64,000 nucleotides of DNA. It comes from an uncultured Tateyamaria sp. Its GTDB lineage: Bacteria; Pseudomonadota; Alphaproteobacteria; Rhodobacterales; Rhodobacteraceae. Position 1 is the first letter of the stretch, and the number at the start of each line of letters is the position of its first letter. Below are positions 1-64,000 of the stretch, piece by piece. A program made the position numbers and the translations under genes. The notes beneath the pieces were generated by a model. The model saw only the letters and a program-made list of their open reading frames with translations, did not search any database and was not told the DNA's origin. Location: NCBI RefSeq assembly GCF_947503415.1, contig NZ_CANNDS010000001.1, forward strand, positions 1,088,501 to 1,152,500. The letters are read 5' to 3'.

Positions 1-445
1 CCGACAGGATCGCAGGCGCTTCCATCGCCGCGGCCACGGCAACCATGTACCCTTCGGACGCGATCCCGCTGCTGTCCAAGACGGAGGTCGCTGCCACAAA
101 GGTGACAATGGAAATCGACCCGTAATGCGCAGCAACGGCTGCGGCATCCAACCGGCTCAGATTGCCCATGACCTGCAACAGACCAAAAGCGACAACGGGC
201 AAGGCCGCGGACAACACGATGCCCGCCAGCAGGGACGCCGCCAAAGTGCCGTCAATCCCATGATCGGCCACGCTCACGCCACCTTTGAAGCCGATGGCAA
301 ACAGCAGGTAAATCGACATGCCCTTGGCCACGGCTTCGGGAATGTTCAAATCCGACCGGGCCAAGGACGCCGCCACGCCCAGCGCAAAACTCAGGATGAT
401 GGGCGACAACAGGTTTGTCGCCGCAAGGCTCAGGATTTGGTCCAA
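1..445 (-). CDS. SbtA-type sodium-dependent bicarbonate transporter (N-terminal part, cut by window edge)
   Basis: The minus strand is open from 445 to the window edge, so the C-terminal part lies outside. I start it at TTG 445-443, because GAGGGG sits about 8 bases upstream and the product then begins with a short polar stretch followed by a hydrophobic segment (LLSPIILSFALGVAASLARS). At least three further membrane segments follow, with FAIGFKGG near residue 50 and an AAHYGSISIVTF-like segment near residue 105. This pattern matches the SbtA/DUF897 family, integral inner-membrane proteins that import bicarbonate with sodium in cyanobacteria. It lies 25 bases downstream of a beta-carbonic anhydrase on the same strand, which supports an inorganic-carbon role. 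The TTG start and the substrate are inferred. Confidence 0.72.
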   Translation of the reverse strand, partial: MDQILSLAATNLLSPIILSFALGVAASLARSDLNIPEAVAKGMSIYLLFAIGFKGGVSVADHGIDGTLAASLLAGIVLSAALPVVAFGLLQVMGNLSRLDAAAVAAHYGSISIVTFVAATSVLDSSGIASEGYMVAVAAAMEAPAILS

Positions 446-469
446 AACTGTCCCCTCGGGTGGCCCGGA

Positions 470-1120
470 TCAAACGGGTTGAAAATCAAGCGTCTTGCCC
501 ATGAACTGCTTCAGCCCACCTTCGGCAATATCAGTCCAAAGCCCATGCACGCTGAGGGAGCCGTTGTTCACCCGCTCTTCCACGAACGGGAAGGTCATCA
601 GGTTCTCCATCGACGTGACAACGGCCAGTTGCTCAAGGCGCTGCGCCTTGTCCTCGGGTGCGGCCAAATCGGCCACTTCGGGGAACTTGGGGCGCAGGAT
701 GTCCATCCACCGACCCACAAAGCTTTCCTTTTCCTCCAGCTCGGGCGCGCGGCCCTCGCACATGTCGATACAGCCCTGCACGCCGCCACAACGGGAATGG
801 CCCAGCACGACCAGATGCGCGACCTGCAATACGTTCACGGCATACTCGACGGCAGCGGAGGTGCCATGGTGGTCGCCATCCGGCTCATAGGGGGGCACAA
901 GGTTTGCAATGTTGCGGTGGATAAAGAATTCACCCTGATCGGCGCCAAAGATCGACGTCACATTCACCCGACTGTCACAGCAGGAAATGACCATGGCGCG
1001 CGGACGCTGACCTTCGGTGGCCAGGCGCTTGTACCAAGCGCTGTTCTCTTCATAGGTCGTGGCCTTCCAGCCCTGATACCGCTGCAAAAGAAACGTCGGA
1101 AGCGGCTTCATCCTGTGCAT
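470..1120 (-). CDS. Beta-class carbonic anhydrase
   Basis: This 216-residue cytoplasmic zinc enzyme interconverts carbon dioxide and bicarbonate. The beta-class signatures are clear: SCCDSR with zinc ligand C47 and the D49/R51 dyad, then GHSRCGG with ligands H108 and C111. Length and the early QRYQGWKATTYEEN stretch fit the proteobacterial can/cynT group. The start is ATG 1120; a second ATG nine bases downstream is possible. It is the first gene of a leftward pair with the SbtA-like transporter, 24 bases ahead of that gene's proposed TTG start, so the two probably serve anaplerotic carboxylation or pH and CO2 homeostasis. It diverges from the gene at 1294. Confidence 0.93.
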   Translation of the reverse strand: MHRMKPLPTFLLQRYQGWKATTYEENSAWYKRLATEGQRPRAMVISCCDSRVNVTSIFGADQGEFFIHRNIANLVPPYEPDGDHHGTSAAVEYAVNVLQVAHLVVLGHSRCGGVQGCIDMCEGRAPELEEKESFVGRWMDILRPKFPEVADLAAPEDKAQRLEQLAVVTSMENLMTFPFVEERVNNGSLSVHGLWTDIAEGGLKQFMGKTLDFQPV

Positions 1121-1293
1121 GTGCGTCCCCGGTCAGTCTGTCATGTCGCCCTTGGAGGCGGTGATTAGCCCCATTTCGCAACAAATTCGAGCGAAAAGAC
1201 AGTGCGCGCATAACGATTTGGGAAGGGTCTGTGACCTATACCCAAGACCAGCCGTGGGGGCAGTAAGACTTTTGGGTGAGTAGAGGTGACGTT

Positions 1294-1674
1294 TTGTCAA
1301 CAGTAACACAAATTCAGCTGCACGAGTCCGTGCAGGTCAATCACGACCGCCTGAACGCGCTTTACGGGGAAATGGACCCCGCAAACGCGGAGGATGTCGT
1401 ATGTCGCGCGATGGAAGAACTGGCCCTGCGCATGGGTCATTGTGATCGGTTGTACCGCAAGGGTCAGCTCAATGATCTGCGCCGATCAGCGAAGTCACTG
1501 ATCGCGATTGCCGATCAAATTGGCATGGATGCGCTTGCAAAGGTCGCGGGTGACGTCGTCCGCTGCGCCGAAGCACGGGATCAGGTCGCCATCGCAGCAA
1601 CCCTGGGCCGACTGCTGCGCACGGGCGAGGGATCGTTGACCGCGATCTGGGATTTGCAGGACGTCACAATTTGA
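1294..1674 (+). CDS. Conserved small helical protein of unknown function
   Basis: The product is about 126 residues and rich in predicted helices (repeated Ala/Leu/Arg heptads such as RRSAKSLIAIADQIG), with no signal peptide or membrane segment. I do not recognise a named domain; the length and all-helical look recall a histidine-phosphotransfer bundle, but no conserved HxxKG phosphosite is visible. I choose TTG 1294 as start because AGAGG lies 7 bases upstream. An in-frame GTG at 1276 lacks a good ribosome binding site. It stands alone between the divergent carbonic anhydrase gene and the leucyl aminopeptidase gene. Confidence 0.6.
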   Translation: MSTVTQIQLHESVQVNHDRLNALYGEMDPANAEDVVCRAMEELALRMGHCDRLYRKGQLNDLRRSAKSLIAIADQIGMDALAKVAGDVVRCAEARDQVAIAATLGRLLRTGEGSLTAIWDLQDVTI

Positions 1675-1750
1675 CGGTGCCTGCGCCCACTTGCGGCGAT
1701 ATGCAAACTGGTTAGGCTCTGCGCAACACAACCGCAGGATCTTTTCCATC

Positions 1751-3121
1751 ATGACGCTTAGCTTTGCCGCTCGGACTGACACGACCCGGCCCGTTCGCCT
1801 ATTGGATGACACGGCCGCCCCAAGCTGGCTTGCGGATCAGCCCGAGCCGGTTCGGAATTGGGCCGAAACGCACGGTTTTACCGGGGCGATCGGTCAGGCT
1901 CTGCTTCTTCCGGGTGATGCAGGTGCCATTGTTGGATATGGCAACACAAAATCACGCGCCCGCGGTCGGTTCCATCTGGCCGCGGGCGCTGCCAAGCTGC
2001 CGGCGGGCACTTACGAACTTGTGTCAGACCTTGCCCCCGGCACGCTGGAAGTGGAGGCACTTGGCTGGCTTCTGGCAAGCTATCGGTTTGACCGGTACAA
2101 GGACCAATCGCCAATGGGTGCCGAGCTTGTAGCGCCCGACGGATTGGATGCCGCGCGGATCACTGCGATTGCCAATGGCGAAGCGCTCAGCCGCTCATTG
2201 ATCAATACACCTGCATCGGACATGGGGCCACCGGATCTGGAACAGGCCGCCCGCGATCTCGCGTCGACCTTTGGTGCGCAGATCAACGTGACAACGGGTG
2301 AAGATCTGATCGCGCAAAATTATCCGATGATCCACACGGTCGGGCGCGCTGCTGATCGCGCACCCCGTCTGATCGACATGAGATGGGGCAACAAAGGTCC
2401 AAAACTTGCACTTGTGGGCAAAGGTGTGTGCTTTGATACCGGCGGGCTGAACCTCAAACCCGGCAGCTCAATGGGGCTGATGAAAAAGGATATGGGCGGG
2501 TCCGCCGCCGTGCTGGGCCTTGCCCACATGATCATGGCGACCGGGCTGCCCGTGCAACTGCGCGTGCTGATTCCGGCCGTCGAAAACAGCGTGTCCAGCA
2601 ACGCCTTTCGCCCGCAGGACATCCTGACCAGTCGCAAGGGCCTTACTGTCGAGATCAACAACACCGACGCCGAAGGGCGCCTGGTACTGGCCGACGCGCT
2701 GACCTTGGCTGACGAAGGCGAACCCGATCTCATCATATCCATGGCCACGCTCACGGGTGCAGCGCGCGTCGCCGTCGGCCCCGACCTCGCGCCCTACTAT
2801 ACGGATGATCCTGAATTGGTGTCCGCACTTGAGGCTGCAGCAACGTCCACCGCCGACCCTGTCTGGCGGATGCCTTTCCACACGCCTTACGAGGCGATGA
2901 TCGAACCCGGGATCGCCGATCTGGACAACGCGCCCAAAGGCGGGTTCGCGGGCTCCATCACCGCAGCGTTGTTCTTGCGAAGGTTCGTGGACACAAGCCG
3001 CTACATGCATTTCGACATCTACGGATGGCAACCCAGCGACGCGCCCGCACGACCAAAAGGCGGCGTCGGCCAAGGCACGCGCGCCCTGCTTGATGCTTTG
3101 CCGCAGATGTTGAACCTTTGA
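1751..3121 (+). CDS. M17-family leucyl aminopeptidase
   Basis: This 456-residue cytosolic metallopeptidase removes N-terminal residues from peptides. The C-terminal catalytic domain is well preserved: a lysine/aspartate metal-site stretch (VGKGVCFDTGGLNLKP, about residues 220-236) and the family signature NTDAEGRLVLADAL, about residues 300-314, with the metal-binding Asp and Glu. The N-terminal domain is shorter than in E. coli PepA, as usual for the rhodobacterial form. The open frame extends upstream to 1691, but ATG 1751 gives the expected start, with AGGAT about a dozen bases before it. The NlpC/P60 gene begins within its stop codon, so the two are translationally coupled and may both act in peptide or muropeptide turnover. 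Confidence 0.92.
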   Translation: MTLSFAARTDTTRPVRLLDDTAAPSWLADQPEPVRNWAETHGFTGAIGQALLLPGDAGAIVGYGNTKSRARGRFHLAAGAAKLPAGTYELVSDLAPGTLEVEALGWLLASYRFDRYKDQSPMGAELVAPDGLDAARITAIANGEALSRSLINTPASDMGPPDLEQAARDLASTFGAQINVTTGEDLIAQNYPMIHTVGRAADRAPRLIDMRWGNKGPKLALVGKGVCFDTGGLNLKPGSSMGLMKKDMGGSAAVLGLAHMIMATGLPVQLRVLIPAVENSVSSNAFRPQDILTSRKGLTVEINNTDAEGRLVLADALTLADEGEPDLIISMATLTGAARVAVGPDLAPYYTDDPELVSALEAAATSTADPVWRMPFHTPYEAMIEPGIADLDNAPKGGFAGSITAALFLRRFVDTSRYMHFDIYGWQPSDAPARPKGGVGQGTRALLDALPQMLNL

Positions 3122-3888
3122 CAGACCGCCGCACAACACCCGACCCCCACTTGGTCGATGGCACGACGCCGGGCCAGATTTCTGCCGCCCATACAGATCT
3201 GCTGTCGCGGCCAAGCGGCCCACGCGACCGGCAACTCATTGCAGGGGCGACAGTCACTGTGCTTGTGCAGACAGACGGCCACGCCTATGTCCGTGCCGAT
3301 CTCGACGGCTATGTCGGCTTTGTTCCGGCAACCGCAATCGGCCCTGTCACGCCCGCAACGCATTTGGTCATAACGCCCGCCGCCCATGCCTACAGTGCCG
3401 CAAACATTAAGACCGCCGAAACGGCAACACTGACCTTCGGCGCAAAGGTCACGGCATTGTCGGACACACCCGACTTCATCGAAACAGCCTTCGGCCACGT
3501 GCCAAAGGCACAACTTTCGCCGCTGCCCTTCACGGCAAACGCCATCGAAACTGCGCGCCTCTTCCTCGGCACCCCATACCTCTGGGGTGGCAACACACGG
3601 GCAGGCATCGACTGCTCCGGCCTCACCCAAATTGCACTCACCACCGCAGGCATCCCATGCCCCGGCGACAGCGACCAGCAAGAGGCAGCGTTCGAAACAG
3701 CCAACGGCCCACACCAGCCCGGTGACTTGTTGTTCTGGAAAGGGCATGTTGCCCTCGTCACAAGCCCCACCCACATGATCCACGCCAACGCGTTTCACAT
3801 GTCAGTGGTCGAAGAATCCATCGACACCGCCAAAAAACGTATCGCGGCCAAAGGCGGTGGCGATATCACCAACCACTTACGTCCCTGA
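3118..3888 (+). CDS. NlpC/P60-family cysteine hydrolase with SH3-like N-terminal domain
   Basis: The 256-residue protein ends in an NlpC/P60 (C40) domain that cleaves D-glutamyl-type bonds in murein peptides. The catalytic Cys is in GIDCSGLTQ (about residue 165), the His in KGHVALV (about 208), and HANAFH may supply the third polar residue. Residues 40-130 look like two SH3-like segments, as in dipeptidyl-peptidase VI-type enzymes. There is no signal peptide, so it probably acts on recycled muropeptides in the cytoplasm. The start is TTG 3118, overlapping the aminopeptidase stop by four bases (TTGA), which supports a functional pairing. Confidence 0.88.
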   Translation: MTDRRTTPDPHLVDGTTPGQISAAHTDLLSRPSGPRDRQLIAGATVTVLVQTDGHAYVRADLDGYVGFVPATAIGPVTPATHLVITPAAHAYSAANIKTAETATLTFGAKVTALSDTPDFIETAFGHVPKAQLSPLPFTANAIETARLFLGTPYLWGGNTRAGIDCSGLTQIALTTAGIPCPGDSDQQEAAFETANGPHQPGDLLFWKGHVALVTSPTHMIHANAFHMSVVEESIDTAKKRIAAKGGGDITNHLRP

Positions 3889-3920
3889 TCTTCTTCTGGC
3901 TGAAAATATCCCGGGGAGCT

Positions 3921-3939
3921 CGAGGGGCAGCGCCCCTCG
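3921..3939. terminator. Perfect 8-bp hairpin downstream of the NlpC/P60 gene
   Basis: The sequence is a perfect inverted repeat, CGAGGGGC / GCCCCTCG, with a three-base AGC loop, 32 bases after the stop. No run of T follows on the plus strand. It lies between two converging genes, so it could stop or stabilise both transcripts. The preceding sequence (GGCTGAAAATATCCCGGGG) resembles an intergenic element that I recall as recurrent in Rhodobacteraceae genomes. Confidence 0.5.
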
Positions 3940-3980
3940 TCAGCAAAAATAAGTCGCGCCCGCGTCAGCGGACAATTGGA

Positions 3981-4328
3981 TCACTCAACGGCCCGGATCA
4001 GCTTGCGCTCCAGTACCCGCAACACGGTCTTCAGATCATGCCCTCGGCGCAGCACCTGACCATCCATACCAATAACGGCGTACATGCCTTGCTTGCCGCG
4101 CAGCTTTGGGCGCTTCTCAATCCGGTACATCGGGTTTTCCGCCGTCCGTCGAAACACGGAAAACACGGCAACTTCCTTCAGGCAGGAAATCCCGTAATCG
4201 CGCCATTCGCCCGCGGCCACCATGCGGCCATAAAGGGACAGGATCACCGACAACTCGGTCCGATGGAAAGCGACCTGCGGGCTTGGCATTTCTCGCAGAT
4301 TTGAGGGAGGAGGCGTGTGAAGCGTCAT
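3981..4328 (-). CDS. DUF2794 family protein
   Basis: The 115-residue product matches the alphaproteobacterial DUF2794 family by the run VAFHRTELSVILSLYGRMVA, the EWRDYGI motif, and a C-terminal basic stretch ending LRVLERKLIRAVE. Function is unknown; it is a soluble, basic protein without catalytic motifs. The open frame extends upstream to 4454, but ATG 4328 is preferred because the conserved region begins about 18 residues later and the upstream part would run into the paaI leader region. It is transcribed away from paaI and converges on the NlpC/P60 gene. Confidence 0.82.
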   Translation of the reverse strand: MTLHTPPPSNLREMPSPQVAFHRTELSVILSLYGRMVAAGEWRDYGISCLKEVAVFSVFRRTAENPMYRIEKRPKLRGKQGMYAVIGMDGQVLRRGHDLKTVLRVLERKLIRAVE

Positions 4329-4444
4329 GCCGCAACACTTGCGCGGCGCGGCCACAATTTCAAGAGGCAAGCCAATGCGCTTGAACGTGTTACAGAACCC
4401 ATGCAATGTCACGCCAGTCTGAAACGCATAAGGGAGGATGCCGG

Positions 4445-4879
4445 ATGACACCACAGCAGCGCGCCCAGCGCAGCGCCGACAGCATGTGGGCCTCTGACCA
4501 GGCCAGCCAGGCGCTCGGCATGGAGATCAAACATATCGCACCAGGTCACGCCACGCTGACCATGTCGGTGCGCGACGACATGTTGAACGGTCACGGTATC
4601 TGCCACGGCGGCATGATCTTCACGCTGGCCGACAGCGCCTTCGCCTTTGCCTGCAATACCTATAACATGCTCACAGTTGCCCAACAAAACCAGATCACCT
4701 ACCTCACGCCCGGACGACCCGGTGAACTGCTCACCGCCACCGCGACCGAAACAGCCCGCCAAGGCCGCTCCGGCACCTATGATGTGACCGTGACAGGCGC
4801 AGATAACCGCCAGATCGCCCTGTTCCGTGGCCTGTCGCGCACCATCCAAGGCACCCATTTCGACGAGGACGCAGAATGA
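4445..4879 (+). CDS. paaI: Phenylacetate pathway thioesterase PaaI
   Basis: PaaI is a hotdog-fold thioesterase that hydrolyses dead-end hydroxyphenylacetyl-CoA and related thioesters, freeing CoA. The 144-residue product shows the family core NGHGICHGGMIFTLADSAFAFACN, where the HGG loop and the following Asp shape the active site. ATG 4445 is chosen because GGGAGG lies 5-10 bases upstream. The ligase gene paaK starts inside its stop codon (ATGA), so the two are coupled. They are about 44 kb from the paaA-paaE epoxidase genes in this window, a split arrangement. Confidence 0.93.
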   Translation: MTPQQRAQRSADSMWASDQASQALGMEIKHIAPGHATLTMSVRDDMLNGHGICHGGMIFTLADSAFAFACNTYNMLTVAQQNQITYLTPGRPGELLTATATETARQGRSGTYDVTVTGADNRQIALFRGLSRTIQGTHFDEDAE

Positions 4880-6168
4880 AAGACCTCACGCCCGCCCCGA
4901 ACACCCTCGACCCCATCGAAATCGCCAGCCGGGACGAGATTGAGGCGCTCCAACTCGACCGCATGAAATGGTCCCTCGCGCACGCCTACGAAAATGTGCC
5001 GCACTACAAAGCCGCCTTCGACGCCGCGGGCATCCACCCGGACGACCTGATCTCCCTCAGCGATCTGGCAAAATTCCCCTTCACCACAAAACAGGACCTG
5101 CGCGCCAACTACCCGTTCGGCATGTTCGCCGTCCCGCGCGATCAGGTGAAACGCATCCACGCATCATCCGGCACGACAGGCCAACCGACCGTCGTGGGAT
5201 ACACCGAAAACGACCTCAGTCATTGGGGCCAGGTCGTCGCCCGATCTTTGCGCGCCGCAGGGATGACACCCGGCGATCTGCTACACAATGCCTATGGCTA
5301 CGGCCTATTCACCGGGGGTTTGGGCATCCACCTTGGGGCCGACGCACTCGAGCTTACAACCATCCCAATCTCTGGCGGCATGACACCCCGCCAAGTTCGG
5401 CTGATCGAAGACTTCAAACCCAAGGGCATCACGGTCACCCCGTCATACGCCCTGTCGATCCTTGATGAATTCACCGCACAGGGCCTCGACCCCCGCGCCT
5501 CGTCGCTCGAAGTCGGCATCTTCGGCGCTGAACCCTGGACCAATGCCATGCGCCGCGAAATCGAACAGGCCTTCGACATGCACGCGGTCGATATTTACGG
5601 TCTCTCGGAAGTCATTGGCCCCGGTGTGTCCATGGAATGTGTGGAAACCAAGGACGGGTTGCACATCTGGGAAGACCACTTTTTCCCTGAAATCATCGAC
5701 CCGAACACAGGTGAACCGGTGGCCGAGGGCGAAATGGGCGAGCTTGTCTTCACGTCGCTCACCAAGGAAGCGTTCCCGATCATCCGCTACCGCACCCGCG
5801 ATCTCACGCGTCTGCTGCCCGGCACCGCACGCACCATGCGGCGGATGGAGAAAGTCACAGGACGGTCCGACGATATGATCATCCTGCGCGGCGTGAACGT
5901 CTTCCCCACCCAGATCGAGGAATGCCTGATGGCCACCCATGGTCTCGCTCCGCATTTCCAGATCGAACTGTCCAAACCCGACCGCATGGACCAGATGCGG
6001 GTGCTTTGCGAAGCAAACGATCAGAACACGGATCGTGCTCACGCGGCTCAGGCGTTGGCCGCTCAGATCAAGCAGACCATCGGCATTACAGTAACTGTGG
6101 ATGTCGCCGACGCAGGGCAAGTCGCCCGGTCACAAGGCAAAGCCGTCCGGATCGTTGATCGGCGCTAA
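4876..6168 (+). CDS. paaK: Phenylacetate-CoA ligase
   Basis: This 430-residue adenylate-forming enzyme activates phenylacetate with ATP and CoA, the entry step of the pathway. Visible motifs are the P-loop-like SSGTTGQPTVVGYT (residues 96-109), the adenine-binding IYGLSEVIGPGVSMEC (about 240-255) and the hinge region near GRSDDMIILRGVNVFPTQIEE (about 328-348), all typical of PaaK. Length matches the family. It overlaps paaI by four bases. The following 149 bases before the converging AraC gene show no clear terminator. Confidence 0.96.
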   Translation: MKDLTPAPNTLDPIEIASRDEIEALQLDRMKWSLAHAYENVPHYKAAFDAAGIHPDDLISLSDLAKFPFTTKQDLRANYPFGMFAVPRDQVKRIHASSGTTGQPTVVGYTENDLSHWGQVVARSLRAAGMTPGDLLHNAYGYGLFTGGLGIHLGADALELTTIPISGGMTPRQVRLIEDFKPKGITVTPSYALSILDEFTAQGLDPRASSLEVGIFGAEPWTNAMRREIEQAFDMHAVDIYGLSEVIGPGVSMECVETKDGLHIWEDHFFPEIIDPNTGEPVAEGEMGELVFTSLTKEAFPIIRYRTRDLTRLLPGTARTMRRMEKVTGRSDDMIILRGVNVFPTQIEECLMATHGLAPHFQIELSKPDRMDQMRVLCEANDQNTDRAHAAQALAAQIKQTIGITVTVDVADAGQVARSQGKAVRIVDRR

Positions 6169-6317
6169 AGCATAGGGTTCTCGATCCGATACTGGACAGC
6201 CGACGCACGATCTACCGAATTGGGAATACGCTGTAAAAAAAACTTGAACTTGGCTCTTTCTGGAAAGCCTTGGAAAAGTCCGTTGCTGCTGCGGCACTTG
6301 AGGCGCCAAGTCGGGTG

Positions 6318-7310
6318 TCAAATCGCTTCGCGTCTGACCCTTCCCGGCGTCGTACCGAGCACTTTGTTGAACACATCTGTCATATGGCTTTGCGAGCTGA
6401 ACCCGCATGCGTAAGCGATCGACACAATCGAGTCATCGGAATTACGCAAGCTCCGTTTGGCGTGGGCGAGACGCCGTTCCGTGACATACCGATGTACGTT
6501 TCGGCCAGTGGCTTTTCGGAACTCGCGTGACAGGTGATACGGACTGACGCCAGCAATCTCGGACAGCTCTTCCAGGGTATGGCTCTCGCTCAGGTCTGCC
6601 TCGATATGATCGAGAACGCGTTGCACCCATCTGGATGAAGCAGCCGGTTTTCTTGGGCGTATGTCGCTGTGCCGCGTATGATGGCGCATGCGGAGCATCA
6701 ACAACGTAGCGGCCGCATCGATTTCTTCCTTTGTTGGGCTGGGCAACTCGTCAATCCAGAACCCTGCGATCAGCTGCGCAATGGCAAGCAGAGTGTCGTC
6801 TTCGGCGTGGCAGATCGCGCGCAGACCCGACCGTTCATTCAGGTTGATACTGCCACTGTCCGCTGCCTGAATCGCGTTATCCATGCGGGTAGCGTCGAAG
6901 GCAAGCTGTATGCTCCACCCCGAACGCGCCGCCGCGATCTCGCGTTCACCATTTGCAGGCAGGAAAACGAATGTGGAGGGCCTCGAAACGGTGCCAAGGT
7001 CCTCAAAGCCCGCAACCTCATAGGTGCCGTCAGACTTCCCAAGATAGATATCGAGGAAATGATGCTTGGCTGGCACTGTGATCCGGCACGCGCCGGGTCG
7101 CCGCACGACAAGTAGATAGTCCGACCCTTGGAAGTGCAGCGCTTCGTCTGTGGCATGGTCTCGTCTATGCATCGTTCTGAATGTCCATTGAAACGTTACA
7201 AGCCGACTTAGGTTCAGGCCCTCTTGCGTTCTTTCGACGCAGGCCGACGTATTGAAATCTTGCGATACGCGATCGTTGACAGGATCGAGCAAACTTCCGG
7301 AAGCCGCCAT
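6318..7310 (-). CDS. AraC-family transcriptional regulator
   Basis: The roughly 330-residue protein has an N-terminal sensor region of the AraC-binding-like type (about 1-210) and a C-terminal AraC DNA-binding domain (about 230-330) with two helix-turn-helix units, LEELSEIAGVSPYHLSREF and IVSIAYACGFSSQSHMTDVF. The frame is open to TTG 7334, but ATG 7310 is the first ordinary start; neither has a good ribosome binding site, so the start is uncertain. It diverges from the Dps-like gene by about 180 bases and converges on paaK. A similar architecture recurs in the AraC gene at 8145, so the two may control this small regulatory patch. Effector unknown. Confidence 0.88.
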   Translation of the reverse strand: MAASGSLLDPVNDRVSQDFNTSACVERTQEGLNLSRLVTFQWTFRTMHRRDHATDEALHFQGSDYLLVVRRPGACRITVPAKHHFLDIYLGKSDGTYEVAGFEDLGTVSRPSTFVFLPANGEREIAAARSGWSIQLAFDATRMDNAIQAADSGSINLNERSGLRAICHAEDDTLLAIAQLIAGFWIDELPSPTKEEIDAAATLLMLRMRHHTRHSDIRPRKPAASSRWVQRVLDHIEADLSESHTLEELSEIAGVSPYHLSREFRKATGRNVHRYVTERRLAHAKRSLRNSDDSIVSIAYACGFSSQSHMTDVFNKVLGTTPGRVRREAI

Positions 7311-7491
7311 TTGCGATGGGTGGTATGATTGCAAACAGGAACACGTGCGTGCACATCACGACGAAGCCTGTCGCCCTTTGAGGCGGTGTGTATGAGTCCG
7401 GTTCGAAAGAGCATCACGAAACTGCGCAGGTAAGGCGCGTCTGAATGTTGGCGTTTGCCCAACCAACCGCTCAACTGCCGGAGACACCTGC

Positions 7492-7941
7492 ATGATAGAG
7501 CCTGCTCAACTGCACGAGTCGCTGTGCCACATCCTCGGCAACACATGCCGTTTGTCGCGGACAGCCAAAAGCTATGAATGGAATGTGTCTGGGCGCGGCG
7601 CGGTTTTGGCACAGGCCTGCTTTCGCGAGCAGGCCGAAGCGATGCACATGTCGATAGACCCGCTCGCGGGCCATATTGTGGATTTGGGCGGCCACGCGGT
7701 GCTTGATTATTCGGATGGGGTTGTTGCGGTCAATCCGCCGACTGCAAACGGAATACCCACGCTCAGGGAGATGGTGCGCAACCTACATGAAGGGCATCGC
7801 CAAGCGATCCACTCGGTTGGCGCAGCCATTGACGTTGCGCGCGAGGCCGATGACGAAAGCACAGTGCAGCTTATGGCGACGCATCAGGCGGCGCACCGCG
7901 CGTGGCGGCGCAGGCTTGCGTTGGTTGAGCAGGACGTTTGA
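7492..7941 (+). CDS. Dps-like ferritin-superfamily protein with a degenerate ferroxidase site
   Basis: The 149-residue protein aligns without gaps to the first half of E. coli Dps: AKSYEWNVSG matches TKQAHWNMRG, and DPLAGHIVDLGG matches DTMAERAVQLGG. Dps proteins form dodecamers that bind DNA and oxidise iron with peroxide at an inter-subunit site. Here the E. coli ligands H51, H63, D67 and E82 align with E29, Q41, R45 and G60, and only D78 is kept (D56). The fold is thus likely retained while iron oxidation is doubtful. ATG 7492 follows GGAGA by 6 bases. It lies between two AraC regulators, which suggests stress-linked control. Confidence 0.7.
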   Translation: MIEPAQLHESLCHILGNTCRLSRTAKSYEWNVSGRGAVLAQACFREQAEAMHMSIDPLAGHIVDLGGHAVLDYSDGVVAVNPPTANGIPTLREMVRNLHEGHRQAIHSVGAAIDVAREADDESTVQLMATHQAAHRAWRRRLALVEQDV

Positions 7942-7965
7942 GGCAGTACCCGCAAGATTTCGATA

Positions 7966-7988
7966 GAAAGGTCACTTTCGAAAGGTCA
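7966..7988. promoter_or_regulatory. Tandem GAAAGGTCA direct repeat, candidate activator site
   Basis: GAAAGGTCA occurs at 7966-7974 and again at 7980-7988, a 14-base period. Direct repeats of this kind are typical of AraC-family sites. It lies 65 bases upstream of the small ORF at 8053 that precedes the AraC gene, so autoregulation is a reasonable inference. No binding data can be read from sequence. Confidence 0.35.
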
Positions 7989-8052
7989 TATCGAATTACA
8001 CACCTATATATCGCATATCAGATCGGACAGCAGTTGAGACCGGGGAGCGGTT

Positions 8053-8148
8053 ATGAGACAACAATTTGACCTATTCAGCACTTCCGGGCGGGGCATTGGG
8101 CCAAACGTGCTGATATTGACGGGATCCCGTCGGGAGCTGACACTATGA
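8053..8148 (+). CDS. 31-residue upstream ORF translationally coupled to the AraC gene
   Basis: ATG 8053 follows a strong GGGGAG ribosome binding site by about 6 bases. The frame runs 31 codons (beginning MRQQFDLFSTSGRG) and stops at TGA 8146-8148, overlapping the ATG of the AraC-type gene (ATGA). The peptide has no recognisable domain. Its role is more likely leader-peptide or coupling control of the regulator than an independent function. It is an inference from the ribosome binding site, the overlap and the otherwise empty upstream region. Confidence 0.45.
   Translation: MRQQFDLFSTSGRGIGPNVLILTGSRRELTL
8118..8131. promoter_or_regulatory. 14-bp perfect palindrome before the AraC gene
   Basis: GACGGGATCCCGTC is a perfect palindrome ending at the CGGGAG ribosome binding site of the gene at 8145. 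It lies within the small upstream ORF. It may be an operator or an RNA hairpin limiting initiation; the sequence alone does not decide. Confidence 0.35.
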
Positions 8149-9062
8149 GCTATGCGCGAATAACGGCGACGCAGGAAAAACGGCCTACATTGCGTGCATT
8201 TGACTGGATGGATGCCGTAAGCCAACTGGAGCAACGGCACGTCGTTGTTCGACCAAAATCCGAAATCAATTGCGCACGCTTTTCCGTTGCGGCGCATCAA
8301 TCGCATATCGATGCTGAATACGGTAATGCTGTTCTTGTCTTGTCGACCCAATCCGCGGGCAAGCTACGGGTCGAAGCGGGTGGCGGTAAGCACGACGCCG
8401 AAATTCGTTCGGGATCGTTGACGTTCATGCCCCCTGGCATTGATCAACACTATGATTTTGATGGCGAAACGACAAACACGTTTCTTTCGATTAATCAGTC
8501 TCTGCTTGACCGCGTTGCGGAATCCAACCCGGGTTTGGGACGTGTAGGCGGTCTTGAGCCGCGTGCCTCCTTTTTTCGGCCGGCGCTGCAAAAACTGGTC
8601 GAGGAACACTATGCGGTCATGGCCGCCGGAGACGATGGTTGGCGGGTGTTGTCCGAAGCGATTTCGCTCCGCATTGCGTACGAGATTTTCACGGCTTTCA
8701 ACGGTTCTGATGCCCAAAAGGCTGGTGCAGCCCCGCTGACCCAAGCCGAACTGAATACGTTGATTGAATTCATCGAAGCAGAGATGGAGCACAATTTCGA
8801 CCTCAGCGACATGGCGGGCCTGCTGGACCGGGACGCCTTTGGGTTTTCCCGGGCGTTCAAGGCTGCAACGGGCGAAAGCCCGCACCAATTCCTGATCCAG
8901 CGGCGTCTGATGCGGGTCAAGCAGATGCTGGCGCAGAGCAACGCACCTCTGGCCGAGATTGCTTATGCGACAGGCTTTTCGAACCAGTCGCACATGACGG
9001 CGGCCTTCTCAAAGGCGATCGGCGTACCTCCTGGCGCGTTCAGAAAGGCTTTGCGGGCGTGA
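8145..9062 (+). CDS. AraC-family transcriptional regulator
   Basis: The 305-residue protein has a cupin-like N-terminal sensor region (for example GSLTFMPPGIDQHYDF, about 88-103) and an AraC DNA-binding domain at about 205-305 with the recognition segment IAYATGFSNQSHMTAAFSKA. CGGGAG lies 8 bases before ATG 8145. The upstream 31-codon ORF ends in its start codon, and the PAS gene begins in its stop codon (GTGA), so three reading frames are coupled. The DNA-binding domain resembles that of the regulator at 6318, including the GFSxQSHMT core. The effector is unknown. Confidence 0.9.
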   Translation: MSYARITATQEKRPTLRAFDWMDAVSQLEQRHVVVRPKSEINCARFSVAAHQSHIDAEYGNAVLVLSTQSAGKLRVEAGGGKHDAEIRSGSLTFMPPGIDQHYDFDGETTNTFLSINQSLLDRVAESNPGLGRVGGLEPRASFFRPALQKLVEEHYAVMAAGDDGWRVLSEAISLRIAYEIFTAFNGSDAQKAGAAPLTQAELNTLIEFIEAEMEHNFDLSDMAGLLDRDAFGFSRAFKAATGESPHQFLIQRRLMRVKQMLAQSNAPLAEIAYATGFSNQSHMTAAFSKAIGVPPGAFRKALRA

Positions 9063-9568
9063 CCTACCAGAATACCGGTATCAATAAGATGCCTGCCGCG
9101 ACGATCCCTCTTATTGATCCTCTGTTGAGTGGTTTGAAGGAAAGCGAAGCTGTCAGTAAATTTCTGGAGTCCCTCAAATTGCCCGCGACGCTGCTGTTTC
9201 GCAGCGATGCCACGGCTCCTCTGAGGTTCCTGTTCATCAATCAGGCGCTTGAGAACATGTCTGGGTTTGAAGGCGCTGATTTGATCGGTGAATCGCCGCG
9301 TCTGCTTCTTGGTGAAGACACCGACTATCAGGCCGCCCTGTCGTTCAGGCAGGAAGTTGAGCAGGTTGGGCAGGCGTTCACCACAATGACCCATTATCGC
9401 AAGAACGGCACGTCACACGAGGTGTTCGTGCTGGGCGCGCGCGTGACACCGCTGGCCCAACCCGCTGATGAGGCCGCCGTCTTTGCGTTCTTTGTCTTTC
9501 ATCTGGCTGACAACATGTTCGGCTCGCCGCGCCCACCGCTAAACAAGCGACGTCCAACGGCGAATTAA
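9059..9568 (+). CDS. PAS-domain protein, LOV-like but without the photoactive cysteine
   Basis: The 169-residue protein is a stand-alone sensor domain with no output module. Residues 55-150 form a PAS fold close to the LOV subgroup: FINQALENMSGF, then DLIGESPRLLLGEDTD at the position of the LOV flavin motif GRNCRFLQG, then YRKNGTSHEVF. The flavin-adduct Cys aligns with P80 and the preceding Asn with S79, so classic LOV photochemistry is not expected. GTG 9059 overlaps the AraC stop, implying that this protein modulates or senses for that regulator. Confidence 0.72.
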   Translation: MTYQNTGINKMPAATIPLIDPLLSGLKESEAVSKFLESLKLPATLLFRSDATAPLRFLFINQALENMSGFEGADLIGESPRLLLGEDTDYQAALSFRQEVEQVGQAFTTMTHYRKNGTSHEVFVLGARVTPLAQPADEAAVFAFFVFHLADNMFGSPRPPLNKRRPTAN

Positions 9569-10468
9569 GGGAAGTATCCTTCGAATTCGCTGTTCTCTCC
9601 GGGCATTCTGGGGGCGTGCGAGAGCGGTGCAGAAATTCTGGTGACGGCTAAATTGGTTCGGCGGGAGAATGCGGGAATAAGCAACGTCTCCTGACGGATT
9701 GCTTTTCTGTCCGGCGGCTTTGCCATTCTTCACATCAGCGCCGTGCTCCTACCCTACAGCTTGAAGACACGGCGCAATACGCGAAAGTTCCCTTTAACCT
9801 GACTCTCCCAAGCTCGGTTGCGAACCTTTGCAGGACGGCGTCAAATTCGTAGTTGGAGGTCGCATCCTAGACCGCCTTGCCCTGCTCCTTCATCAGGCCT
9901 TTTCGGATCTTCCCACCCGTTGCGTCGTTCCAATCTGCTTTGCGAACGGCTTCGACAACGCACCCATTGGTCAGCGATACGGCAGAACCTTGTGGTGCCA
10001 GTGGATTTCATCGCGCAATACCTACCGATCAAGACCGATGCGGACAACGGGTTTGATCCGATGGTCGATGAGCTTGCCGCACTGATTTGGGGTGACGCTG
10101 CCAAACAGAAGGTAGGCGTGATCTTCAGTATCATCTCCGATTTCTACGTCGGTCGCGTCTCAATTGGCGCAAAAGCTTTGTCTCAGGATGAAAGCCAACC
10201 GCTGCGAACACTCATCTCCGCGGCTTTGCATGCGGTTTTGTCACCGGGGAATGATCGGACAAGCGGATAACCGTCAGAGTTGGTTCGAGGAGATGTATGA
10301 AGAAGAAGCTCCCAAGCCTCAGTAGTCAGTCGTTTGAGCAAACCCGCGCAACGGGCCGCAGTCCCCATCTTCCCTCTCAACTCGGAACAAACGTTCGGCC
10401 TTTCGAGGTCACATCTTTGTCGACGTAGAGTTCGGGGTTATCTGAAGAGCCTGAACCTCACCGCAGGG
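9569..10468. other. 900-base region without an intact gene
   Basis: No reading frame here has both a credible start and family resemblance. The part 9828-10270 looks like a decayed regulator gene, described separately. The remainder (9569-9827 and 10271-10468) holds only short, low-quality frames. It looks less codon-biased than its neighbours, consistent with gene decay. No inverted-repeat pair or transposase remnant was recognised. Confidence 0.5.
9828..10270 (+). pseudogene. Probable decayed TetR-family regulator
   Basis: In the frame from 9828 the sequence FANGFDNAPIG followed by RTLWCQWISS resembles a TetR helix-turn-helix (the A-x-GF-x-x-x-x-I and TLYxxFxSK pattern) with several residues missing between the two parts. 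The frame then breaks up. In another frame, from about 9987 to 10258, a plausible soluble helical segment continues (FIAQYLPIKTDADNGF, then IWGDAAKQKVGVIF), as expected of a TetR ligand domain. At least one frameshift and one internal deletion are needed to join them. This is a reading by eye and could be chance. Confidence 0.35.
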
Positions 10469-12127
10469 TCAGGCAAAGGATCCCTGACAAAACCACCCCG
10501 GCGACATGCCTCCGCCATGCGCATAGAACAGCCACAACCGCTGCCCGTCCTCCGTATCCGTGACCCAATAGTCCCGCGTCCCCGACCGCCAGTTCGGGTC
10601 ATCCAGCCACCATTCCGGCGCAATGCGTTCCGGCCCAATGGCCCGCTGCCGGGTCAGATCCATCCCTCGCCAGCGAAAGCTTTGCGGTAATTTGGGCGTG
10701 GCAGGCGCGTGTACAGGCTCGGGATGCCACAGCAGCATGGGGCGTGGGTTCGGGGGCAAGGGCCACGGCCCCTCATGCGGCTTTGACCAGGCCGCAGACA
10801 TGATTTTATGTGACTTTTCAGGGATGTTGCTGTCCGCCGGTTCAAAGCGGCGGATCGCATCCAGCCCCACCCGCGCGCCCAACCGCCCGATCAGATCGTC
10901 CATCGCATTAGCGTTGTTCAACCGCGCCTGCACCGCCGCCCCGGCCTCCCGGTGGCCCACGGTCATCACGTCGTGCATGGGCTCCACCTGCACCGCCAGA
11001 ACGCGGATCATGTCGATGCCAAAGCCCGCATCGATGCCCTCGATCTTCATCTCCAACAACGGGCGAATGCGATGTGGATCATGGGTCGGGCGGGCCAGCC
11101 CCACCTCTACCACCTCGACCGCATGGTCACTGCGAAAGGCCTGCAACATCACCAGCCTCGTGCCTTTTCCCTTATCTTCCAGCATCTTGCACAGTCTCGG
11201 CAAAACACGATCAATGGCTGCCATCACGTCCTCGGCCAACCCAATGGGGTCGGGCAGGGTCATGCGCACCGCAAAATGATCCGGCGGCTTGGCAGGCGAC
11301 ACAGGCTCAGGCGCACTGCCCATCGCCTGATCCAGCCGCAGCACCAGACCCCGGCCAAAACGGCGGGCCAACCCGGCCCGCGGCTGCCCCAGCAAATCCC
11401 CAACCCGGCGCAGGCCCAAACGGCCCAGCTGTGCGGTCATCTCAGGCGCGAGCCGCAAGGCGGCAATAGGCAAGGGCGACAGCGCGCTATAGGTCTGGCC
11501 AGGCGGCGAAATACGCGTGACATCAAGAGCCTGCGCCGCAACGGCTGGGGCCGCCCCCCCCTTGGTCCAATGCCGCCGCTTGCCCGCACGGGACCGTGTG
11601 GCGCGCGCCTCCTGATCAATGGCATCACCGGACCGATCCGATCCAGTCGCACGACCTGCATAGCGGGCCAGCGCCCACGCCGCCCCCCGTGTATCCGCTA
11701 CACCCATCAACACGCTCAGGCCCAGATCGGTGCAATCATCCTGCACCACCTGCATCAACTCCGCCTCGCCCCCGAATAGATGCGCACAGCCTGTCAGGTC
11801 CACCACCAAAGCGTCGCCATCCTCGGGTGCAACCCACGGGCTGAACTTGCCCGCCCAGCGCTGCAGCGCCTCAAGAAACTGCTTTTCGCCCTGCTCGGAT
11901 CGGGGAAACGTCAACAATCCCGGACACATGGCATGAGCATCGCGGACCGGTTGCCCGACCTGCAAACCGTCGCCCTGCGCGACCCCGTTCAGGGCCGTGA
12001 TCACCTGCATGTTCTGGTGTTCCTCCACCACGGCAACGGGCTGATCGGCCAGCATGGGCTGACGGCGGATCAGGCGCTCGGCCCCCAGCCGGGGGAACCA
12101 GATGGACAGGATACGACGGTCGGGCAT
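10469..12127 (-). CDS. imuB: ImuB-type Y-family DNA polymerase-like protein
   Basis: ImuB is a catalytically inactive Y-family polymerase homologue that, with ImuA and DnaE2, carries out SOS-induced error-prone lesion bypass. The 552-residue product has the N-terminal Y-family fold (ILSIWFPRLGAERLIRR, then DLTGCAHLFGGE about 115-127), the thumb-like LGRLGLRRVGDLLGQPRAGLARRFG (about 233-257) and the long C-terminal region ending WFCQGSFA. ATG 12127 is the start; a TTG six bases upstream is less likely. A LexA-type box lies 9 bases before it, so the message may be nearly leaderless. Neither imuA upstream nor dnaE2 downstream is present, unlike the usual cassette. Confidence 0.9.
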   Translation of the reverse strand: MPDRRILSIWFPRLGAERLIRRQPMLADQPVAVVEEHQNMQVITALNGVAQGDGLQVGQPVRDAHAMCPGLLTFPRSEQGEKQFLEALQRWAGKFSPWVAPEDGDALVVDLTGCAHLFGGEAELMQVVQDDCTDLGLSVLMGVADTRGAAWALARYAGRATGSDRSGDAIDQEARATRSRAGKRRHWTKGGAAPAVAAQALDVTRISPPGQTYSALSPLPIAALRLAPEMTAQLGRLGLRRVGDLLGQPRAGLARRFGRGLVLRLDQAMGSAPEPVSPAKPPDHFAVRMTLPDPIGLAEDVMAAIDRVLPRLCKMLEDKGKGTRLVMLQAFRSDHAVEVVEVGLARPTHDPHRIRPLLEMKIEGIDAGFGIDMIRVLAVQVEPMHDVMTVGHREAGAAVQARLNNANAMDDLIGRLGARVGLDAIRRFEPADSNIPEKSHKIMSAAWSKPHEGPWPLPPNPRPMLLWHPEPVHAPATPKLPQSFRWRGMDLTRQRAIGPERIAPEWWLDDPNWRSGTRDYWVTDTEDGQRLWLFYAHGGGMSPGWFCQGSFA

Positions 12128-12135
12128 ACGCAAAT

Positions 12136-12150
12136 GTTCGCATTTTGTTC
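12136..12150. promoter_or_regulatory. LexA (SOS) box upstream of imuB
   Basis: The sequence is GTTC, seven bases, GTTC (12136-12139 and 12147-12150), an exact match to the alphaproteobacterial LexA direct-repeat box. It ends 9 bases upstream of the imuB ATG, so LexA would block promoter access and imuB should be induced by DNA damage. Confidence 0.75.
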
Positions 12151-12206
12151 TGATTATGGATATGCTGAGTCGCGGGCCCGAGTCGAGAAGTCAGATCAGG
12201 AAAAAG

Positions 12207-12824
12207 TCAGACGCCGTAGCGCGCAAGGAAGGTTTCGACGGCACTGTCGACGACCCGGTCGATGTCGTCCTCGGTCACGGTATCAATGACCCCAAACATC
12301 AGGCGTGGCCAAAGATCCGCTTTGCACAGCTCACCAAATTGATCCGCCGCCAGCGTAAAGTCCTCGACTTTCAGCTCGCCCCGCTCAACCGCAGCCCGAA
12401 AATAGTCACCCATCTCGGCCCGCATCCGTTCCGGCCCCGACTTGTAAAAGGCACGCCCGATCTCGGGAAACCGATCCGATTCCGCCACACAGATGCGAAA
12501 CACCTGCTGGCCGAATTTCGAGGTGATGAAGCGCAGGAAGTGCTTGCCCGCCTGACACAACACATCGCGTGGGGCGGCTGTCATGTCGATATTGTCGATG
12601 GCATCCTGGCTTTGGCGGGCACATTCCGTGTTCGCAACTTCCATGAACAACAAGCGCTTGTCCGGGAAATAGCTGTACAGCGTCGCCTTGCTGACCCCTG
12701 CCGCGCGGGCAATGTCATCCACGCTTGCCCCTTCAAACCCGTCCACCATGAACACATCGCGCGCGCCGTCCAGCACCTGGTCAAATTTCCGGCCCTTGCG
12801 GACGATGGGGGTTGCGTCGTTCAT
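12207..12824 (-). CDS. TetR/AcrR-family transcriptional regulator
   Basis: The 205-residue protein has an N-terminal TetR helix-turn-helix (about 13-60): GARDVFMVDGFEGASVDDIARAAGVSK followed by ATLYSYFPDKR. The C-terminal region resembles the AcrR-type ligand domain (residues 75-205). ATG 12824 is preferred over the longer frame because AGGATG precedes it. It diverges from mbfA by 139 bases and lies 79 bases upstream of imuB on the same strand, but the LexA box in that gap implies imuB has its own promoter. The ligand is unknown. Confidence 0.9.
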   Translation of the reverse strand: MNDATPIVRKGRKFDQVLDGARDVFMVDGFEGASVDDIARAAGVSKATLYSYFPDKRLLFMEVANTECARQSQDAIDNIDMTAAPRDVLCQAGKHFLRFITSKFGQQVFRICVAESDRFPEIGRAFYKSGPERMRAEMGDYFRAAVERGELKVEDFTLAADQFGELCKADLWPRLMFGVIDTVTEDDIDRVVDSAVETFLARYGV

Positions 12825-12932
12825 CTGCCATCCTGTTTCGGGGAATAACGCCAATATAAACCGCTTCGTTCACTTTCCATACCAAAAAAGTCATCCCGCC
12901 TGTTGCATCTTCGATCCTGTGGGGCATGATAG

Positions 12933-12949
12933 TTTGGAATGGTTCTAAA
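12933..12949. promoter_or_regulatory. ICE-box-like Irr operator upstream of mbfA
   Basis: TTTGGAA, three bases, TTCTAAA is an inverted repeat with one mismatch and fits the iron-control element (consensus TTTAGAA-N3-TTCTAAA) bound by Irr in alphaproteobacteria. It lies 14 bases upstream of the mbfA start, where bound Irr would repress under low iron. Confidence 0.68.
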
Positions 12950-12963
12950 GTAACGGTGGTACG

Positions 12964-13938
12964 ATGCGCTTCACGACCCAACGCAAACGCTTCAGCGACC
13001 TGACCGAGCAAGAGGTTCTGGCCCTCGCCATTTCATCCGAAGAGGACGATGCACGCATCTATCGCGGCTATGCCGAGCGGTTGCGCACGGATTACCCCGC
13101 AAGTGCCGCCATCTTCGAAGACATGGCGCTGGAAGAAGACGACCACCGCCAGCGCCTGATCGACCTGCATCGAGACCGCTTTGGCGACACGATCCCCCTG
13201 ATCCGGCGCGAACACGTGTCTGGCTACTACGCCCGCCGACCCGTGTGGCTGGTCGAAAACCTGAGCCTCGAACGTATCCGGTCCGAAGCCGAAGCCATGG
13301 AACGCGATGCCGAACGCTTCTATGCCGCCGCAGCCGCCCGCACCTCTGACGCGGCAACGCGCAAATTGCTTGGCGATCTCGCCGCCGCCGAGGCAGGGCA
13401 CGAAGCAAAGGCCGAAACACTGGAAGCCGCCCATCTCGACCCGGACACACGGTCCACCGAAGATGAGAAAGCGCATCGCCAGTTCATCTTGACCTATGTC
13501 CAACCCGGCCTTGCGGGTCTGATGGACGGCTCCGTCTCCACCCTCGCGCCCATCTTCGCCGTGGCCTTTGCGACCCAAGACACCTGGACCACGTTCCTTG
13601 TCGGCCTTGCAGCATCCGTGGGCGCGGGCATATCGATGGGCTTTACCGAGGCTGCATCCGACGACGGCCAATTGTCTGGCCGCGGCTCGCCCATCAAACG
13701 CGGATTTGCGTCCGGCATCATGACCACTGTCGGGGGCTTGGGCCACGCGCTGCCGTACCTGATCGCGGACTTCTGGACCGCCACGATCACCGCCATCTTC
13801 GTGGTCTTTGTCGAGTTGTGGGCCATCGCATGGATTCAGAACAAGTACATGGATACGCCATTCTGGCGGGCAACTCTGCAGGTGGTCGTAGGGGGCGCGT
13901 TGGTTTTTGCAGCCGGGGTGTTGATCGGCAGTGGATAG
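12964..13938 (+). CDS. mbfA: MbfA-type membrane-bound ferritin / VIT1 iron exporter
   Basis: The 324-residue protein joins an N-terminal ferritin-like (rubrerythrin/erythrin-vacuolar) domain, about residues 12-165, to a C-terminal VIT1/CCC1 membrane domain, about 175-324. Iron-ligand motifs are seen: paired acidic residues at EEDD (26-29), E58-x-x-H61, and a later EAGHE. The membrane part has about four or five hydrophobic segments. MbfA of Agrobacterium and Bradyrhizobium exports iron and protects against iron and peroxide stress. The Irr-type box just upstream fits that role. It is transcribed away from the TetR gene, and the AEC transporter gene follows after 28 bases. Confidence 0.92.
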   Translation: MRFTTQRKRFSDLTEQEVLALAISSEEDDARIYRGYAERLRTDYPASAAIFEDMALEEDDHRQRLIDLHRDRFGDTIPLIRREHVSGYYARRPVWLVENLSLERIRSEAEAMERDAERFYAAAAARTSDAATRKLLGDLAAAEAGHEAKAETLEAAHLDPDTRSTEDEKAHRQFILTYVQPGLAGLMDGSVSTLAPIFAVAFATQDTWTTFLVGLAASVGAGISMGFTEAASDDGQLSGRGSPIKRGFASGIMTTVGGLGHALPYLIADFWTATITAIFVVFVELWAIAWIQNKYMDTPFWRATLQVVVGGALVFAAGVLIGSG

Positions 13939-13966
13939 GCGGCGCCACACGCGCTATCCCTGACCC

Positions 13967-14890
13967 ATGTTGCCGATCCTGTTGAAGACCCTACCCTTTT
14001 TTGCCCTGATCGGCCTTGGCTATTGGGCAGGCCGCACGCGGTTCTTCACGGAAGAGGCAACCGCCTACCTCACCAAGTTCGTCTTTTACTTTGCCCTGTC
14101 CGCGATGATCTTCCGCTTTGCCGCGAACCTGGAACTGGCCGAGGTCTGGGATGCTCGGCTGGTCGCGGCCTACCTATGGGGCACCGCCTTCGTCTACGGC
14201 ATCGCCACCATGGTCGGCTTCTTGCGTGGGCTCGACGTACAGACCAACGCGGTCGAGGCGCAATGCGCGGTGATCGGCAACGCGGGCTTTTTGGGTCTGC
14301 CGATGCTGGCACTCCTCTTCGGCCCTCAAGCTATTGGCCCGGTGATGCTTGTGCTGGCCACGGACCTCATCGTTTTTTCCAGCCTGATCGTCATCCTGAT
14401 CACAGTGGGCCGGGACGGACGCATGTCGCCAGCCATCATAAAAACCATTGGCATAGGCCTGATCAAAAACCCAATGATCGTGGCAATGGCACTTGGCTTG
14501 CTGTGGTCCGGCTTACAAATCCCGATCCCAGACCCGATGAATGATTTCCTCAGCATCCTTGGCGGCGCTGCGACACCCGGTGCACTCTTCGCCATCGGCG
14601 CATCGCTCGCTTCAAAAACCACAGAACGCATCCAGATCGCGGGCTGGCTCAGCTTCTGTAAACTGGTGCTGCACCCGGCCTTTGTCGCCTTCTCCGCCAT
14701 CTATCTTTTCAACGTCGAACCGTTCGGGGCTGCCATGATCATCGCCTGCGCCGCCATGCCGGTTGCGGGCAACATCTACATGCTCGCCCAACACTACGGC
14801 GTCGCACCCCAACGCGTCTCCGCCGCTATCCTCGTCTCGACCGCCCTCAGCGTCGTCACCCTTACCGCCGTCATTGCATGGGTAAGCTGA
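13967..14890 (+). CDS. AEC-family (auxin efflux carrier-like) transporter
   Basis: The 307-residue integral membrane protein has about ten hydrophobic segments split into two halves, with family-typical motifs GLGYWAGRTRFF near the N-terminus, VIGNAGFLGLPM in the middle and MPVAGNIYMLAQHYG near the end. AEC members in bacteria move dicarboxylates or other organic acids; the substrate here cannot be told. It starts 28 bases after mbfA, so it may share the mbfA message. A short GC-rich inverted sequence follows it. Confidence 0.88.
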   Translation: MLPILLKTLPFFALIGLGYWAGRTRFFTEEATAYLTKFVFYFALSAMIFRFAANLELAEVWDARLVAAYLWGTAFVYGIATMVGFLRGLDVQTNAVEAQCAVIGNAGFLGLPMLALLFGPQAIGPVMLVLATDLIVFSSLIVILITVGRDGRMSPAIIKTIGIGLIKNPMIVAMALGLLWSGLQIPIPDPMNDFLSILGGAATPGALFAIGASLASKTTERIQIAGWLSFCKLVLHPAFVAFSAIYLFNVEPFGAAMIIACAAMPVAGNIYMLAQHYGVAPQRVSAAILVSTALSVVTLTAVIAWVS

Positions 14891-14910
14891 TCCGCATTCA
14901 TCTTGCCAAA

Positions 14911-14932
14911 TAAACTCCCGCCGGAGGCTCCC
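14911..14932. repeat. Recurrent-looking intergenic element
   Basis: Read on the minus strand it is GGGAGCCTCCGGCGGGAG followed by TTTA. This CCTCCGGCGGGAG core recurs at gene ends in many Rhodobacteraceae genomes that I recall; only this copy is in the window. It could act as a terminator or as a small dispersed repeat. Confidence 0.35.
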
Positions 14933-14991
14933 GAAACTTGCCGCAAGCGCCAACGCCCGCTAGCGATGAACCAACAGAGAGGATCACGCCC

Positions 14992-15822
14992 ATGCAAACC
15001 AACTCCGAAAACGCCTGCTTCGGCGGTACCCAAGGGATCTATACCCACCGCTCCAGCGCCTGTTCGTGTGACATGACATTCGGCCTGTTCCTGCCGCAGG
15101 AAGCCCAAGACGGGCCCGTCCCCCTGCTCTGGTATCTGTCGGGCCTGACCTGCACACACGAAAACGCCATGACCAAGGCGGGCGCGCAAGCCTGGGCGGC
15201 AGAACACGGGATTGCCCTGTGTTTTCCCGATACATCCCCGCGCGGCGACGAGGTGGCTGACGATGATGGCTATGACCTGGGCAAGGGCGCCGGCTTCTAC
15301 GTGAACGCAACCGAAGAACCGTGGGCCAGCCACTACCGCATGTGGGATTACGTGATGGAGGACTTGCCAGAGCTTCTGGGCAACACGTTCGCCGTCGATA
15401 TGGATCGCCAGTCGATCACCGGCCACTCCATGGGCGGGCACGGGGCGCTGACCATGGCGATGTCTGCTCCGGGCCGCTTTCGGTCTGTGTCAGCGTTTTC
15501 GCCTATCACAAACCCCAGCGCCAGCGACTGGGGACGCAAGCAGCTCTCGGCATATCTGGGAAGCAATGAAGACCTCTGGTCGCCGCACGACGCCACCCTT
15601 TGCATGCGGGATCGGGGCTTTGACGGGCCGATGTTGATCGACACGGGCACCAATGACCAGTTCATCGACCTGCTGAAACCCGAAGCGCTGGCCGAAGCCG
15701 CCGCTGCCCGACGTCAGCAAATCCAGTTCCGGATGCAGCCGGGTTACGACCACTCCTACTTCTTTGTTTCGACTTTCATGGAGGACCACGTCGCCTTCCA
15801 TGCGGAACACCTTTGGGCATGA
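14992..15822 (+). CDS. fghA: S-formylglutathione hydrolase
   Basis: The 276-residue esterase-D-type enzyme hydrolyses S-formylglutathione to formate and glutathione, the second step of glutathione-dependent formaldehyde removal. The nucleophile is in GHSMGGHGA (Ser about 146); the [13 protein letters not shown] oxyanion region and the C-terminal GYDHSYFF (catalytic His) match the family. AGAGAGGA precedes ATG 14992, which I prefer over the longer frame. The usual partner, S-hydroxymethylglutathione dehydrogenase, is not in this window. It opens a tightly overlapping five-gene string, with the DUF188 gene starting inside its stop codon. Confidence 0.95.
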
Positions 15823-16268
15823 CCACCCTCTATATTGACGCCGACGCCTGCCCGGTGAAAGCAGAGGCCGAAAAGGTCGCAACACGCCACAAGGTGCCGA
15901 TGAAAGTCGTGTCCAACGGCGGACTACGCCCGTCGCAAAACCCTTTGGTAGAGACTGTTATCGTGCCGGAAGGTCCTGACATCGCGGACATGTGGATCGC
16001 GGATCGGGCGACAACGGGCGACGTGGTGATCACAGGCGATATCCCCCTTGCCGCCAAATGCGTCGAAGCGGGTGCGCGGGTGCTCAAACACAACGGCGAA
16101 GCGCTGACAGCCGCCAATATCGGCAACGTGCTCGCCACCCGCGACCTGATGGCCGACCTGCGCGCGGCAGACCCGTTTCGGCAAGGCGGCGGGAAGGGCT
16201 TTACCAAGGCTGACAGATCGCGTTTTCTGGACGCATTGGAAAGAGAATTAAGGGCTGCCAAAAGATGA
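15819..16268 (+). CDS. YaiI/YqxD family (DUF188) protein
   Basis: The 149-residue protein begins [13 protein letters not shown] and carries [15 protein letters not shown], the two acidic motifs of the DUF188 family, which has a PIN-like fold and may be a nuclease, though no function is proven. Its ATG overlaps the fghA stop (ATGA), and the HAD gene starts in its own stop, so it is a middle gene of a coupled operon. No sign that it serves formaldehyde metabolism directly. Confidence 0.9.
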
Positions 16269-16885
16269 TGATCAAAGCTGTGGTGTTCGATATCGGCAAC
16301 GTGCTGATCGAATGGCAACCCGAGCGCTTCTATGACAGCGTGATTGGCGAAGACCGTCGTCGCGCCATGTTCAAGGCCGTCGATCTGCATGGCGTGAACG
16401 AAAAGGTCGATCTGGGCCACCCGTTTACCGAAACCATCTATGCGGCCGCCGAAGAGTACCCCGATTGGCGGGACGAAATTCGCATGTGGCACGACCGCTG
16501 GATTGAAATGGCGTCACCCGCAATCGACCATTCGGTCCGCCTGATGAAAGCGCTTCAGGCCAACGAGGTGCCGGTATTTTCGCTCACCAATTTCGGTATT
16601 GGCAGCTACGACTTCGCTGCCACCCGCTATCCGTTTCTGAACGAATTCGACCGCGACTTCATCTCGGGCCATATGCAGGTCGTCAAGCCCGACGCGAATA
16701 TCTACAAGATGCTTGAGGACGCGAGCGGCCTGCGCGGCGAAAGCCTGATTTTTACCGATGACCGCGCCGACAACATCGCCGCCGCCCAGATGCGTGGCTG
16801 GCGCACACATCACTTCAAGGGCCCGGACGGCTGGGCAAACCGACTGGTGAAAGAAGGCTTGCTGACGGAAAGCGAAGCGGCGTGA
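16265..16885 (+). CDS. HAD-superfamily hydrolase
   Basis: The 206-residue protein has the Rossmannoid HAD core: motif [13 protein letters not shown] (nucleophile Asp 9), motif II near FSLTNFG, motif III Lys in QVVKPD and motif [11 protein letters not shown]. The DxG form of motif I is found in YihX-type sugar phosphatases. The helical cap is type C1. It overlaps its neighbours by four bases on both sides. The substrate is unknown but a small phosphorylated metabolite is likely. Confidence 0.88.
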
Positions 16886-17796
16886 CTTCGGTCCCCTATA
16901 TTCCATTTACGGAAGGCGAGGCGGTGTTGGACTGGATCGGCCTGACCGATGCGTTCGCCGCCGGGCACACCCTGCCCAAGGCTGAAATCGGAGACACGTT
17001 CCTGTATCGCGATCCGGACACACTGCTCAGCCGCGCGGCGTGGATCGACGGAATGGGCATGGCTGTCAAAACCGCAACGGTCTTTCCCGGCAATCCCGGC
17101 AGGGGTGCACCGATGATCAATGGGGGTGTGAACCTCTATTCCGATGGCGACGGCACATTGCAGGCCATCATCGACTTCCATCTTGTAACCAAGTGGAAAA
17201 CCGCGGGCGATAGCCTGCTGGCGGCCCGCAAACTGGCCCGTCCTGACAGCAACAACATCCTGATTGTGGGTGCCGGAACAGTGGGTCGGGCTCTGCACGA
17301 TGCCTACTCCGCGATCTTCCCCAGCGCTAATTTTCACATCTGGAACCGCACCCGTGCAAATGCGCTGGCGATGGCGGCGGAGCGGCCCACGCTGACTGTG
17401 GCCGATGATCTGGAAAAGGCCGTGCGCCGCGCCGACATCATCACCAGCGCCACTATGTCGACCGAACCCGTGATCCAGGGCGACTGGCTGCAACCCGGCC
17501 AGCACATCGACCTGATCGGCGCTTACCGCCCTGACATGCGAGAGGTGGATGACACGGCCCTGCTGAAATCCCGCGTGTTCGTGGACAGTTTCGACACAAC
17601 CATCGGTCATATTGGGGAGGTGAAAATCCCGCTTGAGGCCGGTACGATCAGCCGCGACCACCTGTTGGCCGACTACTACGATCTGAACGCGTTCACCCGA
17701 AACGACGAGGATATCACCCTGTTCAAGAATGGCGGCGGCGCACATTTGGACCTGATGACCAGCCGCTACATTCTGGATCGGTGGACCGCCGCGTGA
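16882..17796 (+). CDS. Ornithine cyclodeaminase / mu-crystallin family protein
   Basis: The 304-residue protein has the family substrate half (GMAVKTATVFPGN with the conserved Lys about 55; GAPMINGGVNLYSDGDG) and a Rossmann NAD(P)-binding half (ILIVGAGTVGRALHDAY, about 130-146). Members include ornithine cyclodeaminase, alanine dehydrogenase and ketimine reductases; the sequence does not decide which. The start is GTG 16882 overlapping the HAD stop (GTGA), and the next gene starts at its stop (TGATG). Confidence 0.88.
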   Translation: MTSVPYIPFTEGEAVLDWIGLTDAFAAGHTLPKAEIGDTFLYRDPDTLLSRAAWIDGMGMAVKTATVFPGNPGRGAPMINGGVNLYSDGDGTLQAIIDFHLVTKWKTAGDSLLAARKLARPDSNNILIVGAGTVGRALHDAYSAIFPSANFHIWNRTRANALAMAAERPTLTVADDLEKAVRRADIITSATMSTEPVIQGDWLQPGQHIDLIGAYRPDMREVDDTALLKSRVFVDSFDTTIGHIGEVKIPLEAGTISRDHLLADYYDLNAFTRNDEDITLFKNGGGAHLDLMTSRYILDRWTAA

Positions 17797-18707
17797 TGTG
17801 GGTCGTGGTGATCCTGTTGGGCATTCTGGCCATACCGATAACGACCGAACTCATGCGGTCGGGCATGTCCGACGCCCAGCGCGCAAGAGCACCCGGGCAA
17901 TTTGCCCTGCTGTCCCAGGGCACCACGCACTACGAATGGTTGGGACCGGAACGTGGCCCGGTTGCCGTTTGCATTCACGGGCTGACGACCCCTTCGTTCG
18001 TGTGGCGGGGCATGGCGAAAGGACTGGCCCTGATGGGGTTCCGGGTCCTCGTCTATGATCTGTATGGGCGCGGCTATTCCGACCGGATCAGGGGTGATCA
18101 GGACGCCGACTTTTTTGATCGACAACTGGTCGACTTGCTCGGCGACCAGAATATCGACGGAAACCTGACGGTGCTTGGTTACTCAATGGGGGGCGCTGTC
18201 GCAGCCCATTTCACAGCGCGCCATCCGCAGCGCGTCAAACAACTCATCCTGCTGGCTCCGGCAGGTATGTTCGAGCTTGCCGGCAGCCGCATCGCTCTGG
18301 CCCGCGACCTGCCGATCATAGGCGATTGGCTGTTTCTGGCGGCCTACCCTTGGGAAGTGAGGCGCGGCATCAAAGCAGAAGAGCATCTGCCCACAACGGT
18401 TGACGGGATATATGATCTGCAGCATGCCGAAACCACGCGGCGCGGCTACTTTCCCGCGGTGCTGTCCAGTTTGCGCGGCCTGCTGCGTACGACCTGCGAA
18501 GATCAGCACAGGGCCATCGCGGCGGCCGGTGTCCCCGTCCTTGCCGTCTGGGCGGCAGAAGACGGTGTCATCCCTCTGAGCTGCAAAGACACGCTGGCTG
18601 AGTGGAACCCAAACGCCCATCAAGTCGTCGTTCCAGAAGCGGGGCACTCCCTGCCCCACACTCATACCGATATGGTTCTTGAGGCGATCCGCGCGTCACG
18701 CGGTTAA
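17796..18707 (+). CDS. Alpha/beta-fold hydrolase with N-terminal membrane anchor
   Basis: The 303-residue protein starts with a single hydrophobic segment (MWVVVILLGILAIPI), so it is likely anchored to the inner membrane or exported. The hydrolase core has the oxyanion HGLTTPSFVW, nucleophile GYSMGGAV (Ser about 130), a likely Asp in WAAEDGVI and the His in EAGHSLPH. Fold members include lipases and esterases; no substrate can be named. ATG 17796 overlaps the previous stop; a GTG 15 bases upstream is also in frame. Its stop interlocks with that of the convergent MFS gene. Confidence 0.87.
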   Translation: MWVVVILLGILAIPITTELMRSGMSDAQRARAPGQFALLSQGTTHYEWLGPERGPVAVCIHGLTTPSFVWRGMAKGLALMGFRVLVYDLYGRGYSDRIRGDQDADFFDRQLVDLLGDQNIDGNLTVLGYSMGGAVAAHFTARHPQRVKQLILLAPAGMFELAGSRIALARDLPIIGDWLFLAAYPWEVRRGIKAEEHLPTTVDGIYDLQHAETTRRGYFPAVLSSLRGLLRTTCEDQHRAIAAAGVPVLAVWAAEDGVIPLSCKDTLAEWNPNAHQVVVPEAGHSLPHTHTDMVLEAIRASRG

Positions 18708-19945
18708 GCGGCTGCTGGCTGACCCAAGGGCTTTTCGCGGATCGGCAGATGCACAATGGCACTGAACGCGCCGATTGCCACGCCGATCCACCAGACCTGA
18801 TCGTATGTTCCGTAAGCGTCGTAAAGCCGCCCACCCAGCCACACACCCAGAAAAGACCCCAACTGGTGGCTGAGGAAAATGATGCCGTACAACGTGCCCA
18901 TGTACCGCAAGCCATAGATGTGGGCGACCAGACCGCTGGTCAGCGGAACCGTTGCCAACCACAAAGATCCCATCGCGATAGAGAACATAATGACGGTCGT
19001 CGGCGTCATGGGCAGGATGATGAACAGCGATGCAACCACCGTCCGTCCCGCGTAGATGCCCGCCAACAGGTACTTCTTGGGAAAGTGCTTGCCCGCCCAG
19101 CCAGCTGCCAACGTACCCGCGATATTGGCCAACCCGATCAACGACAGGGCAACGGCCCCTAAAGCAGACGTCGTTGTGATCCCGATATTGTGCAGCACTC
19201 CGCCGGGAACAATCGGGCCGCACACTTCCGTCACGAAGGCGGGCAGGTGCGCTGTCATAAAGGCGACCTGATAACCGCAGGAAAAGAAGCCCAGAAAGAT
19301 GAGGGTATAGGACGGGTCCTTGAACGCCTTCACCAGAACCTGACCCAGCGATTCCTCCAACTCCGCCTTCGATGCCATGGACGGAACCTTCATCGCGGGC
19401 AACGTGAGAACCAACAGAATGATAGCCAGCGCAAACCACAGGAACACGGACTGCCACGGCATGAAACTCAGCATCCATTCGGCCACGGGCGCGCCAAATA
19501 TCTGCCCACCCGATCCCACCGCCGCCACGACCGCCAGTGACATGGACCGGTTTTCGTCACTGCTGGCACGGCCCACAACGGCGAGGATGACGCCAAAACC
19601 GGTGCCAGCCACGCCGAAACCAACCAGCCAAGCATAGAGCTGATGCTCGATCGGTGTCGTGGCTCCGGCGCTCAGCACCAGACCCACAGCGTAGATGATC
19701 GCACCCATGAAAATGGCTTTGCGATCCCCGATTTTCTCCGCAATCGCACCAAAGATCGGCTGGCCGATCCCCCACGCAAGGTTCTGAATCGCAATGGCGA
19801 GTGAGAACTCGGTACGGAGCCAGCCGAACTCCTCCGCGATGGGGATCTGGAACACACCAAATGAGGCGCGCACCGCAAAGCTGACCATGATGATGACGCA
19901 GCCCACGATAAGGACGGGTGTAAACAGCGGGGTACGGTCGGTCAT
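18704..19945 (-). CDS. Major facilitator superfamily transporter
   Basis: The 413-residue protein has 12 predicted membrane segments in two halves, with the MFS loop 2-3 motif at GAIAEKIGDRKAIF. The N-terminal pattern FAVRASFGVFQIPIAEEFGW is common in the oxalate/formate-antiporter-like or monocarboxylate group, hinting at an organic acid, but the substrate is unknown. ATG 19945 is chosen from a much longer open frame because the membrane domain begins about ten residues later. It converges on the hydrolase gene and diverges from zapE across a palindrome at 19980. Confidence 0.9.
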   Translation of the reverse strand: MTDRTPLFTPVLIVGCVIIMVSFAVRASFGVFQIPIAEEFGWLRTEFSLAIAIQNLAWGIGQPIFGAIAEKIGDRKAIFMGAIIYAVGLVLSAGATTPIEHQLYAWLVGFGVAGTGFGVILAVVGRASSDENRSMSLAVVAAVGSGGQIFGAPVAEWMLSFMPWQSVFLWFALAIILLVLTLPAMKVPSMASKAELEESLGQVLVKAFKDPSYTLIFLGFFSCGYQVAFMTAHLPAFVTEVCGPIVPGGVLHNIGITTTSALGAVALSLIGLANIAGTLAAGWAGKHFPKKYLLAGIYAGRTVVASLFIILPMTPTTVIMFSIAMGSLWLATVPLTSGLVAHIYGLRYMGTLYGIIFLSHQLGSFLGVWLGGRLYDAYGTYDQVWWIGVAIGAFSAIVHLPIREKPLGQPAAA

Positions 19946-19979
19946 GCAAGCGCCTTTGATTGATACGCTCGACTGTATG

Positions 19980-19997
19980 GACGCAGGTACATGCGTC
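19980..19997. promoter_or_regulatory. 18-bp palindrome between the divergent MFS and zapE genes
   Basis: GACGCAGGTACATGCGTC has 8 of 9 complementary pairs about its centre. It lies 35 bases upstream of the MFS start and 96 bases upstream of zapE. Such a site fits a dimeric repressor for the transporter gene; no cognate regulator is adjacent. Confidence 0.4.
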
Positions 19998-20092
19998 AAA
20001 TCAGGAATTCTTGGCGTCACATCACCAAAGCTGAACTGACCCGATTTCCCTTGGGCTTCCCATGCGGCGGCGTGCGCGCTACCACAGGGGCA

Positions 20093-21148
20093 ATGACCGA
20101 TTTGCTGACCGAATATCAAACGCTTGTAGACAAGGGCGAGCTGCAAGGTGACGATGCCCAACTGGCCGTTCTGCCTGAGTTTGAGCGTATCCGTGCGGCC
20201 CTTGCTGCGCCCGTGAAAAAGGGGCTGTTTCGAAAAGCACCCGAAGCGCCCAAGGGTCTTTATCTGTGGGGCGGTGTCGGACGCGGCAAGTCGATGCTGA
20301 TGGACTTCTTTGCCGCGCGCCTCGACGTTCCGGCACGGCGGGTCCATTTCCACGCTTTCATGCAGGAAATTCATGCCGCCATGCACGTCGCCCGGCAGAA
20401 GGGCGTGGACGACGCAATTGCCCCGGTCGCTGTAGATGTCGCCGCCTCGGTCCGCCTGCTCGCCTTTGACGAAATGCAGATCACCGACATCACAGATGCG
20501 ATGATTGTGGGCCGCTTGTTCGAGGCGCTGTTTGCGGCTGGTGTTGTCGTGGTGACCACATCAAATCGGGTGCCGGATGACCTCTATAAGGATGGTCTGA
20601 ACAGGCAGCTTTTCGTGCCCTTCATTGACCTTTTGAAAGACAAGATGGAGGTGTGGGAACTGGCCTCTCCCACCGATTACCGGCAGGACCGCCTGTCCGG
20701 AAGCCCCGTCTATTTCTCACCATTGGGCGGCGCAGCACGGGCAGGGATGGATGCGATCTGGTCCGACCTGTCCGGCGGCGCGTCGGAGCCGTTGGACCTG
20801 ACGGTCAACGGACGCACCGTGACCATTCCACAGTTCCGCAACGGGATCGGGCGCAGCAACTTCTTTGACCTGTGCTCGAAACCGCTGGGCCCGGCCGATT
20901 TTCTAGCCGTTGCAGAGGCCTGCAAGGTTCTGATGATCGACAATATCCCGTGCCTTGGCCGCAGCAACTTCAACGAAGCCAAGCGCTTTGTGACCCTGAT
21001 CGACGCGCTTTACGAGGCGCGTGTGAGACTGATCTGCTCGGCCGCTGACACGCCGGAAATGCTATACCTTGAGGGCGAAGGGACGTTCGAATTTGAACGC
21101 ACGGCGTCGCGCTTGCGGGAAATGCAAAGTGTGGATTGGGCGGCTTGA
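20093..21148 (+). CDS. zapE: ZapE / AFG1-like cell-division ATPase
   Basis: The 351-residue AAA-type P-loop ATPase shows Walker A GGVGRGKSMLMD (residues about 60-71) and Walker B LLAFDEMQI (about 122-130), then the family's DLYKDGLNRQLFVPFI and a TSNRVPDDL sensor-like region. ZapE in E. coli associates with the Z ring under stress; AFG1 homologues act with membrane proteases. ATG 20093 follows AGGGG by 4 bases; an upstream open extension has no homology. It ends 77 bases before the converging folC. Confidence 0.93.
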   Translation: MTDLLTEYQTLVDKGELQGDDAQLAVLPEFERIRAALAAPVKKGLFRKAPEAPKGLYLWGGVGRGKSMLMDFFAARLDVPARRVHFHAFMQEIHAAMHVARQKGVDDAIAPVAVDVAASVRLLAFDEMQITDITDAMIVGRLFEALFAAGVVVVTTSNRVPDDLYKDGLNRQLFVPFIDLLKDKMEVWELASPTDYRQDRLSGSPVYFSPLGGAARAGMDAIWSDLSGGASEPLDLTVNGRTVTIPQFRNGIGRSNFFDLCSKPLGPADFLAVAEACKVLMIDNIPCLGRSNFNEAKRFVTLIDALYEARVRLICSAADTPEMLYLEGEGTFEFERTASRLREMQSVDWAA

Positions 21149-21225
21149 CCCTGCCATTGACGCACCGGCGCAATCCGCAGATCGGCCAATACGACCTGCT
21201 CCACCCGGCCAGAGATCGGGCAGCG

Positions 21226-22503
21226 TCAGCCGTTTTCCCGCAAAACCGACCCGGCCAGATAGAGCGACCCACAGATCAAGACGCGGGCGTTGGGATGGCG
21301 GGTCAGGATCGTTTCAAGGGCGGCTTCCGCATTTTCAGCCTCCGTCGCCGTCATACCGACATCGCGCGCGGCCTTGGCCGTTTCTGCCGCCGGCAATGTA
21401 TTCGCTTCACCCGGAATGGACAAAGCGGTCAGCCCGTCCACCTCTGCCGCCAGCGGTTCGAGATACCCGCGCGCATCCTTTGTATTGAGCATACCGCAGA
21501 TCAAATGCGTGGGCCGTTTGGGCAGGCTGCGCAGGACACTTGCGATCGCCACCCCTGCCGCCGGGTTGTGACCGCCGTCCAGCCACAACTCCACCCCAAC
21601 TGCAGCCGCACGCTTTGCCAAAGGACCCGTGCGCAAGCGCTGCATTCGGGCGGGCCATTCGGCGTTTGTCACCGCGGCAAGACAAGCCGCCTCGTCACAT
21701 CCCAGATGTCGCAAAGCTGCCAGCGCCATACCTGCATTCTGGATTTGGTGATCGCCGGGCAGCACAGGACGCGGCAAATCGAGCAGACCAGCTTCGTCCT
21801 GATACACCATCCCGTCCCGTTCGGGTGCTGCATGCCAGTGCTGACCGTACACCTGTAGCGGCGCGCCCAGCCGCATGGCCTGCGCTTCGATCACATTCAA
21901 CCCGTCTTCATCTTGTGGACCAACAATACAGGGCACTTGCCGCTTGATGATCCCGGCCTTTTCACCCGCGATCTTGGCCAGCGTGTCGCCCAGAAACGCC
22001 TCGTGATCCATAGACACCGGCGTGATGATCGTCAGCGCAGGCTTGGCAATGACATTGGTGGCATCCAACCGCCCGCCAAGGCCCACCTCAAGCAGCGTGT
22101 AGTCCGCAGGCGTGCGCGCAAAGGCAAGGATGGCCGCGCAGGTCGTGATTTCAAAATAGGTGATGTCATCGCCACCATTGGCGGCATAGCATTCGTCCAG
22201 ATAGGCCGTCAGATCAGGCTCTGAAATCAAATCCCCTGCCAGCCGAATACGCTCGTGAAAGCGCGCCAGATGCGGCGAGGTGTAAGCGTGGACGCGGTGC
22301 CCTGCGGCCTCAAGACCCGCACGGATCATGGCCTGGGTCGACCCCTTGCCATTGGTGCCTGCGACATGGATGACGGGCGGTAGATCGTTCTGCGGGTTGC
22401 CCAGTGCCTCAAGCAGTCGCCACACGCGGTCAAGCGTCAGGTCGATCACCTTGGGATGCAGCGCCATCATCCGTGCGAGGATGGCATCGGAACCGGCGCT
22501 CAT
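21226..22503 (-). CDS. folC: Bifunctional folylpolyglutamate synthase / dihydrofolate synthase
   Basis: This 425-residue Mur-ligase-like enzyme adds glutamate to dihydropteroate or folates using ATP. The P-loop is [15 protein letters not shown] (about 46-60), the omega-loop [13 protein letters not shown] follows (about 75-88), and [11 protein letters not shown] (about 308-318) is the C-terminal-domain marker. Length matches the family. ATG 22503 overlaps the accD stop (ATGA), giving the accD-folC order typical of proteobacteria. Confidence 0.95.
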
Positions 22504-23420
22504 TCCTGTGCGGCGTCCTCGGCCTCGGTCGGGGCAGGATCAGGTGCCGGCAGGTCGCCTTTGACGGCGGGGGGCAGGCCCATCAACATACGCGTGATCG
22601 TGATCAACTCGTCGCGCATTTGGGTCCGGCTTGTGACGCGGTCGAGCATGCCATGATCCAGAAGATACTCGGCCCGCTGAAACCCTTCGGGCAGCTTTTC
22701 ACGGATGGTCTGTTCGATCACGCGTGGACCGGCAAAACAGATCAGGGCGTTGGGTTCAGCGATATGCACATCACCCAACATGGCATAGCTGGCCGTCACA
22801 CCACCGGTCGTCGGGTGGGTCAGCACAACGATGTAGGGCAGGTTCGCCTCTTTCAGCATCTGCACGGCCACGGTTGTCCGGGGCATCTGCATGAGGCTCA
22901 GGATACCCTCCTGCATCCGCGCACCACCTGCGGCGGAAAACAGAACCAACGGGCGCTTCAGCTTCACCGCCTCTTCGGCGGCGGCGATGATGGCGTTGCC
23001 CACATACATGCCCATGGATCCACCCATGAAGGAAAAGTCCTGTGCGCAGGCGACGATGGGCGTACGGCCAATCTCGCCGCGCGCGACAAGCATCGCTTCT
23101 TCCTCGCCCGTGGCCTTCTGGGCGGCCTTCATCCGGTCGGGATATCGTTTCTGATCGCGGAAATGCAGGGGGTCGGCCAACGGCGCAGGCACCTCAACCT
23201 CGGTAAAGATGCCGCCATCAAACAGTGCGGTGAACCGATCACGCGGCGTGATCGCCATGTGGTGGTTGCAGTTGGTGCAGACGTTCAGATTGTCCGACAA
23301 CTCGCGGTGAAACAGCATGGTGCCGCAGTCATCGCATTTGGTCCACAGATTGTCCGGTGTCTCGCGCCGCGAAAAGATCGAATTGATCCGGGGCCGGACG
23401 TAGTTGGTAATCCAGTTCAT
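22500..23420 (-). CDS. accD: Acetyl-CoA carboxylase carboxyltransferase subunit beta
   Basis: The 306-residue subunit carries the N-terminal zinc ribbon [15 protein letters not shown] (about residues 29-54) and the crotonase-like carboxyltransferase domain, with [13 protein letters not shown] and [12 protein letters not shown]. With AccA it transfers the carboxyl group from biotin to acetyl-CoA, the first committed step of fatty-acid synthesis. It is followed by folC with a four-base overlap. It starts 58 bases after the CPBP gene, so it might also be read with the genes upstream. Confidence 0.97.
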
Positions 23421-23477
23421 GTGGGCTTCCTGCTGCCGTGGTGCATGTCAGATAATCCGGGGCCGCGCCAAATGCAA

Positions 23478-24383
23478 TCAAGCGCGAATGGCAAGGCGGG
23501 CCGCAAGCCAACTGACCAGCATGAAACCGAAGTCCACCGGCAGCCACGCGGCCATCGCCGCCTCGTCCCCAATGCCGAAGGGCAAAACATACAAGGCAAG
23601 ACCGGACATCTCGTCCGGGGTGGCCGTCAGAACCATGGCCGAGATGTTGTTGGAAAAGTGCACGGCCATTGCAGGACCAAGGGTGCCCGAGCGCGCCGTC
23701 AGGTCCGCCATCAATATCCCGAACAGCGTCGCCCAAAGCGCAATCGTGACCGCATTGCTGCCCGCGCTCTCGGGGAGGTAATGGCCAAATCCAAACAGCA
23801 TGGCTGGCGCAACCATCCAGATGATTGGTGACTTGAACCGCGCCGCCAGCTGCTGCTGCAAGTAGCCGCGAAACAGAACCTCTTCCGCGCCGATCTGCAC
23901 AAAAACAGCGACAATTGCGATGGGCAGCAAAATCAGCCACCGGCCTACATTCATATTCTGCGACAGCGGTTCGCCTGCGTCATAAGGGGGCAACAGCCAC
24001 AACGCAGCGGTCAACAGAACCATCATGAACAGCACCGCCGTGAATTGGCGCACAGCAAGGCTCACGGGCCCAATCAGTGTCGCGGGGCGACGGTTGTGCA
24101 CCACAATCACGACCAGTGCGGCAGAGACCGCCAAAAGACCCAACTGGAACAAGAGCAAAAGCATGCCACCCGCCGTCTGGCCAGTCTGGGCGTCGCGCAG
24201 AACGGCATTGGCTGTCTGCGGCTCCAACAAGCCGAGAATGGTGCCGAACACCAGCTGGCTGAGAACAAGGAAGAACCCCGCGACCAGAATGACGCCAAGG
24301 ATCAACCGCCACAGCTGCGCGCGATCCCGCGCGGGATCGATGAAGCGCGCATGCGGGCGATAATCAAAGCTGAGAACACCCAT
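23478..24383 (-). CDS. CPBP-family intramembrane metalloprotease
   Basis: The 301-residue protein has about eight membrane segments and the CPBP (Abi/CAAX-like) catalytic motif EEVLFRGYL in the middle (about 165-175), then FGFGHYL and a later HFSNNI histidine; the paired Glu, Arg and two His are the expected active-site set. CPBP proteases in bacteria often mature or degrade membrane-bound peptides. Its ATG shares a base with the stop of the ABC-like gene (TGATG), so it is translationally coupled to that unusual protein and may act on it or with it. Confidence 0.9.
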   Translation of the reverse strand: MGVLSFDYRPHARFIDPARDRAQLWRLILGVILVAGFFLVLSQLVFGTILGLLEPQTANAVLRDAQTGQTAGGMLLLLFQLGLLAVSAALVVIVVHNRRPATLIGPVSLAVRQFTAVLFMMVLLTAALWLLPPYDAGEPLSQNMNVGRWLILLPIAIVAVFVQIGAEEVLFRGYLQQQLAARFKSPIIWMVAPAMLFGFGHYLPESAGSNAVTIALWATLFGILMADLTARSGTLGPAMAVHFSNNISAMVLTATPDEMSGLALYVLPFGIGDEAAMAAWLPVDFGFMLVSWLAARLAIRA

Positions 24384-27300
24384 CAGTCGTCAATCGGCGG
24401 GGGCGGCGGGCCCTCGTCCTGCGGAATTTGCACATTGGCCTGGCGCAACAACTCGGCCGCCCCCGTCAAATGGCTTGCAACGGTGTGCAGCAAGCTCATC
24501 AAGACATCTGCATCCTCTTCCAGCACAGCACGGAACTCCGCCGCACCGATGCGCAGGAATGTCACTTCGGACAGGGCGGTCAGGTGCAGCTGGCGCGGCT
24601 CGTCCAGGATGATCGCAAGGTCGCCGATCAAACGACCCGGTTCGACCACGGACACCTGTCTGTCTTGACCATCATCGGAATCGTAGCTGAGCACGGCGCT
24701 GCCCTTGACGCACAGATACGCAGCATCCGCTTTCTCCTCCATCGAAAAGATGCGCTGCCCCTCTTCGGCAGTGTACCACTGCGCGGCAAAGGCAAGCAGG
24801 CGCTGATTTCGACTGTCGATCCCCGAAAACAACTCAGCCCGAGAGATGACCCGCAACTTGCGGCTCAGGTCATCGGCCTCCTCATCATCTTCATTGGCTT
24901 GCACACCGTCGATGCGCCCATCCTTGATCTCGATAAAAAGGTCATAGGCATCCGGGTTGTTGAAATGTTCCTCAAGGAAAATCAGTGTGGCGTCAGGCAA
25001 CAGCTTGCGCAGGGCCGTCCGCGTCTTGCGTCGCTGATCGCCGCCATGGCTTGCCAACGCCCGATCAAGCACCAGAATGTCCGGGCGCTTGATACCGGCC
25101 CGGGAAAACGCCGCGCGTTCGTGGAAGATCGTTGGCAAGTTGGTACCGCCAAGCCCCGTGCGGATATCAAAGATCGTTTCAGCCACCTGTCGCCGCAGAT
25201 TGTTGTCGCTGATCAGTTCGGCAACCAGATCTTCGATCAACTCCCCCTTCGCACCCGCAACCATGGAGATTCGACCATAAAGCGCGTTCTCCAGCAAAGT
25301 GAGGCGTGGCAGATATGTTTCCGGCTCGATCGGGATAAAGATGCCCTTGGTCTGCTCGCGCAGCGCCGCCCCGTTGGTCTTGCGGATTTGCACGATCTCG
25401 TTCTTGAAGCTTTCCGGGAATGCGGGGCCAATCTGTTCTGCCGTAAAGGCGAAGGGCACGGTCAACAGCAACGCAAATTCATCATCGGTCAAGGCCACAT
25501 CGCCACGTTCCCGACGGCGGGCAGAGATATCGACAAGCTGCTCATACATCTCTTCTTCGATGTTGAGCGCCGTAAACAACGGGTGGCTTGTTCCGTCGCG
25601 GCCAAAGGTCTGGTGCAGCGTGTCAATCAGGGTTTGCGAGATGGCGATACCCTGTTCGGCTAGCCCATGTTCAAAGACCAGATTGATGAAGCGATGATCG
25701 CGCGCCAGCCCCTGTTGCGAGATGTCGCGGGACGGCGCGGCAAACAACAGGTTGCCGCCCAAAGGCACGGCTGGGTTAAATTCGTCGGGATCAAAGCGGT
25801 ACACTTCGTCCAGCATCCCCTTGTCGCGCAGACACTCCTCGACCTTGGGGCGCAGATCAACAACGGCTTTGGCCAATTCCGGATGTTTTTGCGGGTCAAT
25901 GCGGCTGTTGAGCATGCGGCGGAACATGAATTCGTCGATGCCCATAGCTTCGACCAGCTCGAACCACCACGCGCGCACTTCATCTTCAGTACCCAGACCG
26001 GCAAGGCCCGGATCAACCCATTCCGTATCCACCCGGTCGACGCTGTTGCCAGACCGCAGCGCTTCGGTGGTGTAGCGATCCTTGCCGCGCTGATTCCACG
26101 GCACGGTGTTCGGACGGGTCATCAGCGGCATCAACAGGTTGCTGCCCAGCGTGCCGTCAAACAGGTACGGGCGCGACTGGGCATAGCCGATGCGGGCCGA
26201 CACAATCTCTTGGTGCAGTTCCGACAGGTCGTGCCCGGCCATCGTGATCGTGCCACGCGTCGGCAACACCTCACGTGTCAACAGCTCGGCCAATGCGGTC
26301 CGCTCAGATTGGTTCTTGGCCTGAATGGCAACACGCGCGCCCTTGGGAATGGTCAGGTCGATCCGCTCAAGAACAGGCGTATTCTCCGCGTTGCGGATCG
26401 TCACGTTGTCCATGACGATGTCGCCCTGCAGGTGGGGAATAACCTCCGGCTCGCCCTCGAACAGCGCCTCGTCAATCATGTCGCGCGGGGCAAAGCGGTC
26501 CGTCACGATCTCCCACCGCAAGGACATGTCCTGCGTCTGGTTGTAGTAGGTCAGCAGCTCTTTCCACGGGCTCGACAGGTCCTTGTAGGCCGCAATCGCC
26601 GCCACCAGCGCGCCCACGGTGATGTCGCCACGAATGGCCAGATACCCACCCACGGAATAAAAGAAAAACGGCGTCAGCTGCGTGATGAAGTTGTTGAGAA
26701 ACTTCATAAAGAACTTCTGCTGGTAGATCTTGAACCGCAGCTCGAAAATCCGCCCCAACCGATCCGTAAACTGCGCCTGCCGGTACCGCAGACCGCCATT
26801 GGTGCGCAGATCAGAGATGCCTGCCGCGCTTTCGCCAATCTCGGCCGAGAATGCGCGCACCTGCTTGATCCGGTCCTTGTTCAGGAGGTTGATCCGCCGT
26901 TGCAGCATCGGAATGACGTAGGCCTGCAGAGGGATCAGCGCGATCCCGGCCAAGCCAAACCACACCGATTGCAGGAACAGAAACACCACGATGATCAGCA
27001 TCTGACCGGCCTGGAACACAGGCTGTGCCACCATATCACCCATCAGGCCACCCATCGGCTCCGCCTCGGATGTGACCATGCTGACCAACTCACCCTGACT
27101 GGTCGAACGGAAATAACTGCGCGGAAACCGCAACATGCGGGTGATCAGCTGGAACCGAAAGCGGCGCAACAACCGCTCTGCCGTCACGCCTTTCATGGTG
27201 TTCAGGCGCATCTTCAGCAAACCATGCGCCAGAACGGCGGCCAGATAGCCAAAACACAAGGCAAGAAGGAACTGGATTTGGGTCAGGTCAAACCCGAAAA

Positions 27301-27463
27301 AGTTGATCAATCCACCCGACGCACCAATGGCATCGTTGATGATGCGCTTGGGCAATTCGAGCGTCGCATAGAGAAACGGGAACGTCACAATCGTGAGCCC
27401 CAACAGCATCAACTGATCACGCTTGGAGTGCTTCCAGATGAAAGCGAAGATGGTGGAATCCAT
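24383..27463 (-). CDS. ABC-exporter-like fusion with degenerate ATPase, large insert and C-terminal cyclic-nucleotide-binding domain
   Basis: The 1026-residue protein has an ABC type-1 membrane domain (about 15-320), a nucleotide-binding domain (about 340-855) and a CAP_ED domain (about 880-1000). The ATPase motifs are decayed: the Walker A position reads QAKNQSERT (381-389), with all three Gly replaced and Lys replaced by R388; the LSGGQ position reads LPTIF (776-780); after Walker B ILVLD (796-800) the catalytic Glu is R801. The Q-loop Q429 and perhaps H833 remain. About 270 residues are inserted between Q-loop and signature (about 445-720). The cassette GDLAIILDEPRQLHLTA (947-963) keeps the Arg of a cNMP pocket. 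ATG 27463 has AGGACGAG before it. It may be a regulated channel, scaffold or sensor rather than a pump. Confidence 0.86.
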   Translation of the reverse strand: MDSTIFAFIWKHSKRDQLMLLGLTIVTFPFLYATLELPKRIINDAIGASGGLINFFGFDLTQIQFLLALCFGYLAAVLAHGLLKMRLNTMKGVTAERLLRRFRFQLITRMLRFPRSYFRSTSQGELVSMVTSEAEPMGGLMGDMVAQPVFQAGQMLIIVVFLFLQSVWFGLAGIALIPLQAYVIPMLQRRINLLNKDRIKQVRAFSAEIGESAAGISDLRTNGGLRYRQAQFTDRLGRIFELRFKIYQQKFFMKFLNNFITQLTPFFFYSVGGYLAIRGDITVGALVAAIAAYKDLSSPWKELLTYYNQTQDMSLRWEIVTDRFAPRDMIDEALFEGEPEVIPHLQGDIVMDNVTIRNAENTPVLERIDLTIPKGARVAIQAKNQSERTALAELLTREVLPTRGTITMAGHDLSELHQEIVSARIGYAQSRPYLFDGTLGSNLLMPLMTRPNTVPWNQRGKDRYTTEALRSGNSVDRVDTEWVDPGLAGLGTEDEVRAWWFELVEAMGIDEFMFRRMLNSRIDPQKHPELAKAVVDLRPKVEECLRDKGMLDEVYRFDPDEFNPAVPLGGNLLFAAPSRDISQQGLARDHRFINLVFEHGLAEQGIAISQTLIDTLHQTFGRDGTSHPLFTALNIEEEMYEQLVDISARRRERGDVALTDDEFALLLTVPFAFTAEQIGPAFPESFKNEIVQIRKTNGAALREQTKGIFIPIEPETYLPRLTLLENALYGRISMVAGAKGELIEDLVAELISDNNLRRQVAETIFDIRTGLGGTNLPTIFHERAAFSRAGIKRPDILVLDRALASHGGDQRRKTRTALRKLLPDATLIFLEEHFNNPDAYDLFIEIKDGRIDGVQANEDDEEADDLSRKLRVISRAELFSGIDSRNQRLLAFAAQWYTAEEGQRIFSMEEKADAAYLCVKGSAVLSYDSDDGQDRQVSVVEPGRLIGDLAIILDEPRQLHLTALSEVTFLRIGAAEFRAVLEEDADVLMSLLHTVASHLTGAAELLRQANVQIPQDEGPPPPPIDD

Positions 27464-27629
27464 AACTCGTCCTGGCGGGCGCCGCCCCTGTCCAATTGGT
27501 TGAAACGACAACCGGGTGCGATCCGTCCGGAAAACCTAGTGCCAGCAATGTCCTATTACAACCGCGGACGCTTGCAGCACAGCGGACCAATGGCTATTCC
27601 GGTCCAGACGCTTTCAGGGGAGACGCCAA

Positions 27630-29393
27630 ATGCTCAAAGGCAAGTTCGACAAGTCCAAATTGCCCAGCCGCCATGTGACCGAAGGGCCCGCGCGCGCGCC
27701 GCACCGGTCGTACTATTATGCCATGGGTATGACAGAGGCTGAAATTCACCAGCCTCTGGTCGGCGTCGCCACCTGCTGGAACGAAGCGGCCCCCTGCAAC
27801 ATTGCCCTGAACCGTCAGGCGCAATCGGTGAAAATGGGCGTCAAATCCGCCAGCGGCACACCGCGTGAGTTCACCACCATCACCGTCACCGACGGCATCG
27901 CCATGGGCCACGAGGGCATGCGCTCTTCGCTGGCCAGTCGCGAAGCCATCGCCGACACCGTGGAACTCACCATGCGCGGCCACTGCTATGACGCCATCGT
28001 GGGCCTCGCGGGCTGTGACAAGTCCCTGCCCGGCATGATGATGGCGATGATCCGTCTGAACGTGCCGTCCGTCTTCCTCTATGGCGGGTCGATCCTGCCG
28101 GGTCGCGCCCCTGTCGGGGCCAAGGTGCCCGAGGAATACGCCAACCGCGACCTGACCGTGCAGGACATGTTCGAAGCGGTCGGACACCAGCAAAACGGCA
28201 CCATGACCGAAGCGGAGCTTGACGTGCTTGAACGCGTCGCCTGCCCGTCGGCGGGTGCGTGTGGTGGCCAGTTCACTGCCAACACCATGGCCTGCGTGTC
28301 CGAAGCCATCGGCCTTGCCCTTCCCAACTCCGCCGGGGCCCCCGCCCCCTACGAAAGCCGTGACCAATACGCCGAAGCGTCCGGTGCCGCGGTCATGAAC
28401 CTGATCGAAAAGAACATCCGCGCGCGCGACATCTGCACCCGTGAAGCGTTCGAAAACGCGGCCCGCGTGGTGGCCTGCACCGGTGGGTCCACCAACGCCG
28501 GCCTGCACCTGCCGGCCATGGCGCACGAGGCTGGCATCGACTTCTACCTTGATGATGTCTGCGAGATTTTCCGCGACACACCCTATTTCGTCGACCTGAA
28601 ACCGGGTGGGCAATACGTGGCCAAGGACATGTACGAAGCGGGCGGCATCTATGTCGTGATGAAGGAACTGCGCAAGGCGGGCCTGATCCACGAAGACTGC
28701 ATGACCGCCACCGGCAACTCCATCGGCGAAGAGCTGGACAAGATTAGCCTCGAGGCCGACGGGCGCGTCATCTACCCCATCGAGAACCCCATCACCAAGA
28801 CGGGTGGCGTTGTTGGCCTGAAGGGCAATGTGGCCCCCGAAGGCGCCATCGTGAAGGTCGCGGGCATGGAAGCCCAGCACCAGATCTTTACTGGCCCAGC
28901 ACGTGTGTTCGAATGTGAACAGGACGCGTTCGAGTCGGTTCAGAACCGCACCTACGAGGAAGGCGACGTGTTCGTCATCCGCAACGAAGGGCCGTCCGGC
29001 GGCCCCGGCATGCGCGAAATGCTGGCGACCACGGCAGCGCTTTCGGGCCAAGGCATGGGCAAAAAGGTGGCGCTGATCACCGATGGCCGTTTCTCTGGCG
29101 CGACACGTGGCTTCTGCATCGGGCATGTTGGACCCGAAGCGGCCCATGGTGGCCCCATCGCACTTCTGAAAGATGGCGACGTGATCACCATCAACGCGAT
29201 CGAGGGCACCATCAACGTGGACCTCTCGGACGAAGAGCTGGCGACGCGCAAAGCGGCATGGGCTGGCGCGCGCGAAACCATCTACGCCTCTGGCGCACTG
29301 TGGAAATACGCGCAGCTTGTCGGTGAAACATACAAAGGGGCGGTCACGCACCCCGGCGCAAAGGCAGAGCGGCATGAGTACTGGGACCTGTAA
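27630..29393 (+). CDS. ilvD: Dihydroxy-acid dehydratase
   Basis: This 587-residue iron-sulfur enzyme makes 2-oxo acids in valine, isoleucine and pantothenate synthesis. Typical motifs are [14 protein letters not shown] (about 45-58), [14 protein letters not shown] (about 125-138), and [16 protein letters not shown] (about 204-219), which hold the cluster cysteines. IlvD of this subgroup is a little longer than the E. coli form. AGGGGAG is 9 bases before ATG 27630. It diverges from the ABC-like gene by 166 bases; the lipoprotein gene overlaps its end. Confidence 0.93.
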
Positions 29394-30024
29394 GGGTTTC
29401 CTGCTCGGAGCACTTCTGATGGGTCTGGCCGCCTGCGAAGATATCGCAGCGCTGGACCTTGGCGGGGCAACCACAGGCGAAAACCTTGCATTGCGCAATG
29501 CAACCTTGGGCGATGGGACTATCAAACTGGTCCCGCCGCCGGGCTTTTGCGTGGACAAGCGCAGCTTGCGGAAAAGCTTTGCGATCATGGCGCGGTGCGA
29601 CACGCTTGGCGGAAACCTGAACACAGACGCGCCGCTGGCCGTCATCACCGCGACCACGCTCGCAGTGACCGGCCCGGCACAGGTCAGCACATCAGACGTT
29701 GCGGGGGCATCGGAAACGGTTCTGCAACAGGACGATGACGGCCCGCTTGCACTGGTGCAGGTCAAAGGCGCACCGCCCAGCCCGGACATGCGCGATACCT
29801 ATTGGCGCGGGGCTGCACGGGTCGGCAATCACGTTGTCGGTCTGGCCATCTACGAGGCGACGAGCGGTCAGGATCTGGGTGCAACAGCCCCGAACCTTCT
29901 GATCCAGACATATGAGCGCACACAGGAACAAAGCGTCGTGGCACTGGTCGCACTTCAGGACAATTCTGCAACGGGCGGCCCGAAACAAACCAACGGTGGT
30001 CTCCTCTCGGGTTTATTTGAGTGA
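29374..30024 (+). CDS. Predicted lipoprotein of unknown function
   Basis: The 216-residue product has a signal peptide with lipobox LAAC (C21), so it is probably anchored to the inner or outer membrane. The mature part has no named domain; it contains [11 protein letters not shown] and is acidic. A near-C-terminal [12 protein letters not shown] is seen in other rhodobacterial proteins of this kind by my reading. ATG 29374 lies within the end of ilvD in another frame (20 bases overlap). Its neighbours suggest nothing specific. Confidence 0.75.
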
Positions 30025-30074
30025 AACCTTTGGCATAGATAAGTGACCGGCACGCGAACCGGGCGCAGGGGCAC

Positions 30075-30848
30075 ATGGCAGGCAACCGCATCTCTTTCAT
30101 CGACAAGATCACGCACAGGCGAAGTGTGCGGCGCTGGGCGCGTGCGGCGCGCAATGCAAATGATACCACCTTGTCTGAATTGCGCGGTTTGCGGTCCGCC
30201 GCGCGCTTGCTGCGCAGCCATCTTGACCGCCTGATCCACCGTGCCGACGAACGGCTGGCATTGCCCGCCATCGGCTCGACCGCATTCCCCCGTCCGCACA
30301 ACGCCGACTGGGCGTGGCGGCCCGAATTGTGGCGTGGCTCCTTGCCAACTCCCGGACGATCATCGGTTCAAACCAAATCGATGCTCGGAAATGAGGTCAC
30401 TCTGTTTCATGACTGCGAACTCAGCGAACTGACCCTGCGCCAGCTGCGCAACCTGCGCGAAGAAGATCTGGCCCCCTACGGTGTCCGGCTTGACGTGTTC
30501 AAGTTCGACGGCTCGTTCCTGTCTCTCGTGATCGACTTGCCCGAGGACGCAGTCAAAGGGCTGACCAAGAACCATCTTGTCGGCATGAACGCGATTGTCG
30601 AAATGGAAAAACCTCTCGAAATCTTCGCCCGCCTTAACGTGCGCCACGGCCCCAACACCGAACAGATCGTCCGCGAACTGCCTCTGAATGAAGAGGATGT
30701 GACCGTCGAATTCGACCTCGCCTACTCCAAGCTGAACGAAAAACGGGTGGAGCGGGCGTGGATCGACCTAATCTTTGAAGGGCCGGAAATGAACCAGGTC
30801 ACCTTGCGCGACCTCACCTTCTCGCGCCGTCCGCGCGCGGCCCTGTGA
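30075..30848 (+). CDS. Conserved rhodobacterial protein (DUF6478-like)
   Basis: The 257-residue soluble protein begins with a basic, Arg-rich helical region (THRRSVRRWARAARNA), then a beta-rich domain (about 95-250) with TLFHDCELSELTLRQLRNL and FARLNVRHGPNTEQIVREL. I recognise the general pattern as a Rhodobacterales-restricted family that I believe is DUF6478, with no assigned function. ATG 30075 is 50 bases after the lipoprotein stop. The next small gene begins 13 bases later, so the two are likely cotranscribed. Confidence 0.75.
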   Translation: MAGNRISFIDKITHRRSVRRWARAARNANDTTLSELRGLRSAARLLRSHLDRLIHRADERLALPAIGSTAFPRPHNADWAWRPELWRGSLPTPGRSSVQTKSMLGNEVTLFHDCELSELTLRQLRNLREEDLAPYGVRLDVFKFDGSFLSLVIDLPEDAVKGLTKNHLVGMNAIVEMEKPLEIFARLNVRHGPNTEQIVRELPLNEEDVTVEFDLAYSKLNEKRVERAWIDLIFEGPEMNQVTLRDLTFSRRPRAAL

Positions 30849-30861
30849 CGAAAGGGAAGCC

Positions 30862-31233
30862 ATGAGCACTCTGACCCTCACACCAACCAAAATGCGGTTC
30901 GGCATCTGGCAGGGCCTGATCCAGCAGAACGGCACCGGCGTGCCGCAGATCAAGGTCACGCATCTGGGAAACGACATCCCCGACGTCCAAGTCACCGAAC
31001 AGGGCGATGGCGGTCAGTGGCTGTTGCAAGTGCCCGTCCCTGCCGAGGCTATTGCCGATGGCGTACAGGTCTTTGTCATCTCGGACGCGACGGACGATGA
31101 AAAACTGGGTCAATTCACCCTGATCGCGGGCGAGGCGCTTGGCGACGACATTCGGGGCGAAGTGGCGCTTCTGCGCGAAGAGCTGGACATGCTCAAACGC
31201 GCCTTCCGTCGGCATTGCGTCGAAACCAGCTAA
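30862..31233 (+). CDS. Conserved small protein of unknown function
   Basis: The 123-residue protein has an N-terminal beta-rich part (GIWQGLIQQNGTGVPQIKVTH) and a C-terminal helical tail (EVALLREELDMLKRAF) that could be a short coiled coil. No signal peptide or catalytic motif is visible. AAGGGAAG precedes ATG 30862, and it follows the previous gene by 13 bases. Its stop interlocks with that of the convergent DUF2783 gene. Confidence 0.75.
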   Translation: MSTLTLTPTKMRFGIWQGLIQQNGTGVPQIKVTHLGNDIPDVQVTEQGDGGQWLLQVPVPAEAIADGVQVFVISDATDDEKLGQFTLIAGEALGDDIRGEVALLREELDMLKRAFRRHCVETS

Positions 31234-31415
31234 CGCCGCGCCGCCTTCAGTGCGGCTGAAAGTACATCGCGATCCCCGACATGATTGGCCAGCACAAGGA
31301 TCAACCGCGCATTCAGCGCGTCGCTGTCGTCCTTGCTCAGCCCCTGATGGGCGGCTAACAACTCGTCATAAAACCCATCCGGGTCGACGATGTTCGGCTC
31401 AAGGTTCAATTCCAT
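31230..31415 (-). CDS. DUF2783 family small protein
   Basis: The 61-residue protein (MELNLEPNIVDPDGFYDELLAAH) matches DUF2783, small helical proteins usually found next to flavin-dependent aromatic hydroxylases. The name and pairing are from the family; the function is unknown, perhaps a helper of the hydroxylase. Its ATG overlaps the hydroxylase stop (TGATG), and it is the last gene of the leftward aromatic operon. Confidence 0.85.
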   Translation of the reverse strand: MELNLEPNIVDPDGFYDELLAAHQGLSKDDSDALNARLILVLANHVGDRDVLSAALKAARR

Positions 31416-33031
31416 CACGCGCCCTTCCCCAAAGCAATCCGCACAGCCGCAGCCACATCATCCGCCGACGCTTCAGCCCAACGCGCCACAACGTGCTGAT
31501 CCGGGCGGATCAGATAAACAGCACCTTTGGCATCCCCCAGATACCGCTCTGACAAGACCGGATTGTCCCGCCGCATCAGGTCCAGACGCGTGACCGCCAC
31601 GCCATCCACCTCCGAAATGTCCGGCGCAGCCGCGTCGATACAAAGCAGCGTAAACCCACCGGGCAGCCGATCAAGAAGATAGCCATCGTCCAATTGCACA
31701 TCCACAGCCGGCGCACCCACCCGCGTCCGCGCGGGCCCATCCAACATATCCGGCCCGTTCAACGACAACCCGTCATAGACACAGGGCACCGACAACCGCC
31801 CTGAATTGACCAAAGGCCGGGCAAAGGCATGGTCCCGCGCCAGTTCCAGCACCGCATTGCGAAACACTTTGCTGATGTCACTCTTGGGCGTCAGGAAATC
31901 CGTGGCACGGGTTGAGTTCAGAATGTTCTCATCCGCAGCAACTGCCCGCTCCTCGGAATAGGTATCGAGCAACGTCTCGGGTGCCAGCCCCCGCAGCACA
32001 TAATCCAGCTTCCACGCCAGATTGTCCGCATCCTGCACACCGCTATTGGCCCCTCGCGCCCCAAACGGCGACACCTGATGCGCGCTGTCCCCGGCAAAGA
32101 TCACACGATCATGCCGAAACTCCTGCATCCGGCGGCACTGGAACGTGTAGATCGACGTCCACTCCAGCTCATACGCCGCCCCCTCGCCCAGCATCGCATC
32201 CACACGGGCGCGAATGTTCTCTTCCTTCAGCTCCTTGGCCCGATCAATGTCCCACCCAAGCTGAAAATCAATCCGCCAGATGTCATCTGGCTGCTTGTGC
32301 AGCAGCGCCGATTGGCCTGCGTCCTTGAACGGCGGCTCAAACCAGAACCACCGCTCGGTCGGAAAATCAGCGGTCATTTTGACGTCGGCAATCAGGAAAT
32401 TATCCTCAAACACCCGCCCATCAAAGCTCAACCCCATCATGTCACGGATTGGACTGCGCGCGCCGTCACACGCAATCAGCCACTCGGCCTCGATCTGATA
32501 AGGCCCATCCGGCGTATCCACATCCAGCAGTACGTGGTCACCCCGCTGCTCCATCGCCGTGACAGCATTGCGCCCCCGGATCTCAATCGGTGCGCCCTCC
32601 TCCTGAGCCACCCGGATCTCATCCACCAGAAACTTCTCAAAATACGGCTGCTGCAGGTTGATGAACGCCGGGCAACGATGCCCATCCTCAGGCTGCAGGT
32701 TGAACTGGAACACGCGGTCGTCCCCGTGAAAGACCTTGCCCACGTTCCACACCACCCCCTTGTCGATCATGCGCTGCCCCGCACCTAACCGATTGGCAAT
32801 CTCCAAGGTCCGCTTGGCAAAACAAATCGCCCGGCTGCCCTGACCCACGCCGTCGTGGTCATCCAGCACCAGCACCGGCGTGCCCTTGCGCCCAAGATCC
32901 AACGCCAAGGCCATCCCGATGGGTCCACCGCCGACAATGACCACTGGGTGCCGTTGCGCGGGCAAAGACTGCGCCGCGACGGGCGCGTATGGGTAAAGCT
33001 GAAATGCTATGTCATACCGCACATCGACCAT
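31415..33031 (-). CDS. FAD-dependent aromatic-ring monooxygenase
   Basis: The 538-residue protein is a group A flavin monooxygenase (PHBH/MhpA/PheA type). It has the Rossmann VIVGGGPIGMALALDLGRKG (about 31-50), the DG motif CDGARSPIRDMMG (about 188-200), and the GD motif FAGDSAHQVSPFGARG (about 310-325). The C-terminal 150 residues look thioredoxin-like as in phenol hydroxylases. It would insert one oxygen atom into an aromatic acid or phenol using NAD(P)H. With maiA upstream, a hydroxybenzoate- or hydroxyphenylacetate-type substrate is plausible, but no ring-cleaving dioxygenase is in the window. Confidence 0.9.
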   Translation of the reverse strand: MVDVRYDIAFQLYPYAPVAAQSLPAQRHPVVIVGGGPIGMALALDLGRKGTPVLVLDDHDGVGQGSRAICFAKRTLEIANRLGAGQRMIDKGVVWNVGKVFHGDDRVFQFNLQPEDGHRCPAFINLQQPYFEKFLVDEIRVAQEEGAPIEIRGRNAVTAMEQRGDHVLLDVDTPDGPYQIEAEWLIACDGARSPIRDMMGLSFDGRVFEDNFLIADVKMTADFPTERWFWFEPPFKDAGQSALLHKQPDDIWRIDFQLGWDIDRAKELKEENIRARVDAMLGEGAAYELEWTSIYTFQCRRMQEFRHDRVIFAGDSAHQVSPFGARGANSGVQDADNLAWKLDYVLRGLAPETLLDTYSEERAVAADENILNSTRATDFLTPKSDISKVFRNAVLELARDHAFARPLVNSGRLSVPCVYDGLSLNGPDMLDGPARTRVGAPAVDVQLDDGYLLDRLPGGFTLLCIDAAAPDISEVDGVAVTRLDLMRRDNPVLSERYLGDAKGAVYLIRPDQHVVARWAEASADDVAAAVRIALGKGA

Positions 33032-33034
33032 GGC

Positions 33035-33985
33035 CTACCCCTGCAACGCCTCCCACATCTCGATATCGCGCTTGTCCGTCCAGATGCGCGGATGCGCGAT
33101 GCCGCGGGCCTCGTCATAGGCGCGGGCGACATTGAACGGCAGGCAGTGCTCGTAAATCGCATAGTCGCTGAACTTCGGATCACACTCAGCGCGCACCGCA
33201 TCCCACGCTTCTTTTAACGTGCCCCCACGCGCCGCGACCCGCGCCGCCGGGCGGTACGTGCTGTCGACAAAATCCCGCGTACTTTCGACGGCTTTGTTCA
33301 CCATCTCGGACCCCACAAGCGCATCACCACGCCCCGGCGCAATCGCATCCACGTCATAGGCTTTGATCGCATCCAATGTGTCGCCCCAATCGCCGAAATA
33401 CCCGTCGCCGCAATAACAGGCCGAATGATACTCAACGATATCGCCAGTAAACATCACGTTCTGATCCGGCACATGGATCACAGCATCCCCTGCCGTATGG
33501 GCGCGACCTACGTGTTTGATGTCCACGCGACGTGACCCGAGATACACTGTCATCGAATCCGAAAACGTCGTCGTCGGCCAGGTCAGCCCCGGAATGCTCT
33601 CATGCCCCTCGAACAGACGCGGAAAGCGCTGGAACTCGCTGTCCCAATCCTCTTGGCCCCGCTCGGCCACCATGCCACGCGCCATGTCCGACATGATGAT
33701 TTGATCGGCACCATAGGCCGACGCGCCCAGCACGCGCACCGCATGGTAATGGGTCAAGACGACATGGCTGATCGGCTTGTCCGTCACGCCCCGCACCTTC
33801 TCAATCACCTTTTCAGCCAGCCGCGGCGTCGCCTGCGCTTCAACAATCATCACGCTGTCATCACCAATAATCACGCCGGAGTTCGGATCGCCCTCGGCGG
33901 TAAAGGCCCACAGACCCTCCCCGATCTCATCAAAGGTGATCGTCTTTTCGGTGATGTCACCTTGAGAGGCGAAGGCTTTGGCCAT
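33035..33985 (-). CDS. Metallo-beta-lactamase-fold protein with altered HxHxDH motif
   Basis: The 316-residue protein has the MBL fold: VMIVEAQATP, THYHAVRVLG (about 78-87), GRAHTAGDAV and MFTGDIVEY. The usual HxHxDH motif reads H79-Y-H81-A-V83-R84, so the second-site Asp and His are gone while the first-site His pair remains. It may bind one metal only. Start ATG 33985 has AAAGGA 9 bases upstream. It lies 4 bases upstream of the hydroxylase gene and 13 downstream of maiA, so it is part of the aromatic operon and may hydrolyse a pathway lactone or thioester. Confidence 0.85.
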   Translation of the reverse strand: MAKAFASQGDITEKTITFDEIGEGLWAFTAEGDPNSGVIIGDDSVMIVEAQATPRLAEKVIEKVRGVTDKPISHVVLTHYHAVRVLGASAYGADQIIMSDMARGMVAERGQEDWDSEFQRFPRLFEGHESIPGLTWPTTTFSDSMTVYLGSRRVDIKHVGRAHTAGDAVIHVPDQNVMFTGDIVEYHSACYCGDGYFGDWGDTLDAIKAYDVDAIAPGRGDALVGSEMVNKAVESTRDFVDSTYRPAARVAARGGTLKEAWDAVRAECDPKFSDYAIYEHCLPFNVARAYDEARGIAHPRIWTDKRDIEMWEALQG

Positions 33986-33998
33986 GTGTCGGGTCCTT

Positions 33999-34643
33999 TC
34001 AGGAAGCGTCAGGTTGTTGGTCAGGATGGGCGGCAGCAATGGCAGGCACGTCCAGACACGCCGCCTCGATCCGCTGTGCATTCGGGAAGGGGGTCACATC
34101 CACACCCCAGCGATGCGCATTATACACCTGCGCAACAAGGCACAGATCGGCAAGGTCCGGCGCGAGCCCAAAGGCAAAGGGAGTGTCGTCCCGCACCAGC
34201 GCCTCGAACGCGGTAAAGCCTTCGACCATCCAGTGCCGCATCCAGTCCATCGCGCCATCCGTATCCGCGCCGTAGGCATCACGCAGGTGGGTCACAACGC
34301 GCAGGTTGTTCACAGGATGCACATCCACGGCCAAGGTATGGGCCGCCGCCTGCACCCTGGCGCGGGCCAAGGGATCAGCAGGCAACAAGGCAGGCTCAGG
34401 CCACCGCGCTTCGATATAGTCGAGGATCGCAAGCGATTGCGTCAGCACAGACCCATCCTCCAGCACCAGCGTCGGCACACCTTTTCCGGGGTTCATTTCG
34501 GCATAGCCGGCGTCCTTCTGTGCCCCCGCCAACAGGTCCACCGGCACAATATCAAACGGCACACCCTTCAGGTTCAACGCCGCCCGCACGCGGTAAGACG
34601 TCGTGGAACGCCAGTAACTGTACAGGGTCAAAGGGGCGGTCAT
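33999..34643 (-). CDS. maiA: Maleylacetoacetate (or maleylpyruvate) isomerase, GST-like
   Basis: The 214-residue zeta-class glutathione-transferase-like enzyme converts the cis ring-cleavage product of homogentisate (or gentisate) to the trans form. The zeta signature is SYWRSTTSYRVRAAL (residues 9-23), where the usual SSC/SST motif gives the catalytic Ser; the GSH-site motif KGVPTLVLEDGSVLTQSLAI is intact. ATG 34643 is chosen because the family starts TLYSYWRS. It is the first gene of the operon leading to the MBL protein, the monooxygenase and DUF2783. Confidence 0.9.
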   Translation of the reverse strand: MTAPLTLYSYWRSTTSYRVRAALNLKGVPFDIVPVDLLAGAQKDAGYAEMNPGKGVPTLVLEDGSVLTQSLAILDYIEARWPEPALLPADPLARARVQAAAHTLAVDVHPVNNLRVVTHLRDAYGADTDGAMDWMRHWMVEGFTAFEALVRDDTPFAFGLAPDLADLCLVAQVYNAHRWGVDVTPFPNAQRIEAACLDVPAIAAAHPDQQPDAS

Positions 34644-34703
34644 GCAGGTGTCCGTTGCAAAAGTCGTCGCATCGGTAACTGTTGATTTTGTAACCAACAA
34701 GCC

Positions 34704-35702
34704 TCAGCGCAACAGCGCCGACGACCACGCCTCAAGAAACAGCGCCCGCTTCAACCGATCCAGATAGACCAATAACCCGGGGTCCAGACTGACCACATTC
34801 AAACCCGGTACCTCCGCTTGTCCAATCGACGGCAAAGGAAAGCCGGGCCGATCCTGCGCCGCCCAAGCGCCCGAGGTGAGGTAGGCCACCAACGCCTCCG
34901 CCTCATCCCCAATAGCGGTCGATTCCAGCACCAAAGCCGTCCGCATCATCGTCGTCGCAAAATCCTGCGGCGTGATGATCGTGACCTTGTCCAACGTCTC
35001 GGGCCGGGTCGATGCGTAACTGCCCAGTACATTGTAAGCGACAAACAACTCGCCTGAGGCCAGATCGTCGATCATATCCCCCGAACAGCAATAAAGTCGG
35101 GCATCAAGGTTCCCGAACACCTCCATTAACCGCCAGAACGTCTCGGACGCCCGCGCATCCTGCGTGGCAAACAGATACCCCAGCCCCGACAACCGCACAT
35201 CATAGGTCCCGAGCCGCCCCCGAAAGTGCTCCGGGTCCGCCCGCAACGCCTCGATCAGCGCCTGCCGCGTCGTGGGCAACGCACGCCCCTCAAATGCGGC
35301 CCGGTTCAGCACCACCGTCGCGGGCTCCAGCGTAAACCCAAACACGCTCTGCCGCCATTGCGACCCGCCCTGCGCCAACCCATCCAGACGCCGCGCCAAC
35401 CCGTCATTGGCCAGTTTCAACTGCAAATCCATGGCACTCGAAATCACCACGTCAAAGCAATCGCCGCACTCCGCAATCAAGGTCACAATGTCCGCCGACC
35501 CCGCCACGGCATAATCCAGCGACACCGACGGGTTACGGGCAATAAACCCCTCAAGGATCGGCGCAAAAATGTCCGTATCCGTGCTCGACAACACGCGCAG
35601 GGTCACGCCATCCTCGCCGTGAAACATCTGGCGGTCTTCCAACTCTGCCGCGCCCAAGACGGACGCCCAAAGCCATGCAATCACAAATACAATGTTGCGC
35701 AT
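34704..35702 (-). CDS. Periplasmic substrate-binding protein coupled to a two-component system
   Basis: The 332-residue product has a signal peptide (MRNIVFVIAWLWASVLGAA) and a class-II ABC-type solute-binding fold like iron(III) or thiamine binders (TLRVLSSTDTDIFAPILEGF, then DVVISSAMDLQLKLANDGLA). No permease or ATPase gene is nearby. It overlaps the histidine-kinase gene by 22 bases, so it is likely cotranscribed with the regulators. This layout resembles auxiliary periplasmic sensors feeding a kinase. The ligand may be the same acid handled by the divergent tct genes, an inference. Confidence 0.85.
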   Translation of the reverse strand: MRNIVFVIAWLWASVLGAAELEDRQMFHGEDGVTLRVLSSTDTDIFAPILEGFIARNPSVSLDYAVAGSADIVTLIAECGDCFDVVISSAMDLQLKLANDGLARRLDGLAQGGSQWRQSVFGFTLEPATVVLNRAAFEGRALPTTRQALIEALRADPEHFRGRLGTYDVRLSGLGYLFATQDARASETFWRLMEVFGNLDARLYCCSGDMIDDLASGELFVAYNVLGSYASTRPETLDKVTIITPQDFATTMMRTALVLESTAIGDEAEALVAYLTSGAWAAQDRPGFPLPSIGQAEVPGLNVVSLDPGLLVYLDRLKRALFLEAWSSALLR

Positions 35703-37036
35703 GCCCCGCCTCCGTCCGCATTGCTTAATTCCAACCGCCCGCCATGCGCCTCGGCCACGTCTTGCGCGATGGTCAGGCCCAGACCAGAGCCCACCGTATC
35801 GCCCGCATTCACCCCCCGCTGAAAGCGCTGCGACAACTCCGCCATCTGCCCAACCGGAAACCCGGCCCCCTCATCGCACACCACAATCGCCACAGGATCA
35901 GCGCCGACCTCAATCCGCACCGCCCCATCAGGCGGCGAGTATTTCAACGCATTATCAATCAAGTTCCGCACCGCGTTCTGGATCAGGATCGGATCGCCCT
36001 GCACCTCTACTGGCCCTTTAGCGACCAACACCAACACCAGATCCTTCATCTCCGCCACAGGCGTCAGCCGGTCCACCAATTCCCGGCACACAGCAACCAG
36101 ATCAACCGGACGCTGCTCCATCTGATCCCCGCGAAACGTCACCATCGCATGATCCAACAACTGCCCCGCCGCCCGCGAACTCTCGTCAATCGCCCGGATC
36201 ATAGACCGCAAAGCCGCCCGGTTCTCATCCTTGTCTACCCGCATCAACGTCGCCTCCGCATGGGTGCGCACAGTGGCCAACGGCGTCCGCACCCGGTGCG
36301 CAGCCTCGGCAATAAACGTCTCCGACTGGGTCAATGACGCACTCAACCGTGTCATCAGGGAATTCAACGACGTGACCAAAGGCGACAACTCCGTCGGCAC
36401 AGGGCGCACCACGGGGCGCAAATCCCGCGGCCCCCGCCGCGCCACAGCCTCCGCCATCTGGCTCAATGGCCGCACGGTGGACCGTGACGTCCAGAGCGCC
36501 ATCCCCGCCGCCAACAGAAAAAACGCCCCGCCAAACAGCGCCGCATTCACCGAAATCGCCAACAAAGTCCCCGCCAGACTGTCCCGCGTCTGCGCCACGC
36601 TCACGGTCAGCAAAACAGGCGCAGGGCTGGCAGGCAAAGACTGCGTCAACGACGCCACCCGCACTTCCGCCTCACCAAACGCCTGCGTCTGGAACGCAGG
36701 CCGCGCCGCAGGTTCAAACGGCCCGTCAACCAACCCGTCATACCCGGTCAGCAACGCCTCCCCCTGATGCACCGCATAAAACACGCGGTCGTCCGCAGCG
36801 GTATCCAGCATCGCAAACGCGGCATAAGGCACGTCAACCTCAACCGCCCCTTCACGCACCACAGCGGCATCCATCAAAGACGTCAAAGACGCCTCCAATA
36901 TCCGGTCCTGACTTTGCTGCGCGATCTGCTGGGCATAGGTCCGCACAACCAGATAAAACAGCACAGCCAGCACCGCCGCCCCACCAATTAAGGTCCAGGT
37001 CAGCCGCCGCCGAAGGGACGTCGCCCTACCCCTCAT
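35681..37036 (-). CDS. tctE: TctE-type sensor histidine kinase
   Basis: The 451-residue kinase has two membrane segments (about 15-31 and 158-182) flanking a periplasmic domain of the 2CSK_N type. The H-box is AEAAHRVRTPL with phospho-acceptor H247; the N-box is NAVRNLIDNALKYS, with G-boxes CDEGAGFP and GSGLGLTI. It overlaps the regulator gene by 11 bases and the binding-protein gene by 22. TctDE pairs induce tricarboxylate uptake in Salmonella and others. The symbol is given for family and context. Confidence 0.9.
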   Translation of the reverse strand: MRGRATSLRRRLTWTLIGGAAVLAVLFYLVVRTYAQQIAQQSQDRILEASLTSLMDAAVVREGAVEVDVPYAAFAMLDTAADDRVFYAVHQGEALLTGYDGLVDGPFEPAARPAFQTQAFGEAEVRVASLTQSLPASPAPVLLTVSVAQTRDSLAGTLLAISVNAALFGGAFFLLAAGMALWTSRSTVRPLSQMAEAVARRGPRDLRPVVRPVPTELSPLVTSLNSLMTRLSASLTQSETFIAEAAHRVRTPLATVRTHAEATLMRVDKDENRAALRSMIRAIDESSRAAGQLLDHAMVTFRGDQMEQRPVDLVAVCRELVDRLTPVAEMKDLVLVLVAKGPVEVQGDPILIQNAVRNLIDNALKYSPPDGAVRIEVGADPVAIVVCDEGAGFPVGQMAELSQRFQRGVNAGDTVGSGLGLTIAQDVAEAHGGRLELSNADGGGACATLYL

Positions 37037-37691
37037 CCAGCCGATACCCCAGACCCCGATGGGTCGAAATGGTTAGGCAAGACGGCTCCAAATGCTTGCG
37101 CAGCCGCCCGACATAGACCTCAATCGCGTTGTCCGTGACCGTCCCGTCATAGGAAAACAGCCGATCCACCAGCTTGTCCTTGGAGAAAATCTGCCCCGGC
37201 GCGTTCATGAACAACTCCAACAACCGCAGCTCGCGGTTGCGCAACGTCACCTCCGCCTCCCCAATGGTCAGCACCGACGCCACCGGATCAAGTGCCGCAT
37301 CCCCCCGCCGAATAACCGTCTGCGCCGACCCGGTCCGACGGCGCAACACAGCCCGGCACCGGGCCTGCAATTCGGCATGGTCAAAGGGTTTGGTCAGGTA
37401 ATCATCCGCGCCCAAATCCAGCATCCCAACCCGGTCCGACACCTCCGACCGGGCGGTCAGCACAATAACCGGCGTGTCATCCTCACGTGCCCGGTGACGC
37501 TCCAGAAACCCGCGCCCATCACCATCAGGCAGCATAATGTCCAGAAGGATAAGATCGTACTCCCCCACGCTCAGAAAATCCGACCCTTCCGACAAAGTGC
37601 CTGCATGATCAATGACATGCCCATCCAGACGCATGCGATTGCACAACGCGCCTGCCAGTTCGGCATTGTCCTCGATCAGCAGGTATTTCAT
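37026..37691 (-). CDS. tctD: TctD-type OmpR-family response regulator
   Basis: The 221-residue regulator has a receiver domain (1-115) with D51 in LILLDIMLPDGDG, T/K motifs near TARS and TKPFD, and an OmpR winged-helix domain (about 130-220; ELRLLELFMNAPGQIFSKDKLVDRLF). It is the first gene of the leftward regulator operon and diverges from tctC across 103 bases, which should hold its target sites. Pairing with the kinase is shown by overlap. Confidence 0.92.
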   Translation of the reverse strand: MKYLLIEDNAELAGALCNRMRLDGHVIDHAGTLSEGSDFLSVGEYDLILLDIMLPDGDGRGFLERHRAREDDTPVIVLTARSEVSDRVGMLDLGADDYLTKPFDHAELQARCRAVLRRRTGSAQTVIRRGDAALDPVASVLTIGEAEVTLRNRELRLLELFMNAPGQIFSKDKLVDRLFSYDGTVTDNAIEVYVGRLRKHLEPSCLTISTHRGLGYRLDEG

Positions 37692-37716
37692 GTCATCCGC
37701 CCACGCCGCGCCCCCG

Positions 37717-37732
37717 TGACAGGTCTGTGTCA
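37717..37732. promoter_or_regulatory. Candidate TctD operator in the divergent tctD/tctC region
   Basis: TGACA, six bases, TGTCA forms a short inverted repeat, and ACAGGT / TCAGGT give a loose direct repeat at about 11-base spacing. A second palindrome, TTCGCGCGAA, lies at 37757-37766. Both sit between the two divergent starts where OmpR-type regulators usually bind. Weak but well placed. Confidence 0.3.
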
Positions 37733-37794
37733 GGTTCGCATGTTTTCACGTCAGCATTCGCGCGAAATAACGCGAAGTCAAATGGGAGGATACC

Positions 37795-38778
37795 ATGAAA
37801 ACTTTTGAGATGGGCCGACGCGCCCTGCTCGGCGCAGCTATGGCATTTGGCCTGAGCGGTGCTGCATTCGCAGACGGCCATCAGGTCGTCGACAGCATCC
37901 ACTTCCTGATCCCCGGCGGTGCCGGTGGCGGTTGGGACGGCACAGCACGTGGCACGGGTGAAGCGCTGACAAATGCGGGCCTCGTCGGCACCGCTTCGTT
38001 CGAAAACATGTCCGGCGGCGGCGGCGGCAAAGCCATCGGCTATCTGATTGAAAACGCAGACAGCAACCACGGCACCCTGATGGTCAACTCGACCCCCATC
38101 GTGATCCGCTCGCTCACCGGCGTGTTCCCGCACAACTTCCGTGATCTCACGCTGGTCGCAGGCACCATTGGTGACTACGCCGCGATGGTCGTGGGCAAAG
38201 ACAGCCCCATCAACTCGATGGAGGACCTGTTGGCCGCTTATGACGCCGATCCCGACGGCACCGCCGTGGGCGGTGGCTCGGTTCCCGGCGGCATGGACCA
38301 CCTCGTGGCAGCCATGGTGATGGAAGCTGCGGGCAAGGATGCGCTCGGCGTGAAATACATCCCCTACGACGCGGGCGGCAAAGCCATGGCAGCGCTGCTG
38401 TCGGGCGAAATCGCGGCACTCTCCACCGGCTTCTCCGAAGCGGTTGATCTGGCCAACGCAGGTGAAGTGAAAATCATCGGCGTCACAGCACCCGAGCGTG
38501 TGGACGCGGCCCCCGATGCCATGACCATGAAGGAACAGGGCATCGACACCGAGTTCGTGAACTGGCGTGGGTTCTTCGCAGCGCCGGGCTTGCCCGAAGC
38601 GCAACTGGCCGCCTATCAGGACGCGCTGACCAAGATGTACGACACACCCGAATGGGAAGAAGTCCGTGCACGCAACGGTTGGGTCAACATCCACAACAAT
38701 GGCGACGACTTTAACGCCTTCCTGGAAGAGCAGGAAAAAGTCATCGGCGACCTGATGAAGAAGCTCGGCTTCCTCTGA
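37795..38778 (+). CDS. tctC: Tripartite tricarboxylate transporter substrate-binding protein
   Basis: The 327-residue periplasmic protein captures a carboxylate for TctAB. It starts with a Sec or Tat-like signal (MGRRALLGAAMAFGLSGAAFA, cleaved near ADG), then the TctC fold: HFLIPGGAGGGWDGTARGTGEAL, FENMSGGGGGKAIGYL, and FVNWRGFFAAPGLPE. Length fits the family. GGGAGG is 7 bases before ATG 37795. The twin Arg before the hydrophobic core is suggestive of Tat. It is followed by hairpins that likely lower transcription into tctBA, typical of abundant binding proteins. Confidence 0.94.
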   Translation: MKTFEMGRRALLGAAMAFGLSGAAFADGHQVVDSIHFLIPGGAGGGWDGTARGTGEALTNAGLVGTASFENMSGGGGGKAIGYLIENADSNHGTLMVNSTPIVIRSLTGVFPHNFRDLTLVAGTIGDYAAMVVGKDSPINSMEDLLAAYDADPDGTAVGGGSVPGGMDHLVAAMVMEAAGKDALGVKYIPYDAGGKAMAALLSGEIAALSTGFSEAVDLANAGEVKIIGVTAPERVDAAPDAMTMKEQGIDTEFVNWRGFFAAPGLPEAQLAAYQDALTKMYDTPEWEEVRARNGWVNIHNNGDDFNAFLEEQEKVIGDLMKKLGFL

Positions 38779-38793
38779 TCTGATCGCTTTGGG

Positions 38794-38869
38794 TGCGGGT
38801 CCACACTGGTCCCGCATCTGCCCTTGAACGGGGGTTAAACCGTTAAAATTAAGTAAAATTAACCCTTTT
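38794..38869 (+). terminator. Tandem hairpins between tctC and tctB
   Basis: The first hairpin pairs TGCGGG (38794-38799) with CCCGCA (38811-38816), with an inner CCA/TGG. The second pairs GGGTTAA (38832-38838) with TTAACCC (38859-38865), followed by TTTT, and resembles an intrinsic terminator with an AT-rich loop. They probably cause partial termination so that tctC is made in excess over the membrane subunits. Confidence 0.5.
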
Positions 38870-38885
38870 GTTCAATGAATTCAGG

Positions 38886-38922
38886 GGTGTCCCCGCGGGG
38901 ACAGATCATTCGGGGGGACACC
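38886..38922 (+). promoter_or_regulatory. Competing hairpins over the tctB ribosome binding site
   Basis: GGTGTCCCC at 38886-38894 is perfectly complementary to GGGGACACC at 38914-38922, the purine-rich ribosome binding site directly before ATG 38923. The same left arm can instead pair with GGGACA at 38898-38903, making a tight local hairpin and freeing the binding site. The two folds exclude one another, the layout of a translational switch. No effector or protein binding site is evident. Confidence 0.45.
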
Positions 38923-39417
38923 ATGGCACTTGATCGCTGGATCGGACTGATCCTTTTGGGCATCTTCGCCGCCTACGGCTACGCCGCGTGGTTCACCATG
39001 GACGGCAGCCTCGCCCCCTTCATGCAGCGCAACCCCATCTGGCCCTCGACCTTCCCCAAGGTGCTGAGCGTGATGGGAATCATCGTGGCACTGATCATCG
39101 TTCTGGGTCTCGAAAAATCGGACAAACCCCGCGAGGAAAACCCCTCCGTCATCGTCTACCGCCAGCTCAAGGAATTCAAACTCGGTCAGGCAGGTCTGCT
39201 GCTGGGCCTCATGGTCGCCTACGCCCTGCTACTCCGTCCCGCCGGGTTCATCCTCGCAACGGTCGGCTTCCTCGTCATCGGGTCTGCGATCCTTGGCGAA
39301 CGCCGGTGGATCATCATGCTGATCGTCGCGGGCCTTGCCACTGGCATCGTCTGGTATCTGGTGCAGGTGGTGCTTGGCATCTTCCTGCGCCCCCTGCCCG
39401 CGTTCATGGGGTTATAA
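38923..39417 (+). CDS. tctB: Tripartite tricarboxylate transporter small membrane subunit
   Basis: The 164-residue protein has four hydrophobic segments (about 6-24, 45-62, 85-112, 120-150) as in TctB, the small inner-membrane subunit of the proton-linked TTT transporter. WPSTFPKVLSVMGII is typical. ATG 38923 is chosen over an upstream frame start at 38875 because of the GGGGGGA binding site. tctA follows after 4 bases. Confidence 0.9.
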   Translation: MALDRWIGLILLGIFAAYGYAAWFTMDGSLAPFMQRNPIWPSTFPKVLSVMGIIVALIIVLGLEKSDKPREENPSVIVYRQLKEFKLGQAGLLLGLMVAYALLLRPAGFILATVGFLVIGSAILGERRWIIMLIVAGLATGIVWYLVQVVLGIFLRPLPAFMGL

Positions 39418-39421
39418 GGCC

Positions 39422-40936
39422 ATGCTCGAAGGTATCCTGATCGGCCTGCAAACGGCCTTCTCCATCCAGAACCTGCTCATGGTCATCGGCGGCTGTCTGA
39501 TCGGCACGTTCATCGGCATGCTGCCGGGTCTCGGACCCATGAGTATCATCGCCATCATGATCCCCGTCGCCATCTCTTTGGGCGACCCCTCCGCAGCCCT
39601 CATCCTTCTGGCAGGCGTCTATTACGGCGCCATCTTCGGCGGCTCGACCTCGTCCATTCTTCTCAACGCGCCAGGGGTCGCAGGCACGGTCGCGACCAGC
39701 TTTGACGGCTATCCTATGGCCCGCGACGGCAAGGCGGGCAAGGCCCTCACCATCGCCGCCATTGCGTCCTTCTGCGGCGGCTCCATCGGGGCGATCCTGT
39801 TGATGATCTTCGCGCCGATGCTGTCGTCGGTCGCACTCCTGTTCCACTCCGCCGAATACTTCGCACTGATGGTCGTGGGCCTGTCTGCCATCGCCGCTTT
39901 CGCGGGCACGGGGCAAGTGGCTAAGGCCATCCTGATGACCCTGCTCGGCCTCATCATGGCAACCGTGGGCGAGGGCGCTTTGTTCAACATGCCCCGCTTC
40001 ACGATGGGCCTGATGGATCTGCAATCGGGCTTTGCCTTCATCACGCTCGCCATGGCGATGTTCGCCCTGCCCGAGGCGCTGTACCTTGTCATGGACCCTG
40101 CCCGATCCAAGTCGGGTCAATCGGGTGACATCAAGGATCTGCGGATCACACGGGCCGAGGCCAAGTCCATCGCCCCCGTGATCGGCCGCCAGTCCCTGCA
40201 AGGGTTCTTCATCGGCGTCCTGCCAGGCGCGGGGGCTACGATCGCGTCCTTCCTTGGCTACGCGGTCGAACGCAACATCGCGCCGGAGAAGGAAAAGCAG
40301 GAGTTCGGAAAAGGGTCGATCAAAGGCCTCGCCGCACCTGAGACGGCGAACAACGCCGCTTGCACCGGGTCCTTCGTGCCGCTGCTGACACTCGGCATCC
40401 CCGGCTCGGGCACCACGGCCATCTTGCTGGGCGCGCTGATCGCCTTGAACGTCACACCCGGTCCGCGCCTGATGGTGGACGATCCACAGATTTTCTGGGC
40501 GGTCATCATCTCGATGTATATCGGCAACCTCGTGCTGCTGATCCTGAACCTGCCGCTGATCCCCTATATCGCCAAAATCCTCGCCGTGCCGCGCAACTTC
40601 CTGATCCCCTTCATCCTCTTCTTCACATTGATGGGGGCCTATATCGGGCAGAACAACGCGACCGAATTGCTGCTGCTGGTGGGCTTCGGCATCTGTGCTA
40701 CAATCCTGCGGTTTGCGGACTACCCGCTGGCTCCGCTGCTGATCGGGTTCATTCTGGGCGGTATGCTGGAGGACAACTTCTCCCGCTCCATGCAGCTTTA
40801 CGACGGCGTGAGCTTCATCTGGGAACGACCCATGACGCTTGGCCTGCTGATCATCGCAGCCCTGCTGGTGATCCTGCCCAGCTACCGGGCACGTCGCGCG
40901 CGGGCGCGCGCGACGGGAGTGGCCGACGGTGACTAA
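39422..40936 (+). CDS. tctA: Tripartite tricarboxylate transporter large membrane subunit
   Basis: The 504-residue integral membrane protein is the transport channel, with about 11-12 membrane segments. Family motifs include GTFIGMLPGLGPMSIIAIMIP near the start, YGGSTSSIL-like FGGSTSSILLNAPG (about 77-90), and ETANNAACTGSFVPLLTLGIPGS in the second half. It forms the transporter with TctB and TctC. The CoA-transferase gene starts inside its 3' end (8-base overlap), which ties transport to CoA activation. Confidence 0.95.
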   Translation: MLEGILIGLQTAFSIQNLLMVIGGCLIGTFIGMLPGLGPMSIIAIMIPVAISLGDPSAALILLAGVYYGAIFGGSTSSILLNAPGVAGTVATSFDGYPMARDGKAGKALTIAAIASFCGGSIGAILLMIFAPMLSSVALLFHSAEYFALMVVGLSAIAAFAGTGQVAKAILMTLLGLIMATVGEGALFNMPRFTMGLMDLQSGFAFITLAMAMFALPEALYLVMDPARSKSGQSGDIKDLRITRAEAKSIAPVIGRQSLQGFFIGVLPGAGATIASFLGYAVERNIAPEKEKQEFGKGSIKGLAAPETANNAACTGSFVPLLTLGIPGSGTTAILLGALIALNVTPGPRLMVDDPQIFWAVIISMYIGNLVLLILNLPLIPYIAKILAVPRNFLIPFILFFTLMGAYIGQNNATELLLLVGFGICATILRFADYPLAPLLIGFILGGMLEDNFSRSMQLYDGVSFIWERPMTLGLLIIAALLVILPSYRARRARARATGVADGD

Positions 40937-42122
40937 ACCATTGGACGGGGTCCGGGTTCTTGACCTGACCAACGTACTTGCGGGCCCGTTCTGCTGTCAT
41001 CAACTGGCGCATATGGGGGCTGAGGTGATCAAGGTCGAGGCCCCCGGTCGAGGTGATCTCGCGCGGCAGTTGGGCGCTGATCCCGAGTTGAATGCGAAGG
41101 GGATGGGCGTGTCCTTCCTTGCGCAGAATGCCGGGAAAAAGTCGGTCACGGTGAACTTTAAGAACACCGACGGCAAGGCGTTGTTTCTGCGGTTGGTCGA
41201 GACGGCGGACGTGGTGGTGGAGAACTTTCGCCCCGGTGTGATGGATCGGCTCGGCCTCGGGTATGACGTGTTGAAAGCCCGCAAACCTGATCTGATCTAC
41301 TGCGCGATTTCCGGGTTTGGGCAGGACGGTCCGTGGGTGGATCGGCCTGCCTATGATCAGATCGTGCAGGGTGTTTCGGGTGTCATGTCGATCACCGGAG
41401 ATGAGGTCAGCGCACCGTTGCGCGTCGGCTATCCTGTGGCGGATACGGTGGGCGGGATGACGGCGGCCTTTGCTGTGGCCGCGGCGCTCAATGCCCGTCC
41501 CCGCGGGGCGTTCATTGATTGTTCGATGCTTGAAAGCGTGCTGGCGACGATGGGGTGGGTTGTTTCGAACCATATGATCGCCGGGGCCGAGCCAAGCGCC
41601 AATGGGAACGAGAACCCGACCTCCGCCCCGTCGGGTGCGTTTCAGACCGGTGATGGGTTGATCAACATTGCAGCGAACAAGGACGAGCAGTGGGTTTTGC
41701 TGACGGATTTCCTTGGGCTGGGGGCGCTGCGGGATCGTGCGGACTATGCCACGCGGGAAGATCGCAAACGGAACCGTATGGAATTGCGATTCGAGATTGA
41801 GGATGCGTTGGCGGATTGGGCTGCGCAGGACTTGGCGCAGGAGTTAAACGCGATTGGGGTGCCTGCTGGAGCTGTGATGTCCGTGCCCGACGTGCTGTCC
41901 CATCCTCAGGTGGCGGAGCGGGGGTTGATGACGCATTACCCCGACGTTCCGGGTGTAGGTCGGGATATCGACGTGGTTAACACTGGGGTCAAAATGGACG
42001 GTGCGCCGCTGACTGTGCCGACCCCGCCGCCGCAGTTGGGGGAACATGGCGCTGACGTTTGGGGCGCGCTTGGGTTGAGCGACGACGACATTGCGGAATT
42101 GAACGACAAGGGCGCGATATGA
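40929..42122 (+). CDS. CaiB/BaiF-type (class III) CoA-transferase
   Basis: The 397-residue enzyme moves CoA between acyl-CoA donors and an organic acid through an Asp-linked anhydride. Seen are the N-terminal DGVRVLDLTNVLAGPF, HMGAEVIKVEAPGRGD, GQDGPWVDRPAYDQIVQG (with the catalytic Asp of the YDxxxQ motif) and VPAGAVMSVPDV. GTG 40929 overlaps tctA; the lyase gene overlaps its stop (ATGA). Being between a carboxylate importer and a citryl-CoA-lyase-like gene, it probably activates the imported acid. Confidence 0.92.
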   Translation: MTKPLDGVRVLDLTNVLAGPFCCHQLAHMGAEVIKVEAPGRGDLARQLGADPELNAKGMGVSFLAQNAGKKSVTVNFKNTDGKALFLRLVETADVVVENFRPGVMDRLGLGYDVLKARKPDLIYCAISGFGQDGPWVDRPAYDQIVQGVSGVMSITGDEVSAPLRVGYPVADTVGGMTAAFAVAAALNARPRGAFIDCSMLESVLATMGWVVSNHMIAGAEPSANGNENPTSAPSGAFQTGDGLINIAANKDEQWVLLTDFLGLGALRDRADYATREDRKRNRMELRFEIEDALADWAAQDLAQELNAIGVPAGAVMSVPDVLSHPQVAERGLMTHYPDVPGVGRDIDVVNTGVKMDGAPLTVPTPPPQLGEHGADVWGALGLSDDDIAELNDKGAI

Positions 42123-42901
42123 GCGACGTTTCCGACTGGTGGAGTACCGATATCATCGACATGGCCCCCGGTCAGATCAGACTACGCGGACACCCGATTG
42201 AAGAGTTGATCGGAGCGGTGAGTTTCCCACAGATGATTTGGTTGATGACGCGGGGTGATATGCCGTCTGAGGCGGAGGCAAAGCTGTTGGAGGCGGCGTT
42301 GGTCGCCGCCGTGGATCACGGGCCGCAAGCGCCGTCGATTGCAGCGGCGCGGATGGCGGTGACCTGTGGCTTGCCCCTAAACGGGGCGATGGCGTCGGCG
42401 GTCAACATGCTGGACGATGTGCATGGCGGGGCGGGCGAACAGGCGGTTGAGTTGTATATGCGCGTTGATACCTCTGACGCGCCTTTGACCGAAGTTTTGG
42501 CAGCGTGGCGTGCGGAGCATGGACGGTTTGTTCCGGGCTTTGGGCACCGCTTTCACAAGCCGGTTGATCCGCGCGCGCCGCGGCTGTTGTCACTGGTCGA
42601 TGATGCGGCGAAGGCAGGTACGGTGTCCGGTCGTTTTGCCGGGATCGCACGCCAGATCGAGGCCGCATTGGCCGCGGAAAAGGGCAAGCCTGTGCCGATG
42701 AATATCGACGGGGCGACGGCGGTTATCTTTGCCGAGTTAGGCTTTCCTGCGCCTTTGGCGCGGGGTTTGTTTTGCCTGTCGCGCAGCGTTGGCATCTTGT
42801 CCCATGCCTATGAGCAGCAACAACAGGGGGGCCGGAACAAGGGGCCGACCCCGCCGGGATATCGCTGGACCTATACTGGTCCCAATCCGATCAGGGACTA
42901 G
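42119..42901 (+). CDS. Citryl-CoA lyase / citrate synthase-like protein
   Basis: The 260-residue protein is a short citrate-synthase fold containing the small-domain and active-site parts: RLRGHPIEELIG, DDVHGGAGEQAVELY (about 103-117), FGHRFHKPVDPRAPRL (about 141-156) and a terminal GGRNKGPTPPGYRW. Short forms like this are citryl-CoA lyases and related cleavage enzymes. It would split a (substituted) citryl- or malyl-type CoA to acetyl-CoA and a 2-oxo acid. ATG 42119 overlaps the CoA-transferase. Its stop interlocks with that of the convergent SDR gene. Confidence 0.85.
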   Translation: MSDVSDWWSTDIIDMAPGQIRLRGHPIEELIGAVSFPQMIWLMTRGDMPSEAEAKLLEAALVAAVDHGPQAPSIAAARMAVTCGLPLNGAMASAVNMLDDVHGGAGEQAVELYMRVDTSDAPLTEVLAAWRAEHGRFVPGFGHRFHKPVDPRAPRLLSLVDDAAKAGTVSGRFAGIARQIEAALAAEKGKPVPMNIDGATAVIFAELGFPAPLARGLFCLSRSVGILSHAYEQQQQGGRNKGPTPPGYRWTYTGPNPIRD

Positions 42902-43665
42902 CGCCCCATCCAGCCGCCATCGACCAGCATGACGTGGCCGTGCATGTAGGCGGACGCGTCGGACGCGAGGAAGACGGCGGGGCCTTTGAAATCCTCTGGC
43001 TTACCCCAACGGCCCGCCGGGATACGCTCCAGTATGGATTTGGATCGGACCGGATCGTTGCGCAGTGCTTCGGTGTTGTCGGTGTCGATATATCCTGGTG
43101 CGATGGCGTTTACATTCACGCCCTTGCCGGCCCATTCGTTGGCAAAGGCCATGGTCAGCTGGCCGATCCCGCCCTTGGACGCGGCATAGCCGGGCACCGT
43201 GATCCCGCCCTGGAAGGTGAGCAGGGAGGCGGTGAAGATGATCTTGCCCGATCCACGTTCGACCATTTTCTTGCCGACCTCGCGCGTGAGAATGAACTGG
43301 GCGTTCAGGTTCACCTCGATCACTTTATCCCACATGTCGTCGGGGTGTTCAGCGGCAGGGGTGCGCAGGATGGTGCCCGCGTTGTTGATCAGGATGTCGA
43401 TCGGCGGGTGGTCTGAAAGGACTTGGGCGGCGAAGGCTTTGACAGCTTTACGGTCCGAGAAGTCGCAGGCGTACGGTGTGAATTTCCGCCCCTTGGCTTC
43501 GATGCTTTTTTGCACGTCCGAGCCGGGTTCGAGTGTGGCACTGACGCCGATGATGTCTGCCCCTGCTTCGGCCAGCGCTTCGGCCATACCGCGCCCAATG
43601 CCGCGTTTGGCACCGGTCACGAGGGCGGTTTTGCCTGACAGGTCGAAAGTGTCGAGAACGGTCAT
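42898..43665 (-). CDS. Short-chain dehydrogenase/reductase (KduD-like)
   Basis: The 255-residue SDR has the NAD(P) motif TGAKRGIGRGMAEAL (residues 17-31), NNAG at about 95, and catalytic Ser with YAASK (Tyr/Lys, about 160-164). Ser/Tyr spacing and the C-terminal FLASDASAYMHGHVMLVDGGW are close to 2-deoxy-D-gluconate 3-dehydrogenases. ATG 43665 overlaps the stop of the alcohol dehydrogenase (ATGA); the longer open frame upstream has no SDR features. Together with that gene it could oxidise a sugar acid or polyol. Confidence 0.88.
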   Translation of the reverse strand: MTVLDTFDLSGKTALVTGAKRGIGRGMAEALAEAGADIIGVSATLEPGSDVQKSIEAKGRKFTPYACDFSDRKAVKAFAAQVLSDHPPIDILINNAGTILRTPAAEHPDDMWDKVIEVNLNAQFILTREVGKKMVERGSGKIIFTASLLTFQGGITVPGYAASKGGIGQLTMAFANEWAGKGVNVNAIAPGYIDTDNTEALRNDPVRSKSILERIPAGRWGKPEDFKGPAVFLASDASAYMHGHVMLVDGGWMGR

Positions 43666-44696
43666 TGCAGCCCCTCCGTCACGCGGATCATGGATTTCAT
43701 GGCGTTGGGGTTTTCGGTGAGCGATTTGAACGCGCCTTCGATGTCGTCCAGCCCTTTGATGTCGGTGATGAAGGCGTCGCAATCGACAACGCCTTTGGCG
43801 AGCAGGTCCATGGCCTTGTCGTAGTCCTCGGGCCGGTAGACGCGCGCACCGATCAGGTCCAGCTCGCGCCAGAAGAATTGGAACATGTCGATCTGCGGTT
43901 TGGTGGCGTGGATCGCGACCATGACGATACGGCCCCGTGTGGCAGCGGCGGCTGTCATCAGGTCGACGCCCGGTTGGCTGCCAGACACTTCGAAGACGAC
44001 GTCCGCGCCTTTGCCGCCGGTGGCCTCGTGCATGGCCTTGGCAACGTCGGTGGTTTTGGGGTCCAGCGTGGTGAACCCGATCTTTTGCGCGAAGGCGAGG
44101 CGGTTGTCGTTGATCTCGGCCACGGTGACGTTTGCCCCAGCCTCCCGCGCGGCCATGGCGACCAGCATGCCGATCGGGCCGCCGCCGATGACAAGCACAT
44201 CTTCGCCCGGTTGCACCTTGCCCCGGTCCACATCGTGGACAGCCACGGCAAGTGGTTCGATCAGTGCGGCATGGGCGAGGTACAGGTCGGCGGGCAGGAC
44301 ATGGACCGTGTGGGCGGGGACGTTCCATTTTTGCTGAAATGCCCCGTCGCTGTCGATGCCGATGAATTTGAGGTTGTGGCAGATGTGCTGGTAGCCCGCG
44401 TTGCAGGCTGGGCAATCGCCGCAATGGTCGAGAGGGCGGACGACGATGTTCTGGCCTTCGCTGAAGCCTTCGACACCTTCGCCAACGGCGGCGATCACGC
44501 CTGACATCTCGTGCCCGATGGTGCGTTCAAAGCCGACACGCGCGTCCATATGGCCGAGGTAGATGTGCAGGTCGGTGCCGCAGATGCCGCAAAAGGCCAC
44601 GTCGATCTGGACCTGGCCCGGGCCGGGTGCGGGGGTGTCGACGGCCTCGACCGTGAAGTGTTTATCGCCGCGATAGAACGCTGCCTGATGCGTCAT
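43662..44696 (-). CDS. Zinc-dependent medium-chain alcohol/polyol dehydrogenase
   Basis: The 344-residue MDR enzyme shows the catalytic-zinc motif GHEMSGVIAAVGEGVEGF (about 60-77) with the CGICGTD Cys, the structural-zinc cysteines CGDCPACNAGYQHIC (about 92-106), and the cofactor fold VLVIGGGPIGMLVAMAAREAGA (about 167-188). It is similar to sorbitol, threonine or L-idonate dehydrogenases. It is the first of two overlapping leftward genes with the SDR, and lies 89 bases downstream of the E1 gene on the same strand. Substrate not determinable. Confidence 0.9.
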   Translation of the reverse strand: MTHQAAFYRGDKHFTVEAVDTPAPGPGQVQIDVAFCGICGTDLHIYLGHMDARVGFERTIGHEMSGVIAAVGEGVEGFSEGQNIVVRPLDHCGDCPACNAGYQHICHNLKFIGIDSDGAFQQKWNVPAHTVHVLPADLYLAHAALIEPLAVAVHDVDRGKVQPGEDVLVIGGGPIGMLVAMAAREAGANVTVAEINDNRLAFAQKIGFTTLDPKTTDVAKAMHEATGGKGADVVFEVSGSQPGVDLMTAAAATRGRIVMVAIHATKPQIDMFQFFWRELDLIGARVYRPEDYDKAMDLLAKGVVDCDAFITDIKGLDDIEGAFKSLTENPNAMKSMIRVTEGLQ

Positions 44697-44785
44697 GATT
44701 GGTCCTCTCCCTGTCTTTGGGGCGACCTTGGACCGGATTGGAAAGGCCGATCAAGAGGAGGGGTCAATTTCGTGAAACCGGAATT

Positions 44786-46969
44786 TCAGGACTTGGAGAT
44801 CAGGGTCTTTGCCGCGTTCACAATACCGTCGGTGGAGGGGAGTGTGGCGGCGTAGGCCGGGCCGGTGGCGATAAAGCAATCCTCGGCCGTAAGGCGGGCG
44901 ATGTTGGGGATGTTTGCTTCGGTCAGGAGTGTCATCAACGCTTCGGATTGGCTGCCGGTGCGGCGGCATTCATCCACGATCAGCGTGGCATTGCAGGCGC
45001 GCACTTGGTCGAGGATCGCGTCCTTTGCGAGCGGTGCGAGCCAGCGCAGGTCGATGACGCGGGTTTTGATGCCGTCTGCGTCCAGCCGTTTGGCGGCTTG
45101 TTCGGACAGGTATCTTCCGTTGCCATAGGTGAGGATGGCGAGGTTGGTGCCGTCGCCTTGCACGCCGATCTCACCCAGCCCGATCCGTTCGTCGGGGGTG
45201 GGGTAGGTCGACATCCAGCCCTTGTCGCCGTCTCCGTGCAGGTCGCGCATGGGGTAAAGGGCGATGGGTTCTATGAAGACGACGACGCGCTGTTCTTCGC
45301 GGGCGAGCCGGACGGCTTCCCGCAGCATTTTGGCGGCGTCATCGCCGCGTGAGGGGCAAGCGATGATGAGGCCGGGGATATCGCGCAGGACAGCAAGCGA
45401 GTTGTCGTTGTGGAAGTGGCCACCGAACCCGCGTTGGTAACCGAGGCCCGCGATGCGCAGGACCATGGGGTTGGTGTGTTGGCCGTTGGAAAAGAAGGGG
45501 AGCGTGGCGGCTTCGCCCCTGAGTTGATCCTCGGCGTTGTGGAGATAGGCGACGAACTGGATTTCGGGGATCGGGACGAAGCCGTTGTGGGCCATGCCGA
45601 TGGCGAGGCCGAGGATGGATTGTTCATCCAGCAGTGTGTCGGTGATGCGGTTGGGGCCGAACCGCTGCTGGAGTTTCTGGGTCGCGCCGTACACACCGCC
45701 TTTGCGTCCGATATCTTCGCCTGCCATGACCACCTCGGGGTGTTCGAGCATGAGGTCGGTGAGGGCCCATGAGATGAGTTTGCTCATCACTTGCGGTTCG
45801 CTCATTGCCTTGAGGTCGGAACCAAAGGCTTTTTCGCGCGCGTCAGGTTTTGGGCCATTCGTTGGGGCGCAGGTGCGGGTTGGGGGGATCAGGCTGGCGC
45901 TGACATCTTTGGCTGTTTGCAAACGGGGGCGTTTGGTGGCTTTGGCTGCGAGCGCTTCGCAGTCAGCACCGATCTCCTCGTAAATTCCCAACGCTTCGGT
46001 TGGCGTGCACGCCCCGCTGTCGCGCAACAGGCGTGTTGTGTGCAAAAGCGGATCGTTGGCTTCATCCGCTTCGATTGCAGCCTTGTCGCGGTATGTGGCT
46101 TCGACATCTGAGCCAGCGTGACCGTAAAGGCGAACGGTGCGGATGTGCAGGAACGCCGGGCGTTTGTGGCGGCGGACAAATGCGGCAGCCTCTGCCGCGA
46201 CGCGGGCGGTTTCCGCGACGTTCAGGCCATCGCAGGTGAAGTATGTGAGGCCCGGTTTGTGCGCAAAGTTGGCGGCGATCCAGCCCGAAGGCGTGGGGGT
46301 TGAGATGCCGATGCCGTTGTCTTCGCACACGAAGAGCAGCGGCAGTGGCACGTTTTGGAAGCTGGTCCAGCAGGCCGTGTTGATCGCCCCTTGGGCTGTC
46401 GAGTGGTTGGCCGACGCATCCCCGAACGAACACATGACGATGCTGTCATCGGGCAAGTGCGCGTGTTCGGGACGGGCGCGTTTGGCAAGGCCGATGGAGT
46501 AGGCAGCACCCACCGCCTTGGGCAGATGGCTGGCGATAGTCGAGGTTTGGGGCGGGATGTTCAACGCCTTCGATCCCAGCACCTTGTGACGCCCGCCGGA
46601 CATGGGATCGTCGGCAGAGGCGGCGAAGCTGAGCAGGATGTCCCACGCCGGGTTTTGATCGGGCACCTGGCCCGCACGTGCGATCTGAAATGCAGCATCA
46701 CGGTAGTGCAGGAAGGCCATGTCCGTCGGGCGCAACGCGTGGGCGACGCCTGCCATGCCCTCGTGCCCGCTGGAGCCGATGGTGTAGTACCCCTGCCCTG
46801 CCTTCTGCATCGCGCGACTGGTACGGTCGAGTTGGCGCGACAGGCATTGCGCGCGATAGAGGGTCAGGAGCGTGTCGACGTCCATGTTCCCCGCGCCGTC
46901 TCCGTCCGGCAGGTCATTGGCCGTGAGCCGCCGGTGGAAGTTGTCGTGAACAATAGCGGCGCGATCCAT
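44786..46969 (-). CDS. Fused alpha-beta E1 component of a 2-oxoacid dehydrogenase
   Basis: The 727-residue protein joins an E1-alpha half (about 20-350, with the thiamine-diphosphate motif GDASANHSTAQGAIN and CEDNGIGIST) and an E1-beta half (about 400-725, with EDIGRKGGVYGATQKLQQRFG and DLRWLAPLAKDAI). In branched-chain-type complexes the halves are two proteins. It decarboxylates a 2-oxo acid and passes the acyl group to an E2 lipoyl subunit, but no E2 or E3 gene is in this window. ATG 46969 is preferred over the longer frame. It diverges from the thiolase gene across 171 bases. Confidence 0.9.
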   Translation of the reverse strand: MDRAAIVHDNFHRRLTANDLPDGDGAGNMDVDTLLTLYRAQCLSRQLDRTSRAMQKAGQGYYTIGSSGHEGMAGVAHALRPTDMAFLHYRDAAFQIARAGQVPDQNPAWDILLSFAASADDPMSGGRHKVLGSKALNIPPQTSTIASHLPKAVGAAYSIGLAKRARPEHAHLPDDSIVMCSFGDASANHSTAQGAINTACWTSFQNVPLPLLFVCEDNGIGISTPTPSGWIAANFAHKPGLTYFTCDGLNVAETARVAAEAAAFVRRHKRPAFLHIRTVRLYGHAGSDVEATYRDKAAIEADEANDPLLHTTRLLRDSGACTPTEALGIYEEIGADCEALAAKATKRPRLQTAKDVSASLIPPTRTCAPTNGPKPDAREKAFGSDLKAMSEPQVMSKLISWALTDLMLEHPEVVMAGEDIGRKGGVYGATQKLQQRFGPNRITDTLLDEQSILGLAIGMAHNGFVPIPEIQFVAYLHNAEDQLRGEAATLPFFSNGQHTNPMVLRIAGLGYQRGFGGHFHNDNSLAVLRDIPGLIIACPSRGDDAAKMLREAVRLAREEQRVVVFIEPIALYPMRDLHGDGDKGWMSTYPTPDERIGLGEIGVQGDGTNLAILTYGNGRYLSEQAAKRLDADGIKTRVIDLRWLAPLAKDAILDQVRACNATLIVDECRRTGSQSEALMTLLTEANIPNIARLTAEDCFIATGPAYAATLPSTDGIVNAAKTLISKS

Positions 46970-47140
46970 GGGGCGGGTCCGTTTTTGGTGGCTGTCTTGC
47001 GGCCATAGAACAGTGCGCCGTCCTGATCGTCCAGCGGGCATTCAAAGCGTTACGAAATTTTGCGCCGCACACCGCATCGTGTAACATTAATCATTGAACG
47101 GAATCGCCGTCCGCTCTATTTTCCCATCAGGAGGACCTTT

Positions 47141-48343
<1,203 letters not shown>

Positions 48344-48754
48344 ATGGGCTGGAGCTTGCACATCACTCGGCGGGCATTTTGGGCAGACGATGATGACGCC
48401 ATCATCTCGCTGGACGAGTGGTGCGACTGTGCCGAAGCTGATCCTGACTTGATTGCGAGGTCCAAGAACGTCGACGTAAAGGGGCAGATGGAGGGCACCT
48501 TTGGGTATGTCACATCTCAGGGGGACGAATGGCCCTTGCAATGGAGCGAAGGAAACGTGCTGGTCGACCGTCCCCCGGATGACCTGATTGCAAAAATGTC
48601 GTTCATCGCTGCCAAGTTGGATGCTGTTGTTATGGACGACGATGGCGGCAGATACGACAGCGAAGGGAATTGGGTAGAACCCGAACAGCAGATTGGCGTG
48701 CAGAAAATCCGCCAAATCTTCCACAACCGGCTCAGACAGCTTCTTAGAGGCTAG
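48344..48754 (+). CDS. Unrecognised small acidic protein inside the paa operon
   Basis: The 136-residue protein starts with ATG 48344 directly after the thiolase stop. It is acidic ([20 protein letters not shown], then [12 protein letters not shown]) and has no signal peptide. I do not recognise a family member; similar LHITR...W...EW proteins of this size occur as stand-alone small proteins, perhaps immunity- or toxin-linked, but that is a guess. It is not a known phenylacetate gene. paaA follows after 14 bases. Confidence 0.6.
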
Positions 48755-48768
48755 AAAAGGATAAACCG

Positions 48769-49746
48769 ATGTACGCACAGATGATCAAATCCGAAGCGAC
48801 GCAGGACGATCCCGAAAAGCTGGCCGCCTTTCAGGCGCGCATTGATGCGGGCGACAAGATCGAGCCGAAGGACTGGATGCCCGCAGGCTATCGCAAGACG
48901 CTGATCCGCCAGATCGGGCAACACGCCCATTCCGAGATTGTGGGCCAACTGCCCGAGGGCAACTGGATCACCCGCGCGCCTACGCTGGAGCGCAAGGCGA
49001 TCCTGCTGGCGAAGGTGCAGGACGAGGCGGGGCATGGTCTGTATCTGTATTGCGCAGCCGAGACGCTGGGTGTGAGCCGCGATGAGCTGACCGAGATGCT
49101 GCTGGACGGGCGGATGAAATACTCCTCCATCTTCTCGTATCCGACCCTGACATGGGCGGATATGGGCGCTGTGGGTTGGCTGGTCGATGGCGCGGCGATC
49201 ATGAATCAGGTGCCGTTGCAGCGCACATCCTATGGACCCTACGCCCGGTCGATGGTGCGCATCTGCAAGGAGGAGTCGTTCCACCAGCGGCAGGGCTTTG
49301 ACATCATGATGAAGATGGCGAACGGGACGGACGCGCAAAAGCGCATGGCGCAGGATGCGCTCAACCGGTTCTGGTATCCGTCGCTGATGATGTTCGGCCC
49401 GTCAGACAAGGAAAGCGTGCATTCCGAACAGTCTATGCGCTGGAAGATCAAGATGAACTCCAACGACGAGCTGCGCCAGAAATTCGTGGATCAGACGGTG
49501 CCGCAAGCGGAATATCTGGGGCTGACCGTGCCGGATAAGACATTGGCCTGGAACGAGGAAAAGGGCGGCTATGACTTTGCCGAACCTGATTGGTCCGAGT
49601 TCTTTGACGTGCTGAAGGGCAATGGCCCTTGTTCGGTCGAGCGGATCGAGGCGCGGCAGAAGGCTTGGGACGATGGCGCTTGGGTCCGCGAGGCGCGGAT
49701 GGCGCATGCAGCCAAGAAACAGGCAGCAAAGGTGGCGGCGGAATGA
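48769..49746 (+). CDS. paaA: 1,2-phenylacetyl-CoA epoxidase subunit A
   Basis: The 325-residue catalytic subunit is a ferritin-like diiron monooxygenase that epoxidises the ring of phenylacetyl-CoA. Diiron motifs are seen as [12 protein letters not shown] (about 82-93) and [12 protein letters not shown] (about 163-174), each an ExxH-like pair. Length and the early [21 protein letters not shown] match PaaA. AAAAGGA is about 8 bases before ATG 48769. The DUF3291 gene starts in its stop codon. Confidence 0.97.
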
Positions 49747-50207
49747 AACTGGCTCAGCTTAATGTGGGCTATGCCCGCTACCCCACCGATGATGCCCGCA
49801 TGGCGGAGTTCATGGACAATCTGGACCGCATGAACGCCATGGCGGAACGCAGCCCCGGTTTTGTCTGGCGGATGCAGTCGGACAGCGGCAATGCGACGGA
49901 TATTTCAGTGCCAGGCGATGCCGACATGATCTCGAACCTTTCCGTCTGGGACGATGTGACAAGCCTTGGGCACTACGTGTTCAATACACTGCACGCGCGG
50001 TTTTACGAAAAGGGGACGAATTGGTTCGTCCCGATGAAGACGCCTCATTTCGTGATGTGGCATGTGCCGGAGGGGCATATTCCAACACTGACTGAGGCCA
50101 TGGAGCGGTTGGCGAAGTTGACCGATCATGGGTCGACCGACGACGCCTTTGGCTGGGATTTCGTCGACACATCTGCATGGCGCCGTTGTGCCATGGCCGC
50201 GGGGTAA
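49743..50207 (+). CDS. DUF3291 family protein within the paa operon
   Basis: The 154-residue protein has a ferredoxin-like dimeric alpha-beta barrel fold by its pattern ([20 protein letters not shown], then [15 protein letters not shown]) typical of DUF3291, a family related to antibiotic-biosynthesis monooxygenases. Its ATG overlaps the paaA stop (ATGA), and paaB starts 4 bases after its own stop. The core paaA-paaB order is thus interrupted. It may act on a reactive intermediate, but the function is unknown. Confidence 0.85.
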
Positions 50208-50211
50208 GCGC

Positions 50212-50496
50212 ATGAAACAGGAATGGCCCCTTTGGGAAGTATTCATTCGTGGGCAGCATGGGCTGAGCCACCGGCATGTCGGCTCGCTGCACGCGACCGA
50301 TGCGGAGCATGCGATCCAGAATGCGCGTGATGTTTATACGCGCCGAAAGGAAGGCGTAAGTATCTGGGTGGTGCCTGCGGCACAGATCACGGCGTCATCG
50401 CCCGATGACAAAGAGGCGCTGTACGATCCGGCGGACGACAAGGTGTATCGCCACCCGACATTTTACGACATTCCAGACGATGTGGGGGCGATGTGA
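50212..50496 (+). CDS. paaB: 1,2-phenylacetyl-CoA epoxidase subunit B
   Basis: The 94-residue small subunit (MKQEWPLWEVFIRGQHGLSHRHVG, ending YDIPDDVGAM) matches PaaB, which stabilises the epoxidase complex. ATG 50212 is preferred to the longer frame, with GGGG about 6-9 bases upstream. It follows the DUF3291 gene by 4 bases and overlaps paaC by 4 (GTGA), so it is tightly coupled. Confidence 0.96.
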   Translation: MKQEWPLWEVFIRGQHGLSHRHVGSLHATDAEHAIQNARDVYTRRKEGVSIWVVPAAQITASSPDDKEALYDPADDKVYRHPTFYDIPDDVGAM

Positions 50497-51221
50497 GTAC
50501 CCTTGGCCTTATCCGTATGGGCGACAACACGCTGGTGCTTGGCCAGCGGGTGTCGGAATGGTGCGGGCATGCGCCGGCGCTGGAAGAAGATATTGCGCTG
50601 GCCAACACTGCGTTGGATCTGATCGGGCAGACGCAGTTGTGGCTGGGTCTGGCAGCGGAGCGTGAGGGTGAGGGTGAGGGGCGGACAGCGGATACTTTGG
50701 CCTATCACCGGGACGCGTGGGACTTTCGGAATGTGCTGCTGGTCGAGCAGCCGAACCGGGATTTCGGCGTGACCATGATGCGGCAGTTTTTGTTCGACGC
50801 CTGGCATCTGGAGGCGCTGAAGGCGCTGGCCGCGCATGAGGATGCAGAGGTTTCGGCAATTGCGCAGAAATCCGTGAAGGAGGTCACGTATCACCGCGAA
50901 CGGTCCTCCGATACCGTCATTGCTTTGGGCGACGGGACGGAGGAAAGCCATGCGCGGATGCAAGCGGCGCTGGACCGGCTGTGGCCCTATGTGGGCGAGA
51001 TGTTCAGCACGGACGACGACGATCTGACCGACATGGCAGCGCTGCGACCTACATTTGACGCCTATTTAGAGACTGTTTTGACTGAGGCGACACTTGTGCG
51101 GCCCGACAGTGACTTTGCCCATATGGGGGGCAAGACCGGGGCGCGGCATACCGAACATCTGGGGCATATGCTGGCGACGATGCAAGTCCTGCCCCGCAGC
51201 TATCCAGATGCAACATGGTGA
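50493..51221 (+). CDS. paaC: 1,2-phenylacetyl-CoA epoxidase subunit C
   Basis: The 242-residue protein is the ferritin-like partner of PaaA and lacks the full diiron set of the catalytic subunit. RVSEWCGHAPALEEDIALANTALD and EVTYHRERSSDTVIALGDGTEES are typical. GTG 50493 overlaps paaB. A short run of GGTGAG units near 50660 encodes Glu-Gly repeats (REGEGEGR) in a loop. paaD begins within its last codons. Confidence 0.95.
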   Translation: MSTLGLIRMGDNTLVLGQRVSEWCGHAPALEEDIALANTALDLIGQTQLWLGLAAEREGEGEGRTADTLAYHRDAWDFRNVLLVEQPNRDFGVTMMRQFLFDAWHLEALKALAAHEDAEVSAIAQKSVKEVTYHRERSSDTVIALGDGTEESHARMQAALDRLWPYVGEMFSTDDDDLTDMAALRPTFDAYLETVLTEATLVRPDSDFAHMGGKTGARHTEHLGHMLATMQVLPRSYPDATW

Positions 51222-51682
51222 CGGCGCGCACCTCAGTGGACGAGGTCTGGGCATGGCTTGCGGATGTGCCGGACCCGGAAATCCCCGTGATCTCGCTTGT
51301 CGATCTGGGGATCATCCGGGACGTGCGCTGGCAGGGTGATACGCTGGAGGTGACGGTTACACCGACCTATTCCGGCTGCCCCGCCACTGCCATCATCAAT
51401 ATGGAGATTGAGGCGGCGCTGCGTGCCAATGGTATTGAAAAACTGTCTCTGAAAAGGAAGATTGCCCCCCCTTGGACGACCGATTGGATGACGCAAGCGG
51501 GCAAGGCGAAGCTGGAAAGCTATGGCATCGCGCCGCCGCAACCTGCTGGCGGACCTGAGCGCTGCCCACATTGCCAATCGACAAGCGTGGAAAAGATCAG
51601 CCAGTTCGGATCGACCCCGTGCAAGGCGCAATGGCGCTGCACCGACTGTCTGGAACCCTTTGACTACTTCAAGTGCATATGA
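51215..51682 (+). CDS. paaD: Phenylacetate epoxidase maturation protein PaaD
   Basis: The 155-residue protein has an N-terminal MIP18/DUF59 domain (DPEIPVISLVDLGIIRDVRW, about 17-36) and a C-terminal zinc-ribbon-like part with CPHC (about 113-116) and CTDC (about 140-143). PaaD is needed for assembly of the Fe-S or diiron centres of the epoxidase. It overlaps paaC by 7 bases and paaE by 4. Confidence 0.95.
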   Translation: MVTARTSVDEVWAWLADVPDPEIPVISLVDLGIIRDVRWQGDTLEVTVTPTYSGCPATAIINMEIEAALRANGIEKLSLKRKIAPPWTTDWMTQAGKAKLESYGIAPPQPAGGPERCPHCQSTSVEKISQFGSTPCKAQWRCTDCLEPFDYFKCI

Positions 51683-52743
51683 GCCAGTTTCACCCCCTGA
51701 CCGTCACCGACATCCACCACACGATCCGCGACGCGGTTGTGCTGACGCTGGAACCGCAGGAACCCGAGGCGTTTCACTTCGTTCCGGGCCAGTACCTAAC
51801 GTTCAAACAAGACTTTGACGGGACCGAGTTGCGCCGGAACTATTCAATCTGTGCGGGGCTTGACGACGGCAAGCTGCAAGTGGGCGTCAAACGCGTGGAC
51901 GGCGGTGCGTTTTCGACCTTCGCCAATACGGAATTGCAGGTTGGTGATACGCTACACGCCATGCCGCCGATGGGCAATTTCGGTGCAGAAATAGAGCCTA
52001 ATAAGGGCAAATCCTACCTTGGCTTTGCCGGTGGGTCAGGGATCACGCCGGTTCTGGCGATCCTCAAGACAGTGCTGAAACGCGAGCCGGACAGCACGTT
52101 TACCCTCGTTTACGCCAATCGCGCCGTGCACACGATCATGTTCCGCGAGGAACTGGAGGATCTGAAGAACAGGTACATGGGCCGGTTCACCCTGATCCAT
52201 GTGCTGGAGACGGGGCAGGATATCGACCTCTTCTCGGGCCGTGTGGATCAGGAGAAATGCGCGCTGCTGTTCAAATCCTGGATCAACGTAAGCACAGTCG
52301 ATACCGCGTTTATCTGCGGACCGGAGCCGATGATGATGGCGATTTCCGAGGCGTTGGAGACGCATGGCCTGTCCAAAGATCAGATCAAATTCGAATTATT
52401 TGGTGCCGGCCAGCAGGGGCGGTTGGCAAAGCAAGCGGTGAGCGCACGGGCCGAAGGTGCGGCTGAGACGACCGTGCAGATCACGCTGGATGGGACGACC
52501 CATCAGATGGAAATGGCCAAGGATACCTCCGTGTTAGAGACTGCTTTGGCCAATTCTCTGGACGCGCCCTTTGCCTGTAAGGCGGGTGTCTGTTCGACCT
52601 GCAAGGCCAAGGTGACCGAGGGCGAATACGAGATGCTGACCAACCACGCGCTTGAGGATTACGAGGTCGAAGCAGGTTTTGTTCTGACCTGCCAATGCTA
52701 TCCGATCAGCGACACGCTCAGCATCGACTACGATCAACACTAG
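51679..52743 (+). CDS. paaE: 1,2-phenylacetyl-CoA epoxidase reductase subunit
   Basis: The 354-residue reductase passes electrons from NADPH to PaaA. It has an FAD domain (about 1-105, with RRNYSICAG), an NAD domain (about 110-230, with GGSGITPVLAILK and ICGPEPMM) and a C-terminal plant-type 2Fe-2S domain with four Cys in CKAGVCSTCKAKV and the later CQCYP. ATG 51679 is chosen; the frame opens 6 bases earlier. Confidence 0.96.
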   Translation: MSQFHPLTVTDIHHTIRDAVVLTLEPQEPEAFHFVPGQYLTFKQDFDGTELRRNYSICAGLDDGKLQVGVKRVDGGAFSTFANTELQVGDTLHAMPPMGNFGAEIEPNKGKSYLGFAGGSGITPVLAILKTVLKREPDSTFTLVYANRAVHTIMFREELEDLKNRYMGRFTLIHVLETGQDIDLFSGRVDQEKCALLFKSWINVSTVDTAFICGPEPMMMAISEALETHGLSKDQIKFELFGAGQQGRLAKQAVSARAEGAAETTVQITLDGTTHQMEMAKDTSVLETALANSLDAPFACKAGVCSTCKAKVTEGEYEMLTNHALEDYEVEAGFVLTCQCYPISDTLSIDYDQH

Positions 52744-52752
52744 GGGAGCATC

Positions 52753-54768
52753 ATGCACCAGGTTCATTCGTTTGCTGCCGGGGCATGGGTCCCGCCGGGG
52801 TCCGGTGCGCGGTCGATTTCCAGCGCGATCACCGGTGACGTGATTGCCGAGGCCGGGAATGACCGTTTGGATGTGCAGTCAATGCGTGCCTATTCCCGCG
52901 ATACGGGCGGTCCGGCGTTGCGCGCGATGACGTTCCACGACCGGGCGCGGATGCTCAAGGCGCTGGCGCTGCATCTGCGGGAACATCGGCAGGTTCTGTA
53001 TGACCTGAGCTTTGACACCGGGGCCACGCAGTCCGACCACCTGATCGATATCGACGGTGGGATTGGTACGATGCTGGTCTTCGCCTCCAAAGGGCGGCGT
53101 GAGATGCCGGATAGCCGGGTCTATCTGGACGGTGCGCCGGAACAGTTGGGGCGTGCCGGGCAATTCTTTGGGCAACATATCTGTACGCCGTTGCAGGGTG
53201 TTGCAGTCCATATCAATGCGTTCAATTTCCCCGTCTGGGGGATGTTGGAGAAGGTGGCACCGACCTTGCTGGCGGGTGTGCCCGCCATCGTGAAACCGGC
53301 CACGGCGACGTCCTATGTGACCGAAGCCTGTGTGCGTCTGATGATCGAAAGCGGGCTATTGCCCGATGGTGCGTTGCAACTGGTTTCCGGTGGGATTGGC
53401 GATCTCTTGGATCACTTGGATTGTCAGGATGTGGTGACCTTTACGGGCTCTGCCCATACCGCGCGCACGCTGCGAAGCAACGCAAACCTGCTCGACAATG
53501 CTGTGCGCTTTACGGCGGAACAGGACAGTCTGAATGCTTCTGTCCTTGGGCCTGATGCCACGCCCGGTACACCGGAGTTCGACCTGTTCGTCAAGGAAGT
53601 GCAGCGCGAGATGACCGCGAAGGCCGGGCAGAAATGTACCGCCATTCGCCGGATCATGGTGCCAGAAGCACACGTGGACGCGGTGATTGATGCGATCAAT
53701 GCGAGGCTTGCCAAAACAACCGTTGGTGATCCCCGCGACGAAGCCACGAGGATGGGCGCACTCGTCTCTAACACGCAGAAAAACGACGTTTTGGAGAAGG
53801 CAGCGCAGATCGAAACCGAGGCCGAGCGGGTGTTCGGCAACCCGGACGATTTCGCAATGTCGGACAGCAAGGGCGCGTTTGTGCCCCCCATGTTGTTTCA
53901 CTGCGCGGACCCGGACACGGCGCAGGCCGTGCACGATGTCGAAGCCTTTGGCCCGGTATCGACGGTCATGCCCTATCGCGATGTTGCCCATGCCGCGGCC
54001 TTGCTGAACCGGGGTAAAGGGTCACTTGTGGCCTCTGTGATCACTCATGACAGCGACGTGGCGCGGGAGATTACGATGGCGTCCGCGGCCTTCCACGGCC
54101 GCCTCTATTTCAACAACCGCGACAGCATGGCCGAGGCCACCGGGCACGGCGCTCCGCTGCCGCACATGGTCCATGGCGGACCGGGACGTGCGGGCGGCGG
54201 CGAAGAGTTGGGCGGCATTCGTGCCGTCAAACACTACATGCAAAGGACGGCCATTCAAGGCAGCCCGGACATTCTGACAGCCATTGGACAGCGTTGGGTG
54301 CCGGGTGCGGCCGAGGCGAGCGACAAGCCACATCCGTTTACGCGGCCCTTTGGTGATCTGGTGCTTGGCGACACGTTCAACAGCCCGTCCCGCGAAGTGA
54401 CGCTGGACGACATCGAGACGTTTGCCCATTTCACCGGCGACACCTTCTATGCCCACATGGACGATGCAGCCGCCAAGGCGAACCCGTTCTTCCCGGGGCG
54501 CGTCGCGCATGGGTATCTGCTGCTCAGCTTTGCGGCGGGGCTGTTTGTGCAACCTGATCCGGGACCAGTGCTGGCGAATACCGGGCTGGATAATTTGCGC
54601 TTCATGAAACCGGTAGAGGCGGGCGACAGCATCAAGGTGCGCCTGACCGTCAAGGCCAAAACGCCGCGCAATGATGAGTATGGAGAGGTGCGCTGGCACG
54701 TGACCCTCACCAATCAGGACGATGAGGCAGTGGCGGAATACGAGCTGCTGACGATGAATGCCTACTGA
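52753..54768 (+). CDS. paaZ: Oxepin-CoA hydrolase / 3-oxo-5,6-didehydrosuberyl-CoA semialdehyde dehydrogenase
   Basis: The 671-residue fusion has an N-terminal aldehyde-dehydrogenase domain (about 1-515) with the usual [14 protein letters not shown] and a catalytic Cys in [14 protein letters not shown] (about 295), and a C-terminal MaoC-like hydratase domain (about 525-671) with [26 protein letters not shown]-type hotdog residues. It opens the oxepin ring and oxidises the aldehyde. It follows paaE by 9 bases; paaX begins 11 bases before its end. Confidence 0.97.
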
Positions 54769-55510
54769 CGCCTATTCCGAGGCACTGGACAGCCTGAGCG
54801 ATCTTGGGCAGATGCGCGTTTGGTCCTTGTTAGTGACTGTTTTTGGCGATCTTGCACCGGACCGACCGCTTGATGGACCAACCTTGTCAGCCATCATGGC
54901 AGAGATCGGGATCAAGCCTGAAGCGACCCGCGTTGCCTTGCACCGATTGCGCAGTGATGGCTGGGTGGTATCGGAAAAGCGGGGGCGCACCAGCCTGCAT
55001 CGCCTGACCGATCAGGGGCAACGCGACAGCGACGCAGCCCGTGCCCGCATTTATGGCGCGCCGGATGACATGGACGATGCTGCCCGCGTGATCCTGATGC
55101 CCGCGCCCACCGACCTCGACCCGACGCGCTTTGCTCAGATCGGACCTCGTGTGTTTATGTGCAGCATCGGCACCTCGTTGCCCGAAGGCGCAATGCAGAT
55201 GACACCCAACGGCCTGCCAGACTGGCTGGGCGGTCAGATCGAAACCGACACAATGCGCGATGCGTACAAGTCCCTTCACGCTGTGCTGACCGACATACGC
55301 GAAGAATTGACCAGCACTCTGACGCCCATGCAAACCGCAGCTTTACGCGTGATGATCGTCCATGCATGGCGACGTCTTGCGCTGAAGCATCCCACCCTGC
55401 CGCGCGCGGCGCATTCGTCGGATTGGCGAGGTCATGATTGCCGTGCGTTGGTCACTGATCTGCTGCGACGGTTTGCGCGCCCCGATCTGGATGTGATCAA
55501 AGCTGCCTAA
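54758..55510 (+). CDS. paaX: PaaX-type repressor of the phenylacetate operon
   Basis: The 250-residue regulator has an N-terminal winged helix (about 15-85: MRVWSLLVTVFGDLAP, then ATRVALHRLRSDGWVVSEKRG) and a PaaX C-terminal domain (about 100-250). PaaX represses paa genes until phenylacetyl-CoA releases it. It is the last gene of the operon, overlapping paaZ by 11 bases, so it is autoregulated with its targets. No operator could be identified with confidence upstream of the thiolase gene. Confidence 0.92.
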   Translation: MPTDAYSEALDSLSDLGQMRVWSLLVTVFGDLAPDRPLDGPTLSAIMAEIGIKPEATRVALHRLRSDGWVVSEKRGRTSLHRLTDQGQRDSDAARARIYGAPDDMDDAARVILMPAPTDLDPTRFAQIGPRVFMCSIGTSLPEGAMQMTPNGLPDWLGGQIETDTMRDAYKSLHAVLTDIREELTSTLTPMQTAALRVMIVHAWRRLALKHPTLPRAAHSSDWRGHDCRALVTDLLRRFARPDLDVIKAA

Positions 55511-55552
55511 ACCGCGCTTTCCCAAGTGCAAAACGCGCGCTATAGCGTGCGC

Positions 55553-56167
55553 ATGACAAACCACCTGCATATTTCCGACCTGCCCGATGATCTTGATCTG
55601 GGGCCTTTTGTCGCCATCGATTGCGAGACGATGGGCCTGAACCCGCACCGCGACCGGCTGTGCGTCGTGCAATTGTCCGGTGGGGATGGCAACGCGCATA
55701 TCGTTCAGATCAAGCTGGGCCAGACCGAGGCACCAAACCTGTGCCGGCTGCTGGAGGACCCCAATGTGTTGAAGCTGTTCCACTTTGGACGCTTCGACAT
55801 CGCGGCGATGCTGAACGCGTTTGGCGCGGTCACGGCGCCTGTTTATTGCACCAAGATCGCGAGCCGCCTGATCCGCACATACACGGACCGGCACGGGCTG
55901 AAAAATCTGTTGCAGGAATTGCTGGGCATCGACATCTCGAAGCAACAGCAGTCCAGCGACTGGGGGGCCGACACCCTGACCGACGCGCAACTTGAATATG
56001 CCGCATCGGACGTTCTGTACCTGCACAAACTGCGGGATGCACTGAACCTGCGTCTGGAACGCGAGGGGCGGATGGAGATTGCGCAGGCCTGTTTCGACTT
56101 CCTGCCTATGCGCGCGCGTCTGGATCTGGCGGGATGGCCCGAGACGGACATCTTTGCACACTCATGA
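55553..56167 (+). CDS. rnd: Short ribonuclease D
   Basis: The 204-residue DEDDy 3'-5' exonuclease has VAIDCETMGLN (DxE, about 20-30), LFHFGRFDIAAM (about 77-88) and the C-terminal YAASDVLYLHKL (Tyr and Asp, about 152-163). It lacks the HRDC domains of E. coli RNase D, as in many alphaproteobacteria, and probably trims tRNA or other structured RNA ends. ATG 55553 is favoured over a start 27 bases earlier. kdsD overlaps its stop (ATGA). Confidence 0.92.
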   Translation: MTNHLHISDLPDDLDLGPFVAIDCETMGLNPHRDRLCVVQLSGGDGNAHIVQIKLGQTEAPNLCRLLEDPNVLKLFHFGRFDIAAMLNAFGAVTAPVYCTKIASRLIRTYTDRHGLKNLLQELLGIDISKQQQSSDWGADTLTDAQLEYAASDVLYLHKLRDALNLRLEREGRMEIAQACFDFLPMRARLDLAGWPETDIFAHS

Positions 56168-57132
56168 CCAGCAAGACCCCCTTCATCGACACGGCGCGAC
56201 GCGTCATCAGGGCCGAAGCTGACGCGCTTAACGTGCTGGCAGACGGGCTGGATGACAATTTTCGCACCGCCATCGATCTGCTGTTGAATGCCACGGGTCG
56301 GGTCATTGTGACGGGCATCGGAAAGTCAGGACATATCGCCCGCAAGATTGCCGCAACTTTTGCCAGCACCGGCACGCCTGCGCAATTCGTGCACCCGGCC
56401 GAAGCAAGCCACGGCGATCTGGGCATGGTCACGTCGGCTGACGTTGTTCTGGCGATCTCCAACTCGGGCGAAGCTCCGGAACTGGCCAACATGGTCGCGT
56501 TTTCGCGCCGGTTCGAAATACCTTTGGTCGGGATCACCAAAGCGCCCAAAAGCGCACTTGGGCGTGAATGTGATGTGGTCCTGCAATTGCCCGACCTGGG
56601 CGAGGCGTGTGGCACTGGCGTGGTGCCCACCACCTCGACCACGTTGACGCTTGCCATGGGGGACGCCTTGGCCGTCGCACTAATGGAGCACCGCGATTTC
56701 ACGGCGGAACATTTTCGGGACTTCCATCCGGGTGGCAAATTGGGCGCGAAGCTCAGCCGGGTGCGGGATCTGATGCACACAGGCAACGCAATGCCGCTGG
56801 TGGACGAAACGACGCTTATGGCTGATGCGCTGATCGAGATCAGCCAGAAAAGCCTTGGGGTTGTTGGGGTGACCAAGGCCGATGGGACACTGGCGGGGAT
56901 TATCACCGATGGCGACCTGCGCCGGCACATGGAAGGGCTGTTGTCCTTGACAGCGGCCGATGTGATGACCACCTCACCCACAACGATCGACAGTGCCGCC
57001 CTCGCCGAAGAAGCTGTGGCGGTCATGAATGCGCGCAAGATTACATGTGTGTTTGCTGTAGAGGCAGGAGCACCGCAGACACCGCAAGGTATTCTGCACA
57101 TCCACGACTGCTTGCGCGTGGGGCTGGGCTAA
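56164..57132 (+). CDS. kdsD: D-arabinose 5-phosphate isomerase (KpsF/GutQ type)
   Basis: The 322-residue enzyme isomerises ribulose 5-phosphate to arabinose 5-phosphate for Kdo of LPS. It has a SIS domain (about 35-190; VTGIGKSGHIARKIAATFASTG, then SNSGEAPEL) followed by HPGGKLGAKLSRVRDLMH and two CBS domains (about 205-320). It overlaps rnd, and lptC follows after 10 bases, giving the usual Kdo and LPS-export gene order. Confidence 0.95.
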   Translation: MTSKTPFIDTARRVIRAEADALNVLADGLDDNFRTAIDLLLNATGRVIVTGIGKSGHIARKIAATFASTGTPAQFVHPAEASHGDLGMVTSADVVLAISNSGEAPELANMVAFSRRFEIPLVGITKAPKSALGRECDVVLQLPDLGEACGTGVVPTTSTTLTLAMGDALAVALMEHRDFTAEHFRDFHPGGKLGAKLSRVRDLMHTGNAMPLVDETTLMADALIEISQKSLGVVGVTKADGTLAGIITDGDLRRHMEGLLSLTAADVMTTSPTTIDSAALAEEAVAVMNARKITCVFAVEAGAPQTPQGILHIHDCLRVGLG

Positions 57133-57142
57133 GGAACATGGC

Positions 57143-57739
57143 ATGGACGGCTATTCAAAACTCGTCGCCTGGCTGAAGGTGCTGTTGCCGCTGGCAGCCC
57201 TTGGCCTGTTGTCGACGCTGTTTTTGCTGTCGCGCAACATCGATCCGGTTGCGTCCATCCCCTTTGCAGAGACTGAAATTCAGGAACGGCTTCAGGGTCA
57301 GCAGGTCACGGCACCCTTCTTTTCAGGCACATCGACAAGCGGAGATCGCATTTCGGTGTCGGCTGGCACCATGGCAACGGCGGGCGGGCAAAACAACGCT
57401 GCCACCGACCTCGCAGCGCATATCGACCTTTCGAATGGCACACGCGTTGTCCTGTTTTCGGACCGCGGGGAGTTCGACATGACCGCTGGTGCGTCATCTT
57501 TGGAAGGCAATGTCGTCATCACGACATCTACCGGATACAAACTGAATTCCGAAGAATTGCTGACCGATTTTGACCAGATGAGTGTTGAATCTCCCGGTCC
57601 TGTCACCGGCACAGGCCTGTCTGGCAACCTCGAAGCGGGCCAGATGCGTCTTGAAAAAACCGAAGATGGGGAAAACACCCATTTGATTTTCACAAACGGC
57701 GTAAAGTTGATATACCGCCCGGAAGAATTGGAAGAGTAA
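57143..57739 (+). CDS. lptC: LPS export bitopic protein LptC
   Basis: The 198-residue protein has a single N-terminal membrane segment (LKVLLPLAALGLLSTLFLLS, about 12-31) and a periplasmic beta-jellyroll domain that links the LptB2FG transporter to LptA. ATG 57143 follows AAGGA by about 8 bases. It is followed by lptA after 7 bases and lptB; the order fits the conserved alphaproteobacterial cluster. Confidence 0.92.
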   Translation: MDGYSKLVAWLKVLLPLAALGLLSTLFLLSRNIDPVASIPFAETEIQERLQGQQVTAPFFSGTSTSGDRISVSAGTMATAGGQNNAATDLAAHIDLSNGTRVVLFSDRGEFDMTAGASSLEGNVVITTSTGYKLNSEELLTDFDQMSVESPGPVTGTGLSGNLEAGQMRLEKTEDGENTHLIFTNGVKLIYRPEELEE

Positions 57740-57746
57740 TACACCC

Positions 57747-58235
57747 GTGACTTTCTTTCGTGCCATAGCCTGCCTGCTCTTTATAGGCCTGATTACCCCA
57801 CTCTATGCTCAGGGCACGCAAGTCGCCTTTGGCGCGATCCGACAGGATACATCCGCCCCGGTTGAAGTGAGCGCGGATGAGCTGAACGTTGATCAAGAGA
57901 CCGGCGCCGCCATTTTCACCGGAAATGTCGTGATTGGTCAGGGTGATATGCGCCTGTCTGCGCCGCGTGTCCTTGTCGTGTATCGAGACGATCAGGCCGG
58001 GATAGAGCGGATGGAGGCGACTGGTGGGGTGACACTTGTGTCGGGTCCGGATGCCGCCGAGTCCCAGCGCGCCGATTACAGCATAGATACAGGATTGATC
58101 GTGATGACCGGCGATGTGCTTTTGGCACAAGGGCAAAGCGCGATTTCATCCGACCGCATGACGGTGAACCTGGAAGACGGCACAGCCCGGATGCAGGGCA
58201 GCGTCAAAACGATCCTCCAGACTGGCAACAACTGA
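57747..58235 (+). CDS. lptA: LPS transport periplasmic protein LptA
   Basis: The 162-residue protein has a cleavable signal (FFRAIACLLFIGLITPLYAQG, about 3-23) and an OstA-type beta-jellyroll with the pattern VSADELNVDQETGAAIFTGNV and DGTARMQGSV. LptA forms the periplasmic bridge carrying LPS to the outer membrane. The start is GTG 57747. It shares one base with lptB (TGATG). Confidence 0.93.
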   Translation: MTFFRAIACLLFIGLITPLYAQGTQVAFGAIRQDTSAPVEVSADELNVDQETGAAIFTGNVVIGQGDMRLSAPRVLVVYRDDQAGIERMEATGGVTLVSGPDAAESQRADYSIDTGLIVMTGDVLLAQGQSAISSDRMTVNLEDGTARMQGSVKTILQTGNN

Positions 58236-58993
58236 TGGCCAAACCTGATTTGAAAATTGCAGGCGGGTCTTCGGGCCTGCGGATCTCGCATTTGCGCAAG
58301 TCCTATCGCAAGAAGCTGGTCATCCGCGACTTCTCGATGGAGCTGAACCGTGGCGAGGTGGTGGCCCTGCTGGGCCCTAATGGTTCCGGCAAGACAACAA
58401 CCTTCTATGCCGTGGCCGGGCTGGTCACACCCGAGGGGGGCACGGTCACACTCGATGGTGTCGATGTGACCAATCTGCCGATGTACCGGCGCGCGCAAAT
58501 GGGCATCGGCTATCTGCCGCAGGAGATGAGCATTTTCCGCGGATTGAGCGTGCAGGACAACATTCTGGCCATTTTGGACATCACTGAACCCAACCGGCAC
58601 AAACGCCGCGAGCGGCTAGAAGAATTGCTGAGCGAGTTTTCAATCGAACATATGCGCCGCGCGCCTGCGTTGGCCTTGTCCGGTGGGGAACGCCGCCGGG
58701 TCGAAATCGCGCGATCGCTGGCGGCAAATCCGAAATACCTGCTTCTGGACGAGCCCTTTGCCGGGGTTGATCCCATCTCGGTCGGGGATATCCGGCATCT
58801 TGTCGCGGATTTGAAGAAAAGAGGCATCGGTGTGCTGATCACCGATCACAACGTGCGCGAAACCCTCGAAATCGTGGACCGTGCCTACATCCTCCACGAT
58901 GGGCAGGTGCTGATGTCCGGCACGCCCCAAGATGTTGTGCAGAACGAGAATGTGCGCCGCGTCTATCTGGGCGAAAATTTCCGGATCGGATAA
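58235..58993 (+). CDS. lptB: LPS export ABC transporter ATP-binding protein
   Basis: The 252-residue ATPase powers LPS extraction with LptFG. All motifs are intact: Walker A LLGPNGSGKTTTFY (about 46-59), the Q-loop GIGYLPQEMSIFRGL, signature LALSGGERRRVEIARSL (about 147-163) and Walker B YLLLDEPFAGVDP (about 168-180). An intact ATPase here is a useful contrast to the degenerate one at 24383. The stop is followed by a 230-base leader region. Confidence 0.97.
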   Translation: MAKPDLKIAGGSSGLRISHLRKSYRKKLVIRDFSMELNRGEVVALLGPNGSGKTTTFYAVAGLVTPEGGTVTLDGVDVTNLPMYRRAQMGIGYLPQEMSIFRGLSVQDNILAILDITEPNRHKRRERLEELLSEFSIEHMRRAPALALSGGERRRVEIARSLAANPKYLLLDEPFAGVDPISVGDIRHLVADLKKRGIGVLITDHNVRETLEIVDRAYILHDGQVLMSGTPQDVVQNENVRRVYLGENFRIG

Positions 58994-59024
58994 CCGAAAC
59001 ACCGTTGGCCACGTCCGCTTTTCA

Positions 59025-59054
59025 TTGACAGACACGACCCTTTTGGCGTGCAAT
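59025..59054 (+). promoter_or_regulatory. Candidate sigma-70-type promoter for hpf-ptsN
   Basis: TTGACA at 59025-59030 and TGCAAT at 59049-59054 are 18 bases apart, a perfect -35 and a 4-of-6 -10. This predicts a leader of about 160 bases before the hpf start. Confidence 0.4.
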
Positions 59055-59223
59055 GAGGTATGGCTTTGTTGCTGTTCCCGATCCGCACGTCGTCCATCCT
59101 GATGTCAGGGTGGCAAGCCGATCAGGGGCAGATCAAGTCACTTCCGCACATCTGACAGCACACGCTCCGTCGATCACCGACAGGGGGGTAATGCGCGTTG
59201 CGGACACACCAGAAGGAGAAAGA

Positions 59224-59787
59224 ATGCAGTATCAAATCAGTGGCAAACAGATCGATATCGGCGAAGCACTGCAATCCCATGTAAGGGATGATTTGGGCGC
59301 AGTTGTGCAGAAATATGCGGAACGCCCCACCAACGCCCAAGTGGTGTTTTCCAAGTCCGCGCACGAGTTTGTATGTGAAGCAACCGTGCACCTGTCCACC
59401 GGGTTGACAGCCCAAGCCAAGGCCCATGCCACTGAAATCTATGCAGCTTTTGACGGTTGCTCCGAAAAGATGGAGAAGCAATTACGCCGCTACAAAAGGC
59501 GCCTGAAGGACCATCACAAGGACCGCGCACAGCCTGTTGAACTCTCTGGCGCAGCCTCTTATATCCTCGCCTCTGACGGGGGAGTAGACGACTCGGAACC
59601 CGAGACACTACAACCTATGATCGTAGCCGAGATGGAAACGAAGATTCCCTCTCTCTCGGTTGGTGAAGCGGTCATGCAAATGGAATTGGCGGGCGCCCCT
59701 GTGCTGGTGTTCCGAAACGAAGGAAAAGACGGGCTGAATGTGGTCTACCGTCGTGAAGACGGGAACATTGGCTGGATCGACCCGTAA
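59224..59787 (+). CDS. hpf: Long-form ribosome hibernation promoting factor
   Basis: The 187-residue protein has an N-terminal S30AE domain (about 1-105; MQYQISGKQIDIGEALQSHV, HLSTGLTAQAKAHATEIYAAF) and a C-terminal long-HPF dimerisation domain (about 130-187; GEAVMQMELAGAPVLVFRNE). Long HPF joins 70S ribosomes into 100S dimers in slow growth. GAAGGAGAAAG precedes ATG 59224, so the longer frame is rejected. ptsN follows after 36 bases, as is typical. Confidence 0.95.
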   Translation: MQYQISGKQIDIGEALQSHVRDDLGAVVQKYAERPTNAQVVFSKSAHEFVCEATVHLSTGLTAQAKAHATEIYAAFDGCSEKMEKQLRRYKRRLKDHHKDRAQPVELSGAASYILASDGGVDDSEPETLQPMIVAEMETKIPSLSVGEAVMQMELAGAPVLVFRNEGKDGLNVVYRREDGNIGWIDP

Positions 59788-59823
59788 GGGATCGGTGCCA
59801 CGACGCACCGACAAGCGAGCAGA

Positions 59824-60288
59824 ATGAATTTTGGGACTCTTTTGAAACCCGAGGCTGTCAAGGTTGTGACCTCCGCCTCGTCCAAGAAACGGCTTTTTCA
59901 CGAGATCGGTGATCTTGTGCAAGGATGCTATGACTTGAACGCTGGTCTGGTGGTCGAAGCCCTGATTGCACGCGAAGCGCTTGGCCCCACTGGTGTGGGG
60001 CACGGCGTGGCTTTGCCGCATGCCCGTCTGGATGGAATTTCGGACGTCATGGGCGCGTTTGTTCTGCTCGACAAGCCTATCGACTTCGATGCCGTCGACC
60101 GTCAGCCGGTCGACATCGCCTTTGCCCTGTTCGCGCCGGAAGAAGCCGGTGTTGAACACCTCAAGGCACTGGCACTTGTATCACGGACGCTGCGCGATCA
60201 GACCATCTGCACAAAGCTGCGGGCCAACCCCGACGCGTCCACATTGTTCGCCATCCTGAACGAAGCAAAGCCTGCGCAAGCGGCCTAA
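59824..60288 (+). CDS. ptsN: Nitrogen-PTS EIIA protein
   Basis: The 154-residue EIIA-type protein has the phospho-acceptor His in GHGVALPHARLDGI (about 60-73). It acts in the nitrogen phosphotransferase relay that modulates potassium and stress responses. Start ATG 59824 follows GAGCAGA. It is downstream of hpf in the classic order, though rpoN is not in the window. Its stop interlocks with that of the convergent sulfotransferase gene. Confidence 0.94.
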   Translation: MNFGTLLKPEAVKVVTSASSKKRLFHEIGDLVQGCYDLNAGLVVEALIAREALGPTGVGHGVALPHARLDGISDVMGAFVLLDKPIDFDAVDRQPVDIAFALFAPEEAGVEHLKALALVSRTLRDQTICTKLRANPDASTLFAILNEAKPAQAA

Positions 60289-61712
60289 GTCGCCATCCAA
60301 TTCATAAACCCGAACATCAGGTAATCGCGGGCATAAGCTGCGCGCGCCAAGCCTTCGATCTCCGGATCATAGATGTCTATCAATCTGTAGGGCCGGTCGT
60401 CCGGCGCTGAATCGAGCTGCGGCGGATCAGCAAGGCCAACGGTCGCGCTGAGCTCTGCCAGCTCATGTGCCATCGTCTCGACCCGCATCAGGCGGTCGGG
60501 CAGCACGAATTCAGCGAACCCTTCAATGGTCTTGGCCTGACTGGCCCAATCAGGATCGACGCGAATGCCGGTCTGACCGTTCAGGTTCGCCTTCAAAAAC
60601 CGCAAGAAAGCCGCAAACGCGTTGCGGTGGGCGCCCTTGTCATAAGACGGATCAGAGGGGTCATCCGGCAATCCGATCTTGTAGCGCTTGGACAACGTGG
60701 CGCGGATACCGCCATAGCTCCCTTTGCCGGTGTTCAGGATGCGATGGCAAAACACCGAATGCGCCCGAGCCAGCGGATGGCGCAACACGGTAAAGCTGCG
60801 GTGCCCGGGGTGGGCGCGCATCCAATCGCGCAGGTCATTCTGCGACAGCTTCGATCCCGGCTTGGCCCCGCCTGCCCCATCAAGCGCTTGCAACCAGCGC
60901 ACGGCCTGATCGTCTGGCCATCCGCGTATGGGCAGATACAGCAGGGGTTGAGCCTGACTTGCGATGTAAGTGGGCGCGGCCGCCCCCCGTCGCGGCTCAA
61001 AATTGGGCGTGCGGGTCAGATTGAACCGGTCAAGCCCCGACAGCGCCTCGGTCATCTGTCCGAAGTTGCTCACCTTGTCAGACAACGCGCTTGGGTTCTG
61101 CACTTTTAGGCTCTTGTCGAGCGCCTCAAGAACACTGTGCACGCCCAGCCACTTGGCTAAACCATTCATTGCGTCAAGGCTTTGCAGGTCTTCATACGCC
61201 ACATAAAACGCGGTCTGCCCGGATGCCTGCAAACGGTTCAACAGTGACACCTGAAACTCTTGCAACGCAGTTAGATGGTTCGCGAATTCATCCGCATCAA
61301 AGGTTGCCTTCCCGTCCTTGCGCGCCTTGGAATCCGTCAACTTCCACTGCCCGGTGGCCTGAGCAATCTTCCACGACACGTAGCTGTCGACGGGATTTCG
61401 GGTCAGCACGATTTTTGCGCATTTGGGGTCATCGACGACCTTGTCAAAAATCCGTGGATCATGGTCGTGGAAATACCGAAAGCCATTGAGGCCCGGCGCT
61501 TTCTTGATCTCGCGCAGGAGCGTTCTGGGGTCTGCGTCGCGCGCACCCTGACTTACACCAAGGAGCGCATCCGTATTCGGGTACCCAATAAAGAAAGGGT
61601 TGAACGCTTCACCATGGCAGGCAAGGCCATCGAACGCATTCAGATTTGTCTCAAGGAAGTTCGAGCCTGTGCGCATCTCTGCAAACACAACGAAATAGTC
61701 GAACTGTGCCAT
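60285..61712 (-). CDS. Tandem sulfotransferase-domain protein
   Basis: The 475-residue protein has two sulfotransferase-like halves. The N-terminal half has a PAPS 5'-phosphosulfate loop FAEMRTGSNFL (10-20) and the 3'-phosphate motif LTRNPVDSYVS (103-113), as in NodH-type Stf0 enzymes. The C-terminal half, from about 240, repeats a sulfotransferase 3'-site pattern, FTVLRHPLARAHSVFCHRIL (307-326), but no clear RTGSN-like loop. No signal or membrane segment is seen. It follows the GT14-like gene by 6 bases, so it likely sulfates a surface glycan. Confidence 0.8.
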   Translation of the reverse strand: MAQFDYFVVFAEMRTGSNFLETNLNAFDGLACHGEAFNPFFIGYPNTDALLGVSQGARDADPRTLLREIKKAPGLNGFRYFHDHDPRIFDKVVDDPKCAKIVLTRNPVDSYVSWKIAQATGQWKLTDSKARKDGKATFDADEFANHLTALQEFQVSLLNRLQASGQTAFYVAYEDLQSLDAMNGLAKWLGVHSVLEALDKSLKVQNPSALSDKVSNFGQMTEALSGLDRFNLTRTPNFEPRRGAAAPTYIASQAQPLLYLPIRGWPDDQAVRWLQALDGAGGAKPGSKLSQNDLRDWMRAHPGHRSFTVLRHPLARAHSVFCHRILNTGKGSYGGIRATLSKRYKIGLPDDPSDPSYDKGAHRNAFAAFLRFLKANLNGQTGIRVDPDWASQAKTIEGFAEFVLPDRLMRVETMAHELAELSATVGLADPPQLDSAPDDRPYRLIDIYDPEIEGLARAAYARDYLMFGFMNWMAT

Positions 61713-61718
61713 AGCGGA

Positions 61719-63416
61719 TCAGCGCACCAGATAGGGTTTGCGAGGCGGGTCCTGAACAGGTTTCGGGCCCAACGCTACGGGGAAATCACCCATGAGATAG
61801 GGGTGCATGCCCTGATTCTTGAGGTTCTGGAGGAACTGCCCGAAGCCCGCCAGATCGGCCAGCTTCGGCACTTCTGACAGGCGGCGTGCGTGGGTCAGGC
61901 CAATTTCGTCCAAAATACCCTGCAGAGGCTCCATCGGCGCTTCCACAAACTCGGCCATCGTCCAGATGCGAATGCGCGCCTTGGCATAGGGGGACCGAAG
62001 CACATCCAGATGATCGCTTTCCAGCTTTTGCAGGCGCGCGGCCTCTTTGCGGATATCCAGGAAGTTCAGATTGGACCGGAACAACGGCACCGACCAGGCA
62101 CCCGAAATAACCGAAATCTGGGCATTCGGATCTTTGGCCACCTTCCAATTGATGTCCTGATTGTCACCGGGCCCAAATTGGAAGCACTGACGCTCGCCGC
62201 GCGTATTCCAGATCACGTTGGTCAGAAACGCGTTGGCGTTATAGTCTCGCGCCTCGGCACTGTTGCTGAGCGCGCCGTTCAAAGTGGTTTGCCCTTCGGA
62301 AAACTCGACGCGGTCCGGATGGAAAAGATGCCCGTGCACCCGCGCGCCTGTCGCCTTGGCAAGCCACGGCTCGAAATTCTCGAAAATTTCGGTAAAGCCC
62401 TGGAACATGGAATACGGCGCGGCAGTCACACCGTTCTCCCAATCTTCGTTCGGAAAGCGGCTTTGCATGTAAAGGCCGGGTCGTCCGCGTGTCCGCCGCT
62501 CAACCGCTTTGGCAAAGATGCGGTCGATCTTGCCCGGGTTCGGCTCCGTGCGTTTCATGGCGCCCGATGGGTCGGTCAGAAACGCTTCGTACAGGCGGTT
62601 GGCATGCGGCCAGATCTTGCGTGCGACAAAGCAGTCGGACCGGCGCAACAGTTGCAGGTGATCGTCGTAGAAAATGTGCGGTTTGCCCTGAAAATCGAAC
62701 TTGGACAAGGTCAGCGACCGGCTTTCAATCTCGATCGCATATTGGCGGGCGAGGGTCTGATAGTAGCTTTCGTCAGGAATCCACACCTGTTTGAAGTAGG
62801 TATCATATTCCTTGCGGTCCGGACCCTGCAGAATGGCAGACAGGGTTTGGCGGGTCAGACACCACCACTGGCTGCCCATGTGGGGGACAAGCCCGGCCGG
62901 GATCTTGCGCTTCAAGCCTATCTTGCGCTGCAATTCCACGTATTTGTCAAAAAGGAAGCGGCGGCGCTTCCAGGAAAAGGGAAAGCGCAGCGTAAACCGC
63001 TCGTGATCAAGGCCCCCGACAGTCCATGGCACGTCAGCCGTTGTCGCGCTTTCGATGAAATCCGTGCGCGGACGATCCGCAAGGTAGTCCACCAGTTCCT
63101 GCACCGGGCGCAGAGGAAGGCATGACCCCGATGCGAGGTAAACGTGCCGCACATCGTCAAATTCGGCCAGCATCAATTCGGATGCAGCCTGACTTGCAGC
63201 GACAATGCCCCAAGTGCCCCATTCGCACCGAAAGCGTTTCGAGAATTTGATGGCAGGGATGTCCGACAGCGCCTTGGTGAAAGCGATATATGTCTTCTTT
63301 GGCACGTTCACATCGACATGGATGACAACCGGGCAGCCGCCCATCGCCCAGAAGCGCGCCGCCTGTTCGGCCCGGTCCAGCGCCGTATGTACCAGCATGA
63401 CGATACCGACGCTCAC
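61719..63416 (-). CDS. Core-2/I-branching (GT14-like) glycosyltransferase with C-terminal extension
   Basis: The 565-residue protein begins SVGIVMLVHTALDRAEQAARFW and has VVIHVDVN and HVYLASGSCLPLRPVQEL (about 111-128), the pattern of the Branch/GT14 N-acetylglucosaminyl- or xylosyltransferase-like family. Residues from about 310 on form a second domain I associate with DUF5928 of Rhodobacteraceae, with GLYMQSRFPNEDWENG and VRGERQCFQFGP-like strands. The start is GTG 63416 overlapping the upstream gene's stop. It is cytoplasmic. It probably extends or branches an exopolysaccharide or lipid-linked glycan. Confidence 0.85.
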   Translation of the reverse strand: MSVGIVMLVHTALDRAEQAARFWAMGGCPVVIHVDVNVPKKTYIAFTKALSDIPAIKFSKRFRCEWGTWGIVAASQAASELMLAEFDDVRHVYLASGSCLPLRPVQELVDYLADRPRTDFIESATTADVPWTVGGLDHERFTLRFPFSWKRRRFLFDKYVELQRKIGLKRKIPAGLVPHMGSQWWCLTRQTLSAILQGPDRKEYDTYFKQVWIPDESYYQTLARQYAIEIESRSLTLSKFDFQGKPHIFYDDHLQLLRRSDCFVARKIWPHANRLYEAFLTDPSGAMKRTEPNPGKIDRIFAKAVERRTRGRPGLYMQSRFPNEDWENGVTAAPYSMFQGFTEIFENFEPWLAKATGARVHGHLFHPDRVEFSEGQTTLNGALSNSAEARDYNANAFLTNVIWNTRGERQCFQFGPGDNQDINWKVAKDPNAQISVISGAWSVPLFRSNLNFLDIRKEAARLQKLESDHLDVLRSPYAKARIRIWTMAEFVEAPMEPLQGILDEIGLTHARRLSEVPKLADLAGFGQFLQNLKNQGMHPYLMGDFPVALGPKPVQDPPRKPYLVR

Positions 63417-64000
63417 GCCCAGTTCCCCTTGGACATGAGGCCCAGAATTTCCAGCTGACGCCAGTTGATGTATTTTTCGGACCACTTGCACCACAGGTCC
63501 GGATCATCGCGCAGGCTGGCGGCATAGGCCTTGTATTCCACCGATGCGGCGTAGTGCTGCTTGCGCTCCAGTTCTTCGGCCGCCTTGGCCGTAAACGTGT
63601 CGAGGAACTTCGTATGCAGAAGAACGCCCGAAGCTTTCTCTCCGCCCCACTCGTCATAGACCTGATTCAATCCGCGCGGCAGCAGTGTGTGTGTCGAACT
63701 TGCATAGGCGTAACGGCGGTTCCATTTGACCAACGGAATTTTGTTCAGCGCAGGCGCACGCTCCGGCTGGTCCGGGAAAAACACGCGCGCGCGTGGACCG
63801 CCCTGGATCCACAGATTGCCCATGCTGTGGTTCTTGGAGATCGTGTAATTTCCGCTGTCGAACCAACTGGCGATTTCCATCGGGTTCTGTCCAGCAACGT
63901 ACGGTTGTTCGTCCAATCGACCCTTGGGATACATATCCAGCAGCATGGCCGAAAAGGACCGGATCGAAGATGCGTCCAACCAATCCGTAAGCGCTCTGAG
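63413..64000 (-). CDS. GT2-like glycosyltransferase-family protein (C-terminal part, cut by window edge)
   Basis: The minus-strand frame is open to the window edge. The visible 195 residues include SFSAMLLDMYPKGRLDEQPY, NHSMGNLWIQGGPRARVFFP, SSTHTLLPRGLNQVYDEWGG and LHTKFLDTFTAKAAEELERKQHY. This resembles the C-terminal part of rhodobacterial family 2-type glycosyltransferase proteins (DUF4422-like group is not seen). No catalytic DxD is in the visible part. It overlaps the branching-enzyme gene by 4 bases and is upstream in the same leftward operon. Confidence 0.7.
   Translation of the reverse strand, partial: LRALTDWLDASSIRSFSAMLLDMYPKGRLDEQPYVAGQNPMEIASWFDSGNYTISKNHSMGNLWIQGGPRARVFFPDQPERAPALNKIPLVKWNRRYAYASSTHTLLPRGLNQVYDEWGGEKASGVLLHTKFLDTFTAKAAEELERKQHYAASVEYKAYAASLRDDPDLWCKWSEKYINWRQLEILGLMSKGNWA

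Follow-up and report, generated by a model that had tools for sequence, protein, structure and literature searches.

An alphaproteobacterial ABC-exporter-like family with a degenerate nucleotide-binding domain, a repeat-containing insert and a cyclic-nucleotide-binding module

The window analysed here, a 64,000-nucleotide stretch of a contig from an uncultured Tateyamaria sp., carries on its reverse strand an ABC-exporter-like gene of 1026 codons plus stop, read from 27463 to 24383 without internal stops and flanked by ilvD, a CPBP gene and accD, not by glycosyltransferases. The encoded protein consists of an ABC exporter membrane domain, a nucleotide-binding domain (NBD) split by an insert, and a cyclic-nucleotide (cNMP)-binding tail (Table 1). 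Pfam ABC_membrane (PF00664) matches residues 66-290 (E 4e-21, 76.3 bits against a cut-off of 28) and cNMP_binding (PF00027) residues 900-984 (E 2e-13, 50.7 bits against 27.5), which bears out the full membrane domain and the CAP_ED tail proposed in a first-pass annotation of the DNA. ABC_tran covers just residues 365-460 (E 5e-6).

Table 1. Positions, in window coordinates, of the gene and of its domains, motifs and repeat elements.
Feature	Position	Strand	Basis or remark
Whole gene	24383..27463	-	1026 aa, stop codon included; M1 nearly invariant in relatives
Membrane domain (ABC exporter TMD), residues 1-330	26474..27463	-	PF00664 at 66-290; PDB sequence matches over 43-445
NBD N-terminal half, residues 345-445	26129..26431	-	
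Degenerate Walker A, residues 382-389 (AKNQSERT)	26297..26320	-	Alignment
Repeat element 1, residues 425-445 (normal post-Q-loop segment)	26129..26191	-	hhalign probability 80 against element 3, 71 against element 2
Insert region, residues 446-765	25169..26128	-	324 residues against 34 in PCAT1; repeats; predicted mostly helical
Repeat element 2, residues 554-577 (strand, ENLL-type helix, strand)	25733..25804	-	hhalign; DSSP of models
Repeat element 3, residues 709-732	25268..25339	-	hhalign; DSSP of models
NBD C-terminal half, residues 766-855	24899..25168	-	PCAT1 match, second stretch 769-851, i-Evalue 0.023 alone; whole-NBD fold match
LPTIF at signature position, residues 776-780	25124..25138	-	Alignment
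D800 (Walker B Asp kept) and R801 (catalytic Glu lost)	25061..25066	-	Alignment
cNMP-binding domain, residues 876-1000	24464..24838	-	PF00027; Foldseek to cNMP-binding proteins; G947 and R957 conserved, D948 for Glu

The ATPase motifs were positioned by alignment with four to five canonical exporters from the same genome. At Walker A the glycines are replaced by A382 and E387 and the lysine by R388, with T389 fitting the Ser/Thr position, and the pattern GxxxxGK[ST] is absent. These losses, together with LPTIF in place of LSGGQ and R801 in place of the catalytic Glu next to the kept Walker B Asp, agree with what the first-pass annotation had read from the letters; the replacement of the Q-loop Gln by S430 and of the H-loop His by E832 had escaped it. 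Canonical residues are thus left at two of the nine scored ATPase positions. Weak nucleotide binding could nevertheless be permitted, given that T389 and D800 remain and that Arg might stand in for Lys.

The homologue alignment suggested with the first-pass annotation finds the motif losses conserved among 190 family members: none carries LSGGQ at the aligned signature position, five carry GxxxxGK[ST] at the aligned Walker A position, and none has both motifs intact. The nearest approach to an intact site, in the member L191, combines Walker A, Walker B, Glu and His with LSGAQ and lacks the Q-loop Gln, and the number of key residues kept ranges from seven of nine in that protein down to zero in ten of 105 members. 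Members drawn from across the class retain more of the site (Lys in 25/40, Glu in 21/40, His in 13/40), and an ability to bind ATP may therefore have been inherited from the ancestor and in part retained. Judged by these motifs, pseudo-ATPases are widely distributed across the class. Two of the 190 members (L057 and L058) contain the letters SGGQ five residues before a signature that itself reads LPRVF, and a further GxxxxGK[ST] lies outside Walker A in an upstream frame extension of L083. A charge swap at the Mg site (an acidic residue after the Walker A Lys combined with Asn in Walker B) was also considered; the raw counts hint at it, with Asn in 32/49 members having the acid and Asp in 16/18 having Ser/Thr, but independent tree pairs were non-significant (median p 0.375), and the swap is at most a lead.

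The spacing between Q-loop and signature is 324 residues in the window protein (445 to 769) and 34 in PCAT1 (585 to 619), which corresponds to about 290 extra residues; an insert at this place had been recognized before, at an estimated size of about 270 residues that has to be revised. The insert contains repeated copies of a helical segment that belongs to the NBD itself, with an hhalign probability of 98.1 between segments 538-712 and 695-800, and no second NBD was found inside it by hhalign repeats or by DSSP of the models. In the full-length AF2 model the membrane domain is poor (mean pLDDT 67, pTM 0.44), and no channel or cavity has therefore been deduced from it.

A strong match to the membrane domain of this family is present in 95 of 289 sampled alphaproteobacterial genomes. 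Relatives at 51-92% identity were found at 75 loci in other genomes; at 73 of these loci the family frame is open over at least 980 codons, the remaining two (L065 and L076) being cut by contig ends. The genome has another copy, located on a different contig and 50% identical over residues 3-1001, and this copy together with the 75 loci indicates more than chance. One relative (L065, 57%) is found outside the class, on a 3.9-kb metagenome contig labelled Granulosicoccus, a gammaproteobacterium; the contig may be misbinned. Whole-gene dN/dS values of 0.04-0.12 in eight close comparisons answer the first-pass annotation's call for such a check with purifying selection, and per-domain values stay below 0.16 wherever computable, the degenerate NBD being constrained like the rest of the gene. 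Proteins of the window's kind (type 1) and of its paralogue's kind (type 2), as assigned by match identity and checked by tree in part of the genomes, form supported clades with SH-aLRT values of 100 and 99.

The phosphate-binding cassette of cNMP domains has the consensus GE...R(T/A). In the tail of the window protein the key Arg (R957) and G947 are retained, but GD replaces GE and RQLHL replaces RTATV; the cassette Arg is present in 113 of 115 fused members. PDB 5d1i, titled as a Brucella abortus protein, ranks first among the Foldseek rows for the NBD-tail model and also matches a separate Rhizobium etli cNMP protein over residues 1-123 (E 1e-19); it is a stand-alone cNMP protein, whereas the window protein has the domain fused. 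In most members without the tail, the following gene encodes a separate cNMP protein of about 160 residues, often in the company of divergent glycosyltransferases; of the 34 unfused members in the first set, seven have no adjacent cNMP gene. Two independent gene fusions were initially considered, as a smaller tree needed two fused/split label changes; after the addition of 40 loci, the fused rows, 46 in number, fell into one clade (support 99), and a single fusion appears to be the simpler account of the tree. Cyclase genes adjoin relatives and not the window protein's own lineage, and none was found in the stretches around 82 loci of the bin that includes type 1 with a profile built from nine cyclases of the family's own loci. 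Any gating of the window protein by a cyclic nucleotide is putative.

The family gene is linked to glycosyltransferases in relatives. At the window locus the start of the CPBP gene overlaps the stop of the exporter-like gene by one base, and a CPBP gene lies downstream of the family gene in 69 of 103 loci examined. However, 136 of 198 Rhodobacteraceae-level genomes have a CPBP gene and 39 have the ABC family, so the link is unspecific and the CPBP protease was rejected as a partner. An anti-phage system of cyclase and cNMP effector was likewise rejected: the window protein has no PADLOC match at 1e-5, and housekeeping genes such as accD still adjoin type 1 loci. The relative L126 does match a PADLOC effector model through its cNMP part, and two neighbouring cyclases and the single separate cNMP protein scanned match Pycsar models, so the family may be their kin in signalling. 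The plasmid records listed name their copies "ABC transporter transmembrane domain-containing", "ABC transporter ATP-binding" or "ATP-binding cassette domain-containing", with one "cyclic nucleotide-binding domain-containing" and some unnamed; at most, these names presuppose transport driven by ATP. The Sinorhizobium copy lies at 842-844 kb of pSymB and is not MsbA2, an operon fragment of which is placed at 938 kb; passages of PMC3687685, PMC5498481 and PMC12239276 give no phenotype for this copy. Searches of the open-access PMC literature listed no paper whose title and abstract describe such a family.

PCAT1, Atm1, MsbA and Sav1866 share with the window protein the PF00664 membrane family, the NBD fold and the domain order, whereas the latter has lost Walker A, the Q-loop, LSGGQ, the catalytic Glu and the H-loop and has gained the insert and the C-terminal cNMP domain. 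In some NHLM-type and cyanobacterial exporters a cNMP domain is N-terminal and the NBD is active; the window protein reaches 71.7 bits with the NHLM model (NCBIfam TIGR03797), for which the cut-off is 709.4.

Taken together, we consider it about an even chance (roughly 0.5) that the protein is a pseudo-ABC exporter, in which a non-hydrolysing NBD passes a signal of the cyclic-nucleotide type on to the membrane domain and which was ancestrally tied to surface-glycan genes. This reading builds on the motif losses, insert repeats, predicted fold, conservation and gene linkage described above, from which we infer the absence of hydrolysis, the ligand, the relay and the glycan role. The NBD and membrane fold would have been kept while the NBD ceased to run the ATP hydrolysis cycle and grew by repetition of its own helical segment. 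A cNMP-binding domain would have joined it, fused in the window's clade and encoded by its own adjacent gene in most relatives beyond that clade. On binding of a cyclic nucleotide or similar small ligand, the relay would set the conformation of the membrane domain, which might be a conduit of the gated or facilitated kind or a membrane subunit with a regulatory task; its ancestral use would have lain in assembling surface glycans. Against this reading speak the residues T389 and D800, the fuller sites of members from across the class, the unfused members that lack a cNMP neighbour and, in the window's lineage, the altered cNMP cassette, the failure to find a cyclase at the 82 loci and the flanks free of glycosyltransferases. 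The cNMP- or ligand-gated device of the first-pass annotation is partly supported: the motif losses are conserved, the gene is under purifying selection, and two of the observations named there as refuting it, homologues with intact Walker A and LSGGQ and a second NBD in the insert, were looked for and not found. Its gating by a cyclic nucleotide is a proposal.

Several other explanations have to be weighed against the pseudo-ABC exporter. Decay of an exporter into a pseudogene, which the motif losses alone might suggest, can be regarded as refuted by the long open frames at other loci, the low dN/dS and the retention of both paralogue clades, and the intact frame had already led the first-pass annotation to dismiss it. 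The two paralogues of the genome might instead pair up as a heterodimeric exporter whose ATP sites work although they are non-canonical. Exporters with non-canonical NBD motifs are exemplified by TAP, TM287/288 and CFTR, in which, according to PMC7756269, one of two sites is degenerate and the other canonical. Type 2 is present in 24 of 25 genomes with type 1 and in six of 173 without it, a Fisher comparison that ignores kinship and uses types set largely by identity; both types are supported clades, and the type 2 protein of this genome keeps the Walker B Asp and Glu (LDEP). Heterodimerization is nonetheless improbable, since both paralogues lack the canonical Walker A Gly/Lys, Q-loop Gln, LSGGQ and H-loop His and so cannot form a canonical site; no canonical site is shared with the candidate partner L002, which is degenerate, and the paralogue genes lie on different contigs.

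A similarly low probability is assigned to a secondary transporter of the SbmA type, driven by an ion gradient and bearing the NBD merely as a structural appendage. SbmA, described in PMC13316013 as proton-driven and related to the transmembrane domain alone, sets the precedent of an ABC-exporter membrane fold without the ATP engine. Stand-alone membrane domains of the family's own lineage exist without an NBD, and conserved charged or polar membrane-domain residues (e.g., E36, N257, N258, D295, E302 and D312) are largely common to two of these NBD-less kin and not to five canonical exporters, a small comparison set. The window protein, however, has both an NBD and a cNMP domain and no SbmA match at Pfam E values up to 0.1, and its degenerate NBD is itself under purifying selection. 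The same polar residues suggest a working surface in the membrane domain, which weakens the case for a non-transporting receptor or scaffold that would assemble or regulate envelope enzymes in the manner of SUR, which regulates a channel; the linkage to glycosyltransferases, the lost engine and the added sensor domain speak for it, yet it too seems unlikely.

Extended to the whole alphaproteobacterial family, the pseudo-ABC exporter reading becomes more tentative: an ABC ATPase turned signal relay would operate a cyclic-nucleotide-gated conduit for surface glycan or lipid, with the NBD-less domains as a further step of the conversion. The occurrence of relatives in many alphaproteobacteria suggests that an ATP pump has been converted into a device run by another signal. 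The ATP engine is what defines ABC proteins. If the reading is true, a fold that was kept while its engine was lost stepwise and a second-messenger module was gained would mark a route from primary pump to signal-operated device, the intermediates and NBD-less relatives of this conversion would still be alive, and rhizobia and roseobacters would possess a cyclic-nucleotide output at their envelope.

We take the window protein to be a pseudo-ABC exporter; its motif loss, repeats, predicted fold and gene linkage are tool results. Pfam matches comprised an ABC membrane domain, a cNMP-binding domain and, between them, a weak hit to the N-terminal portion of an ABC ATPase. Alignment with canonical exporters of the same genome revealed that the Walker A glycines and lysine, the Q-loop glutamine, LSGGQ, the catalytic glutamate and the H-loop histidine are replaced in the nucleotide-binding domain (NBD), with T389 and D800 retained. 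The ATPase-motif residues named by the first-pass annotation were correct by this alignment, apart from an arginine that occupies the Walker A lysine position, and the insert of about 270 residues is present at a size closer to 290.

Coordinates of the window gene and associated features
Feature	Coordinates	Strand	Remarks
Window gene	27463-24383	-	Open frame, 1026 residues, zero internal stops
CPBP-type membrane protease gene	23478-24383	-	In the window; its ATG shares one base with the stop codon of the window gene
Stand-alone ABC membrane domain	L003:1495-2463		Locus in the window's own genome (C1); 322 residues, kin of the family; adjoins a frame with two importer-type ABC ATPase signatures

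The motif losses proved to be conserved in homologues, a check proposed with the earlier annotation. LSGGQ was absent from the aligned signature position in all 150 first-set and all 40 class-wide members, and GxxxxGK[ST] was found at Walker A in 3/150 and 2/40, respectively, the clade of L124, L126 and L127 holding the sole intact Walker A among the first 150. Scoring of nine key residues in a 105-row alignment gave no member with all nine, ten with none, 24 with one and 25 with two; the best row, L191, kept seven, and the window's lineage belongs to the more altered members. The class-wide members came nearest to canonical, retaining the lysine in 25/40, the glutamate in 21/40 and the histidine in 13/40; in 31/40 the Walker A Ser/Thr was replaced by Asp or Glu. 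Judged by sequence, ATPase degeneration in the family shows as a gradient, in which less altered members may bind ATP.

Among 75 loci with 51-92% identity to the window protein, found by scanning named genomes, 73 have a frame that stays open over 980 codons or more; contig ends cut the remaining two. In eight comparisons with Tateyamaria relatives, whole-gene dN/dS was 0.041-0.119 and per-domain dN/dS stayed below 0.16 wherever computable, dead NBD included, values that are rough because synonymous sites are close to saturation (0.98-1.71). Neighbouring genes in the same loci gave 0.041-0.077 (accD), 0.009-0.063 (ilvD) and 0.070-0.189 (CPBP), so the window gene is constrained about like its neighbours and less than ilvD. 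These values speak against relaxed decay and, with the long frames kept in relatives, bear out the earlier statement that the gene is not a pseudogene. In Sinorhizobium meliloti, the pSymB copy of strain 1021 (L144) reads as two overlapping frames, and the gene of strain B401 (L148) as one 922-codon frame.

The insert of the window protein matched 30 of 398 Pseudomonadota genomes, and that of L111, a more canonical relative, matched 31 of 398 strongly, every one in the window's class; 12 more genomes gave only weak partial matches to the latter (<28 bits, on 609-716-residue frames). The membrane domain of L111 found matches at ≥225 bits in 95 of 289 genomes of this class, on frames of at least 876 residues except in genomes G743 (402) and G709 (377). 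Frames of ordinary exporter length (587-690 residues) reached at most 64 bits, which leaves a clean gap in the scores. The NBD was read in 40 of the 95 genomes, in addition to the earlier loci. In the tree, a supported branch sets the family apart from a small outgroup of five canonical exporters. L065, a 57% relative whose short contig carries the label Granulosicoccus, would fall outside the class to which the other members seen belong. Among the open-access papers searched, none described the family.

The strongest evidence that the pseudo-ABC and cNMP parts work together is their linkage, by fusion or adjacency. Structure comparison of the predicted model gave the window protein's tail the same fold as cyclic-nucleotide-binding proteins. 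Of the 115 fused members, 114 retain Gly947 and 113 retain Arg957, with Asp (81) or Glu (33) at position 948; the 29 separate cNMP proteins found in the loci carry Glu in 27 and Arg in 29, and the next cassette positions are A-T in 27 and 26. In 27 of 34 unfused first-set members, a separate cNMP gene overlaps the family gene or is at most 253 bases away from it, always on the same strand (27/27); for comparison, the window's genome has 13 cNMP domains in 4.87 Mb. Class-wide, the domain was present in 39/40 loci (fused in three, adjacent in 33 by script and in two more within a frame running into the family gene, and about 560 bases downstream in one) and was not found in one. No adjacent cNMP gene was found in L110, L114, L115, L116 and L139, a divergent long-branch subgroup.

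Other neighbours recur as well. Divergent upstream glycosyltransferases occur in 27/40 class-wide loci, and in plasmid clusters of Rhizobium, R. etli and Sulfitobacter the family gene likewise follows glycosyltransferases. With a profile built from nine cyclases of these same loci, class III cyclases were detected around 6/35 unfused loci (0.6 expected) and 8/30 loci of the type 2 (paralogue) bin (0.6 expected), and around 0/82 of the remaining bin, mostly type 1, the window's kind (2.6 expected for a bin of 83, from which L002, a type 2 locus entered twice, was subtracted). They occur in 5/40 class-wide loci, and a HAMP-cyclase gene adjoins the paralogue in the window's genome. The cyclases near L108, L117 and L174 bear a 2Fe-2S ferredoxin domain, a hint that redox state may control the signal. 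Genes for an ion channel and a metallo-hydrolase lie upstream in L124, L126 and L127; Pfam identified both L124 copies, the hydrolase as Apyc1-like. Of the 103 loci examined, about 70 have CPBP and accD clusters downstream. L140, L141 and L145 neighbour a gene set for an ABC importer, solute-binding protein included.

In the family sample, the membrane domain has frequent relatives on frames of about 310-500 residues. All five that were fetched, including the longest listed frames able to hide one, lack an NBD, two of them sharing 40 and 42% identity with the membrane domain of the window protein, and at least four genomes (G400, G401, G449, G551) hold stand-alone membrane domains but no match to the full-length members' insert. 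There are thus lineages in which the function of this membrane domain does not depend on an NBD. In the window protein, the membrane domain would have been kept with its ATP engine disabled, and the NBD would be reused as a relay of a cNMP-type signal; we infer that it does not hydrolyse ATP, and its ligand, gating and glycan role are likewise putative. The two paralogues mostly co-occur (in 24 of the 25 genomes that have type 1) and may form a heterodimer.
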